Assembly: GCA_024643795.1 (NCBI GenBank) | Contig: JAHEMF010000027.1 | Span: 1 to 38,730 of the forward strand | Source of the DNA: Bacteroidota bacterium | GTDB taxonomy: Bacteria > Bacteroidota > Bacteroidia > AKYH767-A > OLB10 | Direction: 5' to 3' | DNA: 38,730 nt | Part shown: positions 1 to 38,730 of the stretch, one piece after another | Numbering within the stretch: the stretch's first letter is position 1 | Layout of the letters: the number at the start of each line of letters is the position of its first letter | Made by a program: the position numbers and the translations under genes | The notes under the pieces: generated by a model | Databases searched by the model: none | The model's input: the letters and a program-made list of their open reading frames with translations, nothing else | What the model was told of the DNA's origin: nothing

Positions 1-122
1 ATCACAGGATTGTACAGGTCTATCCTGTTAGAAGCATATTGCAGGTAATCAGTAATACCTTCTCTGAATACCGATGGAAACCAGGACTGGTCTTCAAATT
101 CAAATAAATGTAATCTTCTCAT
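1..122 (-). CDS. Partial N-terminus of methyltransferase-like protein
   Basis: An open frame begins with ATG at 122 on the minus strand and stays open for 40 codons to the window edge, so only the N-terminus is visible. It starts MRRLHLFEFEDQSWFPSVFR. The LHLFEFED-x-WFP opening resembles the start of a group of short bacterial proteins often annotated as class I SAM-dependent methyltransferases. The methyltransferase fold itself lies outside the window, so the function is an inference from that opening. A GGA sits a few bases before the ATG. It lies 161 bp downstream of the flavoprotein stop on the same strand and may belong to the same transcript; the gap shows no terminator. Confidence 0.55.
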   Translation of the reverse strand, partial: MRRLHLFEFEDQSWFPSVFREGITDYLQYASNRIDLYNPV

Positions 123-283
123 AATTCCAATCGTTTAGTGAACAGAAGCGCTTTTAAAGCCTCAGCTTCATGTAGATCAAGAAACGATCAAACGAGATGG
201 AAGTGTGATTACAGTGAACTGAAGTATGCCCGATGTAAGAAAATCAGGTTTTTGTTATCACTTTAAGAAGAAGGTTTGTTAAG

Positions 284-1789
284 TCAAATGTTATACTTGG
301 CCGGTGCAATAACATTGTTTGGATCGAAAACCTTTTTTATTTCGGCCAGTATATTGGAATAATCATCAGACCACGCCGGAAGCCTATCATACATACCGGG
401 ACCTGATCTATAGGGAATAAAACCATTTTGGATCAGCAATTTGGTGCATTCTTTTGAAAATGCCAACCCATTCTCTATGGATTCTTGCGACCTCTCATAT
501 GTTATGTTTGAGATCATTACTAATGAGCGGGGAGTAACAAATGTGAATGTGACTCTGAATTCATAACCATGTTTTGAAAACTGATTTTTCATCAATTCAA
601 GTAATCTTCCGGCATTTTTACCATCCCCTGAACAAACGGCATTTATCCAACTGAAACAGGTATCGTGACCAGATGCATTAAAGCTGTCTGAAGAGAGCTC
701 TGAGTTGTTCATCAGAGTTCGAAGAGGATTATCTGTTGGTTGTCCATTCAATAGATCAAAAATGTCGGTAAGGGGATCAAAGACCGGTAACCTGATAATA
801 TGTTTGTTTATGAATGCTAGCAAGTTCATCCTTTTGTGATCAAGAAAATGCAACTTGTAGCCCTTTACATGTTTGCGAAAAATAGTTTGTACAGCTTTCT
901 TCTTGGCGTAAACAACCGAGGATGGTCCTGTTATGGATCCACTTAAATTCCAGGCTCCAACAAATTTATTGTTACCTTCTCCAACGGCCCGTGATTTATT
1001 TGCAATATGAACAGCACTATTTACAACACCATTAAGTCGCATCTCCCTTACGGCATCAACAAGATTAGAAAAGTTATCCTCGTTTGAAGTTGATAGAACA
1101 AACATCTGCATGGCTTCAGGAACTGGCATCAACTCAATGGTTATTTCTGTGATTATACCGTAGTTCGATTGGGAGAACAAGCCATCAATCACAGGACCAA
1201 TGCCATAACGGTATACGTATTTTGCATTGGCATTTTCAAACCCTGAAAATCCTGTTCTAATGATCTGTCCAGATCCGGTGACAGCTGTCAATGCAATTAT
1301 TCTTCCAAACCTGTCGCCATAATCTGTATGACCAAATCCCCGCTCCAGAATATTACCTGTAATGCTTGCTGATAAACCGGCACCCGTAACATCAACCTGT
1401 AGCTTGATATTATTATTGATAAGATAACTGGATAGTTCTGTTTGTGCAACACCCGGTTCAATTCGGGCATATGCTAAAGTCTCATTTACTTCGATGATCT
1501 TATTCATCTGCTTCAGATCAATGATCACCTGGCCTGCTCTGGTACCTTGTGCCTGTCCGTATCCAAAATTCTTGCCTCTCGAAATAGGGTAGACCGCAAG
1601 AGCGTTAACATTTGCATATTTTATAAAGGATACCACATCAGATTCGCTCTGAGGCAGAAAAATACCTAAAGGCTTTACATCTGTTCCATTGAAACTGGAA
1701 GAGTACTTTAGTAATGTGGGTTCGTCAGTTAAGAATAACGCTTCTCCAAAAGTGGCAATTATGCGGGCTGAAGCGTTTTGTTCTTCCAT
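284..1789 (-). CDS. VAO/p-cresol methylhydroxylase-type FAD oxidoreductase
   Basis: A 501-residue soluble flavoprotein with the two-domain vanillyl-alcohol oxidase architecture. The N-terminal FAD-binding (PCMH) domain carries GRGKNFGYG near residue 70 and ERGFGHTDYGDRFG near 150, both close to the SIGKNFGYG and GVGYTPYGDH motifs of VAO and 4-cresol dehydrogenase. The C-terminal half ends with a family-like PYRSGPGMYDRLP stretch and FDPNNVIAPAKY. The family oxidises para-substituted phenols at the benzylic carbon through a quinone methide. The covalent FAD attachment residue was not identified. No signal peptide is seen. The start at 1789 overlaps the end of the FeeM-like gene by 31 bp, which implies co-transcription and possible translational coupling. 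The family is well supported; the substrate is unknown. Confidence 0.88.
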   Translation of the reverse strand: MEEQNASARIIATFGEALFLTDEPTLLKYSSSFNGTDVKPLGIFLPQSESDVVSFIKYANVNALAVYPISRGKNFGYGQAQGTRAGQVIIDLKQMNKIIEVNETLAYARIEPGVAQTELSSYLINNNIKLQVDVTGAGLSASITGNILERGFGHTDYGDRFGRIIALTAVTGSGQIIRTGFSGFENANAKYVYRYGIGPVIDGLFSQSNYGIITEITIELMPVPEAMQMFVLSTSNEDNFSNLVDAVREMRLNGVVNSAVHIANKSRAVGEGNNKFVGAWNLSGSITGPSSVVYAKKKAVQTIFRKHVKGYKLHFLDHKRMNLLAFINKHIIRLPVFDPLTDIFDLLNGQPTDNPLRTLMNNSELSSDSFNASGHDTCFSWINAVCSGDGKNAGRLLELMKNQFSKHGYEFRVTFTFVTPRSLVMISNITYERSQESIENGLAFSKECTKLLIQNGFIPYRSGPGMYDRLPAWSDDYSNILAEIKKVFDPNNVIAPAKYNI

Positions 1790-2454
1790 AGAGTCTGAAT
1801 GAAGTTCTCTACTGATACTCCAAATTCGTTTGGAGTTATAAAATTATTGGGATTGAATTGATACCTGTTTACAAAATCAAATTTAGCAGGATCGCCGTAT
1901 ATTTCAGAATTTATTTGCAATGAGTTTACATCCAGGTCTTTTCCATGTGCGTGAAGCAGGATAACAGGTGCAGTTCTGAGCTTTCCGTAATCTTTCACCT
2001 GTCCGAAAGGTTTGAATCCAAATACAGAGCTGAAGAAGTTAACCCTTCTAGGGTGCACCCCAACCACAAAGTCGTGGTGGTCACTGTAAACTCCAAACCT
2101 GGCTATTCCTGACATCAGGTCAACGATCTGATTCATTTTTGAAGCACCTCTTGCATCTGCCAGTAAGCCTATTTCTATCAGCTTACGACCTTCACCTCTT
2201 AGCGAGTTAAGTTCTTCAGAATAGTAATTATCAAGAGGAAGGCCCCTGTCGCTGTCTAATACAGCAGATACTGTACATACAGTACGCCCCATCTTCTTGC
2301 CAAGCAATACCGCAGTATTGTTGCTTATGTATTCAGGGAAAGTGAATACCGACATTTCATTGGGTGCGATAAGGGATGCTGCCAGATATTGGCGGTATAC
2401 CACGCACCAGGCGTCAATGACCTCAGAAATAGAGCTAGCTACTTTGTATTGCAT
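1759..2454 (-). CDS. FeeM-like N-acyl amino acid synthase (GNAT/LuxI-like fold)
   Basis: A 231-residue protein whose central and C-terminal parts match the FeeM-type acyltransferase pattern: EIGLLADARGASKMN near residue 94, GVHPRRVNFFSSVFGFKPFG near 132-152, and LRTAPVILLHAHG after it. FeeM enzymes resemble acyl-homoserine lactone synthases and transfer an acyl chain from acyl carrier protein to an amino acid amine; the founding member, from soil DNA, makes long-chain N-acyl-tyrosines. No acyl carrier protein gene is visible nearby, so a housekeeping ACP would have to supply the acyl group. This is the first gene of a unit with the flavoprotein, read from a promoter near 2694-2725 through a leader of about 230 nt. 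The amino acid and acyl specificity cannot be read from the sequence. Confidence 0.8.
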   Translation of the reverse strand: MQYKVASSISEVIDAWCVVYRQYLAASLIAPNEMSVFTFPEYISNNTAVLLGKKMGRTVCTVSAVLDSDRGLPLDNYYSEELNSLRGEGRKLIEIGLLADARGASKMNQIVDLMSGIARFGVYSDHHDFVVGVHPRRVNFFSSVFGFKPFGQVKDYGKLRTAPVILLHAHGKDLDVNSLQINSEIYGDPAKFDFVNRYQFNPNNFITPNEFGVSVENFIQTLWKNKTLQPA

Positions 2455-2586
2455 TTTGGTATATAGGTTTTAAAACTTTTGCCCGTCCATATAATGGATT
2501 AACGGTCAAATTTATTTCATTCACCCAATATATAGGGCCATTCGCCAAAATTTAACCAGTTTTTTTACACTTTCTTACAAAGGAGA

Positions 2587-2615
2587 CTGAAAGCCCCTGT
2601 TTATAGTGCTTTCAG
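2587..2615. promoter_or_regulatory. 8-bp inverted repeat in leader of FeeM-like operon
   Basis: CTGAAAGC (2587-2594) and GCTTTCAG (2608-2615) form a perfect 8-bp stem around a 13-nt loop. It lies inside the predicted leader of the FeeM-like operon, within a gene-free stretch from 2455 to 2864 that is otherwise A+T-rich. It could be an operator or an RNA hairpin. The minus-strand side is not followed by a long T run, so a simple terminator is unlikely. Confidence 0.4.
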
Positions 2616-2693
2616 CCGATTTGAGACCGATAATTTTTACTTTTATATAAAGATATTGTTAATATAAGACGATCTAATCAGTTGTTAGTCAGG

Positions 2694-2725
2694 CAAATAT
2701 ACAAAATAAAAAAGTTATTAACAAA
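2694..2725 (-). promoter_or_regulatory. Bacteroidota promoter for the FeeM-like operon
   Basis: On the minus strand there is TTTG (2722-2725), a 20-nt spacer, then TATATTTG (2694-2701). This fits the Bacteroidota primary-sigma consensus TTTG-N19-TAnnTTTG. Transcription would start near 2687, giving a leader of roughly 230 nt before the start codon at 2454. A second -7-like TAAATTTG at 2507-2514 has no good -33 partner. Confidence 0.55.
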
Positions 2726-2864
2726 TGTGTAAGAATATGGTAAAATTGCTTCATTCTGACACTTTGGGGTCTATTAAGGGACTATTATGATCAAAAAACA
2801 CCTGTTTTAGGGTTTGCTTTTGCGGGTATAGGTCCTTTGCTCGGCAACTATTATTGTGGAAATA

Positions 2865-3248
2865 ATGAGAAATAAGGCACTAAACCTACTGCTGCTAATA
2901 TCATCTATTGCTGTTTATCTGGAATGGGGCAATAATAAAAGTGCGTTTATATACGAGTTGGAGTTTGAAATAATAATCAAGCTTTTCAAAAATGCCAAGG
3001 GTGTGCTACATCCATTGGTGATCATCCCTTTGATAGGTCAAGTTTTGTTATTGTATACACTCTTCCAAAAACAACCTGGCTATAAATTGACACTTCTTGG
3101 GATGTCATTGATAGGAATGCTTATTTTATTGATCCTTTTTATAGGTATTTGGGTTGTTAAACTTAAGATCATTATATCAACACTTCCTTTTTTAATAATA
3201 GCGATCCTGGTTATTAGCAGGCACATTGGTACACAAAAAAGAAACTGA
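2865..3248 (+). CDS. Small conserved-looking integral membrane protein
   Basis: A protein of about 127 residues made largely of four hydrophobic segments, roughly residues 5-20, 46-65, 74-95 and 100-117, with a short basic C-terminal tail (RHIGTQKRN). I placed the start at ATG 2865, preceded by GGAAATA; an in-frame GTG at 2856 would add three residues. The sequence recalls uncharacterised Bacteroidota membrane proteins but no function is recognised. It is the only plus-strand gene in the first 23 kb, transcribed away from the FeeM-like operon and convergent with the desaturase gene. No convincing promoter was found for it. Confidence 0.6.
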   Translation: MRNKALNLLLLISSIAVYLEWGNNKSAFIYELEFEIIIKLFKNAKGVLHPLVIIPLIGQVLLLYTLFQKQPGYKLTLLGMSLIGMLILLILFIGIWVVKLKIIISTLPFLIIAILVISRHIGTQKRN

Positions 3249-3293
3249 ATAAGAAGATGTAAATGGTGTAAATGTTGACCTGATTTTCCGGCG

Positions 3294-4277
3294 TTATCGT
3301 GAATAAATTTCACTCAGTGAGATCATCTTCTCTTGTTCAGGATCCCAAACTTTCAATTTCAGGCAACTGATCACATCTTTAAGTTTGATAGAAGTACGTT
3401 TAGGATTCTGTAATTCCTTCATAGAGCTAAATGCTTCAGGTAATCTGTAAAAAGGAATCCTTGAATTTAAATGGTGAATATGGTGATACCCGATATTGGC
3501 AGTAACCCATGTCATGAATGGATCGAATTTCATGAAGCTTGACGACTGCAATGCAGCATAGGCGTAAGTCCAGCCATTTTTATCCTTAAATGTTACAGTT
3601 GGAAAGTTGTGTTGGGCATAAAAAAGGTACGATCCCAACGCACAACTTATCAGATTTGGGATCAGGAAAGCAAACAGCAATATTTTCCAGGAGAATAAAG
3701 TAACTATAAGGGCTGCAATTCCAAAATGTAAGATGATACTCACCAAAGAATCCCAATGCTTGGAAGGGTTCCTCACAAAAGAAAGTACAGCCATCCCGTA
3801 GAAAAAAACAAAGATGTATCCGAAAAGGATCGTCAAGGGATGTCTGATGAAGAGGTAATAAAACTTTTCTTTTGGAGAAAATTCAAGGTATCGTGATTTG
3901 GTAACAATGGGAAATGACCCTATACTGGATGTATATAGTTTGCTATTATTCTGATGATGATAGTCGTGTGATCGCCTCCAGATACTTACAGGAGCCAATA
4001 TGTACAATCCAAAAGATTTAAATATTAAATCAGCTACAATCGAATTTTGCAAGATCGCTTTATGGTTGTAATCATGATATATGATAAATAAACGAACAAC
4101 TAAAAGGCCAAGAAAAACTGAAGTTATCAATTGAAGCGGCCATGAGTTAATTGTGAGTATTATAATATAACTTGGAATAAAGAGTAAAAGTGTAAACCAA
4201 AGATGCTTCCAGCTTCTTACTCTATCCTCAGCAACAAACTCTTTTGTAGAAAGGATCAATTCTTTTTCACTCAACAT
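3294..4277 (-). CDS. Membrane fatty acid desaturase family protein
   Basis: A 327-residue integral membrane protein with the three histidine boxes that bind the di-iron centre of membrane desaturases: HDYNH at 68-72, HDYHH at 104-108, and HHIHH at 265-269. An extra AQHNFP sits near 221, a position where many desaturases carry another His. Hydrophobic segments at about 26-60, 145-170 and 182-220 fit the usual four-helix topology. It most likely introduces a double bond into membrane acyl chains; hydroxylase or carotenoid-type activity in the same superfamily cannot be excluded. It is the last gene of a minus-strand run, starting 19 bp after the LpxL-like acyltransferase stop, which suggests a shared role in acyl-chain remodelling. 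Confidence 0.88.
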   Translation of the reverse strand: MLSEKELILSTKEFVAEDRVRSWKHLWFTLLLFIPSYIIILTINSWPLQLITSVFLGLLVVRLFIIYHDYNHKAILQNSIVADLIFKSFGLYILAPVSIWRRSHDYHHQNNSKLYTSSIGSFPIVTKSRYLEFSPKEKFYYLFIRHPLTILFGYIFVFFYGMAVLSFVRNPSKHWDSLVSIILHFGIAALIVTLFSWKILLFAFLIPNLISCALGSYLFYAQHNFPTVTFKDKNGWTYAYAALQSSSFMKFDPFMTWVTANIGYHHIHHLNSRIPFYRLPEAFSSMKELQNPKRTSIKLKDVISCLKLKVWDPEQEKMISLSEIYSR

Positions 4278-4296
4278 GATGATCTTATTTTACTGG

Positions 4297-5187
4297 TTAC
4301 CCGGGGCGTTTGTGCTTCCATCTACGATGGGTCCAAAGCCATATTTCAGGTTGTGCAAAGATATCTTTTTCAAGCCTTTCAGTGTGTTTTGCGGTAATGG
4401 TGTACTCAGGCTCACTCTTTGGGTTGTCAGTAAGTAGTTCATAATCAATAGAATAAAATCCCCTTTGGATTCTTTTAACAGAAACATAAATAACCGGATA
4501 ATTCATTTTCCGGGCAATTTTTTCGGTACCCATGAATACCGGGGTGTCCTGATTCATGAAAGTAAGCCAATGTGCTCCCTTTAATGACGGGCTTTGATCG
4601 GCAATAAAAGCAGTAGCCGTTAATTTGTCACGATCATTGATCATTCCTCTCAAAGCATCTTTCATCGGATATAAATTATTTCCGAGCCGGGTGCGCATAT
4701 GATAGATCAGTTTTTCAAAAAACCTATTCGACAGAGGATGATAAATAACATAAAGTGAATGTAAGCCCTCAATTCCAAATCGCGCTCCGGCCAGTTCCCA
4801 GTTTCCCCAATGGCCCATCACTATTATTACACTTTTATGTTCTTCAACATACTTTTTGAAAAGTGCAGTGTTATCGAACGCCACATGCCTTTTGAGTTGT
4901 GATTTAGAAATGGTTAAGGTTTTTAAAGTTTCAAGTATCAGATCACAGAAATAGTGGTAAAACTTTTTAGTCAGTTGCAAAATTTCTATATCTGATTTTT
5001 CCGGAAATGAACGTTTCAGGTTATCTACAACTACCTTTTTACGGTATGAAAATAGTGAGTAGATGATAACGTACAGAATATCAGAAAAAATATATAGTAG
5101 CCTGAAAGGTAGTATTGAAATAAAATAAATAAATGGTAATATTAGAAGCAGAGGTAAATATTGAAGATCAGAAAATTTGATTTTCAT
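4297..5187 (-). CDS. LpxL/HtrB-type lipid A biosynthesis acyltransferase
   Basis: A 296-residue protein with an N-terminal membrane anchor (about residues 10-45) and the HX4E catalytic motif GHWGNWE, with H126 and E131. Other family-like features are an N-terminal RKKVVVDNLKRSFPE segment and a C-terminal WLWTHRRWKHK. The family transfers secondary acyl chains onto Kdo-lipid A or, in some bacteria, onto other lysolipids such as ornithine or aminolipids. I chose ATG 5187 (protein start MKIKFSDLQ), preceded by an AAGAGA-like purine run and 7 bp past the upstream stop. The longer frame from 5226 would overlap the MscS gene by 32 bp and adds residues that do not look like an acyltransferase start. 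It sits in the operon 9382-3294. Confidence 0.88.
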   Translation of the reverse strand: MKIKFSDLQYLPLLLILPFIYFISILPFRLLYIFSDILYVIIYSLFSYRKKVVVDNLKRSFPEKSDIEILQLTKKFYHYFCDLILETLKTLTISKSQLKRHVAFDNTALFKKYVEEHKSVIIVMGHWGNWELAGARFGIEGLHSLYVIYHPLSNRFFEKLIYHMRTRLGNNLYPMKDALRGMINDRDKLTATAFIADQSPSLKGAHWLTFMNQDTPVFMGTEKIARKMNYPVIYVSVKRIQRGFYSIDYELLTDNPKSEPEYTITAKHTERLEKDIFAQPEIWLWTHRRWKHKRPG

Positions 5188-5194
5188 ATTCTCT

Positions 5195-6892
5195 TCAATC
5201 TTTGGAAGGTGTTGTTGTATTATCAACCTTAAATGCCGGAGAATTGTAGTCTTTTGGCAGGTTAGTATCTGGAATGGCTATCTTGTTGCCGTCTCTTAAC
5301 GAGTTGTAATGTGGCGACATTATCTCAATACCCTTGGTATTAAAAACATCAAGTATATTCTTATGTAACTCAGAATATATAGCTCCTTGTTTGTTGGCCT
5401 GCTTTATGTATGCGTTGATCTGATATGAAACATAAAAATCATCCAAACTCATTTGATAGACAAAAGGTGCCGGATCTTTTAATATATGCTCAGTCCTTGA
5501 TGCGGCTTCAATCAATGATTCCTGAATATCCTTCCAAGGAACATCGTATCCTATGGTGATAGTGGAGTGTATTATAAGACCCTTTGATTCCGCTTCGCTG
5601 CTAAAGTTAACAGTGTGATTGCTCATCACCATCGAATTGGGAATTGAAACTATCTCATTTTTTATAGTTCTTATTCTGGTTACCAGCATATTTCTTTCTA
5701 CCACATCTCCTGTTTGATTTCCTATTGTTACCCTGTCGCCAAGTTTATAAAGTCTCATGTATGTCAGCACCAATCCCGATATAACATTGGAAAGTGCACC
5801 GGCTGAACCAAATGTTAACAGAAAACCAAGAAAAACAGAAACACCTTTAAAAATTGGGGAGTCACTACCAGGCAGGTAGGGGAAAATCACAACCAACATA
5901 AAAGCCAAAGTTAGTAGTCTGATTATTTGAAAAGTTGGATTAGCCCATTCTGGGTAAAATCCTGGAATGCTTAGCCTGTTGCGCTCAACTTCAACTTTTA
6001 AGAATCTAAGAAGTTTAATAAAGTATCTGAAAACAAATACAATTACTGCAATTGTAAAAATGTTAGGTAAATATTTCCAAAAAGCAGTTGCTATCTTCTT
6101 AAGAGGGTCCAAAATGAAACCCAGAAGAGTATCTGCCAATTTTTCAGTCCATGGAAAAATACTGAATAGAGCAGGTAATGAAATGTATATTGCCAGAATA
6201 ATAAATACCCATTTGATCACATTATTTAATCTTGTAAATAACCTTAACTCGCTCTTTACGTCATATAAAGTATAGTTTCGGATTTTTATCCCACTGATCA
6301 GTTTCCCTTCCTGCTCATATATCTTTTTTTCTGTCCAACTAAATAATTTACCTAATAATTTTATTATTCCAAAAAGTACGAATAAGACAAATAAACCAAT
6401 GCCGATCTTTTTGATCAATGAAATCCAGTTATGCCTCTCTTTGTAAGAGTCAATAGAAATGATGATTTTTTCAAGATATTCCTCAGATAATTGCTCTCTT
6501 GTAAGGTTTACTGCTCGTGCATCATATTCAGTGATACTTAGAATAACTTCGTCTTTATAATATATTTCAGAAGCCAGATCGTAATGCACAATAGATAAGG
6601 AGTCGGGAATAAAATTTATAACACTTGCAAGGGCATTTATACGCTGGCTGATTGCCTGCGCACGATGCTGTGGCGTAAATGCGCCAATCTTTAGATAGAT
6701 ATAAAATAATGTGTCATCATCAAAAGGTACTACCGCTGATTTATTTGCATTTAATTCTAAACTATCAAGTGCTTTGAAGTAAGAATTGTAGGCATTTAAT
6801 TCTAAGCTGTCACTTTGTGCAAATAACCTAACGGATGTGCAGACTAAAATGAGCATTGGTATTACTATTGCTAAGCCTGGCTTTTTAAACAT
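5195..6892 (-). CDS. MscS-family mechanosensitive channel, with signal peptide
   Basis: A 565-residue channel. Residues 1-25 form a signal peptide ending LFAQ, followed by an extracytoplasmic segment to about 150. Four or more transmembrane helices follow (about 158-180, 226-248, 278-300, 325-345), then the MscS pore helix and beta domain around 350-400, with GSAGALSNVISGLVLTYMRL and YKLGDRVTIG. A soluble alpha/beta vestibule and a polar Thr/Lys tail complete it. The family opens under membrane tension and releases solutes during osmotic downshock. The mature N-terminus repeats the DSLELNA sequence twice within about 20 residues, reflecting a short DNA repeat near 6750-6812. It begins 39 bp after the larger MscS paralogue stop, so the two are probably co-transcribed. 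Confidence 0.9.
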   Translation of the reverse strand: MFKKPGLAIVIPMLILVCTSVRLFAQSDSLELNAYNSYFKALDSLELNANKSAVVPFDDDTLFYIYLKIGAFTPQHRAQAISQRINALASVINFIPDSLSIVHYDLASEIYYKDEVILSITEYDARAVNLTREQLSEEYLEKIIISIDSYKERHNWISLIKKIGIGLFVLFVLFGIIKLLGKLFSWTEKKIYEQEGKLISGIKIRNYTLYDVKSELRLFTRLNNVIKWVFIILAIYISLPALFSIFPWTEKLADTLLGFILDPLKKIATAFWKYLPNIFTIAVIVFVFRYFIKLLRFLKVEVERNRLSIPGFYPEWANPTFQIIRLLTLAFMLVVIFPYLPGSDSPIFKGVSVFLGFLLTFGSAGALSNVISGLVLTYMRLYKLGDRVTIGNQTGDVVERNMLVTRIRTIKNEIVSIPNSMVMSNHTVNFSSEAESKGLIIHSTITIGYDVPWKDIQESLIEAASRTEHILKDPAPFVYQMSLDDFYVSYQINAYIKQANKQGAIYSELHKNILDVFNTKGIEIMSPHYNSLRDGNKIAIPDTNLPKDYNSPAFKVDNTTTPSKD

Positions 6893-6931
6893 GGGATATT
6901 TATTTAATATGGAATACTAAAGTGCACTAAT

Positions 6932-9382
6932 TTATTTTTTAAGATTTCCGACTATACTATCAAGGTTTTTGATATAAAGATCCCTTTGGGGAAATGGTAT
7001 TTCAATGTTTTTAATTTTCAATGCTTCAAATATACTCAGCAATACTTCACTGCGTATTCGCATCCATTGGTCATAATTATCTGTCCAAAAGAGTATTCTG
7101 AAATCTATTGAATGGTCATTTAATTTGTTCATTAGAATCAGCGGATTAGGATATTTGATCACATCCGAATGACCCTCGAGTGTATTTTTTATTACATCTT
7201 CAACAACTTTAAGGTCTGAGTCATACGCTACACCAATAATCAGCTCCATCCTTCTTTGTGGGTCAGAGCGTGTCCAGTTGATCACTTCTTTGGAAATGAG
7301 TTCGCCATTGGGAACAATTACTTCTGCGCCGTCAAAGGTTCTGATACTGCTGGTGCGTAACCCGATACTCTTAACTTTCCCAATAAGGTTTCCCACTTCA
7401 ACTGTATCATCTATCTGGACTGGTCTATCAAATAGTAATATCAAACCTGACACAAGATTATTGAAAATACTTTGAAGCCCGAATCCTATTCCAACGCCTA
7501 GTGCACCTATCAAAACGGTTAATTTGTCGAGGCTTATTCCAACTGCAGATATTGCTATCAAGACTCCGGTGGTTACAAGCAGGTACCTGGTGAGTGTACC
7601 TATGCTAAGTGCCAGGCCTCTTTTGACATTAAAATTGAACAAGATCCCGTCTTCAATAAATGTTTTGAGGACTTTTCCTGCCAATGCTGACAGATATACA
7701 ACAATAATGAACAATAAGATTGATCCAACAGAATATTCAAACTCGCCAATTGTTCGCACCTCCTCCAAAAAGTCTTCAAGTGCATTAAAAAACGAATCTT
7801 TCATATTGAAGACTTCCAATAAAGAATTGCACAGGAGTAAAAAAGTAAATACATATATAAGTTTGATGCTGAACCGGTATATCTCAGTGCTATTTGCTTT
7901 GAACAGGTGAATAGACATTATGGTTTTACTATACATGAATAATGTTAATAGTGCCTTCAGTATATTCATTGTAATGAAGAATAAAACAACTGCCATTACA
8001 AAACGGAGTGTACCAACACATAGCATCATGGAGAGCTCACCCGCCCCTGTAACATTTCCAATAATTGCAACTGATAAAGAAAGTATACATAACAATAAAC
8101 CTGCCTTAGCAAGAACTAATGAACCCGAAGAATTCTCTTGATCAGCTTTACCGACTTTTCTCAGAACAAGAAGCAAAATGTAAGCACTTAATACCGATAC
8201 AATAATAACCAGTATGCGAACCTGAATGCTTTGTTCAAGAGTCATACCCAACAATCTGGTAGCTAAGAATAGGCCGGTTAAATAATATGTATACTTCCTA
8301 GTAAGTTGGGGTATTATTATATGTATAAGAGGAATAATAGCTATAACGATAACCAGTATTACCAATTCCACGAATAGTAATGGAGCTGCATCATACAGAT
8401 ATAATGTGGAATAAGCTGACATAATTAACGCCAGAGGTACAGGGAATCGAAAAATTCTAATGACCTTTTCTGAGATAGGTTCTCCTGTATTTATATATTT
8501 TCTTGTTCTGAAATAAAGAAATATGAAAAAGATAAAAAAACCTATTATGAATGAAATATGTAATCGTATTTCATTTTTAAATTCTGTTGTGAATGTTTTG
8601 AAGGGTTCGATCTCATCACCAATAACACGGGAAACTTGCTTTACCAAACCAACAGATGATTTAGATATTTCGTTAAAATCCCATAAAGGAGGTAAGTTGG
8701 TTTGGATATTTCTAATGTTTTTTTCGGCCATCAAGGCATTGATCTTGCCAAGTTTATTTTTAGTTTCAATGGAGTAATTGATCAATTTGCTTTGTTGATC
8801 AAGAATAAATTTAATCTCAGCCGTTATTTCATTTAAAATACTATCTGCAATGGAATTTATATTAGTAAATTCTTCAGCTAAAACCGGATAAATATTGGAA
8901 GATCTTAAGGATTCATCAGTATTGATCCAGATGTCTTTGATCTTAATTACTTTTTTTTCCTTGTCGGTAAGGTCTTCAACATGTTTAGTTAATTTTTTTT
9001 CAGTTTCAGAAAGTTTTATGTCAACATGAATCCATAGTCTTTTTGAAGTTTCAAGTTCATGAATGCTCTTATATGTTGACAAGTCCTTGGCGGTTATCGC
9101 TAATTTAGATTCATACAAGCTGATTAGTGAATCAATGTTGATCATTATTAGCTTCATTTCGGCAGGTGGCAAAAATCCCTGTCGTATTTTTTGAAGGGCA
9201 TCTTTATCCTCTGCTGACCTTGATATTATTTCTGAAAGAGGAATGGTCTTTTTTAGTTCAAGGCTATCAATGACCTGTGAAGGTGTGCCAAGTTCAGCTT
9301 GTGCCTTTGACTGCAATGGTTGAAAAATGATCAATAAATAAAAGCAGATCAATAATGAAAATTTATTCAATAAATTATTCAT
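6932..9382 (-). CDS. Large MscK/MscM-like mechanosensitive channel
   Basis: An 816-residue protein larger than the basic MscS. A signal peptide ends near residue 28 (LQSKAQA). A Lys/Glu-rich helical, probably coiled-coil, periplasmic domain follows to about 270, then about ten hydrophobic helices. The canonical MscS core is GALGVGIGFGLQSIFNNLVS near residue 640, followed by DRPVQIDDTVEVG and IRTFDGAEVIVPNGELIS. It resembles E. coli MscK and YbdG/YjeP-type expanded channels. It is the first gene of the run MscS, MscS, LpxL-type acyltransferase, desaturase. No clear TTTG/TAnnTTTG promoter is seen in the 113 bp upstream. It shares little sequence with the downstream channel outside the pore domain, so the pair is not a recent duplication. 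Confidence 0.92.
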   Translation of the reverse strand: MNNLLNKFSLLICFYLLIIFQPLQSKAQAELGTPSQVIDSLELKKTIPLSEIISRSAEDKDALQKIRQGFLPPAEMKLIMINIDSLISLYESKLAITAKDLSTYKSIHELETSKRLWIHVDIKLSETEKKLTKHVEDLTDKEKKVIKIKDIWINTDESLRSSNIYPVLAEEFTNINSIADSILNEITAEIKFILDQQSKLINYSIETKNKLGKINALMAEKNIRNIQTNLPPLWDFNEISKSSVGLVKQVSRVIGDEIEPFKTFTTEFKNEIRLHISFIIGFFIFFIFLYFRTRKYINTGEPISEKVIRIFRFPVPLALIMSAYSTLYLYDAAPLLFVELVILVIVIAIIPLIHIIIPQLTRKYTYYLTGLFLATRLLGMTLEQSIQVRILVIIVSVLSAYILLLVLRKVGKADQENSSGSLVLAKAGLLLCILSLSVAIIGNVTGAGELSMMLCVGTLRFVMAVVLFFITMNILKALLTLFMYSKTIMSIHLFKANSTEIYRFSIKLIYVFTFLLLCNSLLEVFNMKDSFFNALEDFLEEVRTIGEFEYSVGSILLFIIVVYLSALAGKVLKTFIEDGILFNFNVKRGLALSIGTLTRYLLVTTGVLIAISAVGISLDKLTVLIGALGVGIGFGLQSIFNNLVSGLILLFDRPVQIDDTVEVGNLIGKVKSIGLRTSSIRTFDGAEVIVPNGELISKEVINWTRSDPQRRMELIIGVAYDSDLKVVEDVIKNTLEGHSDVIKYPNPLILMNKLNDHSIDFRILFWTDNYDQWMRIRSEVLLSIFEALKIKNIEIPFPQRDLYIKNLDSIVGNLKK

Positions 9383-9495
9383 GTTTAAAATTTGGTAAGC
9401 TATTCCTTGCTATTTAATCAGATATAACAGTGTGAAATTCGATAAAAATGATCAATATTCAATAAAAGCTTTGAGAAACTTTCGTAATGATTCGA

Positions 9496-9912
9496 TTACC
9501 TAGCTATTGGCTTTTTGATGATACCCGAATAGTTTTCATAATGCCAAAGCATCAGAAAAATATTTCCGAGCAGCATAGCAAATGTTATAATGGGTGTTCC
9601 CCTCATATGTAATGCTAGCGATATCATGAATATATTTACGGTTACCGGCATCATGAGCAATGATGAAACAACTACTGTTCTGTTGAAGAAGGCAAGTATG
9701 CCAGCCAATACCTGAAAGTAACCTATAAAATACCAGTAAAAGCCAAGTTCATGCATCAAGTTAAAATATGCTCCAACAGGATCATCTACCGGTAGTTGAG
9801 TAAAAGAGGTGCCAGGAAATTTTCTTATCCCTGAAATGATAAAAGTTAAGCCCAACCCAATACGGGCAACCCAGTATGTGACTTTAAAGAAAACATATTT
9901 CCTGAGATCCAT
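9496..9912 (-). CDS. DoxX/MauE-like four-helix membrane protein
   Basis: A 138-residue protein with four hydrophobic segments and the family-like opening YWVARIGLGLTFIISGIRKF, where a helix ends in SGIRKF as in DoxX and MauE proteins. A middle segment (GYFQVLAGILAFFNR) and a last helix (LLGNIFLMLWHYENY) also fit. DoxX-type proteins are linked to quinone or thiol redox chemistry at the membrane, but this one cannot be assigned a reaction. It starts 53 bp after the TonB receptor stop on the same strand and is probably the last gene of the putative metal-uptake module. The spacing and strand allow co-transcription; this is inference. Confidence 0.72.
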   Translation of the reverse strand: MDLRKYVFFKVTYWVARIGLGLTFIISGIRKFPGTSFTQLPVDDPVGAYFNLMHELGFYWYFIGYFQVLAGILAFFNRTVVVSSLLMMPVTVNIFMISLALHMRGTPIITFAMLLGNIFLMLWHYENYSGIIKKPIAR

Positions 9913-9965
9913 ATTGGTAAAAATAATTAAGCATTGTGAATAATCTTATTTATTTGATCATAGAT

Positions 9966-12185
9966 CTATATTTTTCCAAAACTCCACTTTAATCTTGTTG
10001 TAAATCCTATCCCCGGCCCTGCTAATCCCAGTTCACGAAGTCTTGATAAATGATCAATATAGGTTTCATTTAAAAGGTTTGCAACTTCAATGGAAAATCC
10101 CAGATTTGAATTTTTTCCTGTGACAACAAGTCCGGTAACCCCGACATTTAAAAGCATATATCCATTCGATGGTGATTCAAATGTTTCTACTCTTGTTTGT
10201 TTAAAATGATATGTGAGCTCCGTATAGAATTTCTGAAATTTGATCTTTTTACCTCTATTCAGTTCTGCACTAAATGTATTGTTGAGTTTATGTTGGGGTA
10301 TAAGTGGCAGTGCATTGCCATCTTTATCTTCTGCAAATACTAATGAAAGATCGGAGCTTATATGTAACCAGTCCACTGGATGAGGGTGCCAGTGGAAACC
10401 AAATTCTCCTCCATATAACCAAGCCTGCTTTTGCTGATAAAGATATAATGGAGCTCCATCCACAAATGAGCCTGTAGGTTCAAGATATATGTAGTTATTT
10501 ACTCTGTTAACAAATGGATTTATGGAAAGATCGAAATGTTCTTTATTGTAATATAAACCAAGATCTACTTGAAAAGCTTCTTCACTTTTTAGGTTCCTAT
10601 TGCCTATTTCATAACGTTGTGTTCCTTCATGTACACCATCAGAAAGTAATTCAGCAGTATTAGGCGACCTGAAACCTGTTGAAGTATTAAACCGGATCAG
10701 TATAGGTTTCTTATCAATTGATAGTCCGGCAGAATAATTAAAATTTTGAAATTGACGATTGAGCGATTCAAAATTTACCTCATCCGAAACCATTTTTTTT
10801 GTTGAGATGGTTCTGTTATCAAAACGTACACCTCCTTCAAGAGTAATGGCATGACTGTATTTATAATTAAGTACTCCAAAGAAGCCTATATCCTGTGTAT
10901 TTGCATCCGGTATCAGGATCTCATCAGCTTTATTTTTATTTTCCTGAAACATGCCTTGTACTCCGGTGTTCATTATCAGTTTTTCATTGAGGAAATTTGT
11001 CTTGCTTTTCAGGTTGTAAGAGTATGTGTTCAGTTGCATTTTTAGTGATGGAATGGACATATCATCTTCATATTCTTCACGACCATTTCCATTATACGCA
11101 ATAATGGCGGCTAGTTGTGTTTGCCCGATGAAATATTTTTGATCGATACTTAATAAATGGTTAACTACATCTTGAAATGGTAACTCAGGATCATAGTTGG
11201 TAGTTGTTGTTGGAATATCGCTTTCTGTGATCCCATATTTGCTTTTGATATAGCTGTAACGTATGTTTCCGATCCATTTACTACTGTTCAAACCCAATGC
11301 AGTTCTGATATATGAATTTGAAAACCTTGAGTTATTTGCTCTTTTACTGTTTGGTAACTGATAATCCGCATTAGACTCATGGCCTCCGAACAAATTGAAC
11401 TTAACGCCGTTCCTATTAATTTTTATACCACCATCATTTTTCAAACCCATACTATTTGTATTAAATTTTGACGACGCAAAGCCTTCTGTAGAATTATACA
11501 TAGCATATCGGGAATCAGTAAAATATATCACTCCTCCTAATGCATCTGCTCCATAAAGTAAGGATGATGGACCTTTGATCACTTCAACATTATCAATTCC
11601 GGTTTCGCTGATTCCTATTGCATGCTCATCTCCCCATTGCTGATTCTCCATTCTTACATTTTGGTCATAGATTATGATCCTACTGCCGCTCAGCCCTCGG
11701 ATTACCGGTTTCCCAATTCCTTGCCCGGTGGAATAACTGTTTACTCCTGGAATTTTTGAGAGGCCATCTGCCAGGTTTGAAGCCGACAATGATAACTCTT
11801 CAATAGATGCTTTGGTTACAGCAGTAATATTATCTTTTTGTAATTGAACACCGGAAGTTGATACTACTATTTCATTGAGGTTAAGGTGGCTCTTTGACAA
11901 GCGTATCACTATCGGTCCTGATCTCTCTAGGTTGATGAGTGTGACAAAAGATTCATATCCGATGAATGATGCCTGTAAATGCACTAGCCCTGAGATGGTT
12001 TTTTTGATCTCAAAATTGCCGTTCATATCAGTAGCAGTTCCGGTTTGCAGTTCGGGAATATAAATATTTACACCCGGCAAAGACTCGTTACTTGTGCTAT
12101 CGAGTACTGTGCCTTTGAACGATTGAGCTATTGAAATGTATGATAGAAACAGCAGACAGATAAGCTGCCAGATGAAATGCTTCAT
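9966..12185 (-). CDS. TonB-dependent outer-membrane receptor, probable metal uptake
   Basis: A 739-residue receptor. Its signal peptide ends near residue 20 (SYISIAQ). A carboxypeptidase-regulatory-like beta domain, typical of Bacteroidota receptors, spans about 22-105. The plug domain is about 115-225, with SKIPGVNSYSTGQGIGKPVI and VEVIKGPSSLLYGADALGG, and a 22-strand-type barrel runs to the C-terminus. No SusD partner is adjacent, which argues against glycan uptake. The RMENQQWGDEHAIGI segment in the plug resembles receptors found near zinc or copper genes. The upstream gene encodes a His/Cys-rich small protein, supporting a metal substrate by context. The exact metal is not determined, and a siderophore or other small ligand remains possible. 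Confidence 0.9.
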   Translation of the reverse strand: MKHFIWQLICLLFLSYISIAQSFKGTVLDSTSNESLPGVNIYIPELQTGTATDMNGNFEIKKTISGLVHLQASFIGYESFVTLINLERSGPIVIRLSKSHLNLNEIVVSTSGVQLQKDNITAVTKASIEELSLSASNLADGLSKIPGVNSYSTGQGIGKPVIRGLSGSRIIIYDQNVRMENQQWGDEHAIGISETGIDNVEVIKGPSSLLYGADALGGVIYFTDSRYAMYNSTEGFASSKFNTNSMGLKNDGGIKINRNGVKFNLFGGHESNADYQLPNSKRANNSRFSNSYIRTALGLNSSKWIGNIRYSYIKSKYGITESDIPTTTTNYDPELPFQDVVNHLLSIDQKYFIGQTQLAAIIAYNGNGREEYEDDMSIPSLKMQLNTYSYNLKSKTNFLNEKLIMNTGVQGMFQENKNKADEILIPDANTQDIGFFGVLNYKYSHAITLEGGVRFDNRTISTKKMVSDEVNFESLNRQFQNFNYSAGLSIDKKPILIRFNTSTGFRSPNTAELLSDGVHEGTQRYEIGNRNLKSEEAFQVDLGLYYNKEHFDLSINPFVNRVNNYIYLEPTGSFVDGAPLYLYQQKQAWLYGGEFGFHWHPHPVDWLHISSDLSLVFAEDKDGNALPLIPQHKLNNTFSAELNRGKKIKFQKFYTELTYHFKQTRVETFESPSNGYMLLNVGVTGLVVTGKNSNLGFSIEVANLLNETYIDHLSRLRELGLAGPGIGFTTRLKWSFGKI

Positions 12186-12216
12186 AAAATAAAGATATTT
12201 AACAATTAATTTTTAA

Positions 12217-12235
12217 TGATGAATAGTGTTCATCA
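12217..12235. promoter_or_regulatory. 19-bp palindrome upstream of TonB receptor
   Basis: TGATGAA (12217-12223), a TAGTG spacer, then TTCATCA (12229-12235) form a perfect 7-bp inverted repeat in the 58-bp gap before the receptor start. Its size and placement suit a repressor operator such as a Fur/Zur-type box, or a short RNA hairpin between the two genes. It is not a recognised Fur consensus. Confidence 0.35.
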
Positions 12236-12243
12236 CACATAAA

Positions 12244-12552
12244 TCAACTGTAAACTGGAGGGCCTCTGCCGGGGATGTGATTTTGAAAGGTCTGAAGGGG
12301 CTCAGGTACCGTGTTAAGATAAATAACTCTTGCATCCTGTAAAAAACACCGAACAACTAATGGGCTAATTTCAGCTGTGCTATTGCTTGATTTTAAAACA
12401 TTGCATAGTGGACAATTATGTTCGGTTTGATGTAGATGAAGTCCTTCAGTTTCATAACAATGCTGATCTCCGGCATGACCCAGGTCATGTATCTGATCGG
12501 CCAGGGTCGATCCGGTCAACATGATTAGAATTATGATAGAAATCAATCTCAT
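12244..12552 (-). CDS. Small exported His/Cys-rich protein, DUF2946-like
   Basis: A 102-residue protein with a short signal sequence (about 1-18) and a mature N-terminal half rich in His and Cys: HDLGHAGDQHC near 22-32, then HLHQTEHNCPLC near 39-50. The C-terminus ends RGPPVYS. A CPxC-type motif plus a terminal R-x-PP resembles DUF2946-type proteins found next to copper or other metal genes. The likely role is periplasmic metal binding or sensing linked to the TonB receptor, whose gene follows 58 bp downstream. This assignment rests on composition and neighbourhood. It begins 39 bp downstream of the LamG-protein stop, but a functional link to that gene is not suggested. Confidence 0.65.
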   Translation of the reverse strand: MRLISIIILIMLTGSTLADQIHDLGHAGDQHCYETEGLHLHQTEHNCPLCNVLKSSNSTAEISPLVVRCFLQDARVIYLNTVPEPLQTFQNHIPGRGPPVYS

Positions 12553-12591
12553 CAGGGGAATAACAAAATTTTATTTATTTGGTTAATTATT

Positions 12592-13959
12592 TTATTGTAT
12601 AGTAAATCTTCTCACAGCAGAACGATCGCCTGTATTGATACTCAGCCAATAATACCCCGGATCAAGTCTGGTGTCAATTGAAATTTCTTTCCCGGTTAAA
12701 TCATTAAACGTCCTAACTTGTTTTCCGGAAATGTCGTATATGGTAATATTTAAATGCAGATCATATTGATGCATGAAAATGTTCAATACACCGGTAGAAG
12801 GATTTGGACCCAGATGAAAAAAATCATCATTTGATTCACTTATGCCAACCGATGTTATTAAAAAGCATGCAGAAGTATCGGCACAGCCATTTTGAAAAAC
12901 TATAACTGCATAATTTCCGTTAGAAGTGGCAACGAACGATTGTGAATTTGCCCCGGGTATAGCTGAATATCCGTTGTTGCAATCCACCCATTGATAAGCC
13001 GCTACCTGTGCATTCGCCATCAGTGTGACCGGTGAGGTCTGCGTTGCAGATGAATCTACCAGATTTACAGTAAGGTTGATGGTGATAATACTGTCACATC
13101 CGATGCTGTTAGGGATAGTATCGGTATAAGTTCCGCTAGTGGTAAGAATTGTGCCATTGGGGGAGATATACTCATTGCATACAACTTCTGTGATGGTTGC
13201 GAATGAGTTTTTTGAATATGGGATAAAATTGGACACATTACCATTCATTGTAAAGTTTTGAAGTGTGCCATTGAAACCATTCTTGCTGTCAATCACATTG
13301 GTGATAGCCACATTGTTTCCGCCGCCAATTCCCTGATTGAACTGGTAGCACAATTTTAAGTTGGGATCACTTAAGTCCATGGAACAAGAATTATACAGAT
13401 CACTCACTTCTGCTGCTGTTAAACTTTTATTCCAAAGGCAAACATCATCAAGGCTACCATTTAAGTAAAAGTCGGGTTGATTGAATGGAAGAAAGCCCAT
13501 GTGAAATGATTCACTTGGATTAATAAAGGCGCCGTTTGCAGGAACTGAGTCAACAGCCACCCCATTATTATATAATTTTAGTTCACTTCCATCATAGGTC
13601 ATTGCAAGATGGTTCCAACTATTTATACTGAAATTGTTATAAACGATCTCAAATAATACTCCGGAGCTATTTTTAAATCTGGCTTCCAATGTATTTGTTG
13701 CAAGGTGGAGAATATAGAAATCCACATCAAGATCATTCCGGAAACCGGCAATACCATCAAAATCAGGGTATGACGGATTAGGGTTTTTAGCATACACCCA
13801 AAACGACATAGACATATTTCCATTAATTACAAATGATGAAGCATTTGGAATACTAATTGCGTCATCAACCCCATCAAAATTCAATGCATTTTGTGCATTT
13901 GCAATGTTGATGGAAAGAAAGAGTAATAATGCTGAGAGTATATTTTTAAACATGATCAA
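12592..13959 (-). CDS. LamG-domain secreted protein with T9SS type A tail
   Basis: A 455-residue secreted protein. The signal peptide covers about 1-22 (ANAQ). A LamG/concanavalin-like jelly-roll domain at about 24-190 begins LNFDGVDDAISIPNAS and contains LYNNGVAVDSVP and DDVCLWNKSLTAAEVSDLY. A short VCNEYISPNGTILTTSGTY module follows, then an Ig-like segment with AAYQWVDCNNGYSAI. The type A sorting domain (about 378-455) has LGPNPSTGVLNI, ITIYDISGKQVR and DPGYYWLSI. It should cross the outer membrane by T9SS and be surface-attached or released; LamG domains often bind glycans. The start is ATG 13959, with a second ATG at 13953 also plausible. A perfect -7 element lies just upstream. Confidence 0.9.
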   Translation of the reverse strand: MIMFKNILSALLLFLSINIANAQNALNFDGVDDAISIPNASSFVINGNMSMSFWVYAKNPNPSYPDFDGIAGFRNDLDVDFYILHLATNTLEARFKNSSGVLFEIVYNNFSINSWNHLAMTYDGSELKLYNNGVAVDSVPANGAFINPSESFHMGFLPFNQPDFYLNGSLDDVCLWNKSLTAAEVSDLYNSCSMDLSDPNLKLCYQFNQGIGGGNNVAITNVIDSKNGFNGTLQNFTMNGNVSNFIPYSKNSFATITEVVCNEYISPNGTILTTSGTYTDTIPNSIGCDSIITINLTVNLVDSSATQTSPVTLMANAQVAAYQWVDCNNGYSAIPGANSQSFVATSNGNYAVIVFQNGCADTSACFLITSVGISESNDDFFHLGPNPSTGVLNIFMHQYDLHLNITIYDISGKQVRTFNDLTGKEISIDTRLDPGYYWLSINTGDRSAVRRFTIQ

Positions 13960-13991
13960 TAAGATTATACTATTTGTTAGTACCGATAAAC

Positions 13992-13999
13992 CAAAGATA
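13992..13999 (-). promoter_or_regulatory. -7 promoter element for LamG-protein gene
   Basis: The minus strand reads TATCTTTG here, a perfect TAnnTTTG match 33 bp before the start codon. No good TTTG was found at the expected -33 distance, so support is partial. Confidence 0.4.
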
Positions 14000-14062
14000 A
14001 CAAAGAAGACTATACATTACTGATATTAAGTCAGCAATATGGATCATCAACCATGTTGCAGG

Positions 14063-14938
14063 TTAATCAAAAAACGTATCAAGTGCTTTTTTAGTTATCC
14101 GGGCTCTGACAGCGGGGAAGTTGTCCAGATCAAAACCTGCTGCGGGTTCCACATTTGTGGCAAAAACGAAAGTTTGATCCGGTGATTCGACATAACCCAC
14201 AAACCACCCAATATTGGAGTGATCACTGGCCACCCATCCTGTTTTACCTCTCAATACATATGAGTCTGTTGAATCGATCAACATAACATCTTGCAAAATA
14301 TTGTAAGTGCGATCTGCTATATCAAGCTTGCCGGTTCTAATTTTGTTAAGGAACCCCACTTGTTCAAATTGGGATATACCAGAATTTCCTTCGAGCCAGA
14401 ATATGGAGATGTTGCTGCTATCAACCACCATACTCCCATAATTGAATCCTCCTAAAAAAGCATTCATTCGCTCGGGGCCTATTTCTTTTGCCACCTCCTG
14501 GTAACAAGGAACACAAGATGTCTGAAATGCCTCCTTCAGGTTCATGTCTTTTTCCCAAATACTCAATCGGCGTTTTTCCCCGTTCCATCTGAATAAGGTT
14601 GTGTCGCTTTCTATAACACCTGTTTCAAGCCCTATAATTGTATTTGCGATCTTAAAAGTTGAAGCAGGAAGAAATGTTTTACTACACCTTTCGAAATCAT
14701 TTGAGTAGTAAATGTTTTGATTGGGGTCATAAAATAATATTGACCCGACAACCTTTTCTTCAAAAAGAAAATTGTCCCACTCTTTTTTCGTAACTAATGA
14801 ATCAAGGTTATCGATGGATTTATTGTAATCAATTTTTTCTACGGAATTATTTTCTCTACAGGAAACAAGAAGACAAATGCCAGGCAGAATCAGAAAAAAT
14901 AAAATCAAGATCGTTGAAAGGGAGATTTTATCTTTCAT
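14063..14938 (-). CDS. Class D (OXA-type) beta-lactamase lipoprotein
   Basis: A 291-residue serine beta-lactamase. Class D motifs in order are STFK at 93-96 (catalytic Ser93 and the Lys96 that is normally carboxylated), SCV at 141-143 (the S-x-V motif), YGS at 167-169 where most class D enzymes have YGN, FWLEG around 180-184 with the conserved Trp181, and KTG at 232-234. PASTFKIANTIIGLETG closely matches the OXA family. The N-terminus ends in LLVSC with Cys27 as a lipobox, so it is predicted to be lipid-anchored. The family hydrolyses penicillins and sometimes oxacillin or carbapenems; the spectrum here is unknown. It starts 13 bp after the ZIP transporter stop, implying co-transcription. No mobile element flanks it, so it looks like a resident chromosomal gene. 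Confidence 0.92.
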   Translation of the reverse strand: MKDKISLSTILILFFLILPGICLLVSCRENNSVEKIDYNKSIDNLDSLVTKKEWDNFLFEEKVVGSILFYDPNQNIYYSNDFERCSKTFLPASTFKIANTIIGLETGVIESDTTLFRWNGEKRRLSIWEKDMNLKEAFQTSCVPCYQEVAKEIGPERMNAFLGGFNYGSMVVDSSNISIFWLEGNSGISQFEQVGFLNKIRTGKLDIADRTYNILQDVMLIDSTDSYVLRGKTGWVASDHSNIGWFVGYVESPDQTFVFATNVEPAAGFDLDNFPAVRARITKKALDTFFD

Positions 14939-14951
14939 TTATTGATCCTGA

Positions 14952-15767
14952 TCATCCAAGAGCAACATCAAGGAACATCATCACTGTAAAACCAAGCATT
15001 GCTCCGATGGTAGACATGTCAGTTTCATTGTCTGATTGTGACTCAGGAATAAGTTCCTCAACACATACAAAGATCATTGCGCCGGCAGCAAATGAAAGTG
15101 CATAGGGTAGTGCGGGTTCCATGTAAACTACCAATATAGCACCCAATACGCCGGCAATAGGTTCGACAATTGCTGAGAGCTGACCATACCAGAACGCTTT
15201 TATTCTTGACATTCCTTCACGTCGCAGCGGGATGGATACTGCTGCACCTTCCGGAAAATTCTGAAGCCCAATACCAAATGCCAGTGCAACGGCGCCGGCT
15301 GCTATTTCAGGCGACCAGCCATGTGCGAGGGCTCCAAATGCAACTCCTACCGCCAGCCCTTCAGGTATATTATGTAAAGTGATGGCCATGATCAGTAAAA
15401 CACTTCTGTGCCATGATGTTTTGATCCCTTCAGCATGCTCTATGCCCAAGCCCATGTGAAGATGTGGTAAGATCTTATCTATGATGTACAGGAAAATACC
15501 ACCGGAGAGAAATCCTACCACCGCAGGAACCCATGATATATCACCCCTTGCTTCGGTCATTTGAATGGCAGGATTAAGTAGTGACCAAAAACTTGCCGCT
15601 ATCATAACGCCGGCTGCAAACCCCAACATAGCATTGAGAACTTTTTTATTCAAGCTTTTGAAGAAAAATACCAAAGACGCACCTAAGGCTGTTACTAGCC
15701 AGGTGAATAATGTTGCAATCAGAGCTAGTAAAACCGGATCGTAGTGTTGTAAAAAATCAAGATTCAT
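14952..15767 (-). CDS. ZIP family metal transporter (ZupT/GufA-like)
   Basis: A 271-residue inner-membrane protein with about eight helices and the paired ZIP metal-site motifs HNIPEG (132-137) and NFPEG (170-174). A His-containing loop (LPHLHMGLGIEHAEG, about 100-114) precedes helix 4 and resembles the cytoplasmic metal-binding loop of ZIPs. The family moves Zn2+, Fe2+ or other divalent cations into the cytoplasm; GufA-like members are typical of bacteria. It is the first gene of a two-gene unit with the OXA-type lactamase. Its upstream gap (15768-15842) shows no clear promoter. The pairing with a lactamase is unexplained, because class D enzymes do not use zinc. Confidence 0.9.
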   Translation of the reverse strand: MNLDFLQHYDPVLLALIATLFTWLVTALGASLVFFFKSLNKKVLNAMLGFAAGVMIAASFWSLLNPAIQMTEARGDISWVPAVVGFLSGGIFLYIIDKILPHLHMGLGIEHAEGIKTSWHRSVLLIMAITLHNIPEGLAVGVAFGALAHGWSPEIAAGAVALAFGIGLQNFPEGAAVSIPLRREGMSRIKAFWYGQLSAIVEPIAGVLGAILVVYMEPALPYALSFAAGAMIFVCVEELIPESQSDNETDMSTIGAMLGFTVMMFLDVALG

Positions 15768-15842
15768 AGGTTCGCTATGTGGGATAGGTCACTTTAATTC
15801 AAAAACTGACACTAAAGTAAAATAAAATAAATGATAAAAAAC

Positions 15843-17786
15843 TTAGTGAGTGATTATCAATCTGGATCGATGACGGAAAGAATTAGAAGCCGAAATATTT
15901 ACAAAATACACACCCTTATCAAGTCCAGATGTAGTAATTCTGATAGTGTTGAAGCCTTTAGCTAAAATATCGTCAGATCTTTTTACCAGCTTTCCACTTA
16001 TGTCAATAATATCTATAACAAGGTCAGTCATTTCAGAAGTATTGATATCGATATTTAAAATATCGGTTGCCGGATTCGGGTAAATATTGGCAACATCCAC
16101 TCCCAGTAATTTGATGAATCTTATCAAAGAATATGATTGTCTTCCGTCGAAATCAATCTGTTTTAACCTGTAATAGTTGATCCCGTTCAAAGGAGCGCGG
16201 TCAAAGAACTGATAATACTTTTGTGATGAGCTATTTCCAGAGCCCATTATTTTTCCAATTGTTTCCCAGCTTTTAGCATCTGCACTTCTTTCAATTTCAA
16301 ATAGGTGATTATTGATCTCTGAATAAGTCATCCAATCTAAGCGGGCGTGTTTATTATTCTCAACTGCAACATTGAAATAACCTATTTCAACCGGCAGAAT
16401 GGTAAGGCATCCAATATCCACAACTCCTTTAGTTAGCGTATTGCTACTTAAGTAGCTGCCATTTTGACCTGCCCCAGCGCCATTTGTAGAACCTACTGAG
16501 CAATTGCTTTGGTCAGTCGAAGAAATGGTTCCGGCCGCACCACCTGAGTGGTTTACACTTAAATTTCCTGGTAAGCTTGCTGCGTTGAACAACAATACGC
16601 CACCACCACCACCACCACCCGGGCCATTGCAGTTTGAGGTTCCTGTATTAATAACGCTGGCACCTCTCCCTCCTTTGACTTCAGTGTTTAATTGAGAGGT
16701 GAAGGAGTTAACTTCCAGTAGAATTGATCCCCCTGCACCACCACCACCACCACCATCGTTGGAGGCATCAATAGTGTTGGAATTGCCATTGGCATATATA
16801 TACTTACCGTTACCTACAATAGCATTTGCAATTATCATTACAATTCCTCCTCCGTTGGCTCCATGCTCACCAGTATGTATGGCATTGTTCACATGACCTG
16901 CACCTCCGCCACCGCCCATAAATACCTTATCTGCCAGATACGCGGCGCTGAGGTTCCTGCTGTTGACACCTGTATATGCACCACAAGTGAATGAAGAGCT
17001 TTTCTTCCTTTCACCACCACCACCGCCAAAACCAAAATTTCCACCGCCACCACCGCCACCATTGTGATTGTTTCCACCACCACCACCATTACCTTGCGGA
17101 CCTCTTCCACATTCCTTTGTGGTAATATATTTGGCAACGCCTTCACCTTTCATCGCTTTTTGATCAGTGCTTGTAACGTTTGAATAGTATGAGCCGTCGA
17201 GCAGCCATGAACAATTTTGTCCGGAAGAAATAGCCGAGCCACCTCTGAACCCTAATCCGCTCACGTTGATGTTCTGTGAACCCATGTCAAGTGTGCCTGT
17301 AACTTCTATAGCCAGTATACCACCTAGAGTTCCATCCCATGCCTGTGCTGTGAGATCACCACCACTTATTATTGCATTGCTATATACCGGGATTCGTACA
17401 AGTTGAAGCGAACCGCTTACGTCATAACTATTTACAAGGTCATATTTCAACAAAATATCATTGCCCTGGATGTTGCAAACAGTTTGGATCTCATATCGAC
17501 CTGCATTATTGAGATTTGTAATGGTACCAAAACTGGAAGATTGTGATTCATCTATTTGTGCTCCCTGCATTTGAATGATCAGTATCTTATCACCAATTGT
17601 AAGCCCTGAAGATGATCCTATAGTTACAAGATTATTTATATAATCAATACTTGTTATTTCGTGATAGCTATTTACAATACCAGATATAGGTGTTTGGCTG
17701 TAAGCCAGGGTGTTTAACAATGCAAACACTGCTAACAGAAAGGTTTTGAATGTTATCTGATAAGATCTCATAACAGCCAGGTTCAT
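15843..17786 (-). CDS. Glycine-rich secreted protein with T9SS type A tail
   Basis: A 647-residue secreted protein. After the signal peptide (ending LAYSQ) comes a domain with LTIGDKILIIQMQGAQID and LTAQAWDGTLGGILAIEV. A long glycine-rich region at about 225-430 follows, with blocks of five to seven glycines encoded by CCACC-type repeats on the plus strand. A fibronectin-like module common in T9SS cargo (LPVEIGYF, EIERSADAKSWETIG, INYYRLKQIDFDG) lies at about 465-560. The type A sorting domain (about 567-647) has IYPNPATDILNI and LDKGVYFVNI. It is predicted to be surface-exposed. The ATG at 17786 overlaps the HigA stop as ATGA; ATG 17771 gives a more compact signal peptide and is equally plausible. 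The glycine blocks could be prone to slippage. Confidence 0.85.
   Translation of the reverse strand: MNLAVMRSYQITFKTFLLAVFALLNTLAYSQTPISGIVNSYHEITSIDYINNLVTIGSSSGLTIGDKILIIQMQGAQIDESQSSSFGTITNLNNAGRYEIQTVCNIQGNDILLKYDLVNSYDVSGSLQLVRIPVYSNAIISGGDLTAQAWDGTLGGILAIEVTGTLDMGSQNINVSGLGFRGGSAISSGQNCSWLLDGSYYSNVTSTDQKAMKGEGVAKYITTKECGRGPQGNGGGGGNNHNGGGGGGGNFGFGGGGGERKKSSSFTCGAYTGVNSRNLSAAYLADKVFMGGGGGAGHVNNAIHTGEHGANGGGIVMIIANAIVGNGKYIYANGNSNTIDASNDGGGGGGAGGSILLEVNSFTSQLNTEVKGGRGASVINTGTSNCNGPGGGGGGGVLLFNAASLPGNLSVNHSGGAAGTISSTDQSNCSVGSTNGAGAGQNGSYLSSNTLTKGVVDIGCLTILPVEIGYFNVAVENNKHARLDWMTYSEINNHLFEIERSADAKSWETIGKIMGSGNSSSQKYYQFFDRAPLNGINYYRLKQIDFDGRQSYSLIRFIKLLGVDVANIYPNPATDILNIDINTSEMTDLVIDIIDISGKLVKRSDDILAKGFNTIRITTSGLDKGVYFVNISASNSFRHRSRLIITH
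16585..17100. repeat. Low-complexity CCACC/CCGCC-type coding repeats
   Basis: Several runs of CCACCACCACC and close variants lie at about 16600-16620, 16735-16755, 16905-16920, 17010-17070 and 17075-17095. They encode polyglycine on the minus strand within the glycine-rich T9SS protein. Units are imperfect and spaced irregularly, so this is coding low complexity and not a CRISPR or satellite array. Confidence 0.8.
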
Positions 17787-18082
17787 GCTAATGTGGATAC
17801 ATGTTTTTTGATCGACCTTAAAACTTCCTTCTTACTGGCAGCTTCTACGCTCAGGTCATAATTGTCTTGAAGAAATAACCAGTATTGGGGGGTGTTGTCG
17901 AAATATTTCGCCAACCTTAATGCTGTATCTGCAGTGATCCTTCTGTTACCTTTCAAAATTTCTGAGATACGTGTTTGGGGGATGCCAATATCTTTGGAAA
18001 GTTTGTATGCTGAGATCCCAAGAGGTTCAAGGAAGTCATCAAATAATAGTTTACCGGGATGGACGGGTTTTTGTGAATGCAT
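17783..18082 (-). CDS. higA: HigA-family XRE antitoxin, apparently orphan
   Basis: A 99-residue helix-turn-helix protein of the HigA/VapI addiction-module family. It opens KPVHPGKLLFDDFLEPLGIS, carries the HTH AYKLSKDIGIPQTRISEILK and then GNRRITADTALRLAKYF, followed by NTPQYWLFLQDNYDL, the standard HigA sequence order. HigA normally binds and neutralises the RelE-like toxin HigB and represses their shared operon, with higB usually just upstream. No HigB-like frame is seen in the 311 bp upstream or immediately downstream. It may therefore be a solitary regulator, an antitoxin left after toxin loss, or one acting on a toxin elsewhere. Its stop overlaps a possible start of the T9SS gene by 4 bp. 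Confidence 0.88.
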   Translation of the reverse strand: MHSQKPVHPGKLLFDDFLEPLGISAYKLSKDIGIPQTRISEILKGNRRITADTALRLAKYFDNTPQYWLFLQDNYDLSVEAASKKEVLRSIKKHVSTLA

Positions 18083-18216
18083 TATTTAAAAATTGTTCAA
18101 TTAAAGATCGGTCAGTCTGTTAACCTGGCTATTCAGATTTACATATTATTGGTTCTTATACAATTTCAGATACCGGGGAATATCTGATGATTACAGGATA
18201 AATATGTCGAGAGGGG

Positions 18217-18364
18217 GGTAGCTAGGGCTGAGGGGGAATCCCTTACTAACGCGACACGTTACTTACGCTAAAAGTAAGTACGAACTTCCAGCTGGTCAAA
18301 ACTTTTTGACAAGGGTATTCAACTGTAGGGCAAATGAAGGGATTTCTTGGGTGAAGGTAGCTAG
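18217..18364. repeat. Palindrome-rich segment bounded by 9-bp direct repeats
   Basis: GGTAGCTAG occurs at 18217-18225 and 18356-18364. Inside, AATCCCTT (18237-18244) pairs with AAGGGATT (18337-18344), at equal distance from each direct repeat; allowing G-U pairs on the plus strand extends this stem to about 12 bp. It encloses two further hairpins: TACTTAC/GTAAGTA (18260-18280) and GTCAAAA/TTTTGAC (18295-18310). No coding frame of interest was found between 18083 and 18393. It could be a MITE-like relic or a structured noncoding RNA; both are inference. Confidence 0.4.
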
Positions 18365-18386
18365 CAAGCTGACTATAAGACCTGGT

Positions 18387-18408
18387 CTTGGGCCTATCTT
18401 GGGCCTAT
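18387..18408. repeat. 11-bp perfect tandem duplication at SET-gene stop codon
   Basis: CTTGGGCCTAT is repeated twice with no spacer. The TAG stop of the SET-domain gene (18394-18396 on the minus strand) lies within the distal copy. With a single copy, the frame would stay open for roughly 30 more codons. Confidence 0.85.
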
Positions 18409-18996
18409 TTTTCCGTCAGGGTAGTAGTTAAAGACTATAGAGTCCATTTCAGCTTTACCTTTGGCAATATCCAGAATTTTTTGCCACAATGATGCTGTTA
18501 TAACAGGCTGTAATGGTTGATCCAGAGTAATGATCCGTGGAAAGACCTTAAGCAACTTTTTGTCCCAAACCTTAGAGTATTTTAAAAGATCATCCGGATA
18601 AACCACTTTTCGGCGTGTACCTTCATCTATTCCGCGGAATGGGTGAGAGATGTTAAGATAACCGTAGTCGTCGGTTAATTGTTCGCCGGGCATAATATCA
18701 CGTATTGCAATCTCAAAGTCATACGCTGTGGTCAGGCAGTTGGAATTAAAGCTATGGTTCACATACCTTCCATTGTCCCAGCAAAGTACCAAATTCCCAT
18801 TGTTGTTACGAAAAGTATAAGTATCCAGAATGTTTTGATAAATGGGATCCATGGCCAGAAACTGTTCCGGCGAAAATTCTCTGTCAAGTTTATCCAAAGC
18901 CCAGGTGATTGTTCCGGCAGGAATCATTTGAGTGGCTACTACGCCATAGCCAACTTCATTGCTAATATACTTTAACTCAGTGTGTGGGTGTATCAT
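18394..18996 (-). CDS. SET-domain protein (putative lysine methyltransferase)
   Basis: A 200-residue protein with a compact SET domain in the first 120 residues: EVGYGVVATQMIPAGTI (14-30, the GxG cofactor loop), YVNHSFNSNC (78-87, the NHS motif) and EQLTDDYGYLN (105-115, with the tyrosine of the pseudoknot). No classical post-SET Cys cluster is visible; the C-terminal 80 residues are unassigned. SET proteins transfer a methyl group from SAM to lysine side chains. They are scattered in bacteria and the target here is unknown. It stands alone: 162 bp separate it from the ABC operon, and a palindrome-rich gene-free segment follows its stop. Its C-terminus ends inside an 11-bp tandem duplication, so the length may be recently altered. 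Confidence 0.85.
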   Translation of the reverse strand: MIHPHTELKYISNEVGYGVVATQMIPAGTITWALDKLDREFSPEQFLAMDPIYQNILDTYTFRNNNGNLVLCWDNGRYVNHSFNSNCLTTAYDFEIAIRDIMPGEQLTDDYGYLNISHPFRGIDEGTRRKVVYPDDLLKYSKVWDKKLLKVFPRIITLDQPLQPVITASLWQKILDIAKGKAEMDSIVFNYYPDGKIGPR

Positions 18997-19158
18997 GTCA
19001 ATACATGTATAGGATTCAACGGTTGTTTTGTAAATCTATAAATGGCTCATTAAATTCACAAATTTAATTCTGGGGTATCCCGGATTTAAGGATGCAACAT
19101 TAATACTTTTATCAAATAATTGTACTAGGAATTCGCATTTTGTATGTAGTATTTTTGG

Positions 19159-19839
19159 TCACGATCGTACAATTCGCCCGTCATCCATTTCAATCACCCT
19201 ACCAGATCGTTCGGCAAATTCGGGATCGTGAGTTACTACCAAAAGCGTTTGCCTGAAATTCTGAACGATCTCCTGAAAAAAATCAAATACTATTTTACCG
19301 TTCTTCTTGTCCAGGTTGCCCGAGGGTTCATCACCCATGATTATAATTGGGTCATTTATCAGTGCCCGGGCAATCGCCACACGTTGTTTTTCACCTCCTG
19401 ATAACTGATGGGCTTTTTTATGAATGTGCTGACCCATACCAAAAAGCTCAAGTTTTTTTATAGCCTGTGCTTCTATTTGCTCAGAAGGCAACTTCCCCAG
19501 TTTTAAAGCCGGTAGCATAACGTTTTTCAGGACAGAAAACTCATTCAAAAGATAATGAAACTGAAATACAAAGCCGATCTTTTCATTTCTTATTCTTGCA
19601 AGTTCGACCCCACTGCGCCCTTTCATATTTTGCCCATCAATTGTTAACTCACCCTCAAAATCAGTATCCATTGTTGAAAGAATGTAAAGAAGTGTGGATT
19701 TGCCACATCCTGATTTTCCAATTATAGATACAAATTCGCCTTTATAAATATCAAACCCAACATCTTTTAAAACATGGATCGTTTTCGGATCGTGAAAGTA
19801 TTTGTTGATACCCTTAGTATGTATAGCAATATCACTCAT
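19159..19839 (-). CDS. ABC transporter ATPase, MacB/LolD-type
   Basis: A 226-residue ATPase with Walker A GKSGCGKST (41-49), Q-loop VFQFHYLL (Gln93), signature LSGGE (146-150), Walker B IIIMGDE (165-171) and switch His204 in VVTHD. The VFQFHYLLNEFSVLKNVMLP stretch and DEPSGNLD are typical of the LolD/MacB/FtsE group, which drives mechanotransmission permeases. Its gene follows the permease stop by one base pair and is the last of a three-gene operon with a permease and a membrane-fusion lipoprotein. It therefore most likely powers export or extraction from the inner membrane, not nutrient import. The substrate could be a drug, peptide or lipid. Confidence 0.92.
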   Translation of the reverse strand: MSDIAIHTKGINKYFHDPKTIHVLKDVGFDIYKGEFVSIIGKSGCGKSTLLYILSTMDTDFEGELTIDGQNMKGRSGVELARIRNEKIGFVFQFHYLLNEFSVLKNVMLPALKLGKLPSEQIEAQAIKKLELFGMGQHIHKKAHQLSGGEKQRVAIARALINDPIIIMGDEPSGNLDKKNGKIVFDFFQEIVQNFRQTLLVVTHDPEFAERSGRVIEMDDGRIVRS

Positions 19840-19840
19840 T

Positions 19841-21100
19841 TTATTTTCCTCTTATAATCACTACAGGGTCCACGGTGCTGGCCTTTCGTGCCGGAAGTAA
19901 CCCTGCCAGGTATGTAGTAATAATGCCAAAGGTTATTCCGATCAGGTAAAAGTTGGGGTTATAATTTATTGGATATGTTGACACGGTAGGCAGTGCTGCT
20001 GTGTTAAAAGGGATGCTATCTATAAATGCAGACAAAAGGAATCCGAATACCATTCCGGCAAGTGATCCTACGATTCCAATGGTGAGTGCTATAGTGAGAA
20101 ATATTTTCCTAACATCTGACCCTGAAAATCCTGTTGCTTTTAAAATCGCTATAGTATCCATCTTTTCATAAATCATCATATTAAGGATATTATAAATGCC
20201 GAAACCGGCAACAATGAGTAATGTAATACCCACCGAATAAGAAATAAGAGTCCGTACAGAGCTTCCCGTTTCGAATTGTGAATTAGCTGTTTGCAGATCT
20301 TCTGCATCAACATTAAATAATTGCCTGTATTCTTCAGCCACCTGAGGTGCTAATTCAAGGGTATGCAATTTGATCTGAATATCTGTAATATAGCTTTCCG
20401 TTTTACCCAGCATTTTCTGAACCGTACTTAGCGACGCATAGCTTTGTACTTTATCAATTTCTTGAATACCCGATTGAAAAAATCCGATAACTTTTAAAGG
20501 TATAATATCGCCCTTAGCAGTAGTAATGCTGATAATATCACCCGGATTGGCTAACATTTTATCAGCCACTCCCTTTCCAATGATAATACTATTTGGCACC
20601 CTTTCCAGGTCACGGTAATTTCCCGTTACAACATAATCTTTAAAAAAGAATAATTTGTTTTCTGCTTCCACGTCAACGCCATGTACGGCACCGGTAAGAT
20701 CAATAGCACCAATGTTATAAAATACCTGTGCAATTACTTTTGGGGCAATACCAAGTACACGAGGGTCTTTACCAACATGCTTCAGAATGGCTACATTATT
20801 ATAGATCTCAAGCCTGCCACCACTGGGTTTGATAGAACGAATGACATTGTAATCAAGTGAGAAATCCGGATTCAGATCAACAGGTTGTTTAGTACTGGGT
20901 TTAACCTCATTGTAAAGTCGTATATGCGGAGTTCGGTTGAGAATTAGGCCGTCAAGAAGGTCATTCAGTCCCGACATGAAACTCAGGAGTGTTATGAACA
21001 TAGTGATACTGAAGGTAACACCAACTGCAGCAACAACAGTTTGTTTGAGCCTGGCATGTAAAAGTGCCTTGGCAATATCTATGATCACTTTAAAGTTCAA
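19841..21100 (-). CDS. MacB/FtsX-type ABC permease
   Basis: A 419-residue permease with the four-helix MacB/FtsX plan: one N-terminal helix (about 20-45), a large periplasmic domain (about 50-270), then three C-terminal helices around 285-310, 330-360 and 380-400. The N-terminal AVGVTFSITMFITLLSFMSG and C-terminal LLPARKASTVDPVVIIRGK are characteristic, the latter resembling the conserved PA-x-x-A-x-x-x-DP-hydrophobic-RG ending. It starts within the last 4 bp of the adaptor gene and ends 1 bp before the ATPase start, so the order adaptor-permease-ATPase is translationally tight. It should transmit ATPase strokes to the periplasm; a LolCE-like lipoprotein role is the main alternative, but the adaptor favours MacAB-like export. 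Confidence 0.92.
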   Translation of the reverse strand: MNFKVIIDIAKALLHARLKQTVVAAVGVTFSITMFITLLSFMSGLNDLLDGLILNRTPHIRLYNEVKPSTKQPVDLNPDFSLDYNVIRSIKPSGGRLEIYNNVAILKHVGKDPRVLGIAPKVIAQVFYNIGAIDLTGAVHGVDVEAENKLFFFKDYVVTGNYRDLERVPNSIIIGKGVADKMLANPGDIISITTAKGDIIPLKVIGFFQSGIQEIDKVQSYASLSTVQKMLGKTESYITDIQIKLHTLELAPQVAEEYRQLFNVDAEDLQTANSQFETGSSVRTLISYSVGITLLIVAGFGIYNILNMMIYEKMDTIAILKATGFSGSDVRKIFLTIALTIGIVGSLAGMVFGFLLSAFIDSIPFNTAALPTVSTYPINYNPNFYLIGITFGIITTYLAGLLPARKASTVDPVVIIRGK

Positions 21101-22176
21101 TCTATGATCTTGATAATTTCATCATTTTCATTAAGTCCTTCAAGTACTTCAGCCATATCAAAATCTTTTAAACCGATCACGATACGTATCTTCTTTTTGT
21201 CAGCTTTAATAACAGAATCTCCCGGCAATATAAAGTTCCGGGGTATTAATAGTGCATTTTCGCGGGTTTGAATGATAATGTTTGCTTCCAGAGTAAGGTT
21301 TGGGTAAAGTTGAGGTGGAGTTTTTATGAACGAGGCTTCAACTTTAAAAGTTTTAGATCGTTCATTCATTAAAGGGTTCACTTTTGTAATAACAGCTTCA
21401 AATAATTCACCTTTGTAACTGTCAAGTGTTATGAGTGCCCGCTGACCATGTTTTATTTTTACTATATCATATTCGTCGACCTGCAGCTCCAAAATGAATT
21501 CATCAGAACTTCCTATAACTGCTACTGGAGTTTGTGGTGTAACTAGTTCACCTTGCTCCTTAAGCAGTGCATACACACGGCCCTGCATTTTGCTTCTGAT
21601 GATATAATCTGCCTCTATAGACCTACTTATCATCCATGATTTTTGAGCTTGGCGTGATGTGATCTCCAATTGCCTTTTTACATCATTATAGTTGATCAGT
21701 GAAGTTTCATAAGCGGTCCTTGAGTTTTCAAAAGCTATCTCACGCTGTTCTAGTTCTACTTTACTTCCAATACCGCTTTGCCATAAATTCAGCTGACGAC
21801 TGAATAATAAAGAATCATTTGACATCCTCGACTTTGCGAAATCAGCTTTAATTTTTAATTCGTTCAATTTTGACTGGTTAGCTTTGAAGTCATTCAGCTC
21901 AGCAGCAAGCCGCGCATTTTCGGTATTTAACCTTGAAACCTCATTGCTGATAGCCATGATTGGCATGCTTGAAGAAACGGTATCACCTTCGCTAACATAA
22001 ATTAAATCAAGTATTCCATTAACCTTGGAAAAAACTTCATATTGATCACGACTTTTGATAATGCCAGATGCATAAACTGACTCTGTTATATTGCTTCTGA
22101 CAGGATATACAGATTCCTGATCATTCTTACATGAAATGATCAAAAGAGCAAATAAAAGGCAAGCGTAAAATTTCAT
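21097..22176 (-). CDS. MacA/HlyD-type periplasmic adaptor lipoprotein
   Basis: A 359-residue membrane-fusion protein. Residues 1-16 form a lipoprotein signal with LIISC and Cys16 as the lipidation site. A first half barrel-sandwich strand follows (VNGILDLIYVSEGDTVSSSM, about 48-67), then a long helical hairpin (about 70-180) rich in Lys, Glu and Leu. The second half is about 190-225 (RVYALLKEQGELVTPQTPVA), and beta-barrel domains run to about 359. It should link the MacB-like permease to an outer-membrane exit duct. No TolC-like gene is adjacent, so a shared TolC elsewhere is likely. It is the first gene of the operon; its stop overlaps the permease start by 4 bp. Confidence 0.9.
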   Translation of the reverse strand: MKFYACLLFALLIISCKNDQESVYPVRSNITESVYASGIIKSRDQYEVFSKVNGILDLIYVSEGDTVSSSMPIMAISNEVSRLNTENARLAAELNDFKANQSKLNELKIKADFAKSRMSNDSLLFSRQLNLWQSGIGSKVELEQREIAFENSRTAYETSLINYNDVKRQLEITSRQAQKSWMISRSIEADYIIRSKMQGRVYALLKEQGELVTPQTPVAVIGSSDEFILELQVDEYDIVKIKHGQRALITLDSYKGELFEAVITKVNPLMNERSKTFKVEASFIKTPPQLYPNLTLEANIIIQTRENALLIPRNFILPGDSVIKADKKKIRIVIGLKDFDMAEVLEGLNENDEIIKIID

Positions 22177-22317
22177 GCCGGATAAATTTCTAATTACTGA
22201 TAAATTGATTTGAAGTCAGAAAGTTATAAATAATTGATCAAGCAGATCCATGATAAGGATCATCTAAATACTTTAATCAATCCTGACCTAATGAACCTGC
22301 CGGGAACAGGAAGGTTT

Positions 22318-22953
22318 TCAAGCGTGGTCGTTCAACCGGTAGATCTCCATGATCTCTTCGAGGATCTTATCAAAGTTTATCTTTAGGTCTATAAGTTTGC
22401 CACTATGTACGTCAAATACCCACCCATGCACTGTAAGTCCATTATCTCTGACTGCGAGCTGTACTATTGAGGTTTTAAGAACATTTATACACTGTTCCTG
22501 TACATTGAGCTCTACCAACCGCATATATTTTTTCTCTTCGTCGGTAATGGAATTCAGCTCATCCTTATGCAAACGGTATACATCTCTTATATTCCTGAGC
22601 CAGGGGTTCAGAATCCCAAGATCTGCAGGTTCCATGGCAGCTTTGATACCTCCGCAAAAGTAGTGTCCGCAGATTACGATGTGTTTTACACCCAGAAATT
22701 TTACAGCATAGTTTATCACTGACATAGAGCTCAGGTCTCCGTTGGGAACCATGTTGGCAATATTTCTGTGAATGAATGCTTCGCCGGGTTGCACTCCCAT
22801 CATTTCCTCAGCAGTAACTCTGCTGTCAGAACATCCTATGTATAGTATGCTGGGATTTTGACCTTTTGAAAGGTCCTTGAAATAATTAGCATCAAGCTTT
22901 AGTTTCTCTTCAACCCATGACCGGTTGTTTTCAAAAATTTGTTTAATGTTCAT
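22318..22953 (-). CDS. can: Beta-class carbonic anhydrase
   Basis: A 211-residue cytoplasmic enzyme with the zinc ligands of beta carbonic anhydrases: Cys41 in CSDSR (41-45, including the Asp43-Arg45 dyad), His97 and Cys100 in GHYFCGGIKAAM. GEAFIHRNIANMV (about 58-70) and HGWVFDVHSGKL near the C-terminus also match the family. It interconverts CO2 and bicarbonate, supplying bicarbonate for carboxylases and pH balance. Length is normal. It is preceded by 36 bp by the zinc-ribbon gene on the same strand and may be co-transcribed. The gap downstream (22177-22317) contains no gene. Confidence 0.96.
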   Translation of the reverse strand: MNIKQIFENNRSWVEEKLKLDANYFKDLSKGQNPSILYIGCSDSRVTAEEMMGVQPGEAFIHRNIANMVPNGDLSSMSVINYAVKFLGVKHIVICGHYFCGGIKAAMEPADLGILNPWLRNIRDVYRLHKDELNSITDEEKKYMRLVELNVQEQCINVLKTSIVQLAVRDNGLTVHGWVFDVHSGKLIDLKINFDKILEEIMEIYRLNDHA

Positions 22954-22989
22954 GTGATATTAATTTCAGAAATTAAAATTATCAGAAGG

Positions 22990-23253
22990 TTATTTGCGCC
23001 ACCGTTCAAGATTCGGAATGCCTTTGGTAAACATCCCGGCCAGAAATCCCGGGAACCCCATTTCCTTGAGTTTAGCCCTGACAAATGTTTGCATTTCATC
23101 TACCGTGATATCCGGACGATGAAACTTACCTTCTCCATAGCAAAGACTACAATACATAGTGCTCTTTGAGCCATCAGATTCAGTTCCTCCACCATTTGGA
23201 TCTTTTTTGAGAGGCATAGCACAACTCTGACAATTCTTATATGTTTTAGCCAT
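22990..23253 (-). CDS. Small zinc-ribbon domain protein
   Basis: An 87-residue cytoplasmic protein with two CxxC pairs, NCQSCAMPLKKD (residues 8-19) and MYCSLCYGEGKF (33-44), forming a predicted zinc ribbon of the type annotated as putative zinc ribbon domain (zinc_ribbon_2). The C-terminal half (about 50-87) is helical and ends FPGFLAGMFTKGIPNLERWR, a pattern shared by members of that group. The function is unknown. It lies 36 bp upstream of the carbonic anhydrase gene on the same strand. Confidence 0.85.
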   Translation of the reverse strand: MAKTYKNCQSCAMPLKKDPNGGGTESDGSKSTMYCSLCYGEGKFHRPDITVDEMQTFVRAKLKEMGFPGFLAGMFTKGIPNLERWRK

Positions 23254-23402
23254 GGTGTATATTTTTGATATTTAACAGGTCAATTTTTCAGCTTCAAAAT
23301 ACATAATTACAAAAGAATGGGGGCTTTTAAGACTGATATGGCCTTATTTGCATACTTAGGACATAATAAACTTGTACTATTCTAACAAAGCTGCCTTATC
23401 CT

Positions 23403-23432
23403 TTTGATTTACAAATAAAACTATTAAAATTG
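23403..23432 (+). promoter_or_regulatory. Promoter for the large adhesin operon
   Basis: TTTG (23403-23406), an 18-nt spacer and TAAAATTG (23425-23432, one mismatch to TAnnTTTG) lie about 80 bp before the ATG at 23513, in a gene-free region between divergent genes. Spacing fits the Bacteroidota consensus. Confidence 0.42.
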
Positions 23433-23512
23433 ATACACCCTATTAAACCAGCTATGGACTCTCAAGTCTAATTAACCTTATATCCCTAACCATTTTTCCA
23501 GCCCGTATTCTT

Positions 23513-26500
23513 ATGAAAAACAGATTAATACTTTATGTATTACTAATCAGTTCATTATCTATTTTCTCCAGTTCATTGTATGCTACACACCTGATGGGTG
23601 GTAGTTTGAATTATGAATATTTGGGTCTTAATGCGGGAACGGGGAACTATGAATATGAAGTCACACTTACAATATACAGATTGTGTGACCCGGGATCTGC
23701 ATTGTTGGATGTAAGTATGAATCTGGGAGTGTATCAGGATAATCCTGCAAACCCCTCAGGTGATAAACAACTAGTGCTAAACACTATTCTTCCATTAATA
23801 AGTCAGCAGGCAATTGTTCCTCCTAACGCTAATGATACATGCACTTTCGCTCCCAATGTTTGTGTTGAACAAGGTATATATCAGGCAATTGTTGCAGTAT
23901 CGCCAAACACATCAGGATATTATTTTATTTCTGATCGTTGTTGCCGAAACAATAACATAGTTAACCTAAACAATCCCGGCGCAGCAGGGCAGGCATATTT
24001 TGCCTATGCCACTGATCCAACTGTTTCAAATAGTTCACCAACATTCGCTGCAGCACCTGTACCTTTTATTTGTGCAAACGATACAGTTTCTATCCTCAAT
24101 CAGGCTTTCGACCCTGATGGTGATCTGCTGGTGTATAATTTTGTAACACCGTACAATGGAGTTTCTAACAACTTCAATCCCAATCCTAACCCACCTATTA
24201 ACTATCCCTGGACTGTACCTACCGTTACATATAATCCAGGATACAGTACTACTAACCCTTTCGGGGCAGGAGGTTCAGCTACAATAAACACTTCAACAGG
24301 ACTTGCGGCATACTATGCCACCAACACCGGTTTTTATGTGCTTGCGGTTGAGATAGAAGAATACAGAAACGGAGTTTTGGTTGGGTTGTCAAGAAGAGAT
24401 CTTCAGATCATTGTTATTACATGCCCTGTCAACCCTTCGCCCGGATTATCAAGTAGTACAACTCAGACCAGCTATACAATTATTGAAGGTGATTCACTAT
24501 GCTTCAATATGACCTTTGACGACTCAAACGGTGATAGTATATATGTAAGTCATATCGGTGATATATTCAACAGTTCAATAACCAATCCCACAGCAACATT
24601 TATTGATGCTTCGGGTTCCGGAACAGCAACCGGGCAATTCTGCTGGGCAACGGATTGTAGTCAGGGTAGCAATGTGCCATATCAATTTACAGTAACAGCT
24701 ACCGATAACGGGTGTCCCGCCAAGGTTACAAATATCGTATATACTATAACGGTAGAGAATACTGCAACTCCCGGGCCTATGACCGGCCCTGACACTCTAT
24801 GTATCAGCGCTGCCACCGGCATAGGATATAGTGTGCCACTGACCGCAGGTTATACTTACAGCTGGCAGGTGAACAACGCTTCTATCAACGGACCGAGTAA
24901 CGGATCATCCATAGATGTTAACTTTATTAATCCGGGTCCGGCATCCATTTCCGTTATTGCACTCAACAGCAACGGCTGTCCTTCCGACACCCTTACAAAA
25001 CAGGTTTATCTGAGTCCGCAACCTTCAGCAGATGCCGGCACTAATATTACATATTGTTCGGGTACTTCAGCACAGCTTGGTGTAGCTTCCACACCTGGAT
25101 ATGTTTATATCTGGACGCCATCCACAGGGTTAAGTACCGATACCATTTCTGATCCTCTGGTAACACTCATCAATACAGGAACCGTTCCAATTTCAGTAAC
25201 ATATACGCTCACTACAAACCTGGATGGTTGTACAAATACAGATTCTGTGGTTGTAACATCCAATCCCGTACCCGTTCCTTCCGGTGGACCGGATGTAGCC
25301 ATATGCTCAGGCAACTCTGCTGTGTTGGGATTACCCCTTGATACAGGATACGTTTACCAATGGACCCCTGCTACAGGATTGAACAATGACACTATCGCCG
25401 AACCAACGGTTACGCTTATTGATACTACCGGAACATCATCTACATTGCAATACGTTGTTAACGTTACTAACATATATGGTTGTACTTCCAGTGATACTGT
25501 AACCGTTACTCTCAATCCGGCCCCGACTGCAATAGCCGGAAATGATACTTCTGTATGTAGTGGAACCACAATAACATTGGGTTCATCAAACGTTTCCGGT
25601 TATGGCTACTCATGGACTCCTGCAACCGGTTTAAGTAATGACACTATCAGCGATCCATCAGTTACTCTGATAAATAACGGAACACAACCTGATACCGTAA
25701 CCTATTATCTAACCACAAATCTTGGAGTATGTCAGGATATTGACACAGTCATGATCATTGTTAAGCCAAATCCTGCTATCATCGCCGGGCAGGATACATC
25801 ACTATGCAGTGGTGAGGTTATCATATTGGGAGGCTCATCAACTCCGGGTTACACATACAACTGGACACCCAACACATGGTTAAATAATGATACTATTTCT
25901 GCACCAACCCTTACTGCTATAAATAATGGTACAACACCTGTGTCGGTAACATATACACTTAATGTTTCACTGGACGGATGTCAATCAACAGATAGTATTA
26001 CCGTTACGGTTAACCCGCTTCCATCTGTAACGGCGTCCGGGTCGCCGTTAACTGTATGTAGTGGTGATACGGTTACATTGTCAGGAGCCGGTGCTACAGG
26101 ATACAGCTGGGCAACGTCCACTGCTCCCTCAACAATTATAAGCACAGACTCTACATTTATTGTTTTGCCGTTAGTTACAACTACATACATTCTTACCGGC
26201 ACCAATTTATTTGCCTGTTCATTCAGTGATACATTAACTATAAATGTGAATCAACTTCCAAACCTGGCTATAACTACAGCCAATGATACCATTTGTGAAG
26301 GGGATACAATAACTCTTACAGCTGGTGGTGCATCGGTTTACGATTGGTATGAGAACGGTGTTTATATTGGAACAGGAACCAATATACAGGTTAGTCCTTC
26401 GGCAACTTCCGTTTATGTTTTGAATGGCACCAACCTTAACAACTGTTCAAGTCAGGATTCTATTGTGATACATGTGAACCCGGCAGCTACAGTTTCAGGA

Positions 26501-29188
26501 ATTACAGGCACAGTATCTGTTTGTCCCGGTATCAACGGGGTGCAGTACACCATCACAAACCCGAATCCAAACTCCACATACAACTGGACCATTACAAGCG
26601 GAACCCTGGCTACAGGTCAAGGCACTGCAACAATAACCGTTGACTGGTCAGCAACGCCGGGAACAGGGTTAGTGAGTGTTACTGAGATCACCGCTGATGG
26701 ATGTGCATCCAACCCGGTCGATCTTCCGGTTACAATAAACATGTTGTTAACACCGGTAGCACCAGCAGGTCCAACCACACTATGTGCCAATGAAGCGCAA
26801 GGGATCATATATAATGCGTTTAACACTAACGGATCCACCTATACGTGGTTTTCGAATGGCGGTAATGTTGTGGCAGGAAATGGTACGAGCACTGCAACAT
26901 TCGATTTTAATGTTCCCGGACCACAGTTGGTTGCTGTATGGTATGAAGAAACAAGTACCACTGCTGTGGATAGTTGTTTTGGCGCATCCGATACACTATA
27001 TATCTTTATTAATCCGATCCCTGTTACCAGCGCGATCACCGGCCCTTTAGGAATATGTGTTCCTGATACAGGTTCATTCTCAGTTATTAATACGCCTACA
27101 TCAACATACGCCTGGAACATCACGGGTGGTACAATTCTTTCCGGAAACGGTACCAATGCTGTCACAGCAAACTGGACAGGATCGGGTAGTGCAGTGATCT
27201 CTGTAGTTGAGACAGACTCATTAGGATGTACTGGCGATACAGTCTCATACACCATTACAATAAATCCTTTGCCCGCAGCCAATGCCGGGCCTGATGTAGC
27301 AGTGTGTACCGGACAGGGTGTGCAGTTAAATGCAAGCGGAGGTACAGTATACTCATGGACGCCCGCTACCGGACTATCTGCAACTAATATTCCTGACCCT
27401 GTTGCAAGTCCGACAACAGTAACGCAATATATTGTAACCGTAACCGATGCGAACGGTTGTATCAACTCTGACAGTGTTACGGTAAGTGTCAATGCACTGC
27501 CGGTAATAACAACTTCTGCCGATACAAGTATTTGTCTGAACGACTCGATACAGATCTCAGCATCTGGTGGTAGCACCTATCAGTGGTCACCTGCAAATTC
27601 ACTCAGCGATCCTAATGTGAGCAGCCCTGTTGCTGGGCCAATAAATACTACTACGTATACTGTAGTAGTTACAGATCAGAATGGTTGTATTGATTCTTCC
27701 AATGTTACTATTACTATTAACCCATTACCAGTAACAAGTGCGATCACCGGCCCAGGAGCGGTATGTGAAAATGATACCACTACATATACCGTTGTCAATA
27801 CCAACGGTTCAACTTATAGCTGGACCATCAGTGGTGGAAATATTGTATCAGGAGACGGCACTAACACGGTAACAGCTGTTTACACAGCAGGAGGTGTGGC
27901 AGTGATCTCGGTATTAGAAACCAATTCCTTCGGGTGTTCCGGCGATTCGGTTTCTTTCAATGTAACGGTCAACCCTCTGCCTGCCGCTAATGCCGGCCCT
28001 GACGTGGCAGTATGTACTGGTAACGGCACACAACTTAATGCTTCAGGAGGAGTGGCGTACCAATGGTCGCCCGGAGCCGGGCTCAATAACCCGTCTATTC
28101 CCGACCCGGTTGCAACACCCTCATCAACTACCACCTACACAGTACTAGTGATTGATGTTAACGGTTGCAGAAATACTGATGAAGTTATTGTTACCGTGAA
28201 TCCATTACCTGTGGTCTCAATTACACCCAACTCCAATGTATGTATTGGTAACTCCCTGCAATTAAATGCCGGAGGAGGTGTATCATACATGTGGTCACCC
28301 GCAACAAATCTTAGCAGCACTACAATCCCTGACCCTGTAACAACACCGGTCAGTACTATTCAATACACTGTGGTAGTAACCGATGTTAATGGTTGTGTCA
28401 ACAGCGACAGTGTCACCGTTACAGTTAACTCCCTTCCAACGGCGATTGCCGGCGGTGACACAACCATTTGTGCTGGTACAACAGCATTTTTATCGGCCAG
28501 CGGTGGAGTGTCGTACAGCTGGACCCCTGCATCTTCGCTAAATAACTCCGGAATATCAAATCCGATTGCATCGCCAACATCAATAACAACATATACTGTT
28601 ACCGTTACTGATGCCAATGGCTGTTCAGATGATGATCAGGTTACAGTTGATGTGAATATTCAGCCTGAGGCAGCATTTACAGTTGATGATTCCGGATTGT
28701 CGTCAGCAACATGCGACGGATACGATGGATACCTTATCAATAACAGTATTGATGCGCTTAATTATGTTTGGCAATTCCCTAACGGAACAACCAGCACCGA
28801 TGTGAACCCTCAGGTACATATAAACCTGAGTGGCAGCAACCTTATCACGCTCATTGCAATTAATAATATTTGTGCTGATACAACAACTGTAGATTTTACA
28901 TCTACAGCAGTATCGCAGATCTTTGATAACATGCCTAATATCTTCACACCAAATGGTGATGGGCAGAATGACTGCTTCGACCTAGGAGCAACTATTGATA
29001 TTGCAGAGTGTAGTGTATGGCAAGTATTCAACAGATGGGGTAGTATAGTGTTCACCAGCTCATCATCAAGGCCTTGTTGGAATGGTAAAAAGGATGGAAC
29101 AGGCGAAGATCTGCCTGCCGGAACCTATTTTATCATTGTTAAGATATCCGGCGAAGAGTATAAAGGGTCAGTTACGCTGATCAGATAA
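23513..29188 (+). CDS. Giant multi-Ig/PKD T9SS protein with gliding-type C-terminus
   Basis: A 1891-residue secreted protein. The signal peptide is about 1-24, followed at once by THLMGGSLNYEYLG, the opening of an N-terminal domain (about 25-310) shared by many large Bacteroidota surface proteins. About 16 Ig/PKD-like modules of 76-90 residues follow in two styles. One has a C-x-G start, YxWTPATGL, DP and VTDxNGC; the other opens ITGP and has STYxWxISGG and SGDGTN. The end (about 1790-1891) is the type B, gliding-motility-associated C-terminal domain: PNIFTPNGDGQNDCFDLG, WQVFNRWGSIVF, LPAGTYFIIV. It is probably exported by T9SS and displayed as an adhesin. It is the first gene of a plus-strand pair with the 625-residue protein, and its base composition is visibly less A+T-rich than flanking genes. 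Confidence 0.93.
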   Translation: MKNRLILYVLLISSLSIFSSSLYATHLMGGSLNYEYLGLNAGTGNYEYEVTLTIYRLCDPGSALLDVSMNLGVYQDNPANPSGDKQLVLNTILPLISQQAIVPPNANDTCTFAPNVCVEQGIYQAIVAVSPNTSGYYFISDRCCRNNNIVNLNNPGAAGQAYFAYATDPTVSNSSPTFAAAPVPFICANDTVSILNQAFDPDGDLLVYNFVTPYNGVSNNFNPNPNPPINYPWTVPTVTYNPGYSTTNPFGAGGSATINTSTGLAAYYATNTGFYVLAVEIEEYRNGVLVGLSRRDLQIIVITCPVNPSPGLSSSTTQTSYTIIEGDSLCFNMTFDDSNGDSIYVSHIGDIFNSSITNPTATFIDASGSGTATGQFCWATDCSQGSNVPYQFTVTATDNGCPAKVTNIVYTITVENTATPGPMTGPDTLCISAATGIGYSVPLTAGYTYSWQVNNASINGPSNGSSIDVNFINPGPASISVIALNSNGCPSDTLTKQVYLSPQPSADAGTNITYCSGTSAQLGVASTPGYVYIWTPSTGLSTDTISDPLVTLINTGTVPISVTYTLTTNLDGCTNTDSVVVTSNPVPVPSGGPDVAICSGNSAVLGLPLDTGYVYQWTPATGLNNDTIAEPTVTLIDTTGTSSTLQYVVNVTNIYGCTSSDTVTVTLNPAPTAIAGNDTSVCSGTTITLGSSNVSGYGYSWTPATGLSNDTISDPSVTLINNGTQPDTVTYYLTTNLGVCQDIDTVMIIVKPNPAIIAGQDTSLCSGEVIILGGSSTPGYTYNWTPNTWLNNDTISAPTLTAINNGTTPVSVTYTLNVSLDGCQSTDSITVTVNPLPSVTASGSPLTVCSGDTVTLSGAGATGYSWATSTAPSTIISTDSTFIVLPLVTTTYILTGTNLFACSFSDTLTINVNQLPNLAITTANDTICEGDTITLTAGGASVYDWYENGVYIGTGTNIQVSPSATSVYVLNGTNLNNCSSQDSIVIHVNPAATVSGITGTVSVCPGINGVQYTITNPNPNSTYNWTITSGTLATGQGTATITVDWSATPGTGLVSVTEITADGCASNPVDLPVTINMLLTPVAPAGPTTLCANEAQGIIYNAFNTNGSTYTWFSNGGNVVAGNGTSTATFDFNVPGPQLVAVWYEETSTTAVDSCFGASDTLYIFINPIPVTSAITGPLGICVPDTGSFSVINTPTSTYAWNITGGTILSGNGTNAVTANWTGSGSAVISVVETDSLGCTGDTVSYTITINPLPAANAGPDVAVCTGQGVQLNASGGTVYSWTPATGLSATNIPDPVASPTTVTQYIVTVTDANGCINSDSVTVSVNALPVITTSADTSICLNDSIQISASGGSTYQWSPANSLSDPNVSSPVAGPINTTTYTVVVTDQNGCIDSSNVTITINPLPVTSAITGPGAVCENDTTTYTVVNTNGSTYSWTISGGNIVSGDGTNTVTAVYTAGGVAVISVLETNSFGCSGDSVSFNVTVNPLPAANAGPDVAVCTGNGTQLNASGGVAYQWSPGAGLNNPSIPDPVATPSSTTTYTVLVIDVNGCRNTDEVIVTVNPLPVVSITPNSNVCIGNSLQLNAGGGVSYMWSPATNLSSTTIPDPVTTPVSTIQYTVVVTDVNGCVNSDSVTVTVNSLPTAIAGGDTTICAGTTAFLSASGGVSYSWTPASSLNNSGISNPIASPTSITTYTVTVTDANGCSDDDQVTVDVNIQPEAAFTVDDSGLSSATCDGYDGYLINNSIDALNYVWQFPNGTTSTDVNPQVHINLSGSNLITLIAINNICADTTTVDFTSTAVSQIFDNMPNIFTPNGDGQNDCFDLGATIDIAECSVWQVFNRWGSIVFTSSSSRPCWNGKKDGTGEDLPAGTYFIIVKISGEEYKGSVTLIR
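27010..28440 (+). repeat. Duplicated ~710-bp three-module block inside giant adhesin
   Basis: An ITGP-type module followed by an AANAGPDVAVCTG-type module and a third C-x-x-x-S module occurs twice, beginning near 27015 and again near 27725. Matching DNA includes GCGATCACCGGCCC in both copies and near-identical codons for the AGPDVAVCTG segment. This indicates an internal duplication of a three-module unit of about 235 codons. Confidence 0.65.
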
Positions 29189-29236
29189 TATAAGTAACTT
29201 ATAACAGAAAATATTTAGTTCAAAAACCAAAATTAA

Positions 29237-31114
29237 ATGAGAGCAGCAGCAGATAGAAAATTAATTTTTTCATTTCTATTGATGATAATATCGATAGTTC
29301 CAATCCAACTTTTTTCACAAACTATAAATAGTGAAAGTTTTGATGCCACTGCATTTCCTCCTCCCGGATGGACACGCACGGGTGGTTTCGGAAGTCAGTG
29401 GGTAAGGGTAACCAACAGCAACAACCCACCTGTTACACCACATTCAGGTGCCGGTATGGCTCGTTTTACAGTTAACAATCAGCAGCCTGGAAGTCAGGAA
29501 ACACTCACAACTCCTGTAGTTGATCTTGCCGGAAGTTCCGGTTCCACACCAACATTCAGCCTTTGGGTTTACCGTGAAGGTTCATCAACTGCCGGAGACA
29601 GTATCACAATATTTATCAATACTACAAACTCAGTTACCGGCGCAACACGTATCGGAGGTGTCGCACGCAGCAGGTTTTTTGTGTTGCCTGTGAACGAACC
29701 TTCTGATGGCTGGTATCAGTATTCCTTCAATGTGCCATCTACTTTCAACACCGATACTAACTATTTCCTTATACGAGGTATAGCAAGAGGTGGTGAAAAT
29801 ATGTTTATTGATGATGTGCAATGGGATGAATATGCTGTTGCATGTGCCGGTCCTCCTGATGCCGGAAATGCTCTTGCGACAGACACGCTTATTTGTGGTG
29901 GATCAGGTGACGCCGACTTGTCACTGGATGGAACTTCGGTAACTTTTGGAGGAATAAATTTTCAATGGCAAAACGGGCCTTCGAATACCGGTCCCTGGAC
30001 AGACTTTGGTCCCAATGCCAGTACCACTAACACAGGTGTACTTACTATGTCAACTTATTTTAGATGTATTGTTACTTGTGGCCCTACCATGGACAGCGAC
30101 ACAAGTACTGTAGTTTATGTGGCTGTGAGTCCCAACGCTGCGCCAAATGTGACATTGAACCCGGGACAAACTCAAAATTACTGTACAGGTGATACACCAA
30201 TATCGTTGGTGGCTTCCGGTGCTTCATTTTATACATGGACACCAAATATTGCAATCAATGCAGTGGGTGATTCTGCCTTAGCTGCGCCTTCAAATACTAC
30301 AACTTATACAGTAGTGGGATCTGATTCATCAGGATGCAGCGATGTCACTTCAATTATAGTTAATGTGGGATCATCACCTAATGTAACAGCATCCACCAAC
30401 AACGACACCATCTGCAGCGGCCAGTCTACTAACCTTAATGCACAGGTTCAGGGCCCTCCTTTCGGATTGCAATTTACATGGACGCCAGGGCCTCTTAACG
30501 GACCTAATGTAATGGTGAGTCCTACTACAACCACAACGTATGTGGTATCAGTTACTTCTACCTTTAATGCATGTCCCGGTCATGATACACTCACAATAGA
30601 AGTTTTACCGGCACCTACGGCAGGATACACTTTTGTTGCTAACAATCTGGTGCTTACATTCACCGACAATTCCAGTGGTACCAACCTCACCTATTTGTGG
30701 AATTTTGGTGACGGAACAACCGATACCACTCAGAATCCGGTACACACTTATAACGCTATTGGAATATATACTGTTACCCTCACCGTTTCTGATGGCACCT
30801 GCTCAAACACATACACTCAGGTTATCACTGTTGGTAACGTAGGGCTTGCATCGCTGAATGATGGATCTCCTCTGATCCTTTATCCGAACCCGGTGCTTGA
30901 TGATCTGTATGTAGAATTCATTGCACAAGACTCACCCCTTACCATAAACGTAGTAGATCAGTTGGGACATACGGTTGCAAGTTACAAGGCACAATATTCT
31001 CAGGGTGAAAAGGTGAAGTACCTGATCCCTTCTGCATCGTTGGCTGCAGGACTTTATCAGCTTCACATTTTCAACAACACCAATAACACCTCGCTAAGGT
31101 TCATCAAGAAATAA
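29237..31114 (+). CDS. Secreted protein with Ig/PKD domains and T9SS type A tail
   Basis: A 625-residue secreted protein. The signal peptide ends near residue 28 (IQLFSQ). A cleaved-adhesin/choice-of-anchor-type jelly-roll at about 30-195 has ESFDATAFPPPGWTRTGGFG, SGAGMARF and GGENMFIDDVQWDEY. Ig-like modules span about 200-460, and a PKD domain at about 463-540 has YLWNFGDGTTDTTQNPVHTY and GIYTVTLTVSDG. The type A sorting domain (about 550-625) has LILYPNPVLDDLYV, LAAGLYQLHIF and ends in RFIKK. It begins 48 bp after the giant adhesin and is probably co-transcribed, ending at the terminator near 31134-31163. The pair may build one surface structure, or be two adhesins under one promoter. Ligands cannot be inferred. 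Confidence 0.92.
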   Translation: MRAAADRKLIFSFLLMIISIVPIQLFSQTINSESFDATAFPPPGWTRTGGFGSQWVRVTNSNNPPVTPHSGAGMARFTVNNQQPGSQETLTTPVVDLAGSSGSTPTFSLWVYREGSSTAGDSITIFINTTNSVTGATRIGGVARSRFFVLPVNEPSDGWYQYSFNVPSTFNTDTNYFLIRGIARGGENMFIDDVQWDEYAVACAGPPDAGNALATDTLICGGSGDADLSLDGTSVTFGGINFQWQNGPSNTGPWTDFGPNASTTNTGVLTMSTYFRCIVTCGPTMDSDTSTVVYVAVSPNAAPNVTLNPGQTQNYCTGDTPISLVASGASFYTWTPNIAINAVGDSALAAPSNTTTYTVVGSDSSGCSDVTSIIVNVGSSPNVTASTNNDTICSGQSTNLNAQVQGPPFGLQFTWTPGPLNGPNVMVSPTTTTTYVVSVTSTFNACPGHDTLTIEVLPAPTAGYTFVANNLVLTFTDNSSGTNLTYLWNFGDGTTDTTQNPVHTYNAIGIYTVTLTVSDGTCSNTYTQVITVGNVGLASLNDGSPLILYPNPVLDDLYVEFIAQDSPLTINVVDQLGHTVASYKAQYSQGEKVKYLIPSASLAAGLYQLHIFNNTNNTSLRFIKK

Positions 31115-31133
31115 ATTTATATCAGGTATTTAA

Positions 31134-31163
31134 GCCGGCAGGGGATTCCTTGCCGGTTTTTTT
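31134..31163 (+). terminator. Intrinsic terminator after the adhesin pair
   Basis: CCGGCA (31135-31140) pairs with TGCCGG (31151-31156) around a 10-nt loop, followed directly by seven T residues. It lies 20 bp past the 625-residue protein stop. Confidence 0.85.
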
Positions 31164-31165
31164 AT

Positions 31166-31265
31166 GGCGTTTCCCAGCTTCGCGCTCAGCTGGGCCGGGT
31201 GCTCGCTAGTACTCGCCTTTGCACTGCGTGCTTAGGCGGGGTAGCTCCGCTCGCCCCCTAACGCA
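31166..31265. repeat. GC-rich palindromic intergenic element (REP/MITE-like)
   Basis: About 100 bp of strikingly GC-rich sequence lies between convergent genes in an A+T-rich genome. It begins GGCGTT and ends AACGC, giving a 5-bp terminal inverted repeat. Inside are a perfect stem CCCAGCT/AGCTGGG (31173-31179 and 31188-31194) and a weaker GCGG/CCGC stem near 31236-31250. It contains GCTAGTACTCGCC, a string I associate with dispersed intergenic repeats in Bacteroidota genomes; that recollection is unverified. No second copy is in this window. Confidence 0.55.
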
Positions 31266-31271
31266 AAAACA

Positions 31272-34061
31272 TCATTTCTGAATGAGGATCGGCGTCTTAC
31301 TTTCAACCATCTCTAACTGCCCCTCATTTAAAAAGCAGCAATCAGATCTCCGGTCCTGCAAATAAACACCCGACCATTTATTCCCGCATGCATTTGTTAT
31401 CACTCCGCCATCAATAATAAGCCTTCCTTTTTTACCTATGGTGATCCTGCCTTTTGCCGGCATATGTAATTTACCTTTAATGGTTAACGTGCTACCTTTT
31501 AAAATTACCAGATCACCATTTACAAAGCGATCATTTTCCCAGGTAGTTGAATTACGGATATATACTGCAGGTGACAAATTATTTGTTGGTAACAGGGTAG
31601 TCTCAAAAACGCCTCTTCCAAAAGTTGCTGCCTTTATTGAATTGTTGCAGTAATTTATTTTTATTTCTACCACCCGCACATTCGGCAGGTCGCCATATTC
31701 AACCCAATCTGAATCTTTGTCTTTGGTATATACACCTGCATCAGTAGCTATGTAAATTCTGTCATTACTGCCTTGCTGATATGCGATCCCGTTCACCGGA
31801 AGATTATGCAAACAACTTGTAGGATCCTGATTGACCCATGTAATACCACCATCATCACTTCTGTATACTTTGTGATCAGGAGAATAACCTGTGAAGGTGA
31901 TCCATAACCGGTTCTCATTTAGTGGATCTACAGCAATACCGGTAACAGGTGGTAGTTTCACATTTCCCTTGTACAATGGAATGCCGGAACCATCAGCACT
32001 TAATATCAGCTCTTTAAAATGGTTTGACTGCCAGTTGCCATTTGAAAACCCATTGTCTGATCGGAAAAAATGGGGATCAAGATGCCATTCAGCTTCCGGG
32101 TTGGTACCATTGTCAACGCCCATGGTAACAAGGTATACTCTGTCAGGATCCGTTGGAGCAATAGCCATTTCAGTTATCTGACGCTTCCATTTTGGTACAA
32201 TGGACTTTCCAAGATCAGATTCCTGTTGCCATACATTCTTGTCGTAAAGGTTGTTGTTGATTCGCTTATACACTTCACTGAATCCAAGATACGGTTCATG
32301 AGTCAACGGATCCAGTTCGCATGGGAACGATTTACTGAAAAACACATTGGGTTTTGATTCCGGATCTGCTGCATCTGTTGGAAATCCATTATAAGCATTC
32401 GTATTCTTTATGGTATTGAAATCAAATTCAAATACAGTGGCATGGCTGTTTGAGTGATATGCTTTCTTATTCAGATCATCATATATCCGGGCACTATAGC
32501 CATCACCACCTGTATTTAAAATTTTCCATCTGTTAATACCGTCTATTTCCTGATGAGTTCTGATACCATGATCCTGTAACGCAACAATTATATCATCCGG
32601 ATCGGTTTCATTATCATCGAACGACCAAATTGTTGCATTGCAAAGCCCGCTGTTTTTGTATTCCCATTTTTTTTGTGATACAGTGCATACACTCACTCCA
32701 CCGTGGTTAGCAACAAACATCCTGCTTTCGACATCTGTTACGGGCTCGAAGATCAAAGTATGGATATCGACGTACATCCCATTGCTGACCGAATAACTCA
32801 TAAATTGATTTACTTGTGATGGTCGTTTCAGGTCAGCAGATGTTGTGTGGATGATGGTATTACCCCAGAATATTTTTTGCGGATCATTCGGATCAACAGC
32901 AATAGCCATATAGCTTTGGCTATAGAGATCCATATTACCTATCGACAGGTGTGTGGTTATCATCTCCCATTGTGAACCATCAAAACGATACAGGAACATG
33001 CGGGTGATATTTTTTTCCGGCTCACGACCCATTATATATGCATACACCATGTTGCGATCGAGTGAGGTCACTGCAAGGTTAGATCGTTCCGGAATAAAAT
33101 CATTGTATTGGCCTTTAAGGTACCGGAAGTCCAATCCTTTGTCTGCCCCTGTAATGATCTCCCACGTACTCCCCCCATCTGTAGAACGGTAAATATTTTG
33201 TCCTGACGCATACAATGTATCACTGCTGCCAGGTTTGAATTCCAACCCACGCAGTTGTGAGTCATCAATTTTTTTTCCATTGAGTAAGCCCGGCTTCCAT
33301 TGGCCTGATGTAAAGTAAAATACACCAGCAGAAGAAGCCATGACCAGTCGGGATCCGTTTTTGGCATCAGTAAGAAGTCTTCTTATTACACCGCCCTTTG
33401 CAAAATGATCCATCAGTCCTGCGTTTACAGGCCTCCAGCTTTCGCCATCATCAGCACTCACATATATACCTTGAGTGAACATTGGGTTTACACTTGAAAC
33501 ATTAGGCTGTACAGAACCATAAATAGTTCCATCGGCATATCCTGTAGCAACATAGACCTCATTTTTAGTATTCACGGCAACATCTGAAACTCCACAAAAT
33601 GGCAATGTGTTATCGGTGTTCATGATTTGCCAGTTATCACCGGCATCATCGCTTTTCCATAATCCACCAAATCCTGAACAGGCAAATATTACTTTGTTTG
33701 ATTTTCCATTATAACCGGGATGAAATGTGATCCTGTGGATCTGCCCTACGGTAGGGGTATTGGTGTTGTTACCAGCAGGGCCAAGTTGTTTCCATGCAGC
33801 AACCAATGGTTTGTTATTTCTGCAATCAGGTTTACTATCCGCATTGAATTGTTGTGTGTAATTGAAGTTCGCGGTATTTGCCTCAATAAAATTTCCGTCA
33901 GCAGATATCCTGCCGGCCCATGTTAATTGGCTACGCTGCTTTTCGGTCGTCTCGCCTTCTTCAAATTCATCATCAGCACTATTCGAAATTTCCTGTGCCG
34001 GTAAAGACGAAATATTAAGACCTAAAATTATAAGCAGGAAAAAAAAAGGTGCAATTTTCAT
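31272..34061 (-). CDS. Secreted BNR/Asp-box beta-propeller protein without T9SS tail
   Basis: A 929-residue protein with a signal peptide ending near residue 23 (SSLPAQ). It has a sialidase/Vps10-like propeller with Asp-box turns spread over about 85-800: SDDAGDNW, SADDGESW, STDGGSTW, SDDGGITW. KQLGPAGNN opens the domain, as in secreted BNR glycosyl hydrolase-like proteins of Bacteroidota. The last 80 residues form a short beta-helix-like stretch (GSTLTIKGKLHMPAKGRITI) and end at LIQK. No type A or B sorting domain is present, unlike other such proteins that usually have one. The stop lies about 7 bp from the GC-rich element at 31166-31265, which suggests truncation of a longer protein. Catalytic residues of a glycosidase were not identified, so a binding or peptidase-linked role is possible. 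The nitrilase gene lies 30 bp upstream. Confidence 0.82.
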   Translation of the reverse strand: MKIAPFFFLLIILGLNISSLPAQEISNSADDEFEEGETTEKQRSQLTWAGRISADGNFIEANTANFNYTQQFNADSKPDCRNNKPLVAAWKQLGPAGNNTNTPTVGQIHRITFHPGYNGKSNKVIFACSGFGGLWKSDDAGDNWQIMNTDNTLPFCGVSDVAVNTKNEVYVATGYADGTIYGSVQPNVSSVNPMFTQGIYVSADDGESWRPVNAGLMDHFAKGGVIRRLLTDAKNGSRLVMASSAGVFYFTSGQWKPGLLNGKKIDDSQLRGLEFKPGSSDTLYASGQNIYRSTDGGSTWEIITGADKGLDFRYLKGQYNDFIPERSNLAVTSLDRNMVYAYIMGREPEKNITRMFLYRFDGSQWEMITTHLSIGNMDLYSQSYMAIAVDPNDPQKIFWGNTIIHTTSADLKRPSQVNQFMSYSVSNGMYVDIHTLIFEPVTDVESRMFVANHGGVSVCTVSQKKWEYKNSGLCNATIWSFDDNETDPDDIIVALQDHGIRTHQEIDGINRWKILNTGGDGYSARIYDDLNKKAYHSNSHATVFEFDFNTIKNTNAYNGFPTDAADPESKPNVFFSKSFPCELDPLTHEPYLGFSEVYKRINNNLYDKNVWQQESDLGKSIVPKWKRQITEMAIAPTDPDRVYLVTMGVDNGTNPEAEWHLDPHFFRSDNGFSNGNWQSNHFKELILSADGSGIPLYKGNVKLPPVTGIAVDPLNENRLWITFTGYSPDHKVYRSDDGGITWVNQDPTSCLHNLPVNGIAYQQGSNDRIYIATDAGVYTKDKDSDWVEYGDLPNVRVVEIKINYCNNSIKAATFGRGVFETTLLPTNNLSPAVYIRNSTTWENDRFVNGDLVILKGSTLTIKGKLHMPAKGRITIGKKGRLIIDGGVITNACGNKWSGVYLQDRRSDCCFLNEGQLEMVESKTPILIQK

Positions 34062-34091
34062 TTTACTTATTGATTTAAATGAAGGAGGTTG

Positions 34092-35003
34092 TTATTGTTT
34101 TATTTTAAAATCGAAAACATCCGGTCTGCTGTAATGTCCTTCAACATCAAACATTCTTTTTGCTCTAATGATGTCATCAAGGTCAATATCTGCATAAAGA
34201 ATACCTTCTTCAGAATTAAGTGGGCCTGCTAACACCTTGCCGTTCGGACTTATGATACAACTATTACCCGGGTTTATCCATTCTCTCCCCTCCGGATAGG
34301 AATTCTTGATGCCCAGATCATCCGGTATATCAGAAATACGAAGAGCCATACATGAGCTGATAACAAATACTCCACCTTCGCGTGCGATGGCTTTCATTGA
34401 AACCAGCCAATTATCGCTTTTGTCCCAAGTAGGGGAAGCCAGAATTTGCAATCCTTGTTTGTAGAGACTTACTCTGGCTAATGGCATCAGATTTTCCCAG
34501 CAGATCAATCCACCTATTACACCAGATGAGGTTTTATAAGTGTGTAAAGATCTTCCATCACCTCTTGCCCATATCAACCGTTCTCCTCCTGTAGGAATCA
34601 ATTTTTGGTGAGTGCCCAGTATGTCTCCCTTTTCATTAATAAACAACATTGAATTAAATAAACTTCCGTTGCTTGATTTAGTATTTCTTTCATTTATACC
34701 CATAACAACATTTACCTTTGCTTCTTTCGCTGCTTTGCATAATTCATCAGTTGAATCATCTGGCACACTAACAGAATTTTGTGTTAGTTGAACATAAAGT
34801 TCATTTAATTCTGCGGACCTGCTGTTTGGGATGGTCCATATCCAGTCCGGGTAACCGGAAATAAAAGCTTCCGGAAACACAACAAGATTGGCACCTTCTT
34901 TAGCTACATCGTGAATGGCAGCAATTGCTTTAGCTACAGTCTTTTTTTTATCAAGGAAAACAGGGCTTAACTGCGCACATGCAATGCGAATTGGCTGGCT
35001 CAT
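34092..35003 (-). CDS. Nitrilase family carbon-nitrogen hydrolase
   Basis: A 303-residue cytoplasmic enzyme with the catalytic triad of the nitrilase superfamily: Glu45 in VVFPEAFISGYPDW, Lys134 in HQKLIPTGGER, and Cys168 in GGLICWENLMPLAR. The FPEAFISGYPDW and CWENLMPLAR forms point to the branch 1 (true nitrilase) group, which turns nitriles into carboxylic acids and ammonia. SPTWDKSDNWLVSMKAIARE supports the same. The substrate (aliphatic, aryl or cyanide-like) cannot be told. The length is typical, slightly short at the C-terminus. Its stop lies 30 bp before the BNR protein start; no functional link is evident. The 99-bp upstream gap has no perfect promoter match. Confidence 0.92.
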   Translation of the reverse strand: MSQPIRIACAQLSPVFLDKKKTVAKAIAAIHDVAKEGANLVVFPEAFISGYPDWIWTIPNSRSAELNELYVQLTQNSVSVPDDSTDELCKAAKEAKVNVVMGINERNTKSSNGSLFNSMLFINEKGDILGTHQKLIPTGGERLIWARGDGRSLHTYKTSSGVIGGLICWENLMPLARVSLYKQGLQILASPTWDKSDNWLVSMKAIAREGGVFVISSCMALRISDIPDDLGIKNSYPEGREWINPGNSCIISPNGKVLAGPLNSEEGILYADIDLDDIIRAKRMFDVEGHYSRPDVFDFKIKQ

Positions 35004-35102
35004 AAGGGCAAGATTCAGTTCTGATTTAAAAATTACTATACTTAGAATTAATAAGTATTTTCAACGTACTCTATCGAATTCAAATTTTATTTATCGTTCA
35101 TT

Positions 35103-35897
35103 TCACCTCTTTGTCACTACCAAACTGTATGTCATAGGAATTGAAATATCTTTATTTTTCATTTTATAAACAGATTCATCCACTTTGATCAAATTACTAA
35201 AGCAGTTATATGGCGAATGATCATATTCATTGAATGACACTAAATTCAAGTTGTTTTCAATCAATGACATTATAATCTCACTCATGCTATGATTCCAGGA
35301 AACATTTTCAACTTCTACATCACTTTCCCGGGCAGCATAACTACCTTTTGATGTTTCAATTATAGCTCCTGAATTGAAATAGGAGTATTGAAAGTCTGAT
35401 AAATTATCATTGAGCATATAAACAAGGGGGTGAAAGTCTACAATAACGAATTTCCCACCCCTTTTTAAAGACCTGTTTATCACCTTTCCCCATGGCATAA
35501 GGTCAGGAAGCCAACATGTTGTCCCATAGCTGGTAAATACTATGTCAAATGAGTTTTCAGGAATATCACTTAGTAGACTTACATCACTGCAAATAAAATT
35601 GACTGTTTCACAGGATTTTTGAGCATTAAATTTTGCAGTTTCTATTGCCACATCCGAAATATCTACAGCCGTAACTTTTGCACCCATCCGTGCAAGTGAA
35701 ATAGAATCCTGACCAAAATGACACTGAAGATGTAGTATGGATTTTCCTTCAATATCCCCTAAGATTTCCATTTCGGTAGGTTGCAAGGTGCATTTGCCTT
35801 TTAGAAAGGCTTCATTGTCATAAAAGTCTGATCCAACATGCAACTGCGTCCACGTATTCCAGGCTACTCGGTTTTTTTCGATATATATTTTATTCAT
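35103..35897 (-). CDS. Class I SAM-dependent methyltransferase
   Basis: A 264-residue protein with the Rossmann methyltransferase motifs: ILHLQCHFGQDSISLARMG (residues 54-72) as motif I, VTAVDISDVAIETAKF (75-90) as the acidic-loop motif II, and FDIVFTSYGTTCWLPDLMPW as motif IV. The N-terminal NRVAWNTWTQLHVGSDFYDN resembles a group of small-molecule methyltransferases that begin with N-x-x-xWN. The substrate is unknown. It is separated by 99 bp from the nitrilase gene downstream on the same strand, so co-transcription is possible but not compelling. Confidence 0.88.
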   Translation of the reverse strand: MNKIYIEKNRVAWNTWTQLHVGSDFYDNEAFLKGKCTLQPTEMEILGDIEGKSILHLQCHFGQDSISLARMGAKVTAVDISDVAIETAKFNAQKSCETVNFICSDVSLLSDIPENSFDIVFTSYGTTCWLPDLMPWGKVINRSLKRGGKFVIVDFHPLVYMLNDNLSDFQYSYFNSGAIIETSKGSYAARESDVEVENVSWNHSMSEIIMSLIENNLNLVSFNEYDHSPYNCFSNLIKVDESVYKMKNKDISIPMTYSLVVTKR

Positions 35898-36019
35898 TTC
35901 TATTTAAAATTAAACTATACCTCTGTTACATCGTAGTTTCAATGGATTCAATTTCATCAATTAATTCAATGCAATTGCTAAAGTTACCAATTATCAATGA
36001 CCGTGAGAAACCGGAACTC

Positions 36020-36054
36020 TTGTAAACAAAAAAAGCCCGCAATTGCGGGCTTCA
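36020..36054 (-). terminator. Intrinsic terminator of the beta-barrel gene
   Basis: AAGCCCGCAA/TTGCGGGCTT is a perfect 20-bp palindrome at 36033-36052. On the minus strand the stem is followed by a run of T residues, and it lies 20 bp past the stop of the outer-membrane protein gene. The A-tract on the plus strand marks the same U-run. Confidence 0.88.
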
Positions 36055-36072
36055 TAGAATATAAGAGTGCCA

Positions 36073-36633
36073 TTATAAATACAAGCATAGTCCTGCCTGC
36101 AGGTGACTGGTTTTTAATTTGTCCGCTATGTCAACCAACCCCCAATTGTATTTTATCTCAACACCTATTTTGGTGAGTTTAAGTCCTAAGCCGATCTGAG
36201 CACCTGCATCAAATGATTTGATGTCAGTGTCTTTCGAAATATCAACTCCATTAAGCTCATTTTTCTCTCCAACCTTGATGGCAGCATTACCACCGCCGAA
36301 TACATACATTGGCCCAAGCTTTACTCTTAAGCTTATAGGTAATTCGATATAACTTAAAACCACACGCGTATCGCTACTTTGATCTGATCCTGTTTGGTAA
36401 AAGGTAAGACCGGAGTATATCGAAAATAGTTTCAAGCCTATTTTTCTGGCACCAAATACGCCTACATAAAAACTATGAAGGTTATTGTCGTACAATTTAT
36501 CCCCATCATAAAATAAATTGCTTGATTGGTATCCGGCACGAACTCCTTTCCAGGTTTTATTGTCATCATCATGTCCGGCAAAAGCTGAAAATGTGAAACT
36601 TAATAAGATAAGCAGGGTTAAGATCTTTTTCAT
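36073..36633 (-). CDS. Outer-membrane beta-barrel protein (small porin-like)
   Basis: A 186-residue protein with a standard signal peptide (MKKILTLLILLSFTFSAFAG). Alternating hydrophobic strands follow, including GVRAGYQSSNLFYDGD, SFYVGVFGARKIGLKLFSIY, PMYVFGGGNAAIKVG and GVEIKYNWGLVDIADKL, ending in a terminal aromatic strand (HLQAGLCLYL), as in 8-stranded OmpX/OmpA-type barrels. I chose ATG 36633; the longer frame from 36696 adds 21 residues that overlap the upstream gene and hide the signal peptide. The gene is 43 bp downstream of the membrane methyltransferase stop and ends at a strong terminator, so the two may be co-transcribed. The function, a general barrel or a stress-related protein, is not clear. 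Confidence 0.85.
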   Translation of the reverse strand: MKKILTLLILLSFTFSAFAGHDDDNKTWKGVRAGYQSSNLFYDGDKLYDNNLHSFYVGVFGARKIGLKLFSIYSGLTFYQTGSDQSSDTRVVLSYIELPISLRVKLGPMYVFGGGNAAIKVGEKNELNGVDISKDTDIKSFDAGAQIGLGLKLTKIGVEIKYNWGLVDIADKLKTSHLQAGLCLYL

Positions 36634-36676
36634 TTTAAGTGGTTTTATAATAATATTATTTAATAAATATTGAATT

Positions 36677-37432
36677 TCAACGACCGATTTCTTCAAGCAT
36701 TTTTGTATTGTGCTTGAGATATTTTAACACAAAATATAAAATAAACGAGATAATAAATGTAGCTCCAATTATATAGTCGAAATGGGCTTGATCCTTTTCA
36801 AGGATTTCTCCTGTAAGATTAAAGAAAAAGTAAATTCCGAATAATGCGACGAATCCGTTCTTCTCCTTTTTTAATACCTTTTTTATGCTAAATGGAAGTT
36901 CAGGAGATCTGAAGTTTGAAAAAGATGGCCAGAATGCAGGTACCGATGCAGACCAATCTTCATATGCCTTTCCAAATTTTCTTTTAAGATATTGCTCTTC
37001 GGCAAACATGATCCTTTCATAGTATACCCAATAGAAAAGGCAAAAGGAAATGATGAACCAGAATTGTCCGCAATACATTGCCGGTCCCAGCCACATGAAA
37101 AAATTGCCCAGATATAAAGGATGTCTGACAGCTGAATAAATGCCGGATGTATTAAGTGTTTCGGCAAGTTGCCCATCCACATTTCGGCCTGATGTGTTTT
37201 TGGGTGTATGTCCTACAGCGTAGATCCTGATTGCCAAACCCACTAAGCTTATCAATATACAAGTGTATTCATAGTATATCTCATAAGGAGTTTCTTCAAG
37301 GAAGAACGTCTCAGGGTATAACTCTGTTCTAAGATAAAGGAATGTGCCAATTGCTAAAATAAAGATCGGGATGATGCCTCGATACTTGAACAGCCATTGC
37401 CCTTGCTGCTCGCATTCTTCTAATAATGCCAT
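36677..37432 (-). CDS. ICMT/PEMT-type membrane methyltransferase, LmtA-like
   Basis: A 251-residue integral membrane protein with about five helices and the isoprenylcysteine carboxyl methyltransferase/PEMT signature. The SAM-binding region carries SGIYSAVRHPLYLGNFFMWLG (residues 97-116, with R-HPLY) and the C-terminal YYERIMFAEEQYLKRKFG. HTPKNTSGRN (75-84) recalls the Leptospira enzyme that methylates the lipid A 1-phosphate (LmtA). The likely reaction is methylation of a membrane lipid or lipid A phosphate; phospholipid N-methylation or isoprenyl carboxyl methylation are alternatives. It precedes the outer-membrane barrel gene. A perfect -7 element lies 20 bp before the start. Confidence 0.82.
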   Translation of the reverse strand: MALLEECEQQGQWLFKYRGIIPIFILAIGTFLYLRTELYPETFFLEETPYEIYYEYTCILISLVGLAIRIYAVGHTPKNTSGRNVDGQLAETLNTSGIYSAVRHPLYLGNFFMWLGPAMYCGQFWFIISFCLFYWVYYERIMFAEEQYLKRKFGKAYEDWSASVPAFWPSFSNFRSPELPFSIKKVLKKEKNGFVALFGIYFFFNLTGEILEKDQAHFDYIIGATFIISFILYFVLKYLKHNTKMLEEIGR

Positions 37433-37452
37433 GTTATAGGTGCTTTGATGGG

Positions 37453-37460
37453 CAAACGTA
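37453..37460 (-). promoter_or_regulatory. -7 element before the membrane methyltransferase
   Basis: The minus strand reads TACGTTTG, a perfect TAnnTTTG, 20 bp upstream of the start at 37432. The -33 region has only weak ATTG candidates at non-ideal distance. Confidence 0.42.
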
Positions 37461-37567
37461 ACTAATTTATACTATCAATATCTGATCAATATCATAAATT
37501 TTCAATATTAGAAATTAGCCTTAGCTAAAGGATGGTATCCTTCCACATCGCAAATAGCGGCGCTGGT

Positions 37568-38730
37568 TTACCTGATGAGTGATACTGTGCCCGAGTGAGA
37601 CTTCACAGTGATTCTTCCATTGAGCTCTGCCGTGTAAGCCAGGTTGTAAATATAAACGCCTTGTGGGGCATTGTCGCCATTGAAAATGCCATCCCATCCA
37701 TTGACAAATTCATTGCTTGAAAATACAAGTTGCCCCCAGCGGTTATATACCAGCAGTTGATAATTCACCAATTGACAAACTGACTCGGGTCTAAATATTT
37801 CATTGATCCCATCCCGGTTGGGCGTGAAAGCATTGGGTATATAAAGTTCGCATATACAATCACTGTATTCAATTATAATAGTGTCAACATCAGCCCCGCA
37901 CATATTTTCACTGTAAAGGAAGTATGAACCGGCTTCTGCAATGGTTATAAATGGTAAGGTTGATCCATTGTTCCATAAATATGTTGCAAATTGGTTTTCT
38001 GCTCCCAGTGTTAATTCGTCTCCATAACACAAAATAGTATCCTGCCCTAAATATACCAGCGGTTTGTTTACAAGTTCAATGCTGATAAAGGCATCCGAAG
38101 TGCAATTGTTAACATTTGTTACTGTTACTGTATACGCTCCCGACTCATGTATGTATATAGCTTGTGTATTCTCTCCGGTAGACCATTGATAGATGCTTCC
38201 TGGATTACCTGCGTCAAGTACAGGTGTAGGTTCAGTACATATTTTTCCTCCCGGACCAAGATCTATCACAGGGAGTGAATAAATTTCTGTTACAGATAAA
38301 GTGTCGTATACCGTGCCACATACATTTGTTACACCTACCCAATATGTTCCTGCAGATGAAACTGTGATCTGTTGATTTGTTGAACCGTTGCTCCATAAGT
38401 AAGCTGCATTTCCTGCTCCTGCATCCAATACAATAGTATTGCCCAAACAAAATGCCGTGTCATTACCAAGTTGGAAGCTGTGTAAGTAAAGCAATTGAAC
38501 AGATGCTCCAGCAGTGTTTGTACAACCCAAGGTGTCTGTGCCCGTTACAGAATAATTAGTTAGAACGGCAGGTGATGCCATAGTGGTTGAGCTTTGCGGA
38601 TTGCCCAACCCATTTATCGGTGACCACTGATATTGGATAGCAGTTGATGATGAAGCTGCCAGAAGTACACTGTCTCCTAAACAAATGGGAGAAACGGGAT
38701 TAACATTAATAACCGGAAGTGGCTGAGTGG
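37568..38730 (-). CDS. C-terminal part of gliding-type (type B) T9SS adhesin, truncated by window
   Basis: An open frame runs from the right window edge to a stop at 37568; about 387 codons are visible and the N-terminus lies outside. The visible part has four to five Ig-like modules of about 80 residues, with patterns such as C-L-G-N-x-I-V-L-DAG, YLWSNGST, CTEPTPVLDAGNPG and YLWNNGSTLPFI. The C-terminal type B domain has LYIPNAFTPNRDGINEIF, LLVYNRWGQLVFSS, WDGIFNGDNAPQGVYIYNL and ends SGTVSLIR, closely parallel to the giant adhesin. A TTG inside this frame (38608) is not the start, because the same reading frame continues upstream without a stop. It is a surface protein secreted by T9SS; the ligand is unknown. 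Confidence 0.9.
   Translation of the reverse strand, partial: TQPLPVINVNPVSPICLGDSVLLAASSSTAIQYQWSPINGLGNPQSSTTMASPAVLTNYSVTGTDTLGCTNTAGASVQLLYLHSFQLGNDTAFCLGNTIVLDAGAGNAAYLWSNGSTNQQITVSSAGTYWVGVTNVCGTVYDTLSVTEIYSLPVIDLGPGGKICTEPTPVLDAGNPGSIYQWSTGENTQAIYIHESGAYTVTVTNVNNCTSDAFISIELVNKPLVYLGQDTILCYGDELTLGAENQFATYLWNNGSTLPFITIAEAGSYFLYSENMCGADVDTIIIEYSDCICELYIPNAFTPNRDGINEIFRPESVCQLVNYQLLVYNRWGQLVFSSNEFVNGWDGIFNGDNAPQGVYIYNLAYTAELNGRITVKSHSGTVSLIR

Follow-up and report, generated by a model that had tools for sequence, protein, structure and literature searches.

What is made when a gene for an N-acyl amino acid synthase overlaps one for a phenol-oxidising flavoprotein in a member of the Bacteroidota? 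The question is raised by one end of a contig (G000:C36) from an uncultured Bacteroidota bacterium with a genome of 2.9 Mb, 99.8% complete; the window analysed here is that entire contig of 38,730 bases. A first-pass annotation had placed three features on one strand, namely a FeeM-like acyltransferase gene, a VAO-type flavoprotein gene overlapping it by 31 bp and the start of a methyltransferase-like gene, and had proposed that they produce a benzylically oxidised or dehydrogenated N-acyl-tyrosine, perhaps then methylated. The overlapping pair is borne out by the ORF coordinates and by the matches of both products to their families. Our preferred reading, to which we give a probability of about 0.64, is that the pair makes an N-acyl-tyrosine, or a close analogue, and then oxidises it at the side chain.

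Results

A FeeM-type synthase gene overlaps a flavoprotein gene

All of the genes in question lie at the left end of the contig on the minus strand. The synthase gene (1759..2454, minus strand, 231 aa) and the flavoprotein gene (284..1789, minus strand, 501 aa) are both complete ORFs, and the 3' end of the former shares 31 bp (1759..1789, minus strand) with the 5' end of the latter, an arrangement in which translational coupling is probable. The synthase matches the Pfam family PF21926 at 109.5 bits (E=1.8e-31), across profile positions 2-157 of 158 and against a curated family cut-off of 27 bits. Its only significant solved relative is FeeM itself (PDB 2g0b, E=3.4e-9), and it is 65-75% identical to homologues in three other genera. 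An ordinary GNAT, which the first-pass annotation had named as the case that would undo its reading of this gene, is ruled out by the PF21926 and 2g0b matches. Judged by its sequence family, the enzyme is predicted to carry out acyl-ACP-dependent N-acylation of an amino acid, and that amino acid is probably tyrosine; enzymes of the FeeM family also acylate arginine and tryptophan.

The three genes had further been described as lying behind one promoter. A Bacteroidota-type promoter-like site, TTTG-N20-TATATTTG, is indeed present at 2694..2725 (minus strand), approximately 240 nt upstream of the synthase gene, but it is weak: it is the sole match in the window, where chance alone would give 1.7. 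Scans for sigma-70 promoters and for terminators gave no signal beyond the chance level, and comparison of the spacer between the flavoprotein and methyltransferase genes gave no clear conserved element.

The flavoprotein belongs with the 4-phenol oxidisers

The second gene encodes a protein with an FAD_binding_4 domain (PF01565, E=1.7e-23), whose nearest solved relatives are vanillyl-alcohol dehydrogenase (VAD), p-cresol methylhydroxylase (PCMH) and eugenol oxidase (EUGO). Profile E-values to these enzymes run from 1e-73 to 1e-63, whereas lactate, glycolate and sugar enzymes reach only 1e-20 to 1e-10. A structural model of mediocre quality (pLDDT 64) matches VAD in Foldseek with an E-value of 3.8e-32, and superposition of the same pLDDT 64 model with VIA gives Z-scores of 24.1 to EUGO and 23.7 to PCMH (427 residues aligned, rmsd 4.0), compared to 19-21 for lactate-type enzymes. 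Identity to the bona fide 4-phenol oxidisers compared is approximately 26-30%, and the cap domain, where side-chain specificity resides, aligns poorly.

The active site was mapped in an alignment of eight sequences that includes L046, a near-identical relative of eugenol oxidase that aligns ungapped to 5fxd. EUGO residues Y91, Y471 and R472 fall on Y77, Y460 and R461 of the window protein, and the three are invariant in all four homologues. This cluster, corresponding to Tyr108, Tyr503 and Arg504 of VAO (PMC5646868), is described as essential for phenolate binding and as conserved across all 4-phenol oxidoreductases (PMC11148156). In two control proteins it is broken: L043, a relative encoded beside glcF, has Leu and Gly in place of the two tyrosines, and L080, the glycolate/lactate-type paralogue of the same genome, is missing both tyrosines and the arginine. 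The L080 comparison, together with the profile E-values and the fold Z-scores, rules out a lactate, glycolate or sugar oxidase, so that the assignment of this gene to the VAO/PCMH type survives the challenge posed for it. A para-phenol substrate resembling N-acyl-tyrosine is, as far as active-site residues can indicate, well supported by the conserved phenolate cluster.

Two features familiar from the family are absent. The position of VAO D170, which is acidic in oxidases only (PCMH has Ala and EUGH has Thr), is Gly136 in the window protein and Gly in 4 of 4 homologues, leaving no oxidase-type acidic residue. At the positions that carry the covalent flavin link, where the alignment is gapped, the four homologues have D, N, S or E in place of the His (EUGO H390) and L in place of the Tyr (PCMH Y384). 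The enzyme nsVAO binds its FAD non-covalently (PMC7617285), and the family thus tolerates both departures, the first as in PCMH with its Ala and the second as in nsVAO. A cytochrome-coupled PCMH is ruled out for this locus, since no cytochrome subunit gene lies beside the pair, unlike the PCMH-type loci L044 and L045. Because no such gene adjoins, direct oxidation by O2 is plausible from the gene content.

The pair is kept together across four genera

Among 42 genomes of the order, the synthase gene is found in four, the flavoprotein gene in the same four, and neither gene in the remaining 38. The genomes with the pair represent four genera and two families, and in each of them the two genes are adjacent and overlapping, by 31, 34 and 31 bp in L007, L008 and L009, respectively. 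The overlapping pair is not due to chance, as it recurs in every genome of the order that has either gene, and the expectation that relatives would keep the two together is upheld. The outer neighbours of the pair are unrelated in each genome. We infer from this, and from the patchy presence of the pair, a small module gained and lost as a unit. A dN/dS comparison found synonymous sites saturated and so gave no information.

Beyond the order the pair was not encountered among the 395 phylum genomes, beside the weak phylum FeeM matches or with the plasmid FeeM matches. Outside its own genome, the flavoprotein was absent from the 395 genomes drawn from the phylum, and none lay within about 1.5 kb of the weak FeeM matches in the phylum. 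The plasmid matches to FeeM numbered three, all from N. vulgaris and annotated as ThiF proteins; the one examined is a FeeM-ThiF-nitroreductase fusion and is the closest FeeM found in plasmids. A ThiF-nitroreductase partner was not found at the window locus, and when the fusion was searched against the host genome it matched with its FeeM part only.

A methyltransferase usually follows

Downstream of the flavoprotein gene, the contig holds the start of a class I SAM-dependent methyltransferase gene (1..122, minus strand), namely 40 codons that start with an ATG at 122 and run off the contig. These codons are 83% identical to the N-terminus of a full methyltransferase in the same place in L007. 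Full-length homologues lie at L007:5070-5888 and L008:3018-3809; a search of the host's own assembly for the remainder of the gene did not find it. In three of the four genomes the methyltransferase gene lies 134-161 bp downstream of the pair, and from the fourth genome it is absent. The family also occurs without FeeM in 34 of 395 Bacteroidia genomes, in unrelated settings among those examined. Because the family is so widespread and its settings are unrelated, we regard the methyltransferase as at most a recruited tailoring enzyme.

A structural model of the methyltransferase has a class I fold and most closely resembles two aromatic C-methyltransferases, NovO and CouO (Z 17.6, 12% identity). 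The enzyme may target oxygen or the ring. Of the suggestion that the product is perhaps then methylated, what holds is that a methyltransferase usually follows the pair, whereas what it does in the pathway is the part we are least sure of, given a family widespread without FeeM.

Discussion

Proposed pathway and its alternatives

We propose a model in which FeeM, as the enzyme family suggests, would use acyl-ACP to N-acylate tyrosine, or a similar 4-hydroxyphenyl amino acid, with a long-chain acyl group. The flavoenzyme, judging by its fold and by the active-site residues that it keeps, would then hold the phenol as a phenolate through Y77, Y460 and R461 and pass the benzylic hydride to FAD, yielding a p-quinone methide. 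As its carboxylate is free, this intermediate would be expected to lose CO2 and re-aromatise, giving N-acyl-4-(2-aminovinyl)phenol, that is, an N-acyl dehydrotyramine; tautomerisation to N-acyl-dehydrotyrosine or addition of water to give a beta-hydroxy product are the alternative ends to this step. In a last and least certain step, the methyltransferase would add a methyl group to an oxygen or to the ring of this product.

The expectation of decarboxylation comes from precedent. FeeG, a product of the fee genes of soil bacteria that is encoded in the same eDNA cluster as FeeM, is VAO-like, as is CndG. According to one report, FeeG is an FAD enzyme that oxidatively decarboxylates N-acyl-tyrosines to N-acyl-4-(2-aminovinyl)phenols (PMC8762209), and another describes CndG as an FAD enzyme with an acylated tyrosine as substrate, in which a proposed quinone methide loses CO2 to give dehydrotyramine and dehydrotyrosine would be expected only if the carboxylate were blocked (PMC3039461). 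As the carboxylate would be free here, these reports lead us to expect loss of CO2, and by analogy with FeeG and CndG the aminovinylphenol would rank first among possible products, ahead of dehydrotyrosine and then of beta-hydroxylation. Oxidative decarboxylation specifically is a tentative assignment by that analogy, at somewhat less than even odds. The first-pass proposal of benzylic oxidation or dehydrogenation is supported as regards its para-phenol substrate, through the phenolate cluster, but decarboxylation, which it did not consider, is at least as likely as the outcome.

The flavoenzyme could instead desaturate N-acyl-tyrosine to N-acyl-2,3-dehydrotyrosine, like a stieleriacine or thalassotalic acid, taking the place of a TyzC-type nitroreductase before the methyltransferase O- or C-methylates the ring. 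We consider this unlikely, although the precursor and the type of partner enzyme would be the same, and lipids with a dehydrotyrosine, some of them methylated, occur among the known natural products (PMC12479983). In its favour, too, the closest plasmid FeeM carries fused ThiF and nitroreductase domains while the host genome has no such partner, and the methyltransferase model is closest in fold to NovO and CouO, but matches at 12% identity leave the target atom unfixed. What weighs against desaturation is that the known cases run on enzymes of the nitroreductase family, not the VAO family, and that a quinone methide with a free carboxylate is expected, from the account of CndG, to lose CO2 and not the alpha proton (PMC3039461). 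Desaturation would be a different outcome inside the same general pathway. Benzylic hydroxylation, in which water would add to the quinone methide to give N-acyl-beta-hydroxytyrosine, as PCMH and VAO do with simple alkylphenols, is a textbook PCMH-type reaction for which the same phenolate cluster is present. Yet the cytochrome c subunit gene of PCMH-type loci does not adjoin the pair, and Gly occupies the position of VAO Asp170, a residue implicated in enantioselective hydroxylation (PMC5646868); we think it very improbable.

A more far-reaching departure would be that FeeM acylates another amino acid or an amine and that the substrate of the flavoprotein is not an N-acyl-tyrosine, in which case the overlap would reflect co-regulation in a different lipid pathway. 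The members of PF21926 are diverse, and the flavoprotein has diverged in the cap domain, which governs side-chain specificity. Against this, the phenolate cluster does not vary among the homologues and is specific to enzymes that oxidise phenols, and the two genes are never apart in the 42 genomes of the order. We hold such a pathway to be doubtful and prefer synthesis of an N-acyl-tyrosine followed by oxidation of its side chain.

Novelty and significance

The three-part set had been put forward as one not known to be described in Bacteroidota, and we likewise found no description of FeeM paired with a phenol-oxidising flavoenzyme in that phylum, nor any work in the open-access literature joining N-acyl-tyrosine with a VAO/PCMH enzyme. 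That proposal overlooked FeeG and CndG, and with this precedent the oxidation chemistry has probably been described before. The features that look new are the Bacteroidota host, the module of two overlapping genes with its methyltransferase and the use of a 4-phenol oxidase where the oxz, tyz and stieleriacine systems have ThiF and a nitroreductase. A bolder claim would be that this FeeM, 4-phenol oxidase and methyltransferase form an undescribed Bacteroidota unit, gained and lost together, whose products would be a new class of N-acyl-tyrosine or N-acyl dehydrotyramine lipids, methylated and oxidised in the side chain. Its VAO/PCMH enzyme would have no covalent flavin, act on a long-chain lipid amide and fall outside the FeeG/CndG subfamily; all of this together is possible but rather unlikely.

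Reported producers of N-acyl-tyrosines belong to Pseudomonadota, Actinomycetota and Planctomycetota (PMC12479983), and from this locus a compact pathway to these molecules is predicted in a fourth phylum, its synthase paired with an oxidising flavoenzyme different from that of the ThiF-nitroreductase systems. The three-gene set could be cloned whole from a relative to learn what becomes of a quinone methide that an enzyme of the VAO family forms on a tyrosine linked to a lipid. It may also provide a route to the molecules made by these uncultured bacteria.

Comparison with known systems

The fee eDNA system, compared through the described reaction of FeeG, is similar in joining a FeeM-type synthase to a flavoenzyme, whose predicted role here is to oxidise the synthase product at its tyrosine side chain. 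It differs in that the window pair overlaps, is usually followed by a methyltransferase and resides in a Bacteroidota host, with no further fee-like genes flanking it. CndG of chondrochloren biosynthesis, compared through its described reaction, shares the predicted FAD-dependent oxidation of an N-acylated tyrosine via a quinone methide, but its substrate is a nonribosomally made product, whereas no PKS or NRPS adjoins the window pair.

Oxidised N-acyl-tyrosine systems whose desaturases have been described, namely oxz, tyz and, by comparative genomics, the stieleriacine systems, use ThiF and a nitroreductase (PMC12479983, PMC10404671). They share with the window a synthase of the N-acyl-tyrosine type and a flavoenzyme for tyrosyl oxidation, a role that is predicted here. 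In the window, the oxidising flavoenzyme is of the VAO/PCMH family instead of a nitroreductase, and the ThiF cyclase is absent.

The window flavoprotein resembles VAO, EUGO, VAD, PCMH and nsVAO in its fold, its FAD_binding_4 domain and its complete Y-Y-R phenolate cluster. Unlike the VAO/PCMH 4-phenol oxidisers, it is divergent in the cap domain and has Gly at the catalytic Asp position; it also lacks the His or Tyr for covalent FAD, and nsVAO is likewise without the link. Finally, where the genetic partner of the 4-phenol oxidisers is a cytochrome c or an aldehyde dehydrogenase, that of the window flavoprotein is FeeM.

FeeM, the predicted N-acyl amino acid synthase, and the flavoprotein whose gene overlaps its own (window 284-2454) differ in conservation across the four genomes of the order that carry both, with FeeM retaining 65-75% identity and its partner 48-52%. 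Because it is far less conserved than FeeM among these genomes, the flavoprotein may be evolving to fit acyl chains or acceptors of different kinds.

Directly upstream of FeeM, window 3294-5226 encodes on the same strand a fatty acid desaturase resembling DesA, together with an acyltransferase of the lipid A type. These are possibly tied to lipid supply, but their position beside FeeM is not kept in the relatives. Two large consecutive membrane proteins, MscS-like in appearance, are encoded at window 5195-9382 and look like putative mechanosensitive-channel proteins.

The class I methyltransferases at loci L050-L066, of about 260 aa, form a family spread across Bacteroidia, occurring as single genes in varied contexts. 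They share the N-terminus M(R/K)RxHLFEFEDxxWFP, and their second half includes a stretch that is helical and hydrophobic; a search for a characterised member of this family found none.

Elsewhere, a Nitratidesulfovibrio vulgaris plasmid encodes a natural FeeM-ThiF-nitroreductase fusion (L047:3908-6877). XrtA/PEP-CTERM-associated genes flank the fusion on either side, hinting at N-acyl amino acid chemistry close to an exosortase system. A remote FeeM relative (23% identity; L010:1-5930, G046:C84) adjoins genes for a beta-ketoacyl synthase, a KAS III-like protein and an SDR, a setting that resembles aryl-polyene or dialkylresorcinol clusters, in which an acylating role seems to be undescribed.
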